64,000 nt of DNA from Halospina denitrificans. Lineage in GTDB: Bacteria > Pseudomonadota > Gammaproteobacteria > Pseudomonadales > Oleiphilaceae. Below the pieces are notes generated by a model. The model saw only the letters and a list, made by a program, of their open reading frames with translations, was not told the origin of the DNA and ran no database searches. Where the stretch lies: contig NZ_SOAX01000005.1 in the NCBI RefSeq assembly GCF_004364635.1, positions 124,001-188,000 on the forward strand, read 5' to 3'. The translations under genes and the position numbers were made by a program. Positions 1 to 64,000 of this stretch are shown here, one piece after another. Within the stretch, counting starts at the first letter, position 1, and the number at the start of each line of letters is the position of its first letter.

Positions 1-157
1 CGAGCATTACAACAACAACCCGGACCAGAAACAGCAGATTGAGTCTGCCGTCCTTGAGGATCAGGTTGTTGATCATGTACTTGACCAGGCCAAGGTCAAG
101 GAGAAGAAATACAAGTACGAGGATGCGGTGCAGCCGCCCAACCAGGCAGCGGGTTAA
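1..157 (+). CDS. tig: Trigger factor, C-terminal end (partial)
   Basis: This is the last 51 codons of a gene entering from the left edge, reading in frame from base 2 to a TAA stop. The residues include EHYNNNPDQ, then VLEDQVVDHVLDQAKV and YEDAV, which match the end of the ribosome-associated chaperone trigger factor. The position directly before clpP-clpX-lon is the usual location of tig in gammaproteobacteria. The catalytic PPIase and ribosome-binding domains lie outside the window. Confidence 0.85.
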   Translation, partial: EHYNNNPDQKQQIESAVLEDQVVDHVLDQAKVKEKKYKYEDAVQPPNQAAG

Positions 158-180
158 CGTCAACAGGGCCACTGCAGATT

Positions 181-205
181 CGGGAGAATCGGCTACACTC
201 TCCCG
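181..205 (+). other. Stem-loop between tig and clpP
   Basis: CGGGAGA (181-187) can pair with TCTCCCG (199-205) around an 11-nt loop, 24 bp after the tig stop. No T-run follows, so this is a possible attenuator, processing site or weak terminator rather than a clear intrinsic terminator. Confidence 0.3.
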
Positions 206-275
206 AGTCAATCAATGTGAAATACTGCTGTGGTGACGCAGCAAAACGGTTACAAACCGGGAGACGACCACGATC

Positions 276-911
276 ATGAGTAACTCAATGTCCGAAGGCG
301 GCAGTGACATCACCAACAGCGGCCTGATCCCGATGGTGATTGAGCAGACGGCCCGGGGGGAACGGTCTTTCGACATATTCTCCCGCCTGCTCAAGGAACG
401 GGTGATCTTTCTGGTTGGCCCGGTCGAAGACCATACGGCCAATCTGATCGTGGCGCAGCTGCTGTTCCTTGAGTCCGAGAACCCGGACAAGGATATTCAC
501 TTCTATATCAACTCCCCCGGCGGTGCAGTAACAGCGGGCATGGCCATCTACGACACCATGGAATTCATCAAGCCCGATGTTTCCACGCTCTGTGTTGGTC
601 AGGCAGCCAGTATGGGCGCGCTGCTTCTGGGTGCCGGTGCTCCCGGCAAGCGTTACTGCCTGCCGAATTCGCGGGTGATGATCCATCAGCCGCTGGGTGG
701 CTTCCAGGGCCAGGCATCCGACATTGAGATTCATACCCGTGAGATCCTGAAGACCAAGGAAAAGCTCAACCAGATTCTGGCGCACCATACCGGCCAGTCC
801 TACGAGCGGATTGCCCAGGACACGGATAGGGATAATTTCATGGATGCCTATGAGGCCGCTGAGTACGGGCTGGTCGACTCGGTACTTGATAAACGCGCGG
901 GTAATACATAA
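276..911 (+). CDS. clpP: ATP-dependent Clp protease proteolytic subunit ClpP
   Basis: Encodes the 211-residue tetradecameric serine peptidase that degrades proteins delivered by ClpX or ClpA in the cytoplasm. The catalytic triad is visible: Ser112 in GQAASMGA, His137 in VMIHQP and Asp186 in DTDRDNF. The first residues (about 14) resemble the propeptide that ClpP removes by self-processing. The ATG at 276 follows a GGGAG ribosome site at 259-263. Length is normal for the family. clpX follows after 87 bp, the usual operon arrangement. Confidence 0.97.
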
Positions 912-998
912 TACTGGTAGCAATTCCCGTTTTTGCCGCCTCCTGCCCCGAGTGGGGCGGGGAAAAGCGGTTTTCAGAAAGAAAACAGAGGTAAATCA

Positions 999-2282
<1,284 letters not shown>

Positions 2283-2334
2283 TTCCGGGTTTGCAGGCCC
2301 CATCGGGGGCTTTGCGGTTGTATCATTGCGATCG

Positions 2335-2364
2335 AAAAAGGGGCTGAAGACAGGCCCCTTTTTT
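2335..2364 (+). terminator. Intrinsic terminator after clpX
   Basis: AAAAAGGGGC at 2335-2344 pairs perfectly with GCCCCTTTTT at 2354-2363 across a 9-nt loop and runs into a T-tract. It is the clear end of the clpP-clpX unit and insulates lon. Confidence 0.9.
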
Positions 2365-2371
2365 GTATGGG

Positions 2372-2399
2372 TTGAATACAGCTCCCGGAACCCCCATCT
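2372..2399 (+). promoter_or_regulatory. Sigma-32 type (heat-shock) promoter for lon
   Basis: TTGAA (2372-2376) and CCCCAT followed by CT (2392-2399) are separated by 15 bp. This matches the core of the RpoH consensus (CTTGAA, 13-17 bp, CCCCATNT). It lies directly after the clpX terminator and about 90 bp before the lon start. lon is a classical heat-shock gene, which supports the call. The -35 lacks the preferred leading C. Confidence 0.7.
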
Positions 2400-2489
2400 T
2401 TAGAACAGATGCCGGTGCCCGCTTTGCAGCGCACCGGTCCAGTCAAGTTACGGATGCTGGCGTCAGTATCCCAGCCCAGAGGAATCAGC

Positions 2490-4910
<2,421 letters not shown>

Positions 4911-4921
4911 ACCGGCCATCA

Positions 4922-4951
4922 TTGACACCGCTTTGAGGCCGTTGGTATAAC
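4922..4951 (+). promoter_or_regulatory. Sigma-70 promoter for hupB
   Basis: A perfect TTGACA at 4922-4927 and TATAAC at 4946-4951 are separated by 18 bp, directly after the lon stop. The predicted start near 4958 would give a leader of about 185 nt before hupB. Confidence 0.75.
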
Positions 4952-5142
4952 GTATTTCGCCTCACAGCGGAGCCATGGGCGACCCTGTCAGGGCTCGCAG
5001 GGTAAGCGTGAAGGGTTGTGAACCAGATCAGCGCTTCATCGGCCTGCGGCCATGGAATTCTCCGATGGCGTGTGCCATAGTCAGTGGCGCCGAAGAAAAA
5101 CCACAACGTAAAACATGGAACCGGAAAGAAAAGGGGTTTAGT

Positions 5143-5415
5143 GTGAACAAGTCCGAACTGATCGACGCTATCGCAGATTCTGCCGATATCTCCAAGGCTG
5201 CAGCAGGCCGCGCGCTTGACGCCATGGTTGGCTCCATTACCGACTCGCTGAAGCAAGGCGACCAGGTAACCCTCATTGGCTTTGGAACTTTTTCCGTGAA
5301 GGAGCGCGCCGCGCGCACCGGTCGGAATCCGCAGACTGGCCAGGAAATCAAGATCGCCGCTTCCAAGGTGCCCAGCTTCAAGGCCGGTAAGGCCCTCAAG
5401 GACGCTGTCCAGTAA
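5143..5415 (+). CDS. hupB: DNA-binding protein HU-beta
   Basis: Encodes a 90-residue nucleoid protein of the HU/IHF family that bends DNA without strong sequence preference. The GTG start at 5143 gives the canonical [12 protein letters not shown]-terminus and follows an AGGGG site at 5132-5136. The typical [20 protein letters not shown] arm motif is present. An in-frame ATG lies far upstream at 4975, but its extra 56 residues are unlike any HU. The strong promoter at 4922 fits an abundant protein. Confidence 0.95.
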
Positions 5416-5442
5416 CAGCTGGCACGTTCTGCGTTTCCCGAC

Positions 5443-5519
5443 GGAGCGGTAGTTCAGCTGGTTAGAATACCGGCCTGTCACGCCGGGGGTCGCGGGTTCG
5501 AGTCCCGTCCGCTCCGCCA
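5443..5519 (+). tRNA. tRNA-Asp (GTC)
   Basis: A 77-nt cloverleaf with acceptor stem GGAGCGG/CCGCTCC, an encoded CCA end and T-arm GTTCGAGTC. The anticodon stem CCGGC/GCCGG carries the anticodon GTC at 5477-5479. It lies between hupB and ppiD and is followed by a terminator. Confidence 0.97.
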
Positions 5520-5529
5520 GCACATTATC

Positions 5530-5560
5530 GGGCGCATGCCGTTAAGGGATGCGCCCTTTT
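5530..5560 (+). terminator. Intrinsic terminator after tRNA-Asp
   Basis: GGGCGCAT (5530-5537) pairs with ATGCGCCC (5549-5556) and is followed by TTTT. It sits 11 bp beyond the tRNA end. Confidence 0.85.
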
Positions 5561-5614
5561 ACGTTCAACCCAAGGAGCGTCGTGCATCACGGCGCCGGTT
5601 AAGGTAGGGAAGGC

Positions 5615-7453
5615 ATGCTCCAGAACATCCGTGAAAATGCCCAGGGCACGATTGCGAAAACCATTATTGTGCTTCTGATCCTGTCGCTCTCAGTCTGGGG
5701 GCTGGATTCGATTGTCGGAGGTAGTGGTGAGGCCAGTGTAGCCACCGTCAATGGCGAAGAAATCACGGAGCGCGAGTTTGAGCGCAGCGTCCGTATCGCT
5801 CGCCAGCAGCGCCTGCAGGAGATGGACACCCCTGACTCCTCCAGGATTGATACGGACCAGCTCAATGAGGAGGTGCTGGATCGGCTGATTCGCGAAAAGC
5901 TGATCGAGCAGGATATCCGCGAGCGTGGTCTGGAGCTGACCGCTCAGGACATCGACCGGATGATCACTCAGGCCGAACAGTTCCGGGTCGACGGGGCCTT
6001 CAGTCAGGAGCGCTTCACCCGGGCGGTTCGTAATCAGGGCATGACGGTTGAGGGTTTCCGGGAAATGATTGAGCGCGATCACCTGACCCGGGTTCTCCAG
6101 GCGGTCATCCAGGGCAGCGCCTTCTCGACGGAAACTGAGAGTAAGCGAATCGCGCGGCTCCTTACCCAGACCAGGGACTTTGATGTTCTCGAAGTGCCGC
6201 TGTCGGCAGTTATGGATGACGTGACGGTCAGTGAATCCGAGATTGAGTCCTTCTATGCGGACAATAAGGCGATGTTCAGCCAGGAAGAGTCCGTTGACGT
6301 GGCCTGGATTACCCTCGACCAGGCTCAGTTGGTCGATCCGGATTCCATCGACGAGGAAACGGTGAGAGCGCGTTACCGGGAGCGGATTGATGAAATGGGC
6401 CAGACAGAGAAGCGAAATCCGGCTCATATTCTGATTGCGGATGATGCTGACCGGGTTGAGACGGTCAGTAATGCCCTTGATGAAGGGGCCGACTTTGGCG
6501 AGCTGGCCCGGCAATATTCCGACGATACGGCAAGCGCCGAGGATGGGGGCGAGCTGGGGCTCTCCGGCAGGAATGCGTTTGCGGAACCGTTCTCGGAGGC
6601 GCTGTTCTCGATTGAGGAAAAGGGAGGGATTGCCGGCCCTGTTGAAACCTCCTTTGGTACCCATTTCATCAAGCTTCTCGACACTGAGAAACAGGATCCG
6701 CCTTCCTTCAGCGACATGGAATCCGAGTTGCGCCAGGAGATTGCCCAGGAGCAGGCCGGCAACCGGTTTGTTGAGCTGAGCGAGGAGTTGGCCGATATTG
6801 CCTATTCCGAGTATGACCTTAAGGCGCCAAGCGAGCTCATCGATGCGGAAATCCAGACCCGTGATGGGGTGACGCGTGACGGCAATCGGGCTCCCTTTGA
6901 TCACCCCCAGCTGAAAGAGCAGCTGTTCAGCGAGGACGTCCGGGAAGGCGGGTTCAACACGGAACTGGTTGAAGTCAGTCAGGACCGGGCGGTTGTTGCC
7001 AGGGTGCGTGAATATCACCCCGAGAAACAGAAGGAACTGGACACCGTGCGTGAGCAGATTCGTGAGCTCGTGACTGAGCGGAAGGCACGTGAAATGATCG
7101 AGCAGCGCCTGAGCGAAGGTGCCGATTCCGAGTCCATTGCTGGCACCTTCGGCGTTGAGTGGGAAACCTATCAGGATGTCGGCCGGCAGGGCGACCTGGG
7201 GGCGCCTGCCATCATCCGTGATGCCGCGTTCGGGATGCCACGCCCTCCGGAAGACGGTTTCAGCACGGAGGTTGTTGAACTTCCCGACGGCATGGCGCTC
7301 ATCAGGCTGACTGGCATTACCGGTTCCGAGGACAACACCGCGGCAATGATGGCCGAAAACATCCAGTCGCAACTCGGCCAGAGGCATGGCCAGAGCGCCT
7401 ACTACTATTACCTTGAACAGCTCCGTTCCGAGGCCGAGATCAGCCGCGACTGA
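5615..7453 (+). CDS. ppiD: Periplasmic folding chaperone PpiD (SurA_N/parvulin domain protein)
   Basis: A 612-residue inner-membrane-anchored periplasmic chaperone that helps newly exported outer-membrane proteins. One transmembrane segment lies near residues 14-34 (TIIVLLILSLSVWGL), followed by a SurA-like N-domain. A parvulin-type domain lies around residues 265-355, including PAHILIA, ADFGELARQYSDD, GGELG and FGTHFIKLLD. ppiD after hupB is the conserved order. The ATG at 5615 follows GGTAGGGAAGG. A terminator follows at 7482. Confidence 0.92.
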   Translation: MLQNIRENAQGTIAKTIIVLLILSLSVWGLDSIVGGSGEASVATVNGEEITEREFERSVRIARQQRLQEMDTPDSSRIDTDQLNEEVLDRLIREKLIEQDIRERGLELTAQDIDRMITQAEQFRVDGAFSQERFTRAVRNQGMTVEGFREMIERDHLTRVLQAVIQGSAFSTETESKRIARLLTQTRDFDVLEVPLSAVMDDVTVSESEIESFYADNKAMFSQEESVDVAWITLDQAQLVDPDSIDEETVRARYRERIDEMGQTEKRNPAHILIADDADRVETVSNALDEGADFGELARQYSDDTASAEDGGELGLSGRNAFAEPFSEALFSIEEKGGIAGPVETSFGTHFIKLLDTEKQDPPSFSDMESELRQEIAQEQAGNRFVELSEELADIAYSEYDLKAPSELIDAEIQTRDGVTRDGNRAPFDHPQLKEQLFSEDVREGGFNTELVEVSQDRAVVARVREYHPEKQKELDTVREQIRELVTERKAREMIEQRLSEGADSESIAGTFGVEWETYQDVGRQGDLGAPAIIRDAAFGMPRPPEDGFSTEVVELPDGMALIRLTGITGSEDNTAAMMAENIQSQLGQRHGQSAYYYYLEQLRSEAEISRD

Positions 7454-7481
7454 TCCGTAGTGCAGGAACACGCTGATCTGA

Positions 7482-7515
7482 AAAGGGCCTCCTCCCACGG
7501 GGGCCCTTTCTTTTT
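7482..7515 (+). terminator. Intrinsic terminator after ppiD
   Basis: AAAGGGCC (7482-7489) pairs with GGCCCTTT (7502-7509), followed by CTTTTT. It separates ppiD from the downstream exported-protein operon. Confidence 0.85.
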
Positions 7516-7691
7516 GTGGGCGGAAACAGGGGCCCAACCTGTTTCACAAAATAGGTAGCGTAATCCAAGACCCCGAATTGCAAGGGCTTATCAGCTCGAG
7601 AATTGCGGACCAGTTATCTTTAAGGTTACGGCAATTTAGGTATCTTTTGTCCCACACCGCCCGTTGTCGGTTATCGAAAGGGAAGCGCGTC

Positions 7692-8492
7692 ATGCTTTTT
7701 GTTCTGGCCGGATCATTGCTGAGTTTCACGATGCTCCAGGAAGTCGCCGAGGTAGAACCGTATCCACGCGGTAACTTCATCTATGAACAACACTACAATG
7801 AAAGCCCGGATTCGCTTCTTCACCGTTACACCGTGGAGCCCCTCCGTGCACAGAAGTTTCGCAACGTTGTTCGCCAACAGTTTGACTACAGTTGCGGGGC
7901 CGCTTCCCTGACTACCATCCTCCAGCACTACCTGGGTCAGAATCTGGGTGAAAAGCAGGTGATGGAGGGGCTGCTTCAGTTTGGTGAAAGTGAACGGATA
8001 GTGGAGCGGCGCGCGTTTTCCATGCTGGATATGAAGCGGCTGGTGAGCGAGCTCGGCTTCCCGTCCGGCGGGTTCCGGGCGGAGATGTCGGATCTGGCGG
8101 AACTGGACCACCCTGCGATTGTTCCAATCCAGCATGCGGGGTTTGAACACTTCGTGGTTGTCCGGGATATCCGCGAGGGTCGCGTTTTTGTTGCGGATCC
8201 GTCTGCGGGCAACCTGTCGTTCACCCTGCATGATTTCAAGCAGAAGTGGAGTGACAATGTTCTTTTCATCGTTTTCCCCGGTGAGGAAGCACCCCTGAAC
8301 AACCTGGCCCTCAAGGAAGAGGATATGCGCTTCATTGAGGACCAGACGCTCACGCTGCAGGCAAGGCAGGAATTTCCAGCCTTTCATGAATCACTTGAGC
8401 GCGATATTCAGAACGAACTTGAACGCCTGAAAAATAATCCGGACGGAAGTGTGGAAAATACCCGGAAACGGCTCTATTTCAGGGGTCGTTAA
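7692..8492 (+). CDS. Exported C39-like peptidase domain protein
   Basis: A 266-residue protein from the ATG at 7692, which follows AAGGGAAG and starts a hydrophobic signal-like segment (MLFVLAGSLLSFTMLQ). A C39-type papain fold is indicated by the QQFDYSCGAASL motif (Cys in the usual position after Gln), a later HFVVVRD histidine motif and FVADPSAG. These are the expected active-site Cys, His and Asp regions. C39 domains cleave leaders of exported peptides, and FapD of the functional-amyloid (fap) operon belongs to this type. It is the first gene of a four-gene operon of exported proteins, so a processing or quality-control role in secretion is inferred. No substrate gene is adjacent. Confidence 0.75.
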   Translation: MLFVLAGSLLSFTMLQEVAEVEPYPRGNFIYEQHYNESPDSLLHRYTVEPLRAQKFRNVVRQQFDYSCGAASLTTILQHYLGQNLGEKQVMEGLLQFGESERIVERRAFSMLDMKRLVSELGFPSGGFRAEMSDLAELDHPAIVPIQHAGFEHFVVVRDIREGRVFVADPSAGNLSFTLHDFKQKWSDNVLFIVFPGEEAPLNNLALKEEDMRFIEDQTLTLQARQEFPAFHESLERDIQNELERLKNNPDGSVENTRKRLYFRGR

Positions 8493-8529
8493 CGGTATGT
8501 TTCCGGAACGCAAAGCAATTGGTGGGGTT

Positions 8530-9582
8530 ATGCGTCATAAAAAACACAAGGAAGCGGGTCTGAATCAGCCACTGGGCTGTGCCCTGATCCTAATCATCGC
8601 GATGGTTTTTGCAATGGCTACGTCAGTCCATGCACAGGAAAACGGTGCAAGCGTTGATGAAGCGCGTGAAGCGCTCTCCAAACAGGAAGATGATGAGGGC
8701 TCTGAAGAGCAGCTTGAGGAAGTCTTCCAGGCGGCAGAGCAGAACTATTCGCTTCTGGAAGCGGGACGGCACTCTCTCAACTACTCCTTTAACTATTCGT
8801 ATTCCGGGGATCAGCGTCTGGACCTTGAAGTGGTTAATGGTCAGGTGCGGAATCTGGATGTAACACCCAGCGCAACCCATAATTTCACCAACTCGTTCAG
8901 CTACGATTTCGGCTTCAAGGATAACCTGACCATCGGGACCCGCATCCCCCTGGTGAGCAAGTTCGACACCCAGGAGGAGCTCAACGCCAACGGGGTAGGT
9001 GATATCTCGGTTACCACGCGGTGGCAACCGAATCCGCATGTCCCCGGCACTATGTCGACAACGCTGTTCTCCACGCTGAGTACGAAAACCGGGGTCAGCC
9101 CGTTTGAGATTGACGTGAACCGGCAGCTCTCGACGGGCAGTGGTTATTATTCAATCGCTGGTGGTGCGAGCGTCTCTAAAGTCCTGGACCCGGTGGTACT
9201 GTTTGGTTCCGGCAGCCTGCGCTACAACCATACCGTCAAGGACCTCAATCAGGTTCGCGGCGCCCGCCTGCTCGAGGAGGTGGATCCCGGTTTCACACTC
9301 TCCAGTTCCGGGGGCTTTTCCTACTCGCTGTCCTATGACATCTCTCTGAGCATGTCGGTACAGCTCACCTATAGCGATGAGACCGTTCTGCGCTTCAATG
9401 ACGGCACGGAAGCGGCGGCCAGTGATCAGATGTCGGGGTTGATCAACATGTCGCTGGGTACGCGGGTCAGCGATACCACCATCGTCAATACCAGTGTCGG
9501 TTTTGGCCTTACACGGGGCGCACCGGATTTCTCGGTCGGCTTTTCCATGCCCATCAACATTTCAGGCCTTTCTGAATCGTGA
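8530..9582 (+). CDS. Outer-membrane beta-barrel protein, FapF-like / transporter type
   Basis: A 350-residue protein from the ATG at 8530 (GGTGGGG just upstream); an alternative ATG is at 8497. A signal peptide ends near SVHAQE. A short charged helical segment (about residues 40-75) precedes a barrel-type region with alternating aromatic and polar residues, motifs GVGDISVTTRW and TGSGYYSIAGG, and a strand-like C-terminus. A short helical N-terminal part before a barrel, next to a C39 protein, resembles FapF, the amyloid export pore of Pseudomonas. The family assignment is by pattern only and could instead be a general Phenol_MetA_deg-type barrel. Confidence 0.6.
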   Translation: MRHKKHKEAGLNQPLGCALILIIAMVFAMATSVHAQENGASVDEAREALSKQEDDEGSEEQLEEVFQAAEQNYSLLEAGRHSLNYSFNYSYSGDQRLDLEVVNGQVRNLDVTPSATHNFTNSFSYDFGFKDNLTIGTRIPLVSKFDTQEELNANGVGDISVTTRWQPNPHVPGTMSTTLFSTLSTKTGVSPFEIDVNRQLSTGSGYYSIAGGASVSKVLDPVVLFGSGSLRYNHTVKDLNQVRGARLLEEVDPGFTLSSSGGFSYSLSYDISLSMSVQLTYSDETVLRFNDGTEAAASDQMSGLINMSLGTRVSDTTIVNTSVGFGLTRGAPDFSVGFSMPINISGLSES

Positions 9583-9619
9583 TGAGGGGATGGGAACAGG
9601 CGACAAGGAGTAGCGATTG

Positions 9620-11236
9620 ATGCGAGCAACAGGCGCGGGCAAACGGTTACTGGGCGCGATCGTGCTGGCTTTTGTGTCGATGGGCGCCTTCGGCCAGGCT
9701 GAGTTCCAACTGCTGGTCCACCCCAAGGCCTCAGCACTGGGCAATGCGGTCACTGCGGATCCGCCCGGCATAATGGCGCTGCGCCGCAACCCGGCGGGCC
9801 TCTCAAGACTGGAGGGCCGCCAGTGGGAGTTTGGACTTGTCGCTGCGCGTACGGTCTTTGAAGCCGAATTCAGTGTGCCGGATGAAGGTTGCGATATCTT
9901 TGGAATGGAATGTGCTGAGCATGACCCCGCAGCAAACTCAAAGAGTCGCGCGACCCGGGGAGCGCTGTTCGTACCCGGTGTAGGCTTGGTCAAGTTACCG
10001 AAAGAAGCGCCCTTTGACGGGGCACCGACCCACGCAGGTTTCAGTGTCCAGCCGCCCGGCTCGAAACTCACCTTTGGTAATGGCGCCTGGATGGAGGTGT
10101 ATGCTGGTTTTTCAAAGGACGATGACGACCCGGGCCGGTATCAGATCAAAGACGTTGCCCTGCAACGGTTCACATACTTTGCGCCGACCGTTGCCTATCA
10201 GGTGAACGACAACTGGTCCATCGGTGCCGGTATCAATTTCTCCCACCACGCGTTTGGCGCCACTCAGGATTTGCGTACTCCAAACATGCTGGTTGGTGTC
10301 GGCGCCACGCTCCAGGATGCGTTCGGGTGTGACGAGGAAAAGAATGAGCCCCTGGCGCCCTGGCTGGCCCTGTGCGGGGGCAAGATCGGTCCATGGCAGG
10401 ACATTGGTGTCCTTGAGCTTGAAGTGGAGGAGACCCTTTCGCCGAGCTACCGTTTCGGGGTTCTCTGGGAGCCGACGGACTGGTTCACCTGGGGCGCCCA
10501 GTACAGTTCGGGGGACGATATGAGTCTCAGTGGTGAGTTGGGGATCGATTACACCGAGGACTGGAGCGGGTTCTGGCAGAGTGTGAACAGTTCTGTTCTG
10601 GGGGCGATCGGTTCGGCGATCCTGAGCCTGCCCTCTGGTATCCCAAAGGAACAGGCGAATATCAGCCTCCAGGAAACCCATCCCCAGCATTTCTCAACCG
10701 GGATAAGTGCGCGGGTTCTGCCCTGGCTCACGATTAACACGGATGTGGACTATGTGGATATGAACTCCCAGGAATTCATTGATATAAAGTTTGATCGTGA
10801 GCTGGAATTCCTCAATGCCGCGCGCATCCTTGCCCCCGAACAGGTAACGCCCACCTCGCTCCGCCTGGAGCGGAATAAGAAGGACGTCTGGAGTTTGGGT
10901 TATGGAGCTGAGTTCCATGTTTCCAGCCGGCTTGATCTGCGGGCGGGTGTCCAGCATCGGAACAATGCGATCAGAAAGGGTGGAGAGAACCTCTCTGGAC
11001 CGCTCTGGGATGCCAACCTGTATGGTGTTGGTCTTGGTTATGAATGGTCTCAAAACACTCATATCGACATGCATGCCAGCTGGCTGAAATCCAGCAAAAA
11101 GATTCCAGCGGACTCCAGCTGCAGCATCAACTGTGACAATATTACCAATATTGTGGACAATCCCTATGCCGGGCTTGACGTTTATGCCGAGACACATGCG
11201 CAGTTATTGGGTATCTCTGTTCGTAGCCGGTTCTGA
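9620..11236 (+). CDS. OmpP1/FadL-like outer-membrane protein
   Basis: A 538-residue exported protein with a signal peptide ending near GAFGQA. The ATG at 9620 follows AAGGAG at 9605-9610. The early segment ASALGNAVTADPPGIMALRR followed by NPAGLS matches the FadL/OmpP1 pattern (ALG...A...NPAGL) at the start of long-chain hydrophobic-substrate channels. The protein has several cysteine pairs (GCDIFGMEC, SSCSINC), which is unusual for a barrel and suggests disulfide-bonded loops. It ends in SVRSRF, with a C-terminal Phe typical of barrel proteins. It is the third gene of the operon. The substrate is unknown. Confidence 0.65.
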   Translation: MRATGAGKRLLGAIVLAFVSMGAFGQAEFQLLVHPKASALGNAVTADPPGIMALRRNPAGLSRLEGRQWEFGLVAARTVFEAEFSVPDEGCDIFGMECAEHDPAANSKSRATRGALFVPGVGLVKLPKEAPFDGAPTHAGFSVQPPGSKLTFGNGAWMEVYAGFSKDDDDPGRYQIKDVALQRFTYFAPTVAYQVNDNWSIGAGINFSHHAFGATQDLRTPNMLVGVGATLQDAFGCDEEKNEPLAPWLALCGGKIGPWQDIGVLELEVEETLSPSYRFGVLWEPTDWFTWGAQYSSGDDMSLSGELGIDYTEDWSGFWQSVNSSVLGAIGSAILSLPSGIPKEQANISLQETHPQHFSTGISARVLPWLTINTDVDYVDMNSQEFIDIKFDRELEFLNAARILAPEQVTPTSLRLERNKKDVWSLGYGAEFHVSSRLDLRAGVQHRNNAIRKGGENLSGPLWDANLYGVGLGYEWSQNTHIDMHASWLKSSKKIPADSSCSINCDNITNIVDNPYAGLDVYAETHAQLLGISVRSRF

Positions 11237-11268
11237 TCCAGGCGCTGCTTGCTGTTCCCGGAGCGTTG

Positions 11269-12243
11269 ATGTTTGCTAGTCGCATAGGGGTCATCCTGGC
11301 CGTATTGGTGATTCTAGCTGGCTGTGCCAGGGGGACTTCACCTGATGAAGCGGGGATGCGAACCTGGGTCGATGAACGCGGCCAGGTTCGTTACAGCCCC
11401 TTGCCGGAGAAGAAACCGGAGCGTGAAGAGAAATCCCCTGAAACCCAGGATACGGCCGGGAACGAGGGAAAGGAGAAGCCGCCGTCCCATCCGGTCTATA
11501 ACCTCGAGAATTTTCCAGCCGCCGACGAGGTCGCCCAGGAAGACGAGGAACTCTATTACACCTGGCGTGATGCCGAAGGCCGGGTCCATAACACTCCTTA
11601 TTCCCTATCCGAGGAAAAGATTGCCCGGGTAAGCAGGCCGGAAAAGGAAGAGAAGACGGCCTCCAACGCCCGGGTTACCCGAAAGGACGACGCCGACGCG
11701 CCTGACTACAATCCCAGCGCGGAAGCAAAACGGATCCTTGGACTTGAGGGTGCGGCCGGACGCCTGGAAAGGTTCGCCGGCAACTGCTGTTCAGAATTGC
11801 CGCGAATCGAGACATTTCCGCTGACGGCGGATCAGGGCGTTGGAATCCGTTTGAAAGCGGATAGCGCGATCCACCGGTTCAGCACCGGGAAAAGCCGCTT
11901 TGCGCTGATCCGCCTTCCCCGGACCGATACGGAGGGTCTTCTGCGGGTACAGTCCTTCGTCCGTGACGGCGCCTTCCTTCCAAACCTGGTCTTCCTGGAT
12001 GCGAATTTTGAACCGGTGCGGCTGGTTACCGATATTGCTTTCGACTTTTCCCCAGAAACCTGGAGCCGCTACGGGTTCCTGGAAGCCTTTGTGCCCCTCC
12101 GTGAAGAGGCCGGTGAGCGTTGGCTGGTGATCTTTACCCGGGAGCGGGACCTCAAGGGAACCACCACCATTACCGATGGGGCTGACGGCACGACAATCGT
12201 GGATCACAGCCCCACCGGCAGCCTCCAGGTAACCATCCCCTGA
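11269..12243 (+). CDS. MalM-like lipoprotein with two DUF4124-like modules
   Basis: A 324-residue predicted lipoprotein with lipobox VILAGC near residue 18. Two short modules near residues 29-45 (MRTWVDERGQVRYSPLP) and 94-110 (YYTWRDAEGRVHNTPY) resemble DUF4124 repeats (YkWvDe.Gkv.ysd). The C-terminal half (RFALIRLP, VRSF-like RVQSFVRDG, LVFLDANFEPV, RWLVIFTRERDL) resembles MalM-type periplasmic proteins. The ATG at 11269 follows CCGGAG. It is the last gene of the operon and ends two bases before a convergent gene. The function is unknown; an envelope accessory role is inferred. Confidence 0.6.
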   Translation: MFASRIGVILAVLVILAGCARGTSPDEAGMRTWVDERGQVRYSPLPEKKPEREEKSPETQDTAGNEGKEKPPSHPVYNLENFPAADEVAQEDEELYYTWRDAEGRVHNTPYSLSEEKIARVSRPEKEEKTASNARVTRKDDADAPDYNPSAEAKRILGLEGAAGRLERFAGNCCSELPRIETFPLTADQGVGIRLKADSAIHRFSTGKSRFALIRLPRTDTEGLLRVQSFVRDGAFLPNLVFLDANFEPVRLVTDIAFDFSPETWSRYGFLEAFVPLREEAGERWLVIFTRERDLKGTTTITDGADGTTIVDHSPTGSLQVTIP

Positions 12244-12245
12244 AG

Positions 12246-13304
12246 TCAGCCCTCAGGTGCATCCCGGTTGAACCAGGGCTGGGAAAGCCAGTAAAAACGG
12301 CCCTCGGTTGCGGGATAAGTGCAGTTGTATCGGGAACGACGACCCTCGAGCGCTGCCTCGGGCTGCACCCGGGCAACAGTTCCCCCGTTAGGCTCCAGTG
12401 CCTGAACATCCATCCGACCCTGGCCGGAAGCAAAACAGTTCAGGCTGGAAGCACGCCAGTCCTCGGGTAAGGGCATTTCCAGAGCTGGAGGATTGGTTTT
12501 TCCGATAACCGGGGAAGGGAGTTTCTTATAGGGCACCGGGAAGTTCCGGGCGCGCAGCTTGTCCTTGAGTGTATCAATACCCCCGAAGGCGTTGGCGACC
12601 GGGAAGCGTGGAATCGCGTAGGGGTTTGAGGCGGGCCCCAGTACCCCCGAATGCTGGGCGAAGCCATACCACCCACGCTCTGCAAGCAACTGGTCAACCT
12701 TTTCTGAAAACTCGCCGTAGGGGTGCGCAAAGAGTTGGGGCTCAATGCCAAGCTCTTCCTCAAGCCGTTCCGCGGCATCATCCAGGGCTGCGGCGACACG
12801 CTCGGTCTGCCGTTTTACGGATTCGCCTTCACGTCTCAGCAGCGAGGCATGATCCGACGTGTGGTTCCCGATGGTGACCAACTCATGGTCTGCCAGCTCC
12901 CTGAGTTGATCCCAGTTCATGTAACCGTTGATGCCGTCGTCGATCGCATCGGTCATGACGAAGATGGTAAAGGGTATTCCTCGTTCCTTGAGTATCGGCC
13001 ATGCCTTCGTATAGACGCTCTCGTAGGCGTCGTCGAAAGTCAGTGCCACGCGCAGACGCTTATCCTCGTGCCCGTCAAGCGCTGCCCGGGTTGTCTTCTC
13101 ACTGAGCCGGACCACCTCCATATCCAGCCCTTCAATGACCTCAAGCTGGTCCCGGAACAGGTCCGGTGTGGTGCTGGTCGAGGGCGGGGTGTCATCGGAT
13201 ACGTGATGGTAGGCCAGTATCGACACATCGCCCAGGGCTGAAGCCGGGACGAGTAGGGCAATGGCCGCGGCCAGGAAGGAGGTGCGTATACTGCTTGCTT
13301 TCAT
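12246..13304 (-). CDS. Exported polysaccharide deacetylase (NodB domain, PgaB N-domain-like)
   Basis: A 352-residue protein with signal peptide MKASSIRTSFLAAAIALLVP. The NodB fold is indicated by the metal and catalytic motif LTFDDAYES and the zinc-binding NHTSDHASL. LAYHHV near the start and FAHPYGEF later match the N-terminal deacetylase domain of PgaB/IcaB-type enzymes, which remove acetyl groups from extracellular glucosamine polymers. The glycan synthase genes are not nearby, so the substrate is uncertain. The start overlaps the upstream DnaJ-related gene by four bases (ATGA), so the two are probably cotranscribed. Confidence 0.8.
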   Translation of the reverse strand: MKASSIRTSFLAAAIALLVPASALGDVSILAYHHVSDDTPPSTSTTPDLFRDQLEVIEGLDMEVVRLSEKTTRAALDGHEDKRLRVALTFDDAYESVYTKAWPILKERGIPFTIFVMTDAIDDGINGYMNWDQLRELADHELVTIGNHTSDHASLLRREGESVKRQTERVAAALDDAAERLEEELGIEPQLFAHPYGEFSEKVDQLLAERGWYGFAQHSGVLGPASNPYAIPRFPVANAFGGIDTLKDKLRARNFPVPYKKLPSPVIGKTNPPALEMPLPEDWRASSLNCFASGQGRMDVQALEPNGGTVARVQPEAALEGRRSRYNCTYPATEGRFYWLSQPWFNRDAPEG

Positions 13305-13951
13305 GATGAACCTCGAAAATGGTGCTTGATGGTTGCAATGGCGTGATTGAGGTCCTGGAGCCTTTCCTTGGAGCCGCCACGGTCCGGATGATGGGTCATG
13401 GCCAACCGCCGGAACTGTTTCTGGGCGGTGCCAAGGTCTGGCGGCGGGCATTCAATGTCCAGCAGGCTGCAGGCGGCGTTCAGTTCGCTCTCCAGCGGGC
13501 GCTGGATCCCGTTCCAGAAGTCATCCAGCATCCGGTTGATGGTCGCCTCGCCCAGGTCATGGTTCGAGAGGTCCAGGTAGAATGCCTGGAGCGGATCGGC
13601 CTGATCCGGCTGTCGGCTGTCCCCGCCCGTCAGCGGTCGTAACCGGATGGACAGGGCATTGATCTCAAGTGTTTCCCGGCCTTCCGTAACCAGTTCCTTG
13701 CGCCACTGGTACAGCGTATGGAACAGGAGGAAGTGGACGGGATACAGCGCTGCGGGTGTGTTGAAATCAATCTCGCCCAGTACGCTCCATGGGGGGCGTT
13801 GGAGTGCGCGCAGCAGTGCCAGCTCGCTCAGCCCGTCGGGATGGGTGCGTAGTATGGCCTCAACCGCCTCGGCAAGGCGTGACAGCAGCTCGTTCAGTGA
13901 CTGCTGTGCCGGCTTCACTGGTCCAGGTCTTGTGGGGGCTTCCATGCCCAT
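13301..13951 (-). CDS. DnaJ-related protein with C-terminal J domain
   Basis: A 216-residue protein whose C-terminus (about residues 165-213) is a J domain: FRRLAMTHHPDRGG contains the essential HPD tripeptide that stimulates Hsp70. The preceding region (LLRTHPDGLSELALL, YPVHFLLFHTLYQW) corresponds to the DNAJ_related N-terminal family found in Pseudomonas relatives. The start is uncertain: ATG at 13951 or 13945, with no clear ribosome site. It shares a four-base overlap with the deacetylase gene. The Hsp70 partner and client are unknown. Confidence 0.75.
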   Translation of the reverse strand: MGMEAPTRPGPVKPAQQSLNELLSRLAEAVEAILRTHPDGLSELALLRALQRPPWSVLGEIDFNTPAALYPVHFLLFHTLYQWRKELVTEGRETLEINALSIRLRPLTGGDSRQPDQADPLQAFYLDLSNHDLGEATINRMLDDFWNGIQRPLESELNAACSLLDIECPPPDLGTAQKQFRRLAMTHHPDRGGSKERLQDLNHAIATIKHHFRGSS

Positions 13952-14005
13952 TACTATGAGTTGGCGGACGCAATTATGCAAACCCGGCGCAGTGCTGGCG
14001 ACTGG

Positions 14006-14032
14006 TTGAGTCGGTCCGGATTCCGGTATAAT
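14006..14032 (+). promoter_or_regulatory. Sigma-70 promoter for ttcA
   Basis: TTGAGT (14006-14011) and a perfect TATAAT (14027-14032) are separated by a short 15-bp spacer, 31 bp before the ttcA ATG. Confidence 0.5.
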
Positions 14033-14063
14033 TCGCGCGAATTCACGGCACGTTGATGGGCTC

Positions 14064-14924
14064 ATGCAGGAAAAGGCAACCAGGTCGCCGAAGGACCAGC
14101 GGAACAGGCTCCAGAAGCGGCTGCAGCGCGAAACAGGGCGGGCCATCGCCGACTTCAGCATGATTGAGGACGGCGACCGGGTCATGGTCTGTCTCAGTGG
14201 GGGTAAGGATTCCTACACCATGCTGGATATGCTCCAGATCCTGCAGCATCGCGCGCCGGTCAGCTTCGAGCTGATTGCGGTGAACCTGGATCAGAAGCAG
14301 CCAGGCTTTCCGGAACATGTGCTGCCGGACTACATGGCCGAGCAGGGTGTTGAGTTCCATGTGCTGGAGAAGGATACCTACAGCATCGTCAAGGAGAAGG
14401 TGCCGGAGGGTAAGACCACCTGTGGGCTCTGCTCGCGGCTGCGTCGCGGCATTCTGTATAACTTTGCGGAAGAGCAGGGCGTCACCAAGATTGCCCTGGG
14501 GCATCATCGGGACGATATTCTGGAAACCCTGATGCTCAATATGTTCCATGGGGGGACATTGAAGGCGATGCCGCCGAAGCTGTTCAGTGATGATGGGCGT
14601 AATACGGTGATCCGGCCGTTGGCGTATTGCCGGGAGAAGGATATTGAGGCCTATTCGGAGCTGCGGGAGTTTCCGATCATTCCCTGTAATCTCTGTGGGT
14701 CACAGGAGAATCTGCAGCGGCAGATGGTGAAGGATCTGCTGAATGACTGGGATCATCGGTTTCCGGGGCGCATCGAGAATATGTTCCGGTCGATCCAGAA
14801 TGTGGCGCCGTCGCATCTGGCGGATCCTAAGTTGTTCGATTTCGGGGGTGAGGTTTCCTCTGGGGAGCCGGAGGTGGTGTCGCCGGATCCTGGGTATGGG
14901 CGGGTTGAGATCGTTAACCTTTGA
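14064..14924 (+). CDS. ttcA: tRNA 2-thiocytidine(32) synthetase TtcA
   Basis: A 286-residue enzyme that installs 2-thiocytidine at position 32 of certain tRNAs, using ATP and an iron-sulfur cluster. The PP-loop SGGKDS is at residues 45-50. The cluster cysteines CGLC (Cys120 and Cys123) and CNLC near residue 211 are present. The length is slightly below E. coli TtcA. It is transcribed away from the DnaJ-related gene and converges on hemN, with hairpin element A between their stops. The last 300 bases are visibly poorer in C-ending codons than the start of the gene. Confidence 0.95.
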
Positions 14925-14955
14925 ATTATCCCTAGATTGCTAGCGTAGTGCCGAC

Positions 14956-15065
14956 GGGCGGAGCAGGGAGGCCTTTCCGGGAACCGCTATAAATACGTCC
15001 CTGTACGCTGCGCTTCGGCCATCCATGGCCTCAGAGCTTCCCGGAAAGGCCTCCCTGCTCCGCCC
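14956..15065. repeat. Large hairpin element, copy A (28-bp perfect arms, 54-nt core)
   Basis: The arm at 14956-14983 is perfectly complementary to 15038-15065 (28 of 28). The 54-nt core (14984-15037) contains two small hairpins: TACG-TCCC-TGTA at 14994-15005 and GGCCA-TCCA-TGGCC at 15017-15030. The same core occurs in three other copies in the window, while the outer arm sequences differ. It lies between the convergent stops of ttcA and hemN, 31 bp and 22 bp away. There is no T-run on either side. I do not recognise a named repeat family. Confidence 0.9.
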
Positions 15066-15087
15066 TGATCTGCGTCTTTCCCTGTCG

Positions 15088-16479
15088 CTAGATAATCTTT
15101 GAAAATCGCTGCGACTGCGCCTGTTGGTGGGCGTCGAAGAGTTGGCAGATGGCCCGGATCAGGATTCGGCCCGGGGGGCGGACGTCGAGGCGGTCGGGGG
15201 TGTCCTGGAGGAGGCCGTCGGCTTCCATGGTGTTCAGGCTTTCGCGGCAGTCGGCGAAGTGGGTGTCGAAGGATTCGCCCCAGGTTTCCCGGAAGAGGTT
15301 CTTATCCACGGTGAAATGGCAGATGAGGGCCATGATGACCCAGCGGCGGAGTTCGTCCTCCGGGGTCATGGTGTAGCCTTTCTTGAGCGGATGCCGGTTG
15401 AAGTCGACTTCGAGTTCCCAGGCGGCCTGGTCGTGGTGGTTCTGGAAGTAGGCTTTTTCGGTCTGGCCGATGGAGGAGACGCCCATGCCGATGAGGTCGC
15501 AGTGGCCGTGGGTGGTGTAGCCCTGGAAGTTGCGGTGCAGTTCGCCGTTGCGCTGGGCAATGGCGAGGCTGTCGTCGGGGCGTGCGAAGTGGTCCATGCC
15601 GATGTAGACGTAGCCGGCTTCCAGCAGGCGGTTGATGGCGTCCTGGAGGATATCGAGTTTTTCCGCCGGTGACGGGAGGTCTTCCTGGCGGATCCGCTGC
15701 TGGGGCATGAAGCGGTCCGGCAGGTGGGCGTAGTTGAAGACGGAGAGCCGGTCCGGGAGCAGCGCGATGACCTGGTCCAGGGTTTCGCGGAAGGATTCGC
15801 GGGTCTGGTGGGGCAGGCCGTAGATGAGGTCCATGTTGATGGAGCGGAACCCGAGTTTTCTGGCTTCTTCCAGGCGGTTGGCAACCATTTCGTAGGGCTG
15901 GATCCGGTTGACCGCCTTCTGGACTTTCGGGTTGAAGTCCTGGACGCCCAGGCTGATGCGGTTGAAGCCGATTTCCCGCAGTACGGCGAGGGTGTCGGGG
16001 CCGCATTCGCGGGGGTCGATTTCGATGGAGTGGTCGCCGCTGTCGTCCGTCGCCAGGTTGAAGTTCTGGTGGAGCACGCCCATGAGTTCGCGCATTTCAT
16101 CGTGGCTGATGAAGGTTGGGGTGCCGCCGCCCCAGTGGAGCTGTAGTGACTGGCGTTCTGTTCCCCCGAAAAGCTGGGCTTTCATCTCGATTTCCCGGTA
16201 GAGGCGTTCGAGGTAGGGGGCGGCTTTTTCCCGCTTCTTGGTGACGATCTTGTTGCAGGCGCAGTAGTAGCAGAGGTGCGCGCAGAAGGGGATGTGGATG
16301 TAGAGCGACAGGGGGCGGTCGGATTGGCGGCTTTCGGTGGCGGCGGTTTCCAGGTCGCTGACGGTGAAGTCTTCGGTGAAGGACAGGGCCGTTGGGTAGG
16401 AGGTGTAGCGTGGGCCCGCCAGGTCGTAGCGCTGGATCAGGGATTCGTTCCAGAGCAGGTTGTTGCGTTCGGTCCCCAT
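15088..16479 (-). CDS. hemN: Oxygen-independent coproporphyrinogen III dehydrogenase HemN
   Basis: A 463-residue radical SAM enzyme that decarboxylates coproporphyrinogen III in heme synthesis without oxygen. The cluster motif Cys66-x3-Cys70-x2-Cys73 lies in HIPFCAHLCYYCACNK. GGGTPTF and the RYTSYPTA N-terminal motif are typical. The ATG at 16479 (MGTERNN) is preferred over an in-frame upstream start because a GGAG site precedes it. The gene sits downstream of the cbb3 cluster, as in Pseudomonas. An Anr-type box at 16671-16684 predicts low-oxygen induction, and the leader contains hairpin element B. Confidence 0.95.
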   Translation of the reverse strand: MGTERNNLLWNESLIQRYDLAGPRYTSYPTALSFTEDFTVSDLETAATESRQSDRPLSLYIHIPFCAHLCYYCACNKIVTKKREKAAPYLERLYREIEMKAQLFGGTERQSLQLHWGGGTPTFISHDEMRELMGVLHQNFNLATDDSGDHSIEIDPRECGPDTLAVLREIGFNRISLGVQDFNPKVQKAVNRIQPYEMVANRLEEARKLGFRSINMDLIYGLPHQTRESFRETLDQVIALLPDRLSVFNYAHLPDRFMPQQRIRQEDLPSPAEKLDILQDAINRLLEAGYVYIGMDHFARPDDSLAIAQRNGELHRNFQGYTTHGHCDLIGMGVSSIGQTEKAYFQNHHDQAAWELEVDFNRHPLKKGYTMTPEDELRRWVIMALICHFTVDKNLFRETWGESFDTHFADCRESLNTMEADGLLQDTPDRLDVRPPGRILIRAICQLFDAHQQAQSQRFSKII

Positions 16480-16508
16480 TGGCTTTCTCCGCACCGATTC
16501 ATTTCGCC

Positions 16509-16644
16509 ATCCAGTAACGGCGGGAGCGGGTGGGAGTATTGTCAGGGAAACGCTTTGAATACGTCCATGTACGCTGCGCTTCGGCCATCCATGGCCTCAG
16601 AGCTTCCCTGACAATACTCCCACCCGCTCCCGCCGTTACTGGAT
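16509..16644. repeat. Large hairpin element, copy B (41-bp perfect arms, 54-nt core)
   Basis: The arm at 16509-16549 pairs with 16604-16644 without a mismatch over 41 bp, the longest of the four copies. The core (16550-16603) is identical to copy A at 50 of 54 positions. The arms are unrelated to those of A except for the innermost GGGAA. The element lies upstream of hemN, ending 29 bp from its ATG, and its outer two bases are part of the predicted hemN -10 box. Confidence 0.92.
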
Positions 16645-16684
16645 TATATCCGTTTTGCAGTCAGGGGCTCTTGACCAAACTCAA
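16643..16684 (-). promoter_or_regulatory. Anr/FNR class II promoter of hemN
   Basis: On the minus strand TTGAGTTTGGTCAA (16671-16684) fits the FNR/Anr core TTGA-N6-TCAA with two inner-position differences. A perfect TATAAT lies at 16643-16648. If the start is seven bases below the -10 (near 16636), the box is centred at -41.5, the class II activation position. Transcription would begin inside the right arm of hairpin element B. Confidence 0.75.
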
Positions 16685-16692
16685 ACGCGTGG

Positions 16693-17388
16693 TCAGTGGC
16701 CGTGGAAAAGCTGCTGCACCATCGGGATGGTCCAGATGCCGAAAAGGATGAGGGCGATGCCCATAATGGAGCGGAAGCTGCGGGATTGGCGGAGTTCGGT
16801 GATGCGGCGGGCCAGGAGGCCAGTGGCGAGCATGGCGGGGAGGGTGCCGAGGCCGAAGAAGAACATGATCAGGGCTGAGTGGCCGGCGTTGCCCTGGGTC
16901 AGGGCCCAGGCGAGGGTGCTGTAGACGAGGCCGCAGGGGAGCCAGCCCCAGAGCAGGCCCATGGGGAGGGCGCGGGAGAGGCGGTCCACGGGCATGAAGC
17001 GTTGGGTCAGGGGGGCGATGCGTTGCCACAGGGGGGCGCTGATGTTTTCCAGGCGCATGACGCCCTGCCACCATTGGCCGATGGCCAGGCCCAACAGGAT
17101 CAGGATGATGCCGGCGATGGTTCTCAGGATCATACCGGCCGCGGGCGTGGCGTCGGTGAGGGCGGCGCCGGGGAGTCCGGCGAGCAGTCCGATCAGGGCG
17201 TAGCTGGTGATGCGGCCGAGGTTGTAACCGGCGAGGAGAGAGACCTGGCGGCGGCGGTAACCGGGGCCGACGGGCAGCGCCAGGCTCATGGAGCTGGCGA
17301 TGCCGCCACACATGCCCAGGCAGTGGGTGCTTCCCACCAGGCCTATGGCAAAGGCGGAGGCAAGGGTGGCGAGCAGGGATTCAGTCAT
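16693..17388 (-). CDS. Sulfite exporter TauE/SafE family (DsbD_2-like) membrane protein of the cbb3 cluster
   Basis: A 231-residue polytopic membrane protein with about six hydrophobic segments. The motif GSTHCLGMCGGI near residue 19 has two conserved cysteines, and WLPCGLVYS near residue 150 has another, as in DsbD-type membrane families often found beside ccoS. A role in copper or thiol handling during cbb3 oxidase assembly is inferred from context. The start overlaps the ccoS stop (ATGA), so the genes are translationally coupled. Confidence 0.8.
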   Translation of the reverse strand: MTESLLATLASAFAIGLVGSTHCLGMCGGIASSMSLALPVGPGYRRRQVSLLAGYNLGRITSYALIGLLAGLPGAALTDATPAAGMILRTIAGIILILLGLAIGQWWQGVMRLENISAPLWQRIAPLTQRFMPVDRLSRALPMGLLWGWLPCGLVYSTLAWALTQGNAGHSALIMFFFGLGTLPAMLATGLLARRITELRQSRSFRSIMGIALILFGIWTIPMVQQLFHGH

Positions 17389-17597
17389 TGGTGTTCGTCC
17401 TCATCCTCTGTGTCATCGCTTTTCTTCTTCTGGCGGGCTTCGGGGGGAATACGGTCCTCGTCATCGTCAAAAAGAATGCTGTGGGCCGGGCCTTCCAGGT
17501 CGTCAAACTGGTCATTGCGTACCGCCCAGATCAGCACGCGCACGGCGATGCCAAGCAGGATCAGCGTGAGTGGTATCAGGATGTAGAGGATTTCCAT
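17385..17597 (-). CDS. ccoS: cbb3 oxidase maturation protein CcoS
   Basis: A 70-residue protein with one N-terminal membrane segment (ILYILIPLTLILLGIAVRVLIW), the motif NDQFDDLEGPAHSILFDDD and an acidic tail. This is the standard CcoS pattern, needed for cofactor insertion into cbb3 oxidase. Its ATG lies 86 bases inside the end of ccoI, an unusually long overlap, and its stop overlaps the next gene by four bases. Confidence 0.92.
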   Translation of the reverse strand: MEILYILIPLTLILLGIAVRVLIWAVRNDQFDDLEGPAHSILFDDDEDRIPPEARQKKKSDDTEDEDEHQ

Positions 17598-20010
17598 GGT
17601 GTTTCATCCGTCCAAGGCGAAGGGCATTCATCACCACCATAACCGAACTGGCGGACATACCGGCGGCGGCCAGCCAGGGAACGATCAGTCCAGCCATGGC
17701 CAGCGGCAGGATGGTGATATTGTAAAGGAGTGACAGGCCCAGGTTCTGTCGTATGACACGTCGCGTGGCGGGCGCCATTGTCAGCGCGGTGCGCAGGGGG
17801 TGCAGTGATTCGCCGAGCAGGATCGCGTCGGCTCTCAGCCGCGCGATGTCGCTGGCACCGGCTACTGCCACGGATAGTCGGGCACCTGCGAGGACCGGCA
17901 GGTCGTTGAGGCCATCACCCACCATCATTACTTTATGGCCCTGTTCCTCGAGGCTCCGAATGAAGGCGAGCTTGCCCTCCGGTGAACATCGGCCCTGCCA
18001 TTCATCCAGGCCCAGTGCATGAGCCGTTTCTGTAACCTGCGCAGACTGATCCCCGCTGAGCATGATCACCCGGTACCCCATACGGCGAAGATCGGCGAGA
18101 GTCTCCCGGGCGTCTGCGCGCGGCTGGTCGTTCAGCGTGATCCGCGCCAGCCAACCATCATCACGGGCCAGGTAGATACCCAGTTGTCCATCATCGCTTT
18201 CCGCGACGGCCCTATCCAGGCCCAGGGTGCGCTGCACAAAGGGCTCTGAGCCAACGGCGTAGCGTTTACCCTCAAGGGTGCCGGTGAGCCCCTCCCCGGG
18301 CGTGTTGGTCAGTTGGGAAAAGGGCTTGGCGGCGATTCCTGAAAACGCCCGCGCAATCGGGTGCTCAGAACCTGTCTCAAGGCCGGCGGCCAGCTGTTGG
18401 CACTGGGTTTCGTCAAGGTCACCCAGAAGCTGGACTCCGGTGATATTGAGCCGTCCCTGGGTGAGGGTGCCAGTCTTGTCAAAAACCAGGGTGTCGACTG
18501 TTGAGAGCGCTTCCAGCGTCGTGCCACGGGTTGGCAGGAAGCCTTTTTCGCGCAGCGCGGAGGTGGCCACGGTCAGCGCCGTTGGCGTTGCCAGAGACAG
18601 GGCGCAGGGGCAGGTTGCCACCAGAACGGCCAGGGCAATGGCGAATGCACGTTCCGGTTCGATCAGGCTCCAGGCGATGAAGGTGAGGGCGGCGGCAATA
18701 AGGACGCCAGTCACGAACCAGGTGGCCACACGGTCCGCTGCGACGGCGGTGGCTGGCTTCTCCTCCTGGGCACGATCAAGGAGGCGCGTGATGGCGGAAA
18801 GGCGGGTCTCATTACCGGCCTTGTCCACGCGCACCTCCAGTGGGCTCTCCGTGTTCAGGGTACCAGCCGAGACGGCGTCACCGGGGTGACGGGACACGGG
18901 CAGGTACTCGCCGGTGAGCATGGACTCATCAATGGCGGATTGGCCGTTTACAACGGTGCCGTCAGCGGCCAGGGTATCGCCCGGCCTTACCCGGATCACA
19001 TCTCCGGGCGACAGGCTCCGGGAGGGCACCACGTGGTCTCCATCGGCCTCGATGCGCAACGCGGTTCCCGGCATGGCGTTGATCAGTGACACGCTGGCCA
19101 GGCCGGCCCGATAGCGGGCACGGGCCTCCAGGAACCGCCCCAGGCCAAGGAAGAAGGTGAACATGCAGATGGACTCAAAGTAGACGTGTTCACCGCCGAA
19201 CAGGGTTACCCAGGTACTCGCGAGGTAACCCCCCGCAATGGCGATGGAGACGGGAACGTCCATGCCTGGATGGCGCTGCTTCAGATCCCGCAGGGCGCCG
19301 GAAAAGAAAGGCAAGGCGCTGTACAGGACCACCGGCGTCGCGATGAGCAGGCTGGCCCAGCGAAAGAGCTGGATCATGGCGGTATCCGTTCCCGCCGTAA
19401 GGCCAAACTGCAGAGGGTAGGCCAGCATCATTGTCTGGAAGCTTGCAATGCCGGCAATGCCGATGCGGATCATGGCCCGTTTCTGTTCCGCCTTGATCCG
19501 GTTTTCCCATTCACCGGGGCGAAAGGGAGCGGCTGAAAAGCCAAGTTCGCGGATGCCCAGCAGGAGCTGACCCAGGCTGGTTGTGTCCGGATCCCAGACA
19601 AGGTGGGCTCTCTGTGTGCTGTGATTGATGCTGATGCTCTCGAGCCCCGGAACCTTTTCAAGGTGGCGCTCAATGAGCCAGATGCAGGCCGCGCAGGTGA
19701 GGCCTTCGACCATGAGCCAGGTTTCGCTGAGACCGTCCTCCCGTTGCTGAACCACTTCCGACTGGAGCAGTTCGGAGTCGTAGTTCAGACATTCCTCGCG
19801 CACCCGCTCATCCAATGGTTCCGGCGTAACCGCCGGTGCCTCGCGCTGCTGGTAGAACTGTTCCAGCCCCTCGTTGCGGATGATGTCGCTCACCGCGCGG
19901 CAGCCATAGCAGCAGAAGTACCGTTTGGCACCTGCCACCGTTGCGCTTATGGGGCTCTCATCCGGGAGGGGTTCACCGCAGTGAAAGCAGGCTTTACCCG
20001 GGTCGGTCAT
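17512..20010 (-). CDS. ccoI: Copper-transporting P1B-type ATPase CcoI
   Basis: An 832-residue P-type ATPase thought to supply copper for the heme-copper centre of cbb3 oxidase. Domains in order: an N-terminal zinc-ribbon-like part (CFHC and YFCCYGC), an HMA domain with GLTCAACIWL, eight predicted membrane segments including the CPC metal site (TCPCALSLATPTA), the phosphorylation motif DKTGTLT, and GDGLNDLP. The ATG at 20010 gives MTDPGKACFHC and lies 17 bases inside ccoH. After the usual MNALRLGR ending, the frame continues about 30 residues and overlaps ccoS by 86 nt. Confidence 0.93.
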   Translation of the reverse strand: MTDPGKACFHCGEPLPDESPISATVAGAKRYFCCYGCRAVSDIIRNEGLEQFYQQREAPAVTPEPLDERVREECLNYDSELLQSEVVQQREDGLSETWLMVEGLTCAACIWLIERHLEKVPGLESISINHSTQRAHLVWDPDTTSLGQLLLGIRELGFSAAPFRPGEWENRIKAEQKRAMIRIGIAGIASFQTMMLAYPLQFGLTAGTDTAMIQLFRWASLLIATPVVLYSALPFFSGALRDLKQRHPGMDVPVSIAIAGGYLASTWVTLFGGEHVYFESICMFTFFLGLGRFLEARARYRAGLASVSLINAMPGTALRIEADGDHVVPSRSLSPGDVIRVRPGDTLAADGTVVNGQSAIDESMLTGEYLPVSRHPGDAVSAGTLNTESPLEVRVDKAGNETRLSAITRLLDRAQEEKPATAVAADRVATWFVTGVLIAAALTFIAWSLIEPERAFAIALAVLVATCPCALSLATPTALTVATSALREKGFLPTRGTTLEALSTVDTLVFDKTGTLTQGRLNITGVQLLGDLDETQCQQLAAGLETGSEHPIARAFSGIAAKPFSQLTNTPGEGLTGTLEGKRYAVGSEPFVQRTLGLDRAVAESDDGQLGIYLARDDGWLARITLNDQPRADARETLADLRRMGYRVIMLSGDQSAQVTETAHALGLDEWQGRCSPEGKLAFIRSLEEQGHKVMMVGDGLNDLPVLAGARLSVAVAGASDIARLRADAILLGESLHPLRTALTMAPATRRVIRQNLGLSLLYNITILPLAMAGLIVPWLAAAGMSASSVMVVMNALRLGRMKHHGNPLHPDTTHADPAWHRRARADLGGTQ

Positions 20011-20524
20011 TGGCACGGGCCTCGCGGATGGGCTTCAGAACCAGTGGCTCTTCCCTGGGAAGCTCCAGCTCGCCTTTGAGACGCCATTCGTTGTCGGCGT
20101 TGCGGATATCCAGGTACCAGCGTCCCTCACTGAGCTCATCGATCCGTGCCCGGTACTGGCCGGCACCGGTTCGCTGTGCGGTGACACTCTGGTCGCGGTC
20201 GCCAAGGGTGGGGTGGAGAAGTTCAATCTTGAGCTTATCCCAGTTACGCTGCTGTTCAGAGTTCAGGGTAATGTCCAGATGTTTACCCGCACTGGCATCC
20301 ACTTCCGCGGTCAGCCCAAGACTGGCGGCCTCCACATCCCGGCTCAGTTCCCGGTTAATCCCCATCCCCTCGTCATAGTAATCATCCTCAACCATGGAAA
20401 CCTGGTAATTGAAGGACACGATGATCAGGAAAATACTCCAGATTACGGCTGCCGCCGGGATGGCAATCAGGACCCAGGGCCAGGGCTCCCGATACCAGGG
20501 GCGTTGCTTGTCGTCGTCTTTCAT
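19994..20524 (-). CDS. ccoH: cbb3 oxidase assembly protein CcoH (FixH family)
   Basis: A 176-residue protein with one N-terminal membrane anchor (WPWVLIAIPAAAVIWSIFLI) and a periplasmic FixH domain: YYDEGMGIN, then an Ig-like beta region ending in LELPREEPLVL. FixH/CcoH stabilises cbb3 subunits during assembly. The ATG at 20524 gives MKDDDKQRPWYREPWPW. It follows ccoG by 22 bases and overlaps ccoI by 17. Confidence 0.9.
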   Translation of the reverse strand: MKDDDKQRPWYREPWPWVLIAIPAAAVIWSIFLIIVSFNYQVSMVEDDYYDEGMGINRELSRDVEAASLGLTAEVDASAGKHLDITLNSEQQRNWDKLKIELLHPTLGDRDQSVTAQRTGAGQYRARIDELSEGRWYLDIRNADNEWRLKGELELPREEPLVLKPIREARANDRPG

Positions 20525-20546
20525 TGTCTGCCTCCAGCCGGGAAAA

Positions 20547-21926
20547 CTAACGTCCCGGCCCGATAAAGGTTGTTTCCGAGGTTGCGCTGGACTCGCTGTT
20601 GACCGCGTCAACGCGGAGCTTGACCGGAGTACTCACCTCATCGATCTGGTCACGCGGAATCTGCACAACCGCCGGCAGGGTCCGGGAATCCAGGCTATCG
20701 ATCCGGGTCTCAATGGGCTCAAGCAGTTCAATACCGTCTGGGCCCAGCGGCGTTACCCGATAGGTATTGGCTTCGGACTCCCGATTGGTGATCTTGAGCG
20801 TATAGGAATTCTCAATGGTTCCTCCACTTCCGGTCTGATAGAGACCTCCGCGATCGCGGGTGATCTCAAGCTCAACAGGGGCCCGGCTGGTCAGCATCCA
20901 GCCCGCGGCTGCAATCATTAAGCCCATGGCAATGCCGTAGCCCAGTGTGCGCGGCTGGAACCAGTGCTTCTTACCGCTCTCTATTTCGGTTTCCGTTGCA
21001 TATCGGATGAGCCCGCGATCGTAGCCCATCTTGTCCATCACCTCGTTGCAGGCATCCACGCAGAGGCCGCAATTGATGCATTCGTACTGCAACCCGTTAC
21101 GGATATCGATCCCCGTTGGGCACACCTGCACACAGATGCCACAGTCGATGCAGTCTCCCAGTCCATGCTCGGCGCGATCCGCATCCTTCTTTCGGGGGCC
21201 TCTGGGTTCGCCCCGGTTAAAATCATAGGTGACCGTGCGGGTGTCCGGAGAGAACATAACGCTCTGGAAGCGGGCATAAGGGCACATATAGAGGCAGACT
21301 TTCTCGCGCAGCCAGCCTGCATTGAGATAGGTGGCCAGGGTGAAAAAGCCGATCCAGAATCCCGCCCAGGCGGTGGTGAGATTGAGCGTGAAAATGTCGG
21401 GCACCAGCTCCCGGATGGGATAGAAATACCCCACGAAGGTCACGCCGGTCCAGAACGCGACGCCCAGCCATAGCGCGTGTTTTGCAACCTTTCGCGGCAG
21501 CCATTCCCGCAGGCTCCCTTTGCGGTCAAGTTTCATGCGTTGATTGCGGCTGCCTTCCACCTTCTCCTCCAGCCACATGAAGATGAAAGTCCATGCGGTC
21601 TGTGGACAGGTGTAGCCACACCATATCCGGCCGAAAAGGGTGGTGATGAAGAAAAGCCCAAACGCACAGATGATCAGCAGGAGCGTTAGGATAAAGAAAT
21701 CCTGGGGCCAGAAGGTGGCCCCGAACAGGTGGAACTGCCGGTCGGGCAGATCAAAATGGATCAGCGGTCGACCATCAACCTGAATCCAGCAGACCGCGAA
21801 GTAAAGCCCCATCAGTGCCCAGAGCGAGACGGTCCTTATCTTCTGGTAAAATCCCGTGGCACTGCGGACGTAGATTTTGTCGGAGCCCTTATCGGGCTCC
21901 ACCTGACGCACGGGAATTGATTTCAT
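20547..21926 (-). CDS. ccoG: Cytochrome c oxidase accessory protein CcoG
   Basis: A 459-residue membrane iron-sulfur protein of the RdxA/FixG type. Predicted membrane segments lie in the first 200 residues, with GRIWCGYTCPQTAW. Two ferredoxin-type motifs follow (CIDCGICVQVCPTG and CINCGLCVDAC). An Ig-like C-terminal domain begins after a further membrane segment. CcoG is a cupric reductase involved in cbb3 copper supply in studied bacteria. It lies 21 bases below ccoP. Confidence 0.95.
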   Translation of the reverse strand: MKSIPVRQVEPDKGSDKIYVRSATGFYQKIRTVSLWALMGLYFAVCWIQVDGRPLIHFDLPDRQFHLFGATFWPQDFFILTLLLIICAFGLFFITTLFGRIWCGYTCPQTAWTFIFMWLEEKVEGSRNQRMKLDRKGSLREWLPRKVAKHALWLGVAFWTGVTFVGYFYPIRELVPDIFTLNLTTAWAGFWIGFFTLATYLNAGWLREKVCLYMCPYARFQSVMFSPDTRTVTYDFNRGEPRGPRKKDADRAEHGLGDCIDCGICVQVCPTGIDIRNGLQYECINCGLCVDACNEVMDKMGYDRGLIRYATETEIESGKKHWFQPRTLGYGIAMGLMIAAAGWMLTSRAPVELEITRDRGGLYQTGSGGTIENSYTLKITNRESEANTYRVTPLGPDGIELLEPIETRIDSLDSRTLPAVVQIPRDQIDEVSTPVKLRVDAVNSESSATSETTFIGPGR

Positions 21927-21947
21927 TCAGCCTTCTTTATTTGCTGG

Positions 21948-22856
21948 TTACTGTTCCGCCTTTCTGTGTTGCCCGGAAAGGCGATAGACATAGGCGGCCA
22001 GAAGATGGATCTGGTCTTCCGAGAGCTGGGTCTGTGCCGGCATGTGCCCAGCACGCCCGAGCTGCAGGGTTTCCATCAGCGTCTCCCGGTCGCCACCGTA
22101 AAGCCACGTATCGTTGGTGAGGTTGGGCGCTCCCATCCCCTGGTTACCCTTGCCCTCGGGGCCGTGACAGCTTGCGCAGGCGTTCTGGTACAGCTCTTCG
22201 CCGCGCTCCGCCGCGTCGGAATCCTCACTGCGGTCATTAAGCGCCAGCACGTGTTCGACGATGTCGCCCAACTGCTCATTACTCAGGTTGGGATTGACGC
22301 CCCTGGCCGGCATGTTCGCCTGGCGGCCATTGGTGATCGTCTCCTTGATGGTTTCCGGATCGCCGCCCCAGTTCCATACGTCATCCGTCAGCCTGGGGAA
22401 ACCGAAGCCGCCGCGCCCCGCCGAGCCGTGGCAGGTCGCGCAATTGTTGGAAAACAGGCGCTGGCCTGCCTTCATGGCTTCATCGTTGCGGGCCAGTTTG
22501 GGGACTTCCGTCTCCGCATACTGCGCGAAGAGCGGCCCGTATTCCTCCTCGGCGGCGGCCACCTCCTGTTCGTACTGCTTGACCTGACTCCAGCCAAGGA
22601 GGCCCTGATAGTTGCCCAGGCCGGGATACAGAACGAGATACACCAGCGAGAAGAGGATCAGCAGAACAAACATCCAAACCCACCATTTCGGCAGGGGGTT
22701 GTCCAGTTCATCGATGCCGTCCACCTCGTGGCCCATGCTCTTGTTCTCGACCTTGTCCGAGGACTGGTTCCGTCGGACCGTCCACAGGAGCCACCAGCAC
22801 CCGAAAACCACGATCAGCGTCAGAGCGCTGATCCAGATACTCCAGAAACTACTCAT
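21948..22856 (-). CDS. ccoP: cbb3 cytochrome c oxidase subunit III (diheme cytochrome CcoP)
   Basis: A 302-residue membrane-anchored diheme cytochrome c that passes electrons to CcoO/CcoN. Two membrane segments lie near residues 7-27 and 59-77. The heme sites are CATCH (Cys139, Cys142, His143) and CASCH (Cys227, Cys230, His231). Methionine ligands are in NMPARG and HMPAQ. The ATG at 22856 lies inside the ccoQ end (8-base overlap). Confidence 0.96.
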   Translation of the reverse strand: MSSFWSIWISALTLIVVFGCWWLLWTVRRNQSSDKVENKSMGHEVDGIDELDNPLPKWWVWMFVLLILFSLVYLVLYPGLGNYQGLLGWSQVKQYEQEVAAAEEEYGPLFAQYAETEVPKLARNDEAMKAGQRLFSNNCATCHGSAGRGGFGFPRLTDDVWNWGGDPETIKETITNGRQANMPARGVNPNLSNEQLGDIVEHVLALNDRSEDSDAAERGEELYQNACASCHGPEGKGNQGMGAPNLTNDTWLYGGDRETLMETLQLGRAGHMPAQTQLSEDQIHLLAAYVYRLSGQHRKAEQ

Positions 22857-23049
22857 CGTCTTTGCTTCCCCGTTGCTGTTCACGAGTGCGTGCGTCGATC
22901 TCCTCGTCCTCAAAGACGAGGTGCGCCGCTTTGTCGTTTTCGGATCTCCGTTTCGGGCTGAAGGCCCAGATGCAGATGCCCACGAAGATCGCGATCATGA
23001 TGAGGGTATGAATCCCGCGAAACTGGCTGAGAATGGTTCCCCAGTCCAT
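22849..23049 (-). CDS. ccoQ: cbb3 oxidase subunit CcoQ
   Basis: A 66-residue single-span protein (HTLIMIAIFVGICIWAFSP) followed by a charged tail with HLVFEDEE. This is the usual CcoQ layout, a small stabilising subunit. It is spaced 3 bases from ccoO and overlaps ccoP. Confidence 0.9.
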   Translation of the reverse strand: MDWGTILSQFRGIHTLIMIAIFVGICIWAFSPKRRSENDKAAHLVFEDEEIDARTREQQRGSKDDE

Positions 23050-23052
23050 CGC

Positions 23053-23661
23053 TCACCTCTTCTCCGGCAGGGCTGTACCCAGCTGTTGCAGATAGGCGAT
23101 CAAGGCTTCCACTTCGAAGGTGCCGCGCACGTTCTCCGCTGCATTCTCGATCTGTTCATCCGTATACGGGACACCGAGTGTGCGCAGGGCTCTCATCTTA
23201 TCCGCGGTATACGATGGGTCGACCTTCTGCTCGAAAAGCCAGGGGTAGGCCGGCATGTTGGATTCCGGCACAACCGAGCGCGGGTCGTACAGATGCAGCC
23301 GTTGCCAGGCGTCCGAGTAACGGTCACCGACTCGGGCAAGGTCAGGTCCGGTGCGCTTTGAGCCCCACATGAAGGGGTGGTCATACGCGAATTCGCCCGC
23401 AACGGTATAATGACCGTAACGCTCGGTCTCTGCCCGGAAAGGTCGCACCTTCTGGGTATGACAGACGTGGCAGCCTTCCCGGATATAGATATCACGTCCC
23501 TCGAGTTCCTTGGCCGACAGCGGCTCAAGGCCTTCAATGGGCTCCGTTACCTCTGAATCAAAGAACAGGGGAACAATTTCCGCAAGGCCACCGAGACTGA
23601 CAACCACAATGATCAGACCGACCATCAGGCCAAGGTTTCTCTCAACAATTTCGTGTTTCAT
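23053..23661 (-). CDS. ccoO: cbb3 cytochrome c oxidase subunit II (monoheme CcoO)
   Basis: A 202-residue membrane-anchored monoheme cytochrome c. One anchor lies near residues 10-34, and the heme site is Cys64, Cys67, His68 in EGCHVCHTQ. The methionine ligand is in [10 protein letters not shown]. The ATG overlaps the ccoN stop by four bases. Confidence 0.96.
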
Positions 23662-25100
23662 GCGCTTGCCCCCTGCACTGCGTCAGTGGAATTGTCCAGG
23701 GCTCCGGTTTCGCTCTGGCGGATGGTGCGCCGGACGTTCCAGGCCATGACGAGAACCCCTGCAAGGAAGAGCCCGCCGCCGATGAATCGGACCACGTAAC
23801 CCGGATAACTCGCTTCAACGGATTCAACAAAGCTGTAGGTCAGGGTGCCATCGTCGTTGACGGCCCGCCACATCAGGCCCTGGAGCAGTCCGTTGATCCA
23901 CATCGAGACCGTGTAAAGCACTACGCCGAGCGTCGCCAGCCAGAAATGGAGATTGATGGCCGGAATACTGAACATCTCCTTCAGCCCGTACAGGCGCGGG
24001 AACAGATGATACAGGGCCCCGAAACTGATCATTGCCACCCAGCCGAGAGCGCCGGAGTGCACGTGACCGACTGTCCAGTCGGTGCTGTGGGAGAGGGCGT
24101 TGACGGTACGGATGGACAGCAGCGGCCCCTCGAACGTCGACATGCCATAGAATGACACTGCCACGATCAGGAAGCGTAGTATCGGGTCCGTGCGCAGTTT
24201 GTACCAGGCGCCGGACAGGGTCATGATGCCATTGATCATGCCGCCCCAGCTGGGTGCAAGCAGGATCAGCGACATGATCATGGAGGTGGTCTGCGCCCAC
24301 TCCGGGAGGGGGCTGTAATGGAGATGGTGTCCGCCAGCCCAGACATAGGTCGCGATCAGCGCCCAGAAATGCACGATCGACAGCCGGTAGGAATAGATCG
24401 GGCGATTGGCCTGTTTCGGCACAAAGTAATACATCATGCCAAGGAATCCGGCGGTCAGGAAGAAGCCGACGGCATTGTGCCCATACCACCATTGGACCAT
24501 GGCATCGATGGTGCCGGGGTAGATGGAATAGGACTTCCAGAAACTGACCGGGATCGAGAGGTTATTGACCACGTGAAGAATGGCGATGGTCACGATGAAG
24601 GCACCGTAGAACCAGTTCGCCACATAGATATGCTTAACCCGCCGCCGTGCAATGGTTCCGAAGAACACGTAGGCATAGGTCAGCCATACGACGGCGATGA
24701 GGATATTGATGGGCCATTCCGGTTCCGCATATTCCTTGGTTGTCGTATAACCCAGCGGCAGGGTAATAGCGACAAGCACAATCACGGCCTGCCATCCCCA
24801 GAAAGTGAAAGCGGCAGCTTCGTCCGAGACCAGGCGTGCCTGCGAGGTCCGCTGGACCACGTAATAGGAGGTGGCAAAAAGCGCACTGCCGGCAAACGCG
24901 AAGATCACCGCGTTGGTGTGCAGCGGTCTCAGCCGCCCAAAGCTGGTCCAGGGGAGGTCAAAATTGAGTTGTGGCAGAAACATCTGGGCGGCAATGAATA
25001 CCCCTAGTCCCATGCCAACAATCCCCCAGACTACGGCCGCTATGGCAAACTGTCGTACAACCTTGTAGTTGTAGGTTTCCGCAGGGGTTTCTGTATGCAT
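23658..25100 (-). CDS. ccoN: cbb3 cytochrome c oxidase subunit I (CcoN)
   Basis: A 480-residue, 12-span catalytic subunit of a high-affinity terminal oxidase carrying heme b and the heme b3-CuB centre. Histidine ligands are visible in [37 protein letters not shown] and [11 protein letters not shown]. It is the first gene of ccoNOQP-ccoGHIS, read on the minus strand. An Anr-type box lies 65-78 bases upstream, so induction at low oxygen is predicted. Only one ccoN copy is seen in this window. Confidence 0.97.
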
Positions 25101-25136
25101 TTTGAGTTCTTCCGGGTCCTTTGAAAAATCAGTCGA

Positions 25137-25178
25137 AGCTTAGATGCTGGCTTATTATGGCTCAATGATAAATATCAA
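25137..25178 (-). promoter_or_regulatory. Anr/FNR box and promoter of ccoN
   Basis: On the minus strand TTGATATTTATCAT (25165-25178) matches TTGATNNNNATCAA at all but the last base. A class II spacing of -41.5 would place the -10 at 25137-25142 (TAAGCT), which keeps the T-A and final T of the consensus, and the start near 25130. Confidence 0.65.
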
Positions 25179-25199
25179 AAAAGGCTAACCTAATAATTG

Positions 25200-25847
25200 A
25201 TGGATATGCTCTATGATGGCCACGAGGGGCCCTTGGTGCTCCTTGCTCACGGGGCCGGCGCTCCCATGGACAGTGGTGCAATGAACCGGATAACGTCGGC
25301 GCTGGTCGCGGCGGGATTCCGAGTGGGGCGCTTTGAGTTTCCCTACATGATGAAACGCCGCCAGGATGGCCGCAAGCGTCCGCCGGATGGTATGAAGACC
25401 CTCCTGCGGGCCTGGCGCGACTGTATCGATCAGGTGCTGGATGCCTGCGAGCCGGGCGAGCGGCTTTTCATTGGCGGTAAATCCATGGGCGGGCGGATGG
25501 CCACCCATATCCTGGCAGAGGAGTGCCCCGAGGCTGTCGCGGGCGCCATGGTGTTCGGTTATCCGTTTCACCCGCCCGGGAAGCTCGACCGGTGGAGGAT
25601 TGATCATTTTCCCCGTCTTGAGAGGCCGCTATGGATTGCCCAGGGCGAACGTGATCCTTTCGGAAAGCGCCAGGAGCTGGCGGATATTGACTGGGGCAGG
25701 GCGCCGGTTCGAGTTCACTGGGTGGCGAATGGCGACCATGACTTCCTGCCGACCCGTCGCAGTGGTCTGGACCAGGATTCACTTCTTGCAGAGGCGGCCA
25801 GCGCGGCGGCTGATTTTGGACAACAGTGTTTGGAGGGAGGGTTTTGA
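25200..25847 (+). CDS. Alpha/beta hydrolase, KANL3/Tex30-like
   Basis: A 215-residue protein with the oxyanion motif LLAHGAGAPMDS, nucleophile elbow GGKSMGGRMA, acid GERDPFG and histidine GDHDFLPT. This is a small alpha/beta hydrolase of the KANL3/Tex30 type. The substrate is unknown. The start is ATG 25200 or 25206, with only a weak ribosome site. It is divergent from ccoN and ends in a TTGA overlap with rlmM, so the two are probably cotranscribed. Confidence 0.8.
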   Translation: MDMLYDGHEGPLVLLAHGAGAPMDSGAMNRITSALVAAGFRVGRFEFPYMMKRRQDGRKRPPDGMKTLLRAWRDCIDQVLDACEPGERLFIGGKSMGGRMATHILAEECPEAVAGAMVFGYPFHPPGKLDRWRIDHFPRLERPLWIAQGERDPFGKRQELADIDWGRAPVRVHWVANGDHDFLPTRRSGLDQDSLLAEAASAAADFGQQCLEGGF

Positions 25848-26947
25848 CAGTATCCCAGGGAGTCTGGCTGCTCTGCCGACCCGGTTTTGAGACAGATGCC
25901 GGCCAGGAGCTGGTTACACGGGCGGCCGAAGCGGGGGTCTACGGGTATTTTGCTCCTTCCGCCGCGGCGGGCTGGGTCCGGTTTGAGGCTCCCGGCCAGG
26001 ACCTGGATGCCCACCTTTTCCCGCGGTTGAACTGGCGCGATCTTGTCTTTGTACGTGACTGGCTCGGGGAAGTTGCCGTTGTGGACCCGCTCCCGGAGGC
26101 CGACCGTGTTGGCGCGGTACTCGACACTCTGGACACGCTTTCGGAAAAGACTGTATTCCGACGCCTTGAAATCCATACCCCGACCGAGGGCGCCGCCCCG
26201 GATCTGGCGCGCTTTGCCCGCAAGTGGACTGCGCCCCTGGCACGCGCCCTGCGCGCCAAGGGCTGGCTTTCGGGGGATGGGCAAAGTCCTTCTGAAGAGC
26301 TGCCCACGCTGGAAATTCTGCTGCCGGATTTCGGAAAAGCCATTATCGCGGCCGGCTTACCCGGCAATGGCTCGCCCCATGTTGCCGGGATTCCAAGGCT
26401 TCGCATGCCGCGGCAGGCGCCCAGTCGCTCAACGCTCAAGCTCGAGGAAGCCTGGCAGGTGTTTATCCCCGGGGACCGATGGGAGACTCTGCTGGCGGCC
26501 GGACAGAGTGCCGTGGACCTGGGTGCCGCCCCCGGTGGCTGGACCTGGCAACTGGTGCGTCGCGGGATGCATGTGGATGCCGTGGACAACGGACCCATGG
26601 ATGAGGGGCTGATGGAGACAGGGCAGGTCACCCATTGGCGGGAGGATGCGTTCAGCTGGCATCCACGGAAGCGGGTCGACTGGCTGGTCTGCGATATCGT
26701 GGATCGCCCCGGGCGCGTTGTTGACCTGATCGGGGACTGGATCGAGGCTGACGCGTTCCGCTACGCCATCTTCAACCTCAAGCTGCCCATGAAGAAGCGC
26801 TGGGAGAGCTGGGAGCTTTACCGGGACCAACTCCAGGAAAAGCTCTCCAGCGCAGGCAACCCCGGCCGCATCAGGGCGCGCCATCTCTACCATGACCGGG
26901 AGGAAATCACCTGCTTTATTGAATCGCGCGTCACAGATTCCCGGTAG
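25844..26947 (+). CDS. rlmM: 23S rRNA C2498 2'-O-ribose methyltransferase RlmM
   Basis: A 367-residue cytoplasmic enzyme that methylates C2498 of 23S rRNA before subunit assembly. The N-terminal THUMP-like part is followed by an FtsJ/RrmJ-type SAM domain with VDLGAAPGGWTWQLV near residue 225. The TTG start at 25844 follows a very strong GGAGGGAGGG site and overlaps the previous stop. It gives a length almost equal to E. coli RlmM (366). A GTG at 25826 is the alternative. The 3' end overlaps the convergent next gene by 17 bases. Confidence 0.93.
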   Translation: MTVSQGVWLLCRPGFETDAGQELVTRAAEAGVYGYFAPSAAAGWVRFEAPGQDLDAHLFPRLNWRDLVFVRDWLGEVAVVDPLPEADRVGAVLDTLDTLSEKTVFRRLEIHTPTEGAAPDLARFARKWTAPLARALRAKGWLSGDGQSPSEELPTLEILLPDFGKAIIAAGLPGNGSPHVAGIPRLRMPRQAPSRSTLKLEEAWQVFIPGDRWETLLAAGQSAVDLGAAPGGWTWQLVRRGMHVDAVDNGPMDEGLMETGQVTHWREDAFSWHPRKRVDWLVCDIVDRPGRVVDLIGDWIEADAFRYAIFNLKLPMKKRWESWELYRDQLQEKLSSAGNPGRIRARHLYHDREEITCFIESRVTDSR

Positions 26948-27233
26948 GCAGGGCGTAATCCAGGACCACGATGCGTTCGTCGGTCTCCAGCATGGGGCGT
27001 ATGCGTCCCATCATTTCCCGGCGTTCCGGGGAGCTTTGCCACCGATACCAGTCCGCGGCCGAACGCCAGCTGGAGAGAATGACTCGATGATTGGGGTCAC
27101 GCTCGTCCTTGAGGGATTCTCCGGAAACAAAACCGGGAATTTCTATGGCATTCTTCAGGGCCTGGCGGGCATGCTCTTCATAGGTGCGCTCCATTTCCTG
27201 AGCGATCTGGCGTTCGATAATCACGCGAATCAT
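26931..27233 (-). CDS. Antibiotic biosynthesis monooxygenase (ABM) fold protein
   Basis: A 100-residue protein with the small ferredoxin-like ABM pattern: IRVIIERQIA at the start, EIPGFVSGESLKDE, and HRVILSSWRSAADWYRW. Such dimeric alpha+beta barrels include small oxygenases and heme-degrading proteins, but the cofactor and substrate cannot be inferred here. It overlaps the rlmM end. Confidence 0.75.
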   Translation of the reverse strand: MIRVIIERQIAQEMERTYEEHARQALKNAIEIPGFVSGESLKDERDPNHRVILSSWRSAADWYRWQSSPERREMMGRIRPMLETDERIVVLDYALPTGNL

Positions 27234-27350
27234 AACGACCTCTACGACCTTTCATTCTTGTGCCCAATTCCGCGAAATCGGGCTTTTATGGTATATTTTG
27301 GTCCTATTTTGGCAGAAATCCAGCGTTAATGCCCTAGGGAGGATTACCCA

Positions 27351-27587
27351 TTGACCACCGGATATGACGCAACCCTGGACGCAACAGGCCTGGTCTGCCC
27401 GGAACCCGTTATGCTGCTCCACAACCGCATTGCGGATGTTCCCGTCAACGGCGTGCTCCGGGTTATCGCAACCGATCCTTCCACTGAGCGTGACATCGCC
27501 CGTTTCTGCAAGTTTCTCGGCCACACCCTGCTCGATCAGGAGATTGGCGAATCGCAGTTTGTCTACTGGATCGAGCGGACCAGCTAG
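27351..27587 (+). CDS. tusA: Sulfur carrier protein TusA
   Basis: A 78-residue sulfurtransferase that relays sulfur from IscS towards 2-thiouridine synthesis by MnmA, which is also in this window. The active Cys16 lies in GLVCPEPVM, the family signature. There is no in-frame ATG near the start; the TTG at 27351 follows a strong GGGAGG site at 27337-27342. Length is normal. Confidence 0.93.
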   Translation: MTTGYDATLDATGLVCPEPVMLLHNRIADVPVNGVLRVIATDPSTERDIARFCKFLGHTLLDQEIGESQFVYWIERTS

Positions 27588-27604
27588 TCAGGGCAGCCGC
27601 AGTC

Positions 27605-28468
27605 CTATCGGCGCATATTCAGCAGACCCGCCCCCACAATGAACAGGCATCCCAGGGCCTGGCGCAGGGTGAACGGATCCGACCAGATCAACCATCCCAG
27701 CAGGGCTGCAAAGACTACCGAAGAATAGGTGAATTGGCCAATGCGCCCGGCGGGAGCAATCCGGTATGCCGTGGTGATCAGCAGCTGGGCGACGGTGGCG
27801 CAGGCGGCGACGGCTGCCAGGGCCAGCCACTGGAGCGTGGTGGGCCATTGCCAGTTGAGCAGGGCTGCCGGGGCCGATACCGTCGTGGCCACGATACCGA
27901 AGTAGACCACGATCCGGGCACTGGGTTCAGCCACGCCCATGCGCCTTATGGTTACCTTGGCCGTGCCGCCCAGCAGCGCCCCCGAGACGCCGGCAGTAAC
28001 GAAAAGGACATCCTCATAGCCCGCATGACCGGGCTGCAGCAGCACCACGACACCGCAGAAACCGAACGCGATGGTCATCAGGGTGTAGAGGGAGGTGCGC
28101 TCCCCGAGCCAGAGCATGGCAATGACAGGGATGAAAAACGGGGACGTAAGCTTGAGCAGTACCGCGTCGGTCAGCGCCAGTCCACTCAGGCTGAAGAAAT
28201 AACAGTACATCGCCGAAACACCGACCACACCACGCACCACATGGAAACGCAGGTGCTTTGTCCGAAGGCAGTCGGGACCTTCACGGATCAGCATGACGGG
28301 CAGGATAAGGGCGAGCCCCAGCGCGTTGCGGCCAAAAACGAGCATGGCACTGCTCAGCTCGGGTGACAGCGACTTGATCAGCGCCCCCATGAACGCGAGC
28401 AGCAGCTCCCCGGCGAGAACGCAGGCAGCTCCCCGGTAAAGCGGGGAATCCGGTATCAGGTGTCTCAT
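27605..28468 (-). CDS. DMT superfamily (EamA) transporter
   Basis: A 287-residue protein with ten hydrophobic segments in two EamA repeats, typical of drug/metabolite exporters. The substrate is not predictable. The ATG overlaps the dsbD stop by four bases, suggesting cotranscription. It converges on tusA with a 17-base gap. Confidence 0.85.
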   Translation of the reverse strand: MRHLIPDSPLYRGAACVLAGELLLAFMGALIKSLSPELSSAMLVFGRNALGLALILPVMLIREGPDCLRTKHLRFHVVRGVVGVSAMYCYFFSLSGLALTDAVLLKLTSPFFIPVIAMLWLGERTSLYTLMTIAFGFCGVVVLLQPGHAGYEDVLFVTAGVSGALLGGTAKVTIRRMGVAEPSARIVVYFGIVATTVSAPAALLNWQWPTTLQWLALAAVAACATVAQLLITTAYRIAPAGRIGQFTYSSVVFAALLGWLIWSDPFTLRQALGCLFIVGAGLLNMRR

Positions 28469-30345
28469 CCGTTGCCGATGCGCTCACTGACCCGGTCGAG
28501 GTGTTGCAGGAACTCTTCACGGTCCATTTCCCCCAGGATACGAGCATCGGAAAGTTCCTCGCCGGAGGCATCAAAGAAAAGCACCGTGGGCGGGCCGAAG
28601 AGTCCATAGCGGTCGAGAAGTGCCTGGTCACTGGGAGTGTTCTCCGTTACGTCCACCTGGAGCAGCCTGTAATCCGACATGGCCCTCTGGACTTCGGGGG
28701 CGGAAAAAACGTTGCGCTCCATCACCTTGCAGCTGATGCACCAGTCCGCGTAGAAATCCAGAATGACGGGCACCTCATCGCGACGCGCCTGGGCGAGCCT
28801 TTCCGGTACCGCTTCGCTGTTGTCGATGCGCTTGAACGTATGATCCCCGCCAGCGTTGGCGCTCTGTTGCGCTCCCGCCTGGAACGGGGCGAGAGGCCTC
28901 AGGGGATCGGTGGCTCCGCCCAGGGCGCCAGCCAGAAGCATGGCGGCGGCAAGCACCAGGACGAGTCCGGCTCCCTTACGGGTTCGTGGCCATCCCGCTT
29001 CCACGGGCTCAAAGGCACCCAGCTGAACCCCGGTGACGGCAAGCAGCACCGCCCAGAGTCCAAGCGTGAGGGGGGCGGGAATAACCCGTTCCAGCAACCA
29101 GATCGCAACCGCGAGCATCATGATGCCGAAACCGGCCTTGATCCGGTTCATCCAGGGGCCGGGTTGGGGCATGAACCGGCGCCCGCCGGTACCGATGAGA
29201 ATCAGCGGCGTCCCCATTCCCATCGAGAGCCAGAAGAGAGCGTGACCACCCATGAGCGCATCCTGGGTGGCGCTGATATAAACGAGTGCCGCAGCCAGCG
29301 GGGCCGTCACGCAGGGCGAGACAATCAGCGCGGAGAGCGCGCCGATGCCCGCGACACTGGCGACATTCCCCCCGGAGAGCTTGCGACTCTGAGCGGTCAG
29401 GCGCTGTTCGAGGGATTTGGGAATCCGCATTTCAATGAGCCCGAACATCACCAGCGCGAACAGCACGAAGAGGCCCGCGAAGATCCCGAGTACCCAGGGC
29501 GACTGCAGGTACACCTGGAGGTTGAAACTGGCGCCAAGTAGGCCAACCAGAACCCCCGCCATGGTGTACATCACCGCCATGCCCAGGACGTAGGCAACGG
29601 ACAGGTAGAAAGCCTGGAGCGTGGACAGCTGACGCTGACCCGCGACCACCGCGGTGATGATGGGAATCATCGGCAGCACGCAGGGGGTGAAGGTCAGCCC
29701 CAGCCCCAGCACGTAGAAGATCAGGGCACCCAGGAGCAGGGAGTCACTCTGAAGCAGCCGCTGGAGATGGTCCCGTGACCCCAACTCCTGTGCTGCACCT
29801 TTGTCCTGGGTCGTGGTGGCAGGCGCGCGGTTCCCGTTACTGTCAGAGGCTGTATCCTCTGGGGCCGGGTACAGGACCTCACCACTGGCGGGTGTGAACT
29901 GGATGGTTTCGGTCTGTGGGGTATAGCACAGACCCGCCTCCGCGCAGCCCTGCCACTCGACGGTTACCGTGACCGGCTCGTTGCTCTCCCCGTTGGCGGT
30001 GAGCCGTGCCTGGACGTCTTCGTAGAAAACCTGCACCTTCCCGAAATAGGGGTCATCCTTCTCCTTGCTCTCAATGGAAAAGGCGGGCGACGTATCAACA
30101 ATGCCCTCGGGGGTTGCGCTGATCTCAATCCGGTCCCGGTAAAGGTAGAACTCGGGAGTGACTTCCCAGTCCAGGATAAGGTCGCCGTCATCCACATAGG
30201 CCGTGAACGGGAATGCCTGCTCGACCGGCGGAAAATCGCCATTACCTGATCCAGAGAAGGGGTCCTGGGCGGAAGCGGGGCTCGCCAGCAGAAGGAGGAG
30301 GGCCAGGAGTCCGAAAATCCGGTTGTGTGCCAGCGGAAACGTCAT
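28465..30345 (-). CDS. dsbD: Thiol:disulfide interchange protein DsbD
   Basis: A 626-residue inner-membrane protein that carries electrons from cytoplasmic thioredoxin to periplasmic DsbC/CcmG. Layout: signal peptide ending ASAQD, an alpha domain with Cys134 and Cys140 in GCAEAGLCYTPQ, a beta domain of eight membrane segments with conserved FTPCVLPMIP and SPCVTAPLAA, and a C-terminal thioredoxin domain with Cys536 and Cys539 (DWCISCK). The ATG at 30345 is preferred over an adjacent TTG. This activity supports the cytochrome c subunits encoded by the cco genes. Confidence 0.95.
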   Translation of the reverse strand: MTFPLAHNRIFGLLALLLLLASPASAQDPFSGSGNGDFPPVEQAFPFTAYVDDGDLILDWEVTPEFYLYRDRIEISATPEGIVDTSPAFSIESKEKDDPYFGKVQVFYEDVQARLTANGESNEPVTVTVEWQGCAEAGLCYTPQTETIQFTPASGEVLYPAPEDTASDSNGNRAPATTTQDKGAAQELGSRDHLQRLLQSDSLLLGALIFYVLGLGLTFTPCVLPMIPIITAVVAGQRQLSTLQAFYLSVAYVLGMAVMYTMAGVLVGLLGASFNLQVYLQSPWVLGIFAGLFVLFALVMFGLIEMRIPKSLEQRLTAQSRKLSGGNVASVAGIGALSALIVSPCVTAPLAAALVYISATQDALMGGHALFWLSMGMGTPLILIGTGGRRFMPQPGPWMNRIKAGFGIMMLAVAIWLLERVIPAPLTLGLWAVLLAVTGVQLGAFEPVEAGWPRTRKGAGLVLVLAAAMLLAGALGGATDPLRPLAPFQAGAQQSANAGGDHTFKRIDNSEAVPERLAQARRDEVPVILDFYADWCISCKVMERNVFSAPEVQRAMSDYRLLQVDVTENTPSDQALLDRYGLFGPPTVLFFDASGEELSDARILGEMDREEFLQHLDRVSERIGNG

Positions 30346-30471
30346 CAAAAAGCCGGACCTGAATTGGTGATTGGGATTGCCTGAATACTGAGTATCGAGA
30401 CGGCGCGATGTTACGCACGCTATTATAACGGATTGGTTGAACGATGCGGCACATGCCGTAGACTACGCGCC

Positions 30472-31038
30472 ATGCATACGATACCAGAGCCGCGCGAGCC
30501 GGACGATTACCGTGATCCGATCTACCTGTTCAACGGGCTGTTTCAGCCGACCCAAAACACCGTGCTTGTCGCCGGGGATGCTGACCCGGAGTATCGGCCT
30601 GCGGATAGGCACTGCCGCTGGAATCGGATAATATTTGCGCACGGATTCTACGCCAGCGCCCTGCACGAGATCAGCCATTGGTGCATCGCGGGTGCTGAGC
30701 GCCGTAAACAGTATGATTACGGTTACTGGTACCAGCCGGATGGGCGCTCCGCCGAACAACAGACCCAGTTTGAAAAGGTGGAGTCGCGGCCCCAGGCTCT
30801 CGAGTGGATACTGACCGTTGCCGCGGGGCGACGCTTCCATCTCAGTCTGGATAACCTGGACGGCGAGGACTCGGGCCAGCGCGAACGCTTCGCGGCGGAG
30901 GTGCATCGGCATGCACGGCGGTATCTTGAAAACGGATTGCCCGCGCGCGCCGAACGCTTCCGCCAGGCGCTGCTCGACTGGTACGGGCGCCGGGGCGCAT
31001 TCGCGGAATATGCTTTCAGTCCCGAGCAATTGCTCTGA
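30472..31038 (+). CDS. epmC: Elongation factor P hydroxylase EpmC
   Basis: A 188-residue non-heme iron enzyme that hydroxylates the lysine modification of EF-P in enterobacteria. The metal-binding HEISHW motif is at residues 65-70, and IYLFNGLF and DYGYWYQPDGR are family features. The ATG at 30472 gives MHTIPEPREPDDY; the frame is open 13 codons further up but without homology. efp, epmA and epmB are not in the window. Confidence 0.88.
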   Translation: MHTIPEPREPDDYRDPIYLFNGLFQPTQNTVLVAGDADPEYRPADRHCRWNRIIFAHGFYASALHEISHWCIAGAERRKQYDYGYWYQPDGRSAEQQTQFEKVESRPQALEWILTVAAGRRFHLSLDNLDGEDSGQRERFAAEVHRHARRYLENGLPARAERFRQALLDWYGRRGAFAEYAFSPEQLL

Positions 31039-31070
31039 GGGCTGCAAATTGGGTAGTCGAGGAGCAGAGA

Positions 31071-32306
31071 ATGACGGACACGCAGCCCCGTTTTCGGGAT
31101 TTCAACCTGGATGAACAACTCCAGCGTGGCATTGACGAGCTTGGCTTTGAGCACTGCACCGGTATCCAGGGTGAAGCGCTCCCGAAGACGCTCAAAGGGC
31201 ATGACCTGATCGGGCAGGCCCAGACCGGCACCGGTAAGACGGCCGCGTTCCTTATTACCGCCATCCAGCGGATGCTGGAAAACCCAATCCCCCATGAGCA
31301 GCGCTACGCCAGCGAACCCAGGGTGCTGGCCCTGGCGCCCACCCGGGAGCTGGCACTCCAGATTGCCCGCGATGCGGAGGCACTGACCCGTTTCAGCAAC
31401 CACAACGTGGTGACCACGGTAGGCGGCATGAATTACGACCGCCAGCGCCAGCAGATCCGCCACGAAGCCATCGATATACTGGTGGCCACTCCCGGGCGCC
31501 TCCTGGATTTCCTGGGCAGCAAGGATGTGTTCCTGGACCAGCTTGATCTCCTGATCCTGGACGAAGCCGACCGCATGCTCGACATGGGCTTCATCCCGGA
31601 CGTGAAGAAGATCATCCGTCACTGTACGCCGCGGGAGCGGCGCCAGACGGTGCTGTTCAGCGCGACCTTCAATCAGGACGTGCTCAATCTTGCGTCCATG
31701 TGGAGCGAGAACGCCGAGTTCATCGAGATCGAACCCGAGACCAAGGCGGCAGAGCGGGTTGAGCAGCATTTCTACACCGTCGGTGACAACGACAAGTTCA
31801 AGGTGCTGGTCAACTACCTGAACCGCCACGACGTGTCGCGCGCCATCGTGTTCGCTAACCGGCGCGACCAGACGCGCCGGCTGGATGAGGGGCTGCGCCA
31901 GCGGGGTGTGAGTTCCGCGCTGCTCTCGGGTGAAATTGCCCAGAACCAGCGGCTCAAGACCCTGAACAACTTCAAGTCCGGACGGGTCCGCGTCCTGGTG
32001 GCAACGGATGTCGCTGCGCGGGGGATACACGTGGAAAACGTCTCCCACGTGTTCAACTACAACCTGCCGGACAACCCCGAGGATTATGTGCATCGCATTG
32101 GCCGCACGGGCAGGGCGGGGGCCTACGGCACCTCGGTAACCCTGGCCGGTGAGGATGACAGTTTCGTGCTCCCCGAACTGGAAACCTACCTCGACCAGAA
32201 ACTCAGCTTTGTACGCCCGCCTGATGACCTCATGACTCAGATTTCCGACGCCAGGACGGCGCGCTCGGAATCCACTGAAACGGAACAGGAAACCGGCTCG
32301 GAGTAA
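31071..32306 (+). CDS. rhlB: DEAD-box ATP-dependent RNA helicase, RhlB type
   Basis: A 411-residue RNA helicase. Motifs: Q motif FEHCTGIQ, Walker A AQTGTGKT, DEAD in LILDEADRM, SAT in LFSATF, and HRIGRTGRAG. Segments such as LVATDVAARG and HVFNYNLPDNPEDYVHR match RhlB, the helicase of the RNA degradosome, more closely than RhlE or SrmB. A short acidic tail (EQETGSE) ends the protein. GAGGAG precedes the ATG. The stop shares a base with the pdxB start. Confidence 0.88.
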   Translation: MTDTQPRFRDFNLDEQLQRGIDELGFEHCTGIQGEALPKTLKGHDLIGQAQTGTGKTAAFLITAIQRMLENPIPHEQRYASEPRVLALAPTRELALQIARDAEALTRFSNHNVVTTVGGMNYDRQRQQIRHEAIDILVATPGRLLDFLGSKDVFLDQLDLLILDEADRMLDMGFIPDVKKIIRHCTPRERRQTVLFSATFNQDVLNLASMWSENAEFIEIEPETKAAERVEQHFYTVGDNDKFKVLVNYLNRHDVSRAIVFANRRDQTRRLDEGLRQRGVSSALLSGEIAQNQRLKTLNNFKSGRVRVLVATDVAARGIHVENVSHVFNYNLPDNPEDYVHRIGRTGRAGAYGTSVTLAGEDDSFVLPELETYLDQKLSFVRPPDDLMTQISDARTARSESTETEQETGSE

Positions 32307-33472
32307 TGAACGGCCTCCGGATTCTGGCGGATGAGAACATACCCGGGCTCGAGCACTTTTTCGAGCCGCTTGGCAGCATTCGCACCCTGCCGGGCCGCGC
32401 CATCCAGGCTTCGGATCTGCGCGGGATTGATGTGCTGCTGGTGCGGTCTGTAACCCGGGTCGATGAAGCCCTCCTGAAGGATTCACCCGTCCGGTTTGTG
32501 GGCACGGCGACCATTGGCACGGATCACCTGGATACGGAGTACCTCCGGAGCGCCGGTATCCACTGGGCCTCGGCGCCCGGCTGCAACGCCCTGGCGGTGG
32601 GCGATTATGTCCTTTCCTGCCTTGCCCTGGCGACCACCGACAGAAACCGGTCGTTCGAGCAGCTATCCGTGGGCATTGTCGGCTGCGGCAATGTCGGGGG
32701 AGGGCTCCAGCAGCGCCTCTCCGACATTGGACTGACGGTATTGGCCAATGACCCCCCAAGGGAGGCGGCCGGTGACTCGGGTTTCAGTTCCCTTGATGAG
32801 GTGCTGGCCTGTGATGCGATCTGTCTTCATGCCCCACTGGTCAGCCAGGGACCCTGGTCGACCCATTATCTTCTGGATACGAACCGGATCGAGGCACTGC
32901 GGTCGGATCAGATCCTGATCAGTGCGGGGCGAGGTGCGGTGGTCGACAACCAGGCTCTGCATGGACGCCTCAAGGCTCCGGATGGCGGGCCATGGACAGC
33001 GCTCGACGTGTGGGAAAATGAACCCGGTATCAATGCGGACCTGGCCCAACGGGTCTCTGTTGCTACGCCCCACATTGCGGGCTACAGCCTGGAGGGCAAG
33101 CTGCGGGGTACGGCCATGATTCATGACGCCCTGTGCCGGCACCTAGGGGTTCAATCCAAGCGCTCCATGGAGCCGCTGTTGCCCCCTGCCCAGGGGCTGA
33201 AGGTGGATGGGGTGGACCATGTCAGGCCGTTTCCGGCGCTCACCCAGGCACTGCTGGCCGCCTACAACCCGGCTCTCGATTCGGTCGAGCTCAAAAGGAC
33301 CCTGTCCGGGGATGCGTCGGACAGAGAGGTGGCGTTTGATCGGCTGAGAAAGACGTATCCGGTGCGCCGCGAATTTGGCTACCTGCTCCCGGAGGGGGTG
33401 AAAGACCCGGCAGCAGCGAGTTTGCTGACCGCTGCCGGGTTTGCGGCCGTTACTGGTAAGCTCGGCTCCTGA
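32306..33472 (+). CDS. pdxB: Erythronate-4-phosphate dehydrogenase PdxB
   Basis: A 388-residue NAD-dependent dehydrogenase, second step of the DXP-dependent pyridoxal phosphate pathway. It has the D-2-hydroxyacid dehydrogenase fold: NILADEN-like start, nucleotide-binding [11 protein letters not shown] near residue 122, catalytic Arg in [10 protein letters not shown] and Glu/His in WENEP and ATPHIAGYS. The PdxB-specific C-terminal dimerisation domain is complete. The start overlaps the rhlB stop (TAATG). The end overlaps convergent htpX by 23 bases. Confidence 0.93.
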
Positions 33473-34334
33473 GCGCTTCAATGCGCTCGTCGAGCGGCGG
33501 ATGGCTGGCAAAGAGCCGTTTGATTCCCGAGCGCACACCGCTGGTAATGCCGAAGGCCTGCATGCTGTCGGGCATTTCATCCGGCATGCCGGCCTCGTTC
33601 TTGAGGCGCTGCAGTGCCGAGATCATGCCGTCATTACTGGCCAGCCGGGCACCTGCTGCGTCCGCGTGGAACTCGCGATACCGGGAAAACCAGAAAACGA
33701 TGGTGCTGGCCAGAATGCCAAGCACGATCTCGGCGACAATGGTCACCAGGAAAAAGCCAAGTCCGTGACCACTGTCGTTCTTGAAAACCGCCCTGTCCAC
33801 AAAGGAGCCGACCACCCGCGCCAGGAAGATCACGAAGGTGTTCACCACACCCTGGATCAGGGTCAGGGTTATCATGTCCCCGTTGGCCACATGGCCTATC
33901 TCGTGGGCCAGGACGGCGCGGATCTCTTCCTTGTCGAAGCGTTGCAGCATCCCCTGGCTCACCGCCACCAGGGCGGCATTCCGGTTCCAGCCAGTGGCAA
34001 AGGCGTTGGACTGTTGGGCCGGGAAAATGGCGATTTCCGGCGTGTCGACGCCGGCCTCCCGGGCAAGCTGCTGCACGGTTTCGACCAGCCACTGCTCCGC
34101 CGGGTTGGAGGGCTGTTCGATGACCTTCGCACCTGTACTGCGCTTGGCCATCCATTTGGAGATGAACAGCGAAACAAAGGCGCCACCGAAACCAATGACC
34201 GCAGCGAAGATCAGCAGGGCCGTAAAGTTCAGCCCCTGTTCCTCAAAGTAACTATCAAAACCAAGCAGTCGGAGTGTGACGCTGGCCAGTATGATGACGG
34301 CAAGGTTGGTTGCCAAAAACAGCAGTATGCGCAT
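33450..34334 (-). CDS. htpX: Membrane zinc metalloprotease HtpX
   Basis: A 294-residue inner-membrane protease for damaged membrane proteins. Two N-terminal membrane segments are followed by the zinc site HEIGH at residues 144-148. Two further hydrophobic segments and the zinc-ligand Glu region ([10 protein letters not shown]) follow. Three in-frame ATGs are clustered (34343, 34340, 34334). 34334 is chosen because GAGG lies 9 bases before it and because it gives the typical [10 protein letters not shown] start. Confidence 0.93.
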
Positions 34335-34423
34335 TCGCATCATCCTCGTGAGCGGAATTCTCTGGTCTTAATAAGGGTTCGCCCCGGGGCTTTCAACAGT
34401 CGAGGGCTTACATTAACGAAGTT

Positions 34424-34870
34424 TCAGCCGCCGGGCGCGGGCTCGAAAAGCAGACGGTGCACAGTCTCACTGAGTTCGGTCGAGGTGCCTTCCCGCATGG
34501 TCCGACGGATGTGGTTAATGGCAATGGCGGGTTCCCTTGCCAGTATGCCCGAGGTCTCCGGCTCGGGGGTGACCGGGAGGTCCGTGCGCAGGGTGGACAG
34601 ACGGTTGAAACCGATGCCGGTCAGCACCGCCTGGTCAATGGCATCCTGGCTGATCACGGATTCATAACGCAGAAGGCCTTCATCGGAAAGCCAGAGCATG
34701 GTCCCGAAACAGGCCATGTGGCGGCTACTGTGAAGGCCGAATTCATCCGGATCATCTTCACCCGCGATATCCTCCACAAACACCGCTCCCTTGCGGGGAA
34801 AGCGGTTGTAGAGGTGGATCAGGATCCGTGCCACGTCCTGGTAGAAATCCTCGATGTGGATATCGGCCAT
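34424..34870 (-). CDS. Uncharacterised 148-residue protein downstream of alaA
   Basis: I do not recognise this family. The protein begins MADIHIEDFYQDVARILIH and contains FPRKGAVFVEDIAGEDDPDEF, then HMACFGTMLWLSDEGLLRYE. The last part looks like the end of a winged-helix fold, by pattern only. There is no signal peptide or membrane segment, so it is probably cytoplasmic. It starts 13 bases after the alaA stop on the same strand and is likely cotranscribed with it. The longer open frame upstream lies inside alaA and is not coding-like. Confidence 0.7.
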   Translation of the reverse strand: MADIHIEDFYQDVARILIHLYNRFPRKGAVFVEDIAGEDDPDEFGLHSSRHMACFGTMLWLSDEGLLRYESVISQDAIDQAVLTGIGFNRLSTLRTDLPVTPEPETSGILAREPAIAINHIRRTMREGTSTELSETVHRLLFEPAPGG

Positions 34871-34883
34871 GGATAGCCCCCGG

Positions 34884-36101
34884 TCAACCCTGGTGGTAGC
34901 GCTGCAGGAAGCGGCCAAGCCGGCCGATGGCATCCTCCAGAACTTCCACGCGTGGCAGGAAGACAACCCGGAAATGCTGGCGATCCGGCATGTTGAAGGC
35001 CGAGCCCTGGACCAGCAGGATGCGCTCCTGCGCCAGGAGGTCAAAGATCATCTTCTCATCGTCCTTGATCGGGTAGCGCTCCGGATCCAGTTTCGGGAAG
35101 AGATAAAGCGCCCCCTTGGGCTTGACGCAGCTGACGCCGGGGATGTCGTTCAGCATCTTCCACGCCAGGTCCCGCTGTTCACAGAGCCGCCCGCCGGAAA
35201 CCACCAGGTCGTTGATCGACTGGTAGCCACCCAGCGAGGTCTGTATGGCCATCTGCGCCGGCACATTGGCGCAAAGCCGCATCGAGGCCAGCATGTTGAT
35301 GCCCTCGATCAGTCCGTTGGCCCGGTGCTTGGCGCCGCTGATGATCATCCATCCGGCGCGGTAACCCGCCGCCCGGTAGTTCTTGGAAAGGCCGCCGTAG
35401 GTGAAGAACAGGATGTCGTCGGCCAGCGATGCCGCCGGTACGTGGTGAGCGCCGTCGTAAAGGATCTTGTCGTAGATCTCGTCCGCCAGGACGACCAGGT
35501 CGTGCTCCCGGGCCAGCTCGATGACCTGCTCGAGCAGGTCCGCCGAATAGACCGCGCCCGTGGGGTTGTTCGGGTTGATCAGCACAATCGCGCGGGTGCG
35601 TGACGTTATCTTGCTGCGGATGTCGTCGATATCCGGGAACCAATCCTGCTGTTCATCACAGACGTAATGGACAGGGCGGCCGCTGGAAAGGGTGACGGCC
35701 GCGGTCCAGAGCGGGTAGTCCGGCGCCGGGATAAGCACTTCATCCCCGGTATTGAGAAGTGCCTGCATGGACATGACGATCAGCTCACTGACACCATTGC
35801 CAAGGAAGACGTCGTCAATATCCACGTCGGGAATGCCGAGGGCCTGGCTGTACTGCATGACCGCCTTGCGGCCCGAGAACAGCCCCTTGGAATCACAGTA
35901 GCCCTGGGCTTCCGGAAGGTTGTGGATCACGTCCTGCTGGATCTCCTCGGGGATATCCAGGCCAAAGGCACCGGGGTTGCCGATGTTCAGCTTAAGGACG
36001 CGGTGGCCTTCCTCTTCAAGGCGATGGGCTTCCTGCTGGACGGGACCGCGAATGTCGTAGCAGACATTCTCGAGCTTGGCGGACTTCTCAAATTGCTGCA
36101 T
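34884..36101 (-). CDS. alaA: Glutamate-pyruvate aminotransferase AlaA
   Basis: A 405-residue PLP-dependent aminotransferase making alanine from pyruvate and glutamate, the same length as E. coli AlaA. The PLP lysine is in GLSKNYRAAGYRAGW. NPNNPTGAVYS and APDYPLW are fold-type I signatures. The ATG at 36101 gives MQQFEKSAKLENVCYDIRGP, the standard start. It is divergent from msrB. Confidence 0.94.
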   Translation of the reverse strand: MQQFEKSAKLENVCYDIRGPVQQEAHRLEEEGHRVLKLNIGNPGAFGLDIPEEIQQDVIHNLPEAQGYCDSKGLFSGRKAVMQYSQALGIPDVDIDDVFLGNGVSELIVMSMQALLNTGDEVLIPAPDYPLWTAAVTLSSGRPVHYVCDEQQDWFPDIDDIRSKITSRTRAIVLINPNNPTGAVYSADLLEQVIELAREHDLVVLADEIYDKILYDGAHHVPAASLADDILFFTYGGLSKNYRAAGYRAGWMIISGAKHRANGLIEGINMLASMRLCANVPAQMAIQTSLGGYQSINDLVVSGGRLCEQRDLAWKMLNDIPGVSCVKPKGALYLFPKLDPERYPIKDDEKMIFDLLAQERILLVQGSAFNMPDRQHFRVVFLPRVEVLEDAIGRLGRFLQRYHQG

Positions 36102-36155
36102 GCTGATATAAACCCCTGAGTTAGCGCAAACAACATTGTAGCGGAGGGCTGCGTA

Positions 36156-36548
36156 ATGACAAAAGTCGAGCGTTCGGAAACCGAGTGGCAGCAACAGCTT
36201 TCACCCGAGAGTTATCGGGTTGCGCGGCAGGGCGGAACGGAACGGCCCTTTACCGGCGAATACAATGACTGCAAGAAGGACGGTGTCTACCGCTGCATCT
36301 GCTGTGGTCAGGCGCTTTTTGACGCCGGCCACAAGTTTGACTCCGGGTCGGGCTGGCCCAGCTTCTGGCAGCCGGCCTCCGGTGAGGCTGTTGAGGAACA
36401 CTCGGACAGCAGCCTTGGCATGGTCCGTACCGAGGTTCTGTGCAGCGCCTGTGATGCTCACCTGGGACATGTCTTTCCGGACGGACCAGAGCCCACGGGC
36501 CTGCGTTACTGCATCAATTCCGCGGCGCTGGAGCTTGAGGAACGCTGA
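36156..36548 (+). CDS. msrB: Peptide methionine-R-sulfoxide reductase MsrB
   Basis: A 130-residue repair enzyme for the R epimer of methionine sulfoxide. The catalytic Cys119 is in [11 protein letters not shown], and zinc ligands are Cys47/Cys50 (RCICCG) and Cys96/Cys99 (CSAC). The GSGWPSFW motif is present. GGAGGG precedes the ATG. The stop directly abuts the convergent kinase stop. Confidence 0.95.
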
Positions 36549-38879
<2,331 letters not shown>

Positions 38880-38918
38880 TGGTCCCTGCCTTTCCTTTAC
38901 AGGTCATTCATGGGCTTA

Positions 38919-38935
38919 CTACGCCCTCCGCGTAG
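38919..38935 (-). other. Leader hairpin with GGAGG loop before the hybrid kinase
   Basis: On the minus strand CTACGC and GCGTAG pair perfectly around a GGAGG loop, 40 bases upstream of the TTG start. A GGA in a hairpin loop is the shape bound by CsrA/RsmA proteins, but no direct evidence supports binding here. Confidence 0.35.
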
Positions 38936-39065
38936 AACCGCTTCAATTATAGATCAAAGTGGCCTTAACTGCATGAATGATGGGTAGTATCCGGCGTTGT
39001 CTGGATCGTGCCGTCAACAATCGCCATAATGCGCCATTGATGCTGTTTCACGAGGTTTGCCCGGC

Positions 39066-40076
39066 ATGGATCTGTCCCGTGTTGATCTGAATCTTCTGGT
39101 GTACCTGGACGTGCTTCTGCGCGAGAAGAGCGTTACCCGCGCGGCCAGCTACCTGGGCCTGACACAGCCGGCGATGAGTAATGGCCTCCGGCGCCTGAGA
39201 GAACTGTTTGACGACCCCTTGCTGGTGCGCACAAGCGAGGGCATGAGCGCTACCGAACTGGCGACCCAGCTCCAGCCGAACGTCCGCGAGATCCTGGCGC
39301 AGGTGGAGAAGACGGTGCAGCCGACCCGCTCCTTTGACGCGGGGGCCAGCCAGCGCGTTTTCCGCATCATGGCCAGCGACTACGCGGAATCGACACTGAT
39401 GCCCCGCGTCCTGCGGCTGATCCGCCAGCAGGCGCCCCACGTGACGCTGGACGTATTGACGCCCTCGGACGTGAGCTTCCTGGATGTGGAACAGGGCAGG
39501 GTGGATATGGCCATCAATCGTTTTGACACCATCCCCCAGTCATTTCACCAGCGCATTCTATGGAAGGACCATTTCGCCTGCCTGATGAGCACTGGCAACC
39601 CAATACTCCAGGAACCCTTCACCCTGGATACCTACCTGCAGGCCAACCACATCTGGGTCAGCAAAACCGGTGTCGGAGTGGGCGTGGGTGTGAATCCCAG
39701 GGATGTGCAGCGTCTCGGCTGGGTGGATGAGGCGCTGGGCAAGCTGGGGCGCAAGCGCCGGATCTCGGTATTTACACGGCACTATCAGGTGGCGATGCTG
39801 CTTGCGGAACAGCACGACGTGATGGCCACGCTGCCATGCCGGGCCGCCTGGTTGCAGAAGGACAACCCGGGGCTGGTGGCCAAGCCGCCACCTTTCACGA
39901 TCCCGCCCATTGAGCTGAAGATGGCGTGGAGCCCCCTGCTTCAGCACAACCCGGATCACCAGTGGTTGCGGCGGTGCATCTCGGATGTGGCCGAGGAACT
40001 TAACGAAGAGTTCGAGCCCTTTGCCCGGGATTTCATTCCCCAGGGGCCAGAGCCGGGCCAGGCTTCGGAGCGCTAG
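39066..40076 (+). CDS. LysR family transcriptional regulator
   Basis: A 336-residue regulator. The N-terminal winged helix (DLNLLVYLDVLLREKSVTRA, LGLTQPAMSNGLRRLRE) is followed by a substrate-binding domain. The sequence resembles the NodD/SyrM-like LysR branch (VDLNLL start, RDNPLLVRTSEGM-like wing). It contains a small VGVGVGV run. ATG 39066 is chosen over an upstream TTG. The target is unknown; the divergent neighbour is the hybrid kinase. It shares four terminal bases with the convergent GNAT gene. Confidence 0.85.
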   Translation: MDLSRVDLNLLVYLDVLLREKSVTRAASYLGLTQPAMSNGLRRLRELFDDPLLVRTSEGMSATELATQLQPNVREILAQVEKTVQPTRSFDAGASQRVFRIMASDYAESTLMPRVLRLIRQQAPHVTLDVLTPSDVSFLDVEQGRVDMAINRFDTIPQSFHQRILWKDHFACLMSTGNPILQEPFTLDTYLQANHIWVSKTGVGVGVGVNPRDVQRLGWVDEALGKLGRKRRISVFTRHYQVAMLLAEQHDVMATLPCRAAWLQKDNPGLVAKPPPFTIPPIELKMAWSPLLQHNPDHQWLRRCISDVAEELNEEFEPFARDFIPQGPEPGQASER

Positions 40077-41032
40077 AACGGGAGCTGACGGAGTTCGATG
40101 GATTCGCGGCTGTAGTCCCAGGCCCGCGCGAAATCCTCCCCGAAGGGCCTTACCCGCCGTGGCGCCGAGAAGTTCGCAAAGCCCTCAATGTGGTCGAAAT
40201 CATGACGGATCAGCACGCCGCTGTCGTCAGCAATGACGCAGGGGCGGTCGCCGTGCGGGTAGGTGGTGTTCACCAGCCCCAGCGAGATGCGGCTGGGAAG
40301 GCGGCGCATAAGCTGGACCAGGCGGTGGCGTCTCTTCACCAGCGGGTAGTCGTCGTGGATCAGGAAGCGGATGTCGCTGTGGCGGCTGCGGCGGGCAAGC
40401 CGTGACAGGGCTTCGGTTAGGAAGTGGTCGTCGTAGAGACCGTGGCTGAGCGTGGTGTCGTAGAGCCAGAAACGCCGGGTGGCCTGGTCGGCCAGGGCCC
40501 GCACCAGTTGCAGCTGATCCGTCTCGCCCTTGATCTGCCAGCTGGTGGTGTCCGAGGCGAGCAGGAAGGGACAGCGTGTCTCGGGCTCCTGGTCGAGCAG
40601 CAGCCCTGGCGCTGTGCAGCGCATGGCGCGATGGGGGATGCCGGCGTCCATGTAGGTATCTGATACCACATAGAACCCCAGTCGCCGATAGAAGTCCACG
40701 GCCCCTTCCTGGGCGCTGAGAACGAGGTAGTCGTATTCACTGAAGGCATCGTGCATCATCTCGCGCAACAGCACCGTGCCGACGCCCAGGGTGCGCTGCT
40801 CCCGGCTGACGGCCATGCGCCCGATACCGCCGGCGCCGTCCTCCTCCGGGTAGAGCCGAGCCGTGGCAAGGGGCGTGCCCGAATCATCCCGAACCAGGTA
40901 ATGGGTCGCGATGCGGTCGGTTTCATCCCATTCCAGTTCCGGCGGTACCTGCTGTTCCTGTGTGAATACCGTCTGACGCAGCTGCGTAATGGCGTCGGGG
41001 AGCTGGTCCCAGCCGTAGCGTTCTGTGTTCAT
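40073..41032 (-). CDS. GNAT acetyltransferase with extra C-terminal domain
   Basis: A 319-residue protein. Residues about 10-145 are a GNAT domain of the ElaA type (QTVFTQEQQVPPELEWDETD, IGRMAVSREQRTLGVGTVLL, FYRRLGFYVVSDTYMDAGIPH). The following 160 residues form a second, unidentified domain with IKGETDQLQLVRALADQATR and FLIHDDYPLVKRRHRLVQL. Such a fusion suggests acetylation coupled to another binding function. The start overlaps the roxA gene arrangement by ATGA, so it is the upstream partner of roxA in neither sequence nor pathway terms that I can define. Confidence 0.75.
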   Translation of the reverse strand: MNTERYGWDQLPDAITQLRQTVFTQEQQVPPELEWDETDRIATHYLVRDDSGTPLATARLYPEEDGAGGIGRMAVSREQRTLGVGTVLLREMMHDAFSEYDYLVLSAQEGAVDFYRRLGFYVVSDTYMDAGIPHRAMRCTAPGLLLDQEPETRCPFLLASDTTSWQIKGETDQLQLVRALADQATRRFWLYDTTLSHGLYDDHFLTEALSRLARRSRHSDIRFLIHDDYPLVKRRHRLVQLMRRLPSRISLGLVNTTYPHGDRPCVIADDSGVLIRHDFDHIEGFANFSAPRRVRPFGEDFARAWDYSRESIELRQLPF

Positions 41033-42213
41033 TCCTCTTCCTCAGTGCTGTCACCGATATAGAGGCTGCCCTGGTTGCAGAGGGTTACCAACAGCTCAAG
41101 CAATGCCCCCTCCTCAAGCCAGGGTGCCAGATCCGAGGCAGGTAGATGGCGCCCGGCGCAGATCAGCTCGGCGATGCCTGTGGCGTCACCGCGCAGCCGG
41201 AAGCGTTGGCCGTCGGCAAACAGCAGTCGTACGTCACCGTCCTCGTCACTACCATCATAGAACGAAAATCGGCTGCCTTCGTTCCAGAGCAGGTCCTGGC
41301 CGCTGTTTAGCGCAGCGCTGAGGGCGGCACTGGTCATGGGTTCTTCCGGGGGCTGGATGACGCCGTCGTGTTTGGGTTCGGTCATGGCCTGGCCGAACCA
41401 GGAGGCGATGGCTTCGGGGTTGTTGATATTGTCTTTAACAATCCGCTGTAACTCGCTGATCATGTGGTCATCAATTCGTCCGGGGTTGTCCGGCTGATGC
41501 GGTTTCGGATCTTCCAGGTGCTTGCCCAGTTGCGGGTCATCCGAGATGTATTCAGCCACACCGGTGACCACCTCGGCGTGGCTCGGGGTCCGGAAGCCGA
41601 TGGACAGGGTCATGCAGTCGTCCTCGGCGATGCCCCAGTGGCTGACGCCGGGGGGCAGGTAGAGCATGTCGCCGGGTTCGAGGACGTATTCCTCGACGGT
41701 TTCGAAGTCGGCCAGTATGTGCAGTGGGGTGCCCTGGACGCGGGGGGAGCTGTTGTCGTGCACGTGGCCGATCTTCCAGCGGCGGTGGCCGTGGGTCTGG
41801 AGGAGGAAGACGTCGTACTGGTCGTAGTGGGGGCCGACGCTGCCGCCCTGGGGGGCGAAGCTGGCCATGATGTCGTCGAGGCGCCAGTTGGGGATGAAGC
41901 GGAAGGCGTCCAATAGATCGGCGGCTTCGGGGATCCAGTAGTCGAGGCCCTGGACCAGGAGGGTCCAGTGGCTGTTGGGGAGGCTCTGGAGTTTTTCTTC
42001 GTCGAAGGGGCCGTTGTGGAGTTGCCAGGGGTTGCCGTTTTCTTCTTCGAAGACCAGGCGGGATTCGATGTTGGGTTCGCAGGCCAGGCCGGCCAGTTCA
42101 TCGACGTCGACTGGGGGTTCCAGGTCCGGGAAGGCGTTGCGGATTACCAGGGGTTTCTTTTGCCAGTAGGTTTTTAGGAATTCTTCTATGGAGTGGGGTC
42201 CGAGTACTGACAT
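41029..42213 (-). CDS. roxA: Ribosomal protein uL16 3-hydroxylase RoxA (cupin/JmjC oxygenase)
   Basis: A 394-residue 2-oxoglutarate and iron(II)-dependent oxygenase that hydroxylates an arginine of ribosomal protein L16 in E. coli (YcfD). The iron-binding HYDQYDVFLLQ (HxD) and a later histidine in GVSHWGI lie in the JmjC domain. The C-terminal winged region is complete. The ATG at 42213 gives MSVLGPHSIEEFLKTYWQKKP, with CAGGAG 12 bases upstream. Hairpin element C begins 27 bases before this start. Confidence 0.9.
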   Translation of the reverse strand: MSVLGPHSIEEFLKTYWQKKPLVIRNAFPDLEPPVDVDELAGLACEPNIESRLVFEEENGNPWQLHNGPFDEEKLQSLPNSHWTLLVQGLDYWIPEAADLLDAFRFIPNWRLDDIMASFAPQGGSVGPHYDQYDVFLLQTHGHRRWKIGHVHDNSSPRVQGTPLHILADFETVEEYVLEPGDMLYLPPGVSHWGIAEDDCMTLSIGFRTPSHAEVVTGVAEYISDDPQLGKHLEDPKPHQPDNPGRIDDHMISELQRIVKDNINNPEAIASWFGQAMTEPKHDGVIQPPEEPMTSAALSAALNSGQDLLWNEGSRFSFYDGSDEDGDVRLLFADGQRFRLRGDATGIAELICAGRHLPASDLAPWLEEGALLELLVTLCNQGSLYIGDSTEEEE

Positions 42214-42239
42214 TGTGTGTGGCTCCTGGGTTTCGGGGG

Positions 42240-42350
42240 GAGCGAGGGCGGGTGGTGCTTTCCGGGAATCGCCACGAGTACATCCCTGTAGGCTGCCCTC
42301 CGCCATCCATGGCTCCGGAGCTTCCCGGAAAGCACCACCCGCCCTCGCTC
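42240..42350. repeat. Large hairpin element, copy C (29-bp perfect arms, 53-nt core)
   Basis: The arm at 42240-42268 is perfectly complementary to 42322-42350 over 29 bp. The 53-nt core contains TACA-TCCC-TGTA at 42279-42290 and GCCA-TCCA-TGGC at 42302-42313, plus a self-complementary GCTCCGGAGC at 42312-42321. The core matches copy D at 52 of 53 positions. It lies between purB and roxA, both on the minus strand, 30 bp after the purB stop. Confidence 0.9.
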
Positions 42351-42380
42351 TTCGAGCTTTGTGTTTGCCGTCCTATAGCC

Positions 42381-43805
<1,425 letters not shown>

Positions 43806-43841
43806 TTATACATGAGCCGGCGCGGATCACGCAGGGGCAGG

Positions 43842-44468
43842 TTATTCCAGGCTGCGGAGCATTGCGTTGGCGTTGTCGACCACCTTGCCCCGTCGGAAGA
43901 TCAGCTGCCAGCGCCGCCCGCCGACCTGCCGCCACAGCATGGCCGAGCGGATGCCCGCCAGAAGGCAGGCGCGAATTCGTGCCGCATTATCTTCAATTTC
44001 AAGGAATTGGCGGTGACCGTTCACGTTGATTTTGATCCGGAAGGTGCTGATGGTATCCTGGTAGATGCCGGCCAGGTTCCTGATCACGTTCGGGTGGGTG
44101 TACCCGAAATGGTCAACACTGCGCCGGGCCTGCTCAATCCGTTCGCCGATGGTGTCCAGCATCTCCGGCTGCTTGTGGAGTCTGGTCTCAAGCTGAACCA
44201 GGTTGAGCGCATAGCGCAGCATCTGGGCTTCGGCCTGGCCCGCCTGGTTGCCGAAGCAGCGCGAAAGCACCTTCAGGCCTTCCCTCAACCCGTAAAGGTC
44301 CCCGTATACATCCAGGGTTCTCTCAGGGTTGGTCTCAAACAGGGATTTGATCGTGGTTTCCAGAGGATCCTGGAGGCACTGGCCGCGCGTTGCGGTCTGA
44401 TGCACGAGACTCACGGCCTGGAAAAGGCCAGCCAGCGCGAGCGTCTGGTCATCAAGGTTCTGGTTCAA
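43842..44468 (-). CDS. hflD: High frequency lysogenization protein HflD homolog
   Basis: A 208-residue mostly helical, membrane-associated protein of unclear housekeeping role. ALAGLFQAVSLVHQ near the N-terminus and RNLAGIYQDTISTFRIKINVNG are family features. The start is a TTG at 44468 with GAGGGG 8 bases upstream, inside the mnmA stop region, indicating coupled translation. Its place between mnmA and purB is conserved. Confidence 0.92.
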   Translation of the reverse strand: MNQNLDDQTLALAGLFQAVSLVHQTATRGQCLQDPLETTIKSLFETNPERTLDVYGDLYGLREGLKVLSRCFGNQAGQAEAQMLRYALNLVQLETRLHKQPEMLDTIGERIEQARRSVDHFGYTHPNVIRNLAGIYQDTISTFRIKINVNGHRQFLEIEDNAARIRACLLAGIRSAMLWRQVGGRRWQLIFRRGKVVDNANAMLRSLE

Positions 44469-44480
44469 ACAGTCGGCCCC

Positions 44481-45635
44481 TCAGGCGCTCGCCACGTTGG
44501 ATGAGTGATGGTCGGCGGGCAGATCACGAAAGGTCCGTTCGATGACTCCGCCGCCGAGGCAGACGTCACCCTGGTAGAACACCACCGACTGGCCCGGTGT
44601 CACGGCACGTTGTGGCTCGTCAAAGGTGACGCGGTATCCTTCCTCGGTGGCTTCCAGCAGACAGCTCTGGTCCGGCTGGCGATAGCGGGTCTTGGCCACG
44701 CAGCGCAGGGGCAGAGCGGGCACCTCATCGACCCAGTCAATCGACCAGGTATAAAGGCCGCGACCGAAGAGCAGGGGGTGCTGCTTGCCCTGGACGGCAA
44801 TGAGCACGTTGCGCTCCAGATCCTTCTCCGCCACAAACCAGGGATCCGAGCCGTAACCGTTCAGCCCGCCAATACCAAGACCCTGGCGCTGCCCGATGGT
44901 GTGATACATCAATCCCTGGTGCTGGCCAATCACATCCCCGTCCGGCGTCTCAATCGGCCCCGGCTGCGCCGGCAGATAGGTCTGGAGAAAATCACTGAAC
45001 CGCCGCTCACCGATGAAACAGATCCCCGTACTGTCCTTCTTGTCATGGGTCACCAGCCCGGCGTCCTCAGCAATCCGCCGGACCTCGGTCTTGTGCAGCT
45101 CCCCCAGGGGAAACAGCGTACGTGCAATCCGCTCGCCGGACACCGCGTGCAGGAAATAGCTCTGGTCCTTGTTCGGATCCACTCCACGCAGAAGCTGGGC
45201 ACTGTTTTCGCCCCTTACACATCGCCGCGCGTAATGCCCGGTGGCAATAAAATCCGCTCCCATCTCCACGGCGTGGTCGAGAAAGGCCCGGAACTTGATC
45301 TCTTTGTTGCACAGAATATCCGGATTCGGCGTCCTTCCGGCGCTGTACTCCGCCAGGAAATGCTCAAACACCCGATCCCAGTACTCCCCGGAAAAACTGA
45401 CCGTATACAGCGGGATTCCGATCTTACCGGCCACCGCCTGCGCATCCGCCAGATCCTCCATGATCGTACAATGCTCCGTCCCATCCGCCTCGTCCCAGTT
45501 CTTCATGAACAGACCTTCCACGCGGTACCCCTGCTCCTTCAAAAGCAGAGCCGCCACGGAAGAATCAACGCCGCCGGAAAGGCCAACAATGACCCGGGGT
45601 GCGCTGTTATCGGATTGATGAGCGGAGGTAGTCAT
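44481..45635 (-). CDS. mnmA: tRNA-specific 2-thiouridylase MnmA
   Basis: A 384-residue enzyme that makes 2-thiouridine at the wobble base of Glu, Gln and Lys tRNAs. PP-loop [10 protein letters not shown] is near residue 20. The catalytic cysteines lie in [12 protein letters not shown] and [12 protein letters not shown]. Sulfur reaches it through the Tus relay; tusA is at 27351. A long gap upstream holds hairpin element D and a candidate promoter. Confidence 0.96.
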
Positions 45636-45678
45636 AAAATAGAGTTGCTATGCACCTGGACGGACTTCGAAAGCCCAT

Positions 45679-45708
45679 ATTGTATAGGGTGCCACCTGAA
45701 ACGCCCAA
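45679..45708 (-). promoter_or_regulatory. Candidate sigma-70 promoter of mnmA
   Basis: On the minus strand TTGGGC (45703-45708) and TACAAT (45679-45684) are 18 bp apart, 44 bases above the mnmA start. It lies downstream of hairpin element D. Confidence 0.4.
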
Positions 45709-45767
45709 ATTTTCGTGGGCTTCCACAAAACTGGCGGTGATGAATTGGCGGTCTGCGCGAAATTCAG

Positions 45768-45882
45768 GTGGTTGTGAGCGGGGAGCCCTTTCCGGGAAGC
45801 TCCGGAGCCATGGATGGCGGAGGGCAGCCTACAGGGATGTACTCGTGGCGGTTCCCGGAAAGGGCTCCCCGCTCACAACCAC
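45768..45882. repeat. Large hairpin element, copy D (31-bp perfect arms, 53-nt core, inverted orientation)
   Basis: The arm at 45768-45798 pairs with 45852-45882 without mismatch (31 bp). The core (45799-45851), read on the minus strand, is identical to copy C at 52 of 53 positions. The outer arms share nothing with C beyond the inner CTTTCCGGGAA. It lies between nudJ and mnmA, 11 bp after the nudJ stop. Confidence 0.9.
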
Positions 45883-45893
45883 TGCACCCAACC

Positions 45894-46334
45894 TCAAAAC
45901 TCCCGAATAATATCCAGAGGAAACTCCCTCCCTGCCTTATAATCCTGAACACACTGCAGCACCAAGGGACTGCGAAGCATCCCCTTATTCTCAATCAGCT
46001 GAGATTCCGTAAGCCATTGCGATTCAATAATGCCGTCGTCCAGTTCATTCGTGACCTTCTCGAGAGCCTTCCCGATAAACGCATACCGATGGTAGGTCAC
46101 GCCGTTGTGCGGTGACCGAAAAATATAAAGCCCCAGAAACCCCGTCAGCTCCACCCGGTAACCCGTCTCCTCCAACGCCTCGCGACAAGCCGCCTCAAAT
46201 ACCGACTCGCGCTCCTCGATGTGGCCCGCTGGCTGGTTGAGCACGATGGCCCCCTCGCTTTCCTCCTTAACCACAAGAAAAGCATCGCCATCCGGCACCA
46301 CAACGGCCACCGTCGCATGGGGTTTCCAGATCAT
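45894..46334 (-). CDS. nudJ: NUDIX hydrolase NudJ
   Basis: A 146-residue NUDIX phosphohydrolase. The Nudix box runs from GHIEERESVFEAACREALEE to TGY, with the EExxE-type core. E. coli NudJ (YmfB) removes phosphates from HMP-PP and nucleotides and stands next to mnmA, as here. It is divergent from icd across a 144-bp gap with two possible operators. Confidence 0.9.
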   Translation of the reverse strand: MIWKPHATVAVVVPDGDAFLVVKEESEGAIVLNQPAGHIEERESVFEAACREALEETGYRVELTGFLGLYIFRSPHNGVTYHRYAFIGKALEKVTNELDDGIIESQWLTESQLIENKGMLRSPLVLQCVQDYKAGREFPLDIIREF

Positions 46335-46355
46335 CTGTCAGTTACCTCTATGCCG

Positions 46356-46411
46356 TGTAGTAAATTTACGAGATCCAGGATCTGCCTTGGTGATACGGTA
46401 GTAAAACTACA
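46356..46411. promoter_or_regulatory. Two related operator-like sites between nudJ and icd
   Basis: TGTAGTAAATTTACG (46356-46370) and GGTAGTAAAACTACA (46397-46411) share GTAGTAAA and TAC ends and are spaced 41 bp start to start, about four helical turns. They resemble the TGTAxT-(A/T)-rich-AxTACA operators of RpiR-type central-carbon regulators (HexR/RccR). Confidence 0.4.
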
Positions 46412-46478
46412 AAAAATCCCTCTGAAACGCTATCATGGGCGGCGAATCGAGCGGCTGTGACTCAATACGGAGAAAAGC

Positions 46479-47738
<1,260 letters not shown>

Positions 47739-47756
47739 GTTGCGGTAGGGGGGCGC

Positions 47757-47785
47757 AGCCCGCTTCGGAATTACCGAGGCGGGCT
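47757..47785. other. Stem-loop between convergent icd and cspD
   Basis: A 12-bp stem (47757-47768 with 47774-47785, one G-T pair) encloses the loop AATTA, 19 bases after the icd stop. There is no T-run, so it may be a processing or rho-linked end rather than a simple terminator. Confidence 0.4.
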
Positions 47786-47884
47786 CTGGTGCGTAGATGT
47801 TGCGTGAGCCCTGGCTCACTCCGGTCCGTCGGTCGCCTTGCACGACAGAGAGAACGCGGAGTAGCCGCTGGAAACAGCCATTCC

Positions 47885-48211
47885 TCAGACGGTGACGTGA
47901 TCCCGCTTGCGTTCGGCCGTACCGGTTTCCCGGCTATCCTGATTCTGGTCCTGGTTCTGACCTTTTGCGTCGTCTTCAGTGTCCTGTGCCGACTTCTTGG
48001 GGGGCGTTTCAAGCGGAATAATATTAACCGCGTGAATGCCCTTGGCACTGGGCTCTTTTTCGAATTCGACACGCTGGCCGGCTTTCAGGGTCTTGTAGCC
48101 TTCCATCTGGATCGAGGAGAAGTGAACAAACAGATCCTCACTCTCGCCTTCCTCGATGATGAACCCATACCCCTTGGCATTGTTGAACCATTTAACCTTG
48201 CCCTGGTGCAT
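47885..48211 (-). CDS. cspD: Cold-shock domain protein, CspD type with hydrophilic tail
   Basis: A 108-residue protein. Residues 1-68 form a cold-shock domain with RNP motifs KGYGFI and LFVHFS. A Q/D/K-rich hydrophilic tail of about 40 residues follows, longer than in E. coli CspD (74 residues). CspD next to clpS-clpA is the conserved position. A GGAGGAGG site precedes the ATG. It probably binds single-stranded nucleic acid. Confidence 0.88.
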
Positions 48212-48474
48212 TGCCTCCTCCTTGTTTCAGGTCTCGTAGGGCCCGGTATTGCTAAATGCCGACTGCGTATCTGGCACGTTTCGTCACGGAATGTAACGCT
48301 TTGTAAAACCTATACCGGGAACTGTTGACGAAATTTCATTCAGAGTCAAGGGGCGCGCACTGAATATGAGGATTGGTTAATTCTCAAGGGGAGGGCGTGT
48401 GCCGCGGGGAACGTGATAAAATGCGGATGACAACAAATTCCAGAGCATGGCTTGTAATTCCGGTGCAGCAACAC

Positions 48475-48852
48475 ATGATTAGAGAAGATAGGTTCGTAAA
48501 AGTGGAATCCCCTCTACTAATATGGAATCAGGAGGGCGAAGAGGAACCCGGTCAGGACGATGGGACGGCGGTAGCTCCCGAAAAGCCGGAAGTTAAGCGC
48601 CCTTCGCTGTACAAGGTGGTACTGATGAACGACGACTACACGCCAATGGATTTTGTAGTGGATGTCCTGATGACGTTCTTCGCCATGACGGAGGAGAAGG
48701 CAACGCAGATCATGCTTGCGGTACACACTCAGGGCAAAGCTGTCTGTGGCGTCTATACTCGGGATATAGCGGAAACGAAAGCAGCCCAGGTGAATCAATA
48801 CGCTTCCGAGCATGATCATCCGCTGCTGTGTGAGATTGAACGAGCTGACTGA
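48475..48852 (+). CDS. clpS: ATP-dependent Clp protease adaptor ClpS
   Basis: Adaptor that delivers N-degron substrates to ClpA. The core [20 protein letters not shown] and [20 protein letters not shown] is complete, with the N-degron pocket residues (NDD, His in VHTQG). The start is uncertain: ATG 48475 gives 125 residues, GTG 48502 gives 116, and the frame is open further upstream; none has a clear ribosome site. It ends 13 bases before clpA. Confidence 0.92.
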
Positions 48853-48865
48853 ATCGGGGTGGCCC

Positions 48866-51148
48866 ATGCTCAGTAAAGACCTCGAACTGACTTTGAACGA
48901 GGCATTTCGCAACGCACGCGACAAGCGTCATGAGTTCATGACGGTGGAACACCTGCTTCTGGCGCTGCTCGATAATGAGTCCGCGGTCAGGGTTCTGAAG
49001 GCATGCGGTGCCGATATGTCGCGGTTGCGCGAAGAACTCAATGACTTCGTGGACTCCACGACGCCATTGATTCCATCCAACGACAGCGAGCGTGAAACCC
49101 AGCCGACCCTGGGCTTCCAGCGGGTGCTCCAGCGCGCGGTTTTCCATGTGCAGTCTTCCGGCAAGAAGGAAGTCACCGGCGCCAATGTGCTGGTCGCGAT
49201 CTTCAGTGAGCAGGAAAGCCAGGCCGTCTTCGTGCTCAAGAAGCAGAACGTTGCCCGCATCGACGTGGTGAATTTCATTTCCCATGGCATCTCCAAGGTC
49301 TCCGGTCCTGAAGAAAAGGACGGCGGCGAACAGGAATCCATGCAGCAGCAGGAAGAGGCGGTTGAAGAGGGCACGTCCTCCAACCCGCTTGAGGCCTATG
49401 CCCAGAACCTGAACGAACAGGCTTCCCAGGGCCATATTGACCCGCTGATCGGGCGCGAGAAGGAAGTGGAGCGCGTCGTTCAGATCCTGGTGCGCCGCCG
49501 CAAGAACAACCCGCTGCTGGTGGGTGAGGCCGGCGTGGGCAAGACTGCTATTGCCGAGGGCCTGGCCAAGAAGATCGTCGATGGCGATGTGCCGGATGTG
49601 ATCAAGGACGGGGAGGTGTTCTCCCTGGACCTCGGCGCGCTGCTGGCCGGCACCAAGTACCGGGGCGATTTCGAGAAACGTCTCAAGGCGCTGCTCGCGG
49701 AGCTGAAAAAGCGCGAACACGCGATCCTGTTCATTGACGAGATCCACACCATCATCGGCGCCGGCTCGGCTTCCGGCGGGGTCATGGATGCGTCCAACCT
49801 GCTCAAGCCCATGCTGGCCTCGGGCAAGATGCGCTGTATCGGATCGACCACCTTCCAGGAATTCCGTGGCATCTTCGAGAAGGACAGCGCCCTGGCACGG
49901 CGCTTCCAGAAGATCGACGTCAACGAACCGAGCATCGAGGACACCTACCTGATCCTCAAGGGGCTCAAGACGCACTTCGAGAAGCACCACGACCTCAAGT
50001 ACACCGACAAGGCGCTGCGCAGCGCCGCGGAACTGGCGGGACGCTACATCACCGACCGCCATCTCCCGGACAAGGCCATCGACGTAATCGACGAGGCGGG
50101 CGCGCGTCAGCAGCTTCTGCCGGTGTCCAAGCGTCGCAAGGTGATCAACGAGAACGCCATCGAGGAGATTGTCTCGGCGATTGCGCGCATACCACCAAAG
50201 CATGTGTCCACGTCCGACAAGGACCTGCTGCGCAACATCGAGCGGGACCTGAAGATGGTGGTTTTCGGGCAGGACCAGGCGATCGAGTCCCTGTCCACGG
50301 CCATCAAGCTGGCCCGGGCCGGGCTCAAGTCTCCGGAGAAGCCGGAAGGCGCCTTCCTGTTCTCGGGCCCCACCGGTGTGGGCAAAACCGAGGTGACCCG
50401 CCAGCTGGCCAAGCAGCTTGGCATTGAGCTGGTGCGCTTCGACATGTCCGAGTACATGGAACGGCACACCGTGTCACGCCTGATTGGAGCGCCTCCGGGC
50501 TACGTGGGCTATGACCAGGGTGGACTGCTTACAGAGAACGTGAACAAGACGCCGCACTGCGTGCTGCTGCTCGACGAGATCGAGAAGGCGCACCCGGACG
50601 TGTTCAACCTGCTGCTGCAGGTCATGGACCACGGGACCCTGACGGACAACAACGGACGCAAGGCGGATTTCCGGCACGTGATCCTGGTGATGACCACGAA
50701 CGCGGGCGCCGAGCAGTTGACGCGCCGCTCGATCGGCTTCGCCAACCAGGACCACAGCACCGATGGCATGGAGATCATCAACAAGACCTTCACGCCGGAG
50801 TTCCGGAACCGTCTGGACGGCATCATCCAGTTCTCCGCGCTCAATGCCGAAGTCATTACCCATGTGGTGGACAAGTTCCTCACCGAGCTGCAGGCGCAGC
50901 TGGATGAGAAGCAGGTTGTACTGCACGTGGATGACGAGGCCAAGCTCTGGCTGGCCGAGCACGGCTACGACGAGAACATGGGCGCACGTCCGATGGGTCG
51001 CCTGATTCAGGAGAAGATCAAGAAGGGGCTGGCCGAGGAGATCCTCTTCGGGCGCCTGTCCCAGGGTGGCGGTGAAGTCCACGTGAAGGTCAGCAACGAT
51101 GACCTGGCGTTCGAGTTCGAGACCGAGCAGCCGGAACCTGTTGAATAG
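48866..51148 (+). CDS. clpA: ATP-dependent Clp protease ATP-binding subunit ClpA
   Basis: A 760-residue double AAA+ unfoldase partner of ClpP. It has the N-domain (binding site of ClpS), first Walker A GEAGVGKT, second Walker A GPTGVGKT and a ClpP-docking loop with IGF (RRSIGFANQ). There is no ClpB-type middle domain. ATG 48866 follows GGGGTGG and gives [10 protein letters not shown]. The length matches E. coli ClpA. A strong terminator follows. Confidence 0.97.
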
Positions 51149-51177
51149 GCCTGGCGTAACAGGGAAGCGGTAGCCAT

Positions 51178-51213
51178 TGCCCCGGTGTCATTCTGGCGCC
51201 GGGGCATTTTTTT
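51178..51213 (+). terminator. Intrinsic terminator after clpA
   Basis: TGCCCCGG (51178-51185) pairs with CCGGGGCA (51199-51206), followed by seven T. It lies between the convergent clpA and infA stops and serves the plus strand. Confidence 0.9.
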
Positions 51214-51215
51214 GT

Positions 51216-51434
51216 TTAACGGTACCGGTAGGTGATGCGGCCCTTGCTGAGGTCGTAGGGGGTCAGTTCCACCTTCACCTTGTCGCCCGTGAGAATCCGG
51301 ATGTAGTTCTTGCGCATTTTCCCGGAAATATGGGCCGTCACGGTGTGTCCGTTTTCCAGCTCGACGCGGAACATGGTGTTGGGAAGGGTGTCGACAATAA
51401 CGCCTTCCATTTCAACGGCATCTGATTTTGCCAT
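51216..51434 (-). CDS. infA: Translation initiation factor IF-1
   Basis: A 72-residue OB-fold initiation factor binding the ribosomal A site. The sequence [20 protein letters not shown] and [17 protein letters not shown] are family hallmarks. The clpA-infA neighbourhood is conserved in gammaproteobacteria. Confidence 0.97.
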
Positions 51435-51580
51435 TCAGCTCTCTCTCCGTACCTTCGGTATTCGTTCGGATGAATCTTACAGTGATGTTCAATGCTTATA
51501 AAATGCCCATGAAGGCAAAGTGGCGCAATTTTGCCTTAATCGACGTTAATAGGCAAAGCCTTGAGGCTGGATAAGGGGAG

Positions 51581-51612
51581 ATGGCATGGCCAGAGCGGAC
51601 TGGCCATGCCAT
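51581..51612 (-). terminator. Hairpin after the DUF1329 gene
   Basis: A perfect 12-bp stem (51581-51592 with 51601-51612) with an 8-nt loop lies 12 bases beyond the DUF1329 stop on the minus strand. It lacks a T-run, so it is a candidate 3' stabiliser or terminator. Confidence 0.45.
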
Positions 51613-51624
51613 GGTCGCGGTGTT

Positions 51625-52980
51625 TCAGCGACGCAGTGCGGAGGGAGTGAATTCACGCGACCGGCGATTGATGCCGAAGGTGTAGGGCTTCGATTCCTCG
51701 TTGGTCATGCCCATCACCAGGTAGCGGCCGGATCTCGTGTCGTACAGCGTCTCAAACGCGTAGAAGGGGATATCCACGTCGTACGCCTGCAGCATGTGCG
51801 ACTCAGCCACGCGCCAGAGCTCACCACGACCGTCGTAATGATCCACGACGGCGATCTGCCAGCTGTCCTCGTCGATGTAGAAATCACGGGTCTCGTAGAT
51901 GTGGCGTTCACCGTCCTTGAGCGTTGCGCGGATGTGCCAGACACGGTGCAGCTCATAACGCGCGTGCTCCTGGTTCACGTGACCGGCCTTGATGATGTCG
52001 TCGTACGACAGGTCCTCGGAAGCCATCTCATAGGAGTTGTACGGGATGTATTTCTCCTTTTTACCGACGATTTCCCAGTCGTACTTATCCGGTGCGCCGT
52101 TGTACAGGTCCAGGTTGTCCGAGGTCCGCTGTCCGTCGGCGGCTGTGCCCGGTCCGTCATAGGCGACCTGGGGGGCGCGGCGGACACGGCGCTGGCCGGA
52201 ATTGTAGAGCCAGGCCCTGCGCGGCTCCTCGACCTGGTTAATGGTCTCGTGCACCAGCAGGGTGTTGCCTGAAAGCCGTGATGGCGCCTTGATGGTCTGC
52301 TTGAAGTAGAACAGGATATTGTCGTGCTCGTCCGCGCCCGCATCGTAATCCGACAGCTCCCAGGGGCGCACGATTTCCTCTTCAAACTGGACCTCGGTGA
52401 AGGCCCCATCCGTCTGGGGCGTGACCTGGACCACGTTGCGTTTCAGTGCACCACCACGATAACGGGTGGTGTGGTTGAAGATGATCTCCAGGGCGTTCTG
52501 GGGAATCGGAAAGGGCGTGGCCTTGTCGTAGTTCTTCAGGCCGTTGCCGCTTTCAACCAGCTCAACCGTAGTGGCGTTCTCCTGCGTCTGATCCATGATG
52601 GACTCGGGCACCGCGGCGGTCCGGCGGGTCTTGTAGACCGGGATGAAGTAGTCGTCATAGGACTTGATCATCCTGACCTGACCGGGCGTCAGCTTGTCTT
52701 CGTATTCATCCACATTGCTCTGGTCAATGCGGAACTTTTCCTCATCCTGGGGGAATGGGTCGACATAGCGGTGATCCCCTTCGTAATTGTCGGGTGCGGT
52801 GGTCAGGCCGCCGTCCCAGGCAGGGATTTCATCCCCGTTGCCGGCCTTCTCCGCGCCCATGGGCGTGAGATCGTCACCCAGACGCGCCGCTTCCTCTTCC
52901 GATACGGCGGCCAGGGCGCTTCCCGAACACAGTGACGCCATCAGGATGGCGGTTGATATGAGGTTCTTGCGAGTTTTCAT
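51625..52980 (-). CDS. DUF1329 exported protein
   Basis: A 451-residue periplasmic protein with signal peptide MKTRKNLISTAILMASLCSG. The motifs LGDDLTPMGAEKAGN, IPAWDGGL, SWQIAVVDHYDGRGELWRV and the NRRSREFTPSALRR end are typical of DUF1329, a family distantly like lipoprotein carriers (LolB fold) and commonly paired with DUF1302 barrels in hydrocarbon-associated Pseudomonas and Marinobacter. The biochemical role is unproven. It is the last gene of a three-gene minus-strand set. Confidence 0.88.
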   Translation of the reverse strand: MKTRKNLISTAILMASLCSGSALAAVSEEEAARLGDDLTPMGAEKAGNGDEIPAWDGGLTTAPDNYEGDHRYVDPFPQDEEKFRIDQSNVDEYEDKLTPGQVRMIKSYDDYFIPVYKTRRTAAVPESIMDQTQENATTVELVESGNGLKNYDKATPFPIPQNALEIIFNHTTRYRGGALKRNVVQVTPQTDGAFTEVQFEEEIVRPWELSDYDAGADEHDNILFYFKQTIKAPSRLSGNTLLVHETINQVEEPRRAWLYNSGQRRVRRAPQVAYDGPGTAADGQRTSDNLDLYNGAPDKYDWEIVGKKEKYIPYNSYEMASEDLSYDDIIKAGHVNQEHARYELHRVWHIRATLKDGERHIYETRDFYIDEDSWQIAVVDHYDGRGELWRVAESHMLQAYDVDIPFYAFETLYDTRSGRYLVMGMTNEESKPYTFGINRRSREFTPSALRR

Positions 52981-53013
52981 GAGTTTCTCCTCAAGTATTT
53001 ATTGGCGTTGGTT

Positions 53014-54921
53014 TCAGAATGAGTAGGAAATGTTGGCGGACAGGAAATCCCGGTCCTTCATCTCGTTGTAGGGTTCGCCGTCGAAGAACTCGGTGTAGCT
53101 GAGTTCCACATTCCAGCGGTTCTGGTAACTGGCGGCGGCAGTCAGACCGACCTGTTTGCTGCCTTCCGTGAAGTTGCCGGCGGGGCCGGGGGCGAAGCCG
53201 CTCACGTCATGGGAAACGAATATCGAAGGCATAAAGTTCCAGCCCATGTAGAAACTCGAATAGTCCCAGGCGAAAAGCGCCCGATAGCCCCAGGAAAAGT
53301 CCGTCACGTAGCCGTCACTGCGGCAGTTGGATGGATTGATATTGGCGCCCGGATCGCCGTCAGGACCTTCCCGGCAGAAGTCACCGGTGAAGTTTTCGCC
53401 GTCAACGGGCAGTGGGCCGGCCCCAAAGGTGGCGCTGCGCCCGAAACGCTCCTCGCTGCTGTCCGGCAGGCCGTGCACGTAGGTGCCGCCGACCTCGCCC
53501 ACAACAATGAAGCGGTCCGTGCCCATGACCCGGTCGAAGAAGTGAATGAAGGTGCTCTGGAGCTGGGAGATGTCGAAACGGTCGTAACCCTGAATGACTT
53601 CACCCGCAAAGTTCTTATCGGGATTGGCTTCCCGGCGGGCCTGTTCCGTCTTGCTCAGGATCTCGCCGTTGGGGCCGCGTCGTTGCAGACCCGCAAAGAT
53701 CACGTCCGTGCTGTTCCGTTGGACGGGTTTGTCTGGCTGGAAGCTGTATTCGGCGCCCACGGAGGTCCCCGTGGGAATGGTGGTGTTCAGGCTCAGCCCC
53801 ATGATTTCCAGGTCTTCCGGGTACTCCACGAAGTAGTTCGGGAAACGGGTGCTGTCCTTGTTGGGGTCGTAGTCAACATTGGCCGTGGTGTTGCCGGCTT
53901 CCGGATTGTTGGCACGAACGTTGAGCAGCGGCAGACGGCTGTGGTGCCGCAGATAGTACGCACCCAGCTCAATCCCCGAGTCCGGCAGGAAGTACCGAGC
54001 CGAGAGGCCGAACTGGCCGGTATCATCCGGCTCCTGGTCGGCTTCCCGGGCTGCGAAAAGTCCATCCTCCAGGGCCTGCGAGTCCGGCGCCTGACCGGCC
54101 AACAGCAGCGGGCCACATCCGTCGGAAACCACATCCACTGTGGAGAAGAAGGTTCCGCAGTCCTCGATCTCAAAGGGCTCCCATTTGGTCTGGAAGTAGC
54201 CCTCCACGGTCAGGTTATTGGTAACACCCGCTGAGACAAACAGCATTTCCGCCGGCAGCAGCACATCCTTGACCTCGGCGCCAGGCTTGCGGAACGCGGC
54301 GACGTCAATGGGGTTGGTCTGGTTGATGCCACCGAGGATGAAGGTGCTTTCCCCCCAGTTCACCACCTGCTTCCCGTAGCGGACGCTCACCGGCACGTTG
54401 CCGAGCCACATGTCGCTGTAGACGTAGGCATCGAGTATCTGGCCGGAGGAGGCGTTGTCGTATCCCTCGTCGGTGAGGTGGCGCTTCTGCCCGACGGGGT
54501 CCGTGGCGAAGTCGTCTTCGCGCAGCTTGAAGTCGTGGGAATAGCGGTACTTGAACTCGCCACCGAACGTCGTAAAGGTCGGACTGTTTGTATTGTATTC
54601 CGCCGAAAGCTCCGTGCGCGCGCTCAGCGACTGGGAGAAGAAGTCCCCCTGCTCGAAATTCAGGTTACCGTCATCGCCGTTATTGGTGGATGAGCCGGTG
54701 TTGCTGAAAGCGAACTCCGGGCCCAGGTTGCCCTGGGCAATGAAATCCTTTTCCTGCTCGCTGGCCCGCATACCGACGCCGGCCCGCAGCTGGTTGTCCG
54801 AACTGAATTCAATGCCCACAAGGTTGAACTCCGTTGTCGCCTGCGTGGGCGTGGAAACGGCGCCTGCCAGGGCGAGGGCCAGGGTTGTGGTAGCTCTGGT
54901 TGTCTTGTTGTTGACTGTCAT
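53014..54921 (-). CDS. DUF1302 outer-membrane protein
   Basis: A 635-residue protein with a signal peptide ending near TQATTEF and a long beta-rich region ending in LSANISYSF, where the terminal Phe is typical of outer-membrane barrels. YGKQVVNWGESTFILGG and INQTNPIDVAAFRKPGAEV are DUF1302 hallmarks. It probably forms the outer-membrane part of a hydrophobic-compound or lipid pathway with DUF1329. ATG 54921 is chosen over an upstream start without signal peptide. It is 32 bases from the DUF1329 gene. Confidence 0.88.
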   Translation of the reverse strand: MTVNNKTTRATTTLALALAGAVSTPTQATTEFNLVGIEFSSDNQLRAGVGMRASEQEKDFIAQGNLGPEFAFSNTGSSTNNGDDGNLNFEQGDFFSQSLSARTELSAEYNTNSPTFTTFGGEFKYRYSHDFKLREDDFATDPVGQKRHLTDEGYDNASSGQILDAYVYSDMWLGNVPVSVRYGKQVVNWGESTFILGGINQTNPIDVAAFRKPGAEVKDVLLPAEMLFVSAGVTNNLTVEGYFQTKWEPFEIEDCGTFFSTVDVVSDGCGPLLLAGQAPDSQALEDGLFAAREADQEPDDTGQFGLSARYFLPDSGIELGAYYLRHHSRLPLLNVRANNPEAGNTTANVDYDPNKDSTRFPNYFVEYPEDLEIMGLSLNTTIPTGTSVGAEYSFQPDKPVQRNSTDVIFAGLQRRGPNGEILSKTEQARREANPDKNFAGEVIQGYDRFDISQLQSTFIHFFDRVMGTDRFIVVGEVGGTYVHGLPDSSEERFGRSATFGAGPLPVDGENFTGDFCREGPDGDPGANINPSNCRSDGYVTDFSWGYRALFAWDYSSFYMGWNFMPSIFVSHDVSGFAPGPAGNFTEGSKQVGLTAAASYQNRWNVELSYTEFFDGEPYNEMKDRDFLSANISYSF

Positions 54922-55003
54922 TGGGCTTACTCCGGATACAGTTGGGTCGGGGCGTGGCCCTTTTTGTGGCCACACCGACTCGAATCAGGTTGCTCAAGGG
55001 GAG

Positions 55004-58000
55004 CTAGAGGAAGTCGATCAGACCGCCGTCGTCACCGCCGTCAGTGCCGCCATCGCCACCGGAACCGTCACTCGAAGGTTCTGAGCAGTCATCACCGGTG
55101 TCCTTCACCACGCAGCTGTTGGTGTTGACGGTGCCGTTGCTGAACAGCTCCATCGTCTGCAGGGCCATTTCGTTGAAGACCGGCGTGGAGCTGCCTGCTT
55201 CGGCCTCCTCCTGACCGGCGGAAACCGGGTTGCCGTGGGCGCCTTCGAGGAAGCGGGTAATGACGGGAACGCTGCCGGCCAGCGGTGTTGATTCAGCGCC
55301 TATGGCATTGGCAAGCGGCTCCGTGCCGGCCAGTGGTGCTGGCTCGCTGTCGACCTGGAATCCGGTGTCCTCGGTTACGAGCTCGAGTGGGCCGAGATCA
55401 AAGTCTTCGCCAATGTCATGCACGTTCGCATCGGCTGCGTTCGGCACGGTCTGGTCCCGCATGAGGTCCTCATTGCCCGGGGTACCGACGATCTCGGTCA
55501 GCAACACATCATCGCCTTCGTAGAAGCCGGCGTAGGCAGACGGGTCCACGGAGTCGATCAGGCTCTGGAAGACGTTGAAGTAGATGTTCAGCTCGGTATT
55601 ACCCTGGGCGAGCAGGCCATCGGATTGCTCGTCTAGGCCCTGGAGCAGAGTCGGACCCTGGGAGGGTGAATTCTCCAGCAGCCGCGTGAAGTGGCCCCCG
55701 GTATTCAGGAAGGCTGAGCCGTCAATGCCGGAGAGATTATCGTTGCCGGCAGCCAGCGCTTCGTTGTTGATATGGGGGAAACCGACGGCGCCGGAACCTG
55801 AGATCGAGTGCGTCAGGAAGTAAATGCGCTCCGGATCGATATTGAAATCGTCACTTTCCTGCTGCCCGGCACAACGCCCCTCATTGACACAGTCCGTGAT
55901 CGCCTGCTTGATCGCGGGAATGGAGCTGCTCACATTCAGCAGGTCCATGGTCACCTGGTGCATGTTGCCCGCAGTGTTCGGGAAGTTGGCAAAGTTCAGG
56001 TAGGTGGTGCCCGACTCCGGGTTTTCCAGCTGCCCCGCGGGCACCGCCGGCTCGCCGGTGGCCTTGGCCGCGAAACCGAAATGCCGCTCAATAGCGTCCC
56101 CGGAAGCGCCTTCCTGTTCGTTGATGTTGATCATGCCCGGGACGCCATTCTCCTCATCCCGCGCACTGGCCACGCCTTCATCGAAGATCCCGTGCAGAGG
56201 CATGTCGATGCCGACGGTGACAAAGCATTCAGAGGCATCCTGGGCACACAGCAGGCCGGTGGCCGTGGCCATGGGCAGGATCGCGGAGCGGTCGGTCGTG
56301 GCGGCGTGTTGATAGATGATGACCGGGAATTCCGTGGTGTTGTCGGTCCCTGCTGCCGTTTCAAAGGCGGCGCTGGTGTCTGGGGCCGTGACGACCAGGG
56401 GCACCTTGGTTTCACCGGTCTTGCGGACAAAGGGGAATTCGCTGGTCACGCGGTCCGTCGGTGCCAGGGGAAGGTCCACATCCGAACCAAAGTCGGCGGC
56501 CGTCCAGTTGCTGTTCTGGATGGTGCTGCCGTCGGATTCATCCGCCGGTATGCCACCGTAATAGGGCAGCGTAATTTCGCCCTCGTACACCCGGATGTCT
56601 ACATCAGCCTCGACACCAAGGAGAACCTCCCCACTCTGACCAAGGGAGGGATTGATCTCGCGTCCAAGCTTCTGGCTGAAGAACCGCACATCCCGGGGTT
56701 TGGGAGTATCCAGTTGCTGCTCAGCGGCCTCGGCCAGGCTGGTGGCCTTGTCCGAAATGGCCGTGGCGCGTACCAGATCAACCGCCCGCACGGCCGCAGC
56801 CTGGGCGATCAGGGCTGTATCCGGGGCCAGGGAGCCGTCCGTATCAAGGGCAATATCCTGGTAGGTCACCTTCTGGCGGTTATCCCGCGCCTCGATCAGG
56901 AGCTGTGCCAGTGCCGGATCGAAAAGCGGCACGTCCTCCTCGTGGAACAGGAGTGGATCGGCGCTATCGCTTTCCTGCGAGAGCAGCTCGAACAGCTTCT
57001 GGTTGATGGCCTTGTCGCGGTCGCTTGCACCGTCGTCCAGGGGCACGCCGCTGAGGTTGTAGGTGCCATCCAGGAGCTTCTCCAGCGCTTGCTTGCGCTC
57101 ACTGGTACGCACGCGTTCCTCAAAGTGGGTCTGGGGCGCCGCGTTGGCAAGAAGAACGTCATCCACACCCGTAGTGGTGAAGGTGGTTGAGAAAGTCACG
57201 TCCTCGAAATCAGGAATTGACGCGTCATCGCTAATCGCACTGCGCTTGAGGTCAAAATAGCGTGCGGCGATCCGGCGCGCAGGCACCGTGGCATCCCGGA
57301 AAGGCTGGAGGGCCGGGTTGGAGAGGGTACGCTCGGGGTCAGCGACCGTCTGGTAGCTAGGCGCACCGACCAGGGCCTTGCCGGATTGGGTGTTGATGTC
57401 ATTGGTAATAGCCACTGCATACTTGGTGTTGGGCCGCAGTGGCTCCAGGGGCAGAATCCGGATGGTGTTGTCCGTGCCGCCATCCAGGCTGATGACTTCC
57501 ACCCGGATACGTTGATTCTCGGCTACCAGCCCCTGAAGGAGCTCGTTGGCTTCGGTACGGTCCGCCTCGTCGTCGCTGTCCAGAAGACGCTGGGCGCGCT
57601 CATACCGGTCCATGCGGGAAATGCCGGCCACCTCGTCTTCGAGCGGGAAGCGGCTGTCACCGCTGGGCTGGGTCAAGGGAATCAGGAATACGCTCTGTTC
57701 CGGATTGGGAATCACTTCGTCATCGCGTTCAATGAAATCCCGGGCGTCCAGGGTCTCCGGATCAATACTGTCGCTGATGCGGATATCAAAGGGTTCCAGT
57801 ACGGAGTTGCCGTCCAGGTACCCGATGCCCGCGGTTACCGGGTTGTAGTCCGGTGATTCCGGGTCCACGAAATTCCCGTTGAGCATCGTCCCGTCCTCCT
57901 CTTCACTGAGGAAGAGCAGCGCGTCACTGGGCAGGGGGAACTGCGAATCCAGGGGTTTGAACACCGGATGCGGGCCCTCTTCAATGGCGGTAGGTCCCGA

Positions 58001-58117
58001 GGTCTCGATGTCCGGTTGGGTATTGGCGTTGCCTGCCGGGCCGCCGCTCTCCAGGCAACCGGCAAGCCCCAGGGTCGTCAGGGCAACGCCGATAAGCGTT
58101 TTGTTGTAAGTACGCAT
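55004..58117 (-). CDS. Large lipoprotein lipase of VolA/Pla-1 type
   Basis: A 1037-residue predicted lipoprotein (lipobox LAGC near residue 20). The early HPVFKPLDSQFPLPSDALLF with DGTMLNG matches the N-terminal region of bacterial virulence-factor lipases (VolA, Pla-1/cef), which release fatty acids from lysophospholipids at the cell surface. An alpha/beta hydrolase-like region follows (VIIYQHAATTDRS, MPLHGIFDEGV, FLTHSISGSGAVGFP). The nucleophile elbow reads THSISG instead of GxSxG. The C-terminus is a Gly/Asp-rich tail. It is the first gene of the set with DUF1302 and DUF1329, and a GGAACCC motif lies 93 bases upstream. Confidence 0.75.
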   Translation of the reverse strand: MRTYNKTLIGVALTTLGLAGCLESGGPAGNANTQPDIETSGPTAIEEGPHPVFKPLDSQFPLPSDALLFLSEEEDGTMLNGNFVDPESPDYNPVTAGIGYLDGNSVLEPFDIRISDSIDPETLDARDFIERDDEVIPNPEQSVFLIPLTQPSGDSRFPLEDEVAGISRMDRYERAQRLLDSDDEADRTEANELLQGLVAENQRIRVEVISLDGGTDNTIRILPLEPLRPNTKYAVAITNDINTQSGKALVGAPSYQTVADPERTLSNPALQPFRDATVPARRIAARYFDLKRSAISDDASIPDFEDVTFSTTFTTTGVDDVLLANAAPQTHFEERVRTSERKQALEKLLDGTYNLSGVPLDDGASDRDKAINQKLFELLSQESDSADPLLFHEEDVPLFDPALAQLLIEARDNRQKVTYQDIALDTDGSLAPDTALIAQAAAVRAVDLVRATAISDKATSLAEAAEQQLDTPKPRDVRFFSQKLGREINPSLGQSGEVLLGVEADVDIRVYEGEITLPYYGGIPADESDGSTIQNSNWTAADFGSDVDLPLAPTDRVTSEFPFVRKTGETKVPLVVTAPDTSAAFETAAGTDNTTEFPVIIYQHAATTDRSAILPMATATGLLCAQDASECFVTVGIDMPLHGIFDEGVASARDEENGVPGMININEQEGASGDAIERHFGFAAKATGEPAVPAGQLENPESGTTYLNFANFPNTAGNMHQVTMDLLNVSSSIPAIKQAITDCVNEGRCAGQQESDDFNIDPERIYFLTHSISGSGAVGFPHINNEALAAGNDNLSGIDGSAFLNTGGHFTRLLENSPSQGPTLLQGLDEQSDGLLAQGNTELNIYFNVFQSLIDSVDPSAYAGFYEGDDVLLTEIVGTPGNEDLMRDQTVPNAADANVHDIGEDFDLGPLELVTEDTGFQVDSEPAPLAGTEPLANAIGAESTPLAGSVPVITRFLEGAHGNPVSAGQEEAEAGSSTPVFNEMALQTMELFSNGTVNTNSCVVKDTGDDCSEPSSDGSGGDGGTDGGDDGGLIDFL

Positions 58118-58209
58118 AACTCAACTACCTTTTGTTGTCTTGTCGCGTTGAACGGGCAGCGATGCTGCTGGTTCGTGAGTCGGGGACTGAAACGGGAGGA
58201 GGGAAAAAA

Positions 58210-58216
58210 GGGTTCC
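58210..58216 (-). promoter_or_regulatory. ECF-type -35 motif (GGAACCC) upstream of the lipase gene
   Basis: GGAACCC on the minus strand, 93 bases before the lipase ATG, followed by a TTTC-rich region and TCCCGTTTC. GGAAC is the common -35 core of ECF sigma promoters. The -10 is not certain. The ECF sigma gene is divergent from this site. Confidence 0.4.
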
Positions 58217-58266
58217 AAAAAAAGTTACGGAAGGTTTCCGGAAGTGAGTCGAGCGTTACAATGTGC

Positions 58267-58276
58267 GATGTACATC
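58267..58276. promoter_or_regulatory. Palindromic operator-like site GATGTACATC
   Basis: A perfect 10-bp palindrome, with partial extension (GT and AC one base outside), in the 285-bp divergent region between the lipase and the ECF sigma gene. The rest of this region has no further gene that I can support. Confidence 0.35.
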
Positions 58277-58402
58277 ACAAAATAAATCGCCGGAGCAGTA
58301 TTTTCATGGCCACGCGGTAATAGGCTATCCTTAATCAGGTATTTTCCGTCCCCCGCGAATAAGGGTTGTCGTGCGAGTGACCAAGCTTTCAGGGTTGTTG
58401 TA

Positions 58403-58993
58403 GTGGCCATTATTCCGTTCAGGAAACCGTCACGGGAGATGCAGTTCGAGGAGGCTGTAAAACCCCACCTGACCACCCTGTACCGTTTTGCCTATCGGTT
58501 GACCGGCAGGCAGGAAGACGCCGAGGACCTGGTCCAGGAAGTGCTTACCCGGCTTTATCCCAAGGCGGACGAGGTGCTTGCCGTCGACCACCGGGGCCCC
58601 TGGCTCAAGCAGGTGCTGTACCGCCAGTTCATCGACCAGACCCGCAAGCGGGCCTGGCACGCCGAGCGTGTGGCCTCCGACGTGGTCTCCGAGGAATACG
58701 CCCAGGACTTTTTCGATTCCCTGCTCCGCTCCCACGATAACCCGGAGTCCGCCATGAGCGGCGACCGGCTCAGGCAGGCGGTGGCATCCGCTCTGAACGG
58801 ACTGGCACCGGATGAGCGTACACTGCTCCTGCTGCATGACGTGGATGGCTGGCGCCAGGAGGACATTGCCCAGGTTCTGGATACGGCCGTGGGCACGATA
58901 AAATCCAGGCTGCATCGCTGCCGTCGAAAATTAAGGGCGGAACTTGGCGAAGAGCTGGAACCTTTTCTTGATGACTTACGTCTCAAGGACTGA
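58403..58993 (+). CDS. ECF sigma factor
   Basis: A 196-residue RNA polymerase sigma factor of the ECF type. Region 2 is LYRFAYRLTGRQEDAEDLVQ and region 4 is LAPDERTLLLLHDVDGWRQE with AVGTIKSRLHRCRRKL. The GTG start at 58403 has AGGG 8 bases upstream; ATG 58439 is the alternative. The anti-sigma gene follows after 13 bases. The regulon may include the divergent lipase gene and the downstream barrel gene (shared GGAACCC). Confidence 0.88.
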   Translation: MAIIPFRKPSREMQFEEAVKPHLTTLYRFAYRLTGRQEDAEDLVQEVLTRLYPKADEVLAVDHRGPWLKQVLYRQFIDQTRKRAWHAERVASDVVSEEYAQDFFDSLLRSHDNPESAMSGDRLRQAVASALNGLAPDERTLLLLHDVDGWRQEDIAQVLDTAVGTIKSRLHRCRRKLRAELGEELEPFLDDLRLKD

Positions 58994-59006
58994 GGGGTTG
59001 ACGACT

Positions 59007-59696
59007 ATGACGTGTATGAATATCCGAGACCAACTGATTGCCTACGCTGCTGGCGAGGCACTGGACGAGCAGGAGCGCGAGGCCGTTGAGGCCCATGTAC
59101 GCGACTGCCCGGACTGTGCGCGCCGCCTGCGCTGGGAAGAGCGCGTTCAGCAGGCCGTGCAGGAGGAATCGGACATACCGGATCCATCCGCGGATTTTGA
59201 GTCCCGCGTGCTGGCGGCAGCGACAGGCAGGAACAGGGCCGGGGCCGGCGCGACAAACGGTGCCTGGAAACAGCGCTCCATCATTGGCGGAGCCGTGGCC
59301 GCCGCCCTTGTAGCCGGGATCTTCGTTGGCACCGGGATGCAGGGGAGCGAGAAGTCGGTGCCGTCGCCTGAAAGGGTGGAAACCGTGGAGGCGGAGCCGG
59401 TCTGGAATCGGGAAGAGACCGTCAAGCTGGCGTTCGACACCAAGGCCCGCCTCGACGATGTCAGCCTGACCATCGAACTGCCGCCCCACGTGGAAGTCAC
59501 ACGGTTCCCGGGACACCGGAAGCTGACCTGGCAGGTGGATATGGAACCGGGCAAGAACGTCATTGCACTGCCACTGCGGATTGCGTATCCCGAGGGTGGC
59601 GAAATTGTCGCGCATCTGGGCAAGGGCTCCAAACGGCGAACCTTTGTGGCGCCATTGCCTGAACTTGCCAACGAGAGTCAGGAGCCGGCCTTATGA
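59007..59696 (+). CDS. Zinc-finger anti-sigma factor
   Basis: A 229-residue protein. The N-terminal zinc-binding anti-sigma domain has His-x3-Cys-x2-Cys in AHVRDCPDCARRL. One membrane segment lies near residues 92-108 (GGAVAAALVAGIFVG), and a C-terminal domain of about 110 residues (VKLAFDTKARLDDVSLTIEL) is outside. It would hold the ECF factor at the membrane until an envelope signal is sensed. ATG 59007 follows TGAGGGG. It overlaps the next gene by ATGA. Confidence 0.85.
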   Translation: MTCMNIRDQLIAYAAGEALDEQEREAVEAHVRDCPDCARRLRWEERVQQAVQEESDIPDPSADFESRVLAAATGRNRAGAGATNGAWKQRSIIGGAVAAALVAGIFVGTGMQGSEKSVPSPERVETVEAEPVWNREETVKLAFDTKARLDDVSLTIELPPHVEVTRFPGHRKLTWQVDMEPGKNVIALPLRIAYPEGGEIVAHLGKGSKRRTFVAPLPELANESQEPAL

Positions 59697-60220
59697 GGTA
59701 TCGGGAGCGAATTCGGAGCACATGCATCAGGCTGCCGCTGGCCATCGGCCTTATGATGATTGGTTTACCGGCACTGGCACAGTCCGACGAGGAAATGGAT
59801 GACGTCACCATGCAGATGGTGACTGATGAGGATGAGCTCTCCGGCGAGATGATGCGGGAGATCGAGCTGACTGCGCCGGTTGGTATGGATTCCGAAGCGG
59901 GTTTGGATGAAGCCGATAACCTGGATGAGCTGGAAGCAGGGGTCAGGGATGAAACCGAGGGCCTGCAGGAGGATTTCTCCGAGGACGTGATTACCGGTAG
60001 TGACGATGAACTGGCCGAAGAGGTGGGTGACGTCGAAGAAGGGTTCATCGATGAGGAAGGGGATATCTCGGTTCCGATTGATGACGCCATTGATGACAGC
60101 GAGGACCTCCTGGGCGATACCACCGATGACCTTGAGGACGGCGTTGAGGACTCGGCGGACGAACTCGAGGATACAACTGACGAAACAACGGATCAGCTTG
60201 AGGAGACCCTGGATCGCTGA
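59693..60220 (+). CDS. Acidic exported protein of unknown function
   Basis: A 175-residue protein with a signal peptide ending near ALAQS and a mature part dominated by Asp and Glu, without cysteine. Its second half has loose repeats of the pattern DxxEDLxDxTDD. The acidic composition would suit cation binding or an extended chaperone-like chain, but I recognise no family. It is translationally coupled to the anti-sigma gene (ATGA). Confidence 0.75.
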   Translation: MRYRERIRSTCIRLPLAIGLMMIGLPALAQSDEEMDDVTMQMVTDEDELSGEMMREIELTAPVGMDSEAGLDEADNLDELEAGVRDETEGLQEDFSEDVITGSDDELAEEVGDVEEGFIDEEGDISVPIDDAIDDSEDLLGDTTDDLEDGVEDSADELEDTTDETTDQLEETLDR

Positions 60221-60233
60221 GTACCCGCGTTAC

Positions 60234-60240
60234 GGAACCC
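60234..60240 (+). promoter_or_regulatory. ECF-type -35 motif (GGAACCC) upstream of the TPR-barrel gene
   Basis: GGAACCC, 86 bases before the TPR-barrel start, followed by CTT and TCCCGCTTTC at a similar spacing to the site upstream of the lipase gene. This suggests an internal promoter of the ECF operon. Confidence 0.4.
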
Positions 60241-60325
60241 TTACAGCTCGATCCCGCTTTCCCTGTGCGTGCTACACTCAGTCTATCGTACTGAACGCTT
60301 GAACACGCAATGATCAGGGGAAGCT

Positions 60326-61627
60326 TTGTCACGCCTGCTTGGATTTTTCCTTATGCTGGGGCTGCTGGCCTCGGCATCGGTTGTCGCGTCAGAGGCTGAT
60401 CGGTTGAGTCCGCAGGAGCGGTTCCGGGCCGGCGTTGAGGCGTTCCAGGCGGGCGAACTGAAGCGTTCCCGTGCACTGCTCGAAGCGGCTTGGGAAGGAG
60501 GGGTGGATACAACGGCCCTTCATTACAACCTGGGCGTTGTGTATTACAAGCTGGGCGAGTACCAGCGTGCTGAAGCCCATTTTGGACGGCTCCTGGACAC
60601 TTCCCAGCGGGATCTGGCGCTTTACAACCTCGGGCTTGTGGCCAGGGCGGACAGCCGGGAGTCCAAGGCCAGGGCCTATTTCCGGCAGGTTGCCGAGGAG
60701 GCGGAGAGGGACGCACTCAGGCGGTTGGCCCACTCACGGCTCGACACTCGGGAAGAGAAGAAGGCCCCGGAGAAGCCGGCGCCCCCCCTGCAAGGGGTTG
60801 TGTCCCTCTCGGCGGGGCACGAGGACAATATCTCCCGACTTCCCGATACCGGCCCGTCCCAGCTTTCCGACAGCTTCAGCGACGCACTCCTTGCCCTCAG
60901 GGGAGAGCTTTCTGCGCTTGAGGTTTCCGCCGCAGCCTACCGTCGCCATTACCATTCAGAGTCCGACTACAGCGCGGATTTCGGCCGCCTGGGGCTTGCG
61001 TGGGTCAATCAGAGCGGGGAACGACAGACCCGGATTGGCCTGAAGCAGGCGTATCTGCGTTTCGGCGGGGAATCCAGGCAGTGGCAGAGTACGCTGGAAA
61101 TGGACTACCGCCTCAACAACTGCCTGACCACGGCTTCCGACCGCTGCACCCTGAACCTGGAAGGCACCCACATTACGCCCTATACGGGATTCAGCTCGCG
61201 TGAGGGCGAGCGCTACCGCGCCACCGCCTCCTATAAGCAGCGGCGTAACAACTGGGAAGGCAGTCTGCGCTACCGTGCGGAACTCAATGAGCGCAAGGAT
61301 CTCGAGACGGACAGGATCTTCATCAGCCACTCCCCGCGGCGTCACGGTCTGTTCTCGGAGCTGGCGTACCAGGGGTTCAGCCAGCTTTCGCTGGGCGGGG
61401 AGATTGGTTACCGCTACAGCAATTACCCGGATGATTTCAGGCTCGGCTCCACGGCCTCGGGGCATCGGTGGGATCACCGGTACGAGCTGGGATTCACCGC
61501 CGATTGGGCGTTGGGGGCAGCGGTGCGGTTAAAGGGTGAAGCCATCTACACCCGGAATGACAGCTCACTCGAGCGTTTCGACTACGGCAGTCGCCGATTC
61601 CAGCTCAGCCTTCGCTATCGCCTGTAA
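60326..61627 (+). CDS. TPR protein with C-terminal outer-membrane beta-barrel
   Basis: A 433-residue protein. Signal peptide (MSRLLGFFLMLGLLASASVV), then TPR-like helices over about residues 30-140 (FRAGVEAFQAGELKRSRALL, ALHYNLGVVYYKLGEYQRAE), then about 270 residues of barrel-like sequence ending in FQLSLRYRL. Signal, TPR and barrel is the layout of Slam-type surface lipoprotein exporters, but homology is not established. The TTG start at 60326 follows AGGGGAAG. The end overlaps the convergent EAL gene by 23 bases. Confidence 0.75.
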   Translation: MSRLLGFFLMLGLLASASVVASEADRLSPQERFRAGVEAFQAGELKRSRALLEAAWEGGVDTTALHYNLGVVYYKLGEYQRAEAHFGRLLDTSQRDLALYNLGLVARADSRESKARAYFRQVAEEAERDALRRLAHSRLDTREEKKAPEKPAPPLQGVVSLSAGHEDNISRLPDTGPSQLSDSFSDALLALRGELSALEVSAAAYRRHYHSESDYSADFGRLGLAWVNQSGERQTRIGLKQAYLRFGGESRQWQSTLEMDYRLNNCLTTASDRCTLNLEGTHITPYTGFSSREGERYRATASYKQRRNNWEGSLRYRAELNERKDLETDRIFISHSPRRHGLFSELAYQGFSQLSLGGEIGYRYSNYPDDFRLGSTASGHRWDHRYELGFTADWALGAAVRLKGEAIYTRNDSSLERFDYGSRRFQLSLRYRL

Positions 61628-62453
61628 CGCGCACCTCCTGCCGCCAGCCTTCAGCATGGCGCCCAAGAGGCTCGGGTGCGCCAAAGTAATAGCCCTGAAC
61701 CGCATCGATGCCAAGATGCCTCAGCATCTGCGCCTCGCCCCGGGTTTCGACGCCTTCCGCCAGTAACTGACAGCCTGTTTCAACGGCGAAACCGGTCATG
61801 GCCCTGATCAGTGCCTGGCTGTTGGCGTTGGCGTCAATGTCACGGGCCAGGGACTGATCGAGCTTGATGATCTCGGGCTGGAATTCCAGCACATGGCGGA
61901 AGCTTGCATACCCCGAGCCCGCGTCATCGATGGCGATGCGCAATCCGGCCTCGCGCAGGGGGGCCAGTATTTGCAGCAGCGGCCTGTAGTTCTGGATGGC
62001 CTCATGCTCGGTGATCTCGAGCACCAGCTTTTCAAGCGGGTAGTTCGAGAGTATTTCCGTCACAGTCCCGTCAAGAATCGTTGATGGCGATATATTCAGG
62101 GACATGTACCGGTTACCGGTTAGCTTCTGGGTATCCCTGAGTGCGCGCTCGAGTACCGCGTGTTCCAGGGTTTCCGTGAGACCGGCCAGCGCCGCCTGGT
62201 TGAACCAGTACCCCGGCTTCCCGGCAGCAGATGTGGTGAAGCGGGTCAGGGCCTCAAAGCCAACAAGCTGTTCATCGCTGAGTCGATGGATGGGCTGGTA
62301 GACCGGGCGGAAGCGTTCGTTATCCAGGATATCCTGGAGATGCATGGGCGTGCGCGTGAGTTCGATATCTTCCATTGAGGAATACAGCATGTCGAAACCC
62401 CGATTCGTGGAGAAGGCAAACAATTCGTCGTTATCCTGAACACGACAGTCCAC
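61605..62453 (-). CDS. EAL domain protein (c-di-GMP phosphodiesterase type)
   Basis: A 282-residue single-domain EAL protein without membrane segments. The signature GFEALTRF, NISPST, EITEHE, IDDAGSGYAS, IKLDQSLA, AEGVET and QGYYF motifs hold the metal-binding and catalytic residues, so activity is likely. In the loop motif, DDAGSG replaces the usual DDFGTG. The start is uncertain: GTG 62453, or ATG 62390 after GGGG. Confidence 0.85.
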   Translation of the reverse strand: MDCRVQDNDELFAFSTNRGFDMLYSSMEDIELTRTPMHLQDILDNERFRPVYQPIHRLSDEQLVGFEALTRFTTSAAGKPGYWFNQAALAGLTETLEHAVLERALRDTQKLTGNRYMSLNISPSTILDGTVTEILSNYPLEKLVLEITEHEAIQNYRPLLQILAPLREAGLRIAIDDAGSGYASFRHVLEFQPEIIKLDQSLARDIDANANSQALIRAMTGFAVETGCQLLAEGVETRGEAQMLRHLGIDAVQGYYFGAPEPLGRHAEGWRQEVRVTGDSEG

Positions 62454-62505
62454 GGGAAAGGGTTCCCGGATCGGGCAAAAAAGATTGACAGGAATGTGAC
62501 CGGTT

Positions 62506-63216
62506 TCAGGAAACCAGGTCGACCCAGCGTCCGTTTACAAGCTGTTGGAGAGGACGGAAACGGGTCTTGTAGTTCATCTTCCGGCACTGGCGGATCCAGT
62601 AGCCCAGATACAGGTGGGGCAGGCCGCGGCGACAGGCTTCCTCCACCTGCCAGAGGATGGCGTAGGTGCCGAGGCTGCGTTTTTCCTCGCCCGGCTCAAA
62701 AATGGTATAGATCGCCGACAGGCCATTATCCAGCACGTCCACCACCGCGACGCCGATCAGATGACCCTCCCTGCGCATCTCGAGGAAAAAGCCATCAATG
62801 GAGCCCTCGATCAGGAAGGACGTGAACTGTTCCCTGCTTGCCGGGTACATATCTCCGTCGTGGTGGCGCTCATTGATGTAGCGCTCGTAGAGGTTGTAGA
62901 TCTCCTCGTCGAAACGCACCGGGGTGGTGGTCAGGTCCAGATCCTGGTTTGCCTTGCGGATGCGCCGCTGGGAGCGATCCGGCTGGAAGCGCTCCACGGG
63001 GATGCGAACCGGGATGCAGGCATTGCAGCCGCGGCAATGTGGGCGGTAGTAATGGGAGCCGCTGCGGCGGAAACCGAGTTCGGTAAGCTGGGAGTAGAGG
63101 GATTTGTCCACGCGTGCGCGGGGATCGACGAACATGGTCGTGGCCTGGCGGCCCTCCAGATAGCTGCAGGGGTGCTCTGGCGTGGCAAAGAAAATCAGGG
63201 TCTTGAGACTGCTCAT
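62506..63216 (-). CDS. bpt: Aspartate/glutamate leucyltransferase Bpt (ATE)
   Basis: A 236-residue enzyme that adds leucine to N-terminal Asp or Glu, making ClpS-ClpA degrons. The N-terminal cysteines Cys17, Cys61, Cys64 and Cys67 (CRGCNAC) and YLGYWIRQCRKMNYK are typical. The ATG at 63216 overlaps the aat stop (ATGA). Aat, Bpt, ClpS and ClpA all lie within 15 kb. Confidence 0.93.
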   Translation of the reverse strand: MSSLKTLIFFATPEHPCSYLEGRQATTMFVDPRARVDKSLYSQLTELGFRRSGSHYYRPHCRGCNACIPVRIPVERFQPDRSQRRIRKANQDLDLTTTPVRFDEEIYNLYERYINERHHDGDMYPASREQFTSFLIEGSIDGFFLEMRREGHLIGVAVVDVLDNGLSAIYTIFEPGEEKRSLGTYAILWQVEEACRRGLPHLYLGYWIRQCRKMNYKTRFRPLQQLVNGRWVDLVS

Positions 63217-63926
63217 GGGTCCGCCTCCGCGCCCCAGTGCCAGTCCATGCGCCACTCGTGACCAGGCTGGCATCGAACACTTTCCCTGATTATAGACAAA
63301 AAGTCGCTGCGTGGAATGCGTTCGGCGCCCATGCTCAGAAGATGGGTGTTTTCCACCTGACAGTCCATCAGGCGGTAGCCCCAGCGTTCAAGCTGGCGGG
63401 CCACGTGCACGAACACCACCTTGGAGGCGTCCCGTTCCAGGCTGAACATGGACTCGCCAAAGAACGTCTTGCCGATGGCGACCCCATATAGGCCGCCCAC
63501 GAGCTGCCCTTCCGGCGTCCAGGCCTCGAAGGAGTGGGCATGTCCAAGCTCATGGAGGTGGCAGTAGGCCTTCTCCATGTCCTGGGTGATCCAGGTACCT
63601 TCGGCGCGCAGGGCGCCACAGGCATGGATCACTTCCCGGAAGGCGCAGTCCACGGATATCCGCAGCCGCTTCTGGTTGAGCTTGCGGCGCAGGCTGCGGG
63701 AAATATGCACCCGGGATGGAAAGAGGACACAGCGTGGGTTGGGGGACCACCAGAGGATGGGCTGGTCGTCGGAGAACCAGGGGAAGATCCCCTCGCTGTA
63801 GGCCCGAAGGATGCGATCCGGATGCAGGTCGCCGCCAATGGCGAGCAGGCCGTCCGGATCATCCAGCGCGGTTTCCGGATCCGGAAACCAGTGGGAGGTG
63901 GTGTCCAGCCAGGGGAGTGCGGTCAT
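63213..63926 (-). CDS. aat: Leucyl/phenylalanyl-tRNA-protein transferase Aat
   Basis: A 237-residue enzyme that adds Leu or Phe to proteins with N-terminal Lys or Arg. FPDPETALDDPDGLLAIGGD, YSEGIFPWF and GGLYGVAIGKTFFGESMFS are diagnostic. It forms a two-gene unit with bpt and lies 9 bases after trxB. Confidence 0.96.
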   Translation of the reverse strand: MTALPWLDTTSHWFPDPETALDDPDGLLAIGGDLHPDRILRAYSEGIFPWFSDDQPILWWSPNPRCVLFPSRVHISRSLRRKLNQKRLRISVDCAFREVIHACGALRAEGTWITQDMEKAYCHLHELGHAHSFEAWTPEGQLVGGLYGVAIGKTFFGESMFSLERDASKVVFVHVARQLERWGYRLMDCQVENTHLLSMGAERIPRSDFLSIIRESVRCQPGHEWRMDWHWGAEADP

Positions 63927-63935
63927 GGGGCAGCG

Positions 63936-64000
63936 TCAGGCAAGACCGTCCAGGTACTTTTCGGCGTCAAGCGCCGCCATGCACCCGAAACCGGCCGAGG
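63936..64000 (-). CDS. trxB: Thioredoxin reductase, C-terminal end (partial)
   Basis: The last 20 residues (SAGFGCMAALDAEKYLDGLA) and the stop are in the window; the gene continues past the right edge. The end matches TrxB, and trxB-aat-bpt is the conserved order. Confidence 0.85.
   Translation of the reverse strand, partial: SAGFGCMAALDAEKYLDGLA

Follow-up and report, generated by a model that had tools for sequence, protein, structure and literature searches.

Genes and features at the hemN locus

We analyzed a 64-kb stretch of the Halospina denitrificans genome (here, the window), in which hemN lies on the minus strand. The hemN product scores 591 bits against its family model, for which the cut-off is 325. 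Read along the minus strand, the order of features is the stop codon of a membrane-protein gene (16693), an Anr/FNR-type box, a TATAAT hexamer, a large hairpin (16644-16509), a GGAG upstream of the hemN start, and the hemN ATG (16479), with 29 nt between the end of the hairpin and the ATG. We refer to this hairpin as copy B; its coordinates, and those of the other features and related hairpins in the window, are given in Table 1.

Table 1. Features of the hemN locus and hairpin copies in the window
Feature	Position	Strand	Basis or remark
Anr/FNR-type box TTGAGTTTGGTCAA	16671..16684	minus	centered at -41.5 from the predicted start; same place relative to the -10 in related hemN loci
Predicted -10, TATAAT	16643..16648	minus	final two bases coincide with the outer end of the hairpin
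Predicted hemN transcription start	16636	minus	within the 5' arm; inferred from the -10 and the box spacing
Copy B 5' arm, 41-bp Watson-Crick stem, hemN sense	16604..16644	minus	repeat search and pairing
Copy B core, two small hairpins, loops AUGGAU and AUGGAC	16550..16603	minus	RNA fold and alignment
Copy B 3' arm, 41-bp stem	16509..16549	minus	repeat search and pairing
hemN, oxygen-independent coproporphyrinogen III oxidase, 463 aa from ATG	15091..16479	minus	TIGR00538
Copy A	14956..15065	minus	between the convergent 3' ends of ttcA and hemN
Copy C	42240..42350	minus	repeat search and pairing
Copy D	45768..45882	plus	repeat search and pairing

Conservation of the hemN promoter

The box (TTGACCAAACTCAA at 16671-16684) is the sole match to TTGA-N6-TCAA in the 64 kb, where 0.72 would be expected by chance, and TATAAT occurs eight times compared to an expected 3.85. 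Taken alone, neither the box nor the hexamer is significant in a sequence of this length. Their arrangement is as the original prediction described it: direct reading of the minus strand places the TATAAT 22 nt past the box, the box center (16677.5) 41.5 nt from position 16636, itself 7 nt below the -10, and the last two bases of the -10 in the outer end of the hairpin. The hemN promoter has no match to a -35 element, as expected at a class II site.

We compared this arrangement with a set of 80 related hemN loci from named genomes. An Anr/FNR box was found upstream of hemN in 44 of the 80, and in 40 of these 44 loci the best -10 lies 21 to 23 nt behind the box. The spacing of exactly 22 nt seen at Halospina hemN is shared with 30 of them, and in relatives the box lies at this spacing from a TAnnnT hexamer. 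In Halovibrio salipaludis and Vreelandella utahensis, whose HemN proteins are 75% and 74% identical to that of Halospina, respectively, the box is TTGACCGATATCAA, followed at 22 nt by TAGGCT, with 34 nt to the ATG. Since they are conserved with the same spacing before hemN in relatives, the box and the -10 are credible as promoter elements. Anr has hemN among its core targets in Pseudomonas, where the Anr/FNR class II promoters of the gene resemble the one described here in the box, the 22-nt spacing to the -10, and the lack of a -35 (PMC6588701). Their -10 is TAGACT or TAGGCT, whereas Halospina has the consensus TATAAT and, between the -10 and the ribosome site, a 136-bp hairpin. With both the relatives that share the box spacing and the Pseudomonas promoters in its favor, we regard the proposed Anr-type class II promoter of hemN as well supported, with position 16636 as a predicted start.

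No hairpin was found upstream of hemN in H. salipaludis or V. utahensis. Three genus mates of Halospina have this same promoter arrangement at hemN and lack the hairpin, and a fourth, represented by a fragment, has the box and no hairpin within the stretch read. Box and ATG are 191 nt apart here and mostly 55 to 90 nt apart elsewhere; the difference is about the length of the hairpin, 136 nt. From these comparisons, the Anr promoter appears to be ancestral to hemN, and the hairpin is lineage-specific at the hemN site. None of the relatives compared has the hairpin at hemN, so control of the gene does not need it.

Structure of the leader hairpin

Direct reading and a repeat search both place the arms of copy B at 16509-16554 and 16599-16644, giving arms of 46 nt with 96% complementarity. 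Only Watson-Crick pairs occur in the outer 41 bp, and adding a G-U and a C-G pair brings the stem to 43 bp; the first small hairpin of the core contains a tandem G-A mismatch. The RNA fold of positions 16495-16660 on the minus strand has a free energy of -105.4 kcal/mol (z = -12.4), and 0 of 200 shuffled sequences folded as well, which places the hairpin far beyond chance. A fold of the transcript predicted to begin at 16636 leaves about 33 outer Watson-Crick pairs, with the first base paired; this agrees with the start inside the arm and the stem of about 33 bp in the leader that were originally proposed. Copy B is oriented such that both of its ANGGA loops lie on the strand transcribed for hemN.

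A family of dispersed hairpins

We searched the genome with the core pattern CATGGATGG..TACANGGANGTA, using the reversed pattern as a control. The core pattern gave 78 exact matches, and the control gave none. A covariance model built from these 78 exact-core copies, with a cut of 44 bits and one strand counted per site, detected approximately 108 sites at or above 44 bits. All 78 copies have stems, ranging from 18 to 48 pairs (median 30), and a simple gene caller places 77 of the 78 in intergenic regions. Rough gene calls put approximately 22 of the 78 copies within 60 nt upstream of a co-oriented start; for members of this family, a place in a leader is therefore not unusual. The hairpin does lie in the predicted hemN leader, but it had not been recognized as one copy of a family of approximately 108 members with two ANGGA loops. 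Among the 78 copies, only copy B has an adjoining exact TATAAT.

The extreme fold, and a start that would fall inside the arm, are what one might expect if the hairpin were a dedicated leader device that delays polymerase or gates hemN translation. Like hairpins at approximately 107 other places, a ribosome site outside the stem, and the hemN genes of relatives that have no hairpin all argue against such a device, which we consider extremely improbable. The hairpin is not hemN-specific; it is one of approximately 108 dispersed copies.

According to the simple gene caller, 58 of the 77 intergenic copies have a stop codon no more than 60 nt before them, and copy B is 48 nt after the stop at 16693. 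On this basis, copy B could be a 3'-end element of the upstream membrane-protein gene, ending or trimming its transcript and belonging to the hemN leader by overlap only. However, the conserved hemN promoter sits between that stop codon and the hairpin, and an intrinsic terminator was rejected as a candidate: there are 0 terminator-like sites in 16400-16800, including any with a T run at copy B, and T runs are missing from the flanks of the family. A role of this kind is therefore very unlikely. Among copies between co-directional genes, 24 are in the sense and 17 in the antisense orientation, and this weak strand bias is the strongest point against a role of the family that is borne by mRNA alone. 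The site of copy A, near the other end of hemN, has no hairpin in Halovibrio.

The family is abundant in Marinobacteraceae. Most genomes of a large genus in the same bacterial family contain dozens of copies, and the covariance model has matches in 24 further families of Gammaproteobacteria. We inspected the loops of class-wide matches in nine distant genomes and in a set from the same bacterial family, and two (A)NGGA loops were kept in the matches inspected. In a viral collection, one stretch contained the core pattern and had no covariance-model support, and we found nothing relevant in the literature on such repeats in Marinobacter. Two proposals about the nature of the repeat were rejected. 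A promoter carried by the hairpin would predict -10-like hexamers at the 5' end of the copies, and these are not enriched (2 near versus 7 farther, in equal windows). For an IS-type or protein-level origin, a comparison of arms between copies showed no shared arms. We also observed that GCACNRA occurs within the first few bases past the 3' arm in approximately one-quarter of the 78 copies, far above background. In addition, some hairpins form inverted pairs a few hundred bases apart (L062 and L161; L027, L170, L187, and L196), and these are kept as pairs between species.

Likeness to known RNA and repeat classes

The best Rfam match on the hemN sense strand is TwoAYGGAY (RF01731), for which copy B scores 40.7 bits compared to a gathering threshold of 43. 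That threshold was reached by 0 of the 20 loci tested, and the other copies scored 29.8 to 34.1 bits. Two features that mark members of RF01731 are present: two AYGGAY terminal loops (AUGGAU and AUGGAC in copy B) and an outer stem held by pairing rather than by sequence. The likeness also includes the tandem G-A mismatch in one hairpin, a long and poorly conserved outer stem, and occurrence in gammaproteobacteria, whereas the hairpins described here differ in their sub-threshold scores, their shorter interior, and their presence in more than 100 copies per genome. We know of no function of RF01731 that has been tested since 2010.

RF01731 shares an Rfam clan (CL00106) with CsrB (RF00018). The CsrB/RsmB-type RNAs resemble the family in carrying GGA in hairpin loops; however, CsrB is one multi-site small RNA, whereas the hairpins here are dispersed and have two sites each and a long stem. 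One longer copy (L220:131-295, minus strand) has at least three GGA hairpins on one stem and is nearer to a CsrB-type multi-site RNA. The family can also be compared with ERIC, REP/BIME, and MITE-type repeats, which are likewise short, intergenic, dispersed inverted repeats with many copies. In those families the arm sequence is common to the copies, whereas the outer stem here is unrelated between copies, with an identity equal to that expected from composition.

Conserved loops and CsrA

Two loops keep (A)NGGA in all 124 distinct copies while the flanking pairs covary; a model built from GGA-bearing copies favors such copies, and the neighboring positions vary under the same bias. In these 124 sequences, the first loop reads ANGGA or AGGA and its stems covary, and the second is always ANGGA, with the following base free and with closing pairs that alternate among UAC/GUA, UCC/GGA, and CCC/GGG.

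The CsrA consensus obtained by SELEX is RUACARGGAUGU, in which ACA and GGA are always kept, and two CsrA sites lie 10 to 63 nt apart, with an optimum of >18 nt (PMC7652899). In copy B, GUACAUGGACGU matches this 12-mer at 10 of 12 positions, and the two GGA motifs are separated by 21 nt, which falls within the range for paired sites. The genome contains nine perfect RUACARGGAUGU sites, eight of them in the hairpin family. It also encodes a CsrA of 57 residues that is near-identical to a solved CsrA homologue. The two models searched for small RNAs of this type, CsrB and PrrB/RsmZ, had no match in the genome. CsrA binding has been proposed for TwoAYGGAY from motif matches (PMC4333381). Given that ANGGA loops are a hallmark of CsrA/RsmA sites, we infer that the hairpins may be bound by CsrA.

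Evolution of the stem

In copies with identical cores, outer-stem identity is 0.458, compared to 0.456 predicted from composition. Because copies with the same core have unrelated outer stems, it appears that the whole hairpin was not simply copied around or that the stem was rewritten fast. Covariation in the stem is 0.475, versus 0.122 in shuffled and no more than 0.100 in slid controls; double changes occur in 18 of 18 outer pairs, and 96.8% of the outer stem is paired.

We identified 25 orthologous positions between species, at which both flanking genes match and the orientation is the same; 17 of them include a copy from the Halospina genome. When the two most closely related species are compared, without correction for shared ancestry, both partners have changed in 18 stem pairs and a single partner in 9, of which 6 belong to one degraded copy. 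Transversions, for which a G-U intermediate is impossible, make up half of the double changes. The orthologous double changes fit template switching from one arm to the other, which has been put forward as a general process in RNA hairpins (PMC8794818). Orthologous stems whose two arms change together would also serve well as bacterial data on template switching as the keeper of RNA stems. Wobble pairs inside the stems are asymmetric on the sense strand, with 28 G-T and 2 A-C, which suggests that the strand with the AYGGAY loops has been kept foldable under selection; copying at the DNA level alone would be insufficient to produce this asymmetry unless mutation is itself strand-asymmetric. Copying from one arm to the other at replication, together with selection on the sense strand, probably maintains the pairing of the stem.

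Two observations concern individual alignments. L158 and L189 share an orthologous stem and have different core subtypes, as if cores had been exchanged between copies. In alignment A3, columns 11-13 and 25-27 and their partners form a 3-by-3 GGA/GGA purine internal loop in place of base pairs, and some subtypes have this loop in the outer stem as well as in the first small hairpin.

These patterns bear on whether the hairpin is simply a neutral or selfish repeat that landed behind the hemN promoter, with no role at hemN and with loops kept by the process that spreads or converts the copies. The hairpin is lineage-specific at the hemN site, there are approximately 108 copies without a strong strand preference, and the cores look homogenized within the genome while the stems differ, all of which would be expected of such a repeat. 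However, 17 copies have stayed at the same place and in the same orientation as in genus mates despite long divergence, the loop motif is invariant while neighboring positions vary, and G-T far exceeds A-C in the stems. We therefore hold a neutral repeat to be possible, if somewhat unlikely.

Predicted consequences for hemN expression

The explanation that we favor, with a probability of approximately 0.6, is that a dispersed hairpin of the CsrA-binding type, similar to TwoAYGGAY, was placed behind the ancestral Anr promoter of hemN. One copy of the family would have come to lie just behind that promoter, in the orientation that puts both loops in the hemN message, and under low oxygen Anr would start transcription inside the 5' arm. 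In general, decay that depends on the 5' end is slower when that end is paired, and RNase III is drawn to long perfect duplexes. Decay of this kind may be hindered in a hemN message that begins with its 5' end in a helix, and the duplex would be a substrate for RNase III. A CsrA dimer could bridge the two loops, such that each hemN message would carry a CsrA site. Because the ribosome site is 29 nt past the stem and is not covered by the hairpin, simple occlusion of that site would not be expected. With a paired 5' end, a duplex, and a tip at which bound CsrA would stay clear of the ribosome site, the hairpin would most likely act on the stability of the message and on the titration of CsrA, not on initiation.

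A broader proposal is that the family constitutes a dispersed layer of CsrA control, in which approximately 108 two-site mRNA modules replace or supplement CsrB-type small RNAs and RNase III frees CsrA-binding fragments; the hemN copy would then couple CsrA availability to oxygen via Anr. We regard this proposal as speculative and doubtful. The large covarying set, the restriction of the loops to ANGGA, and a strand identified by wobble asymmetry make the CsrA idea testable. The hemN copy offers a single promoter-leader case for comparing the same RNA in the presence and absence of the hairpin.
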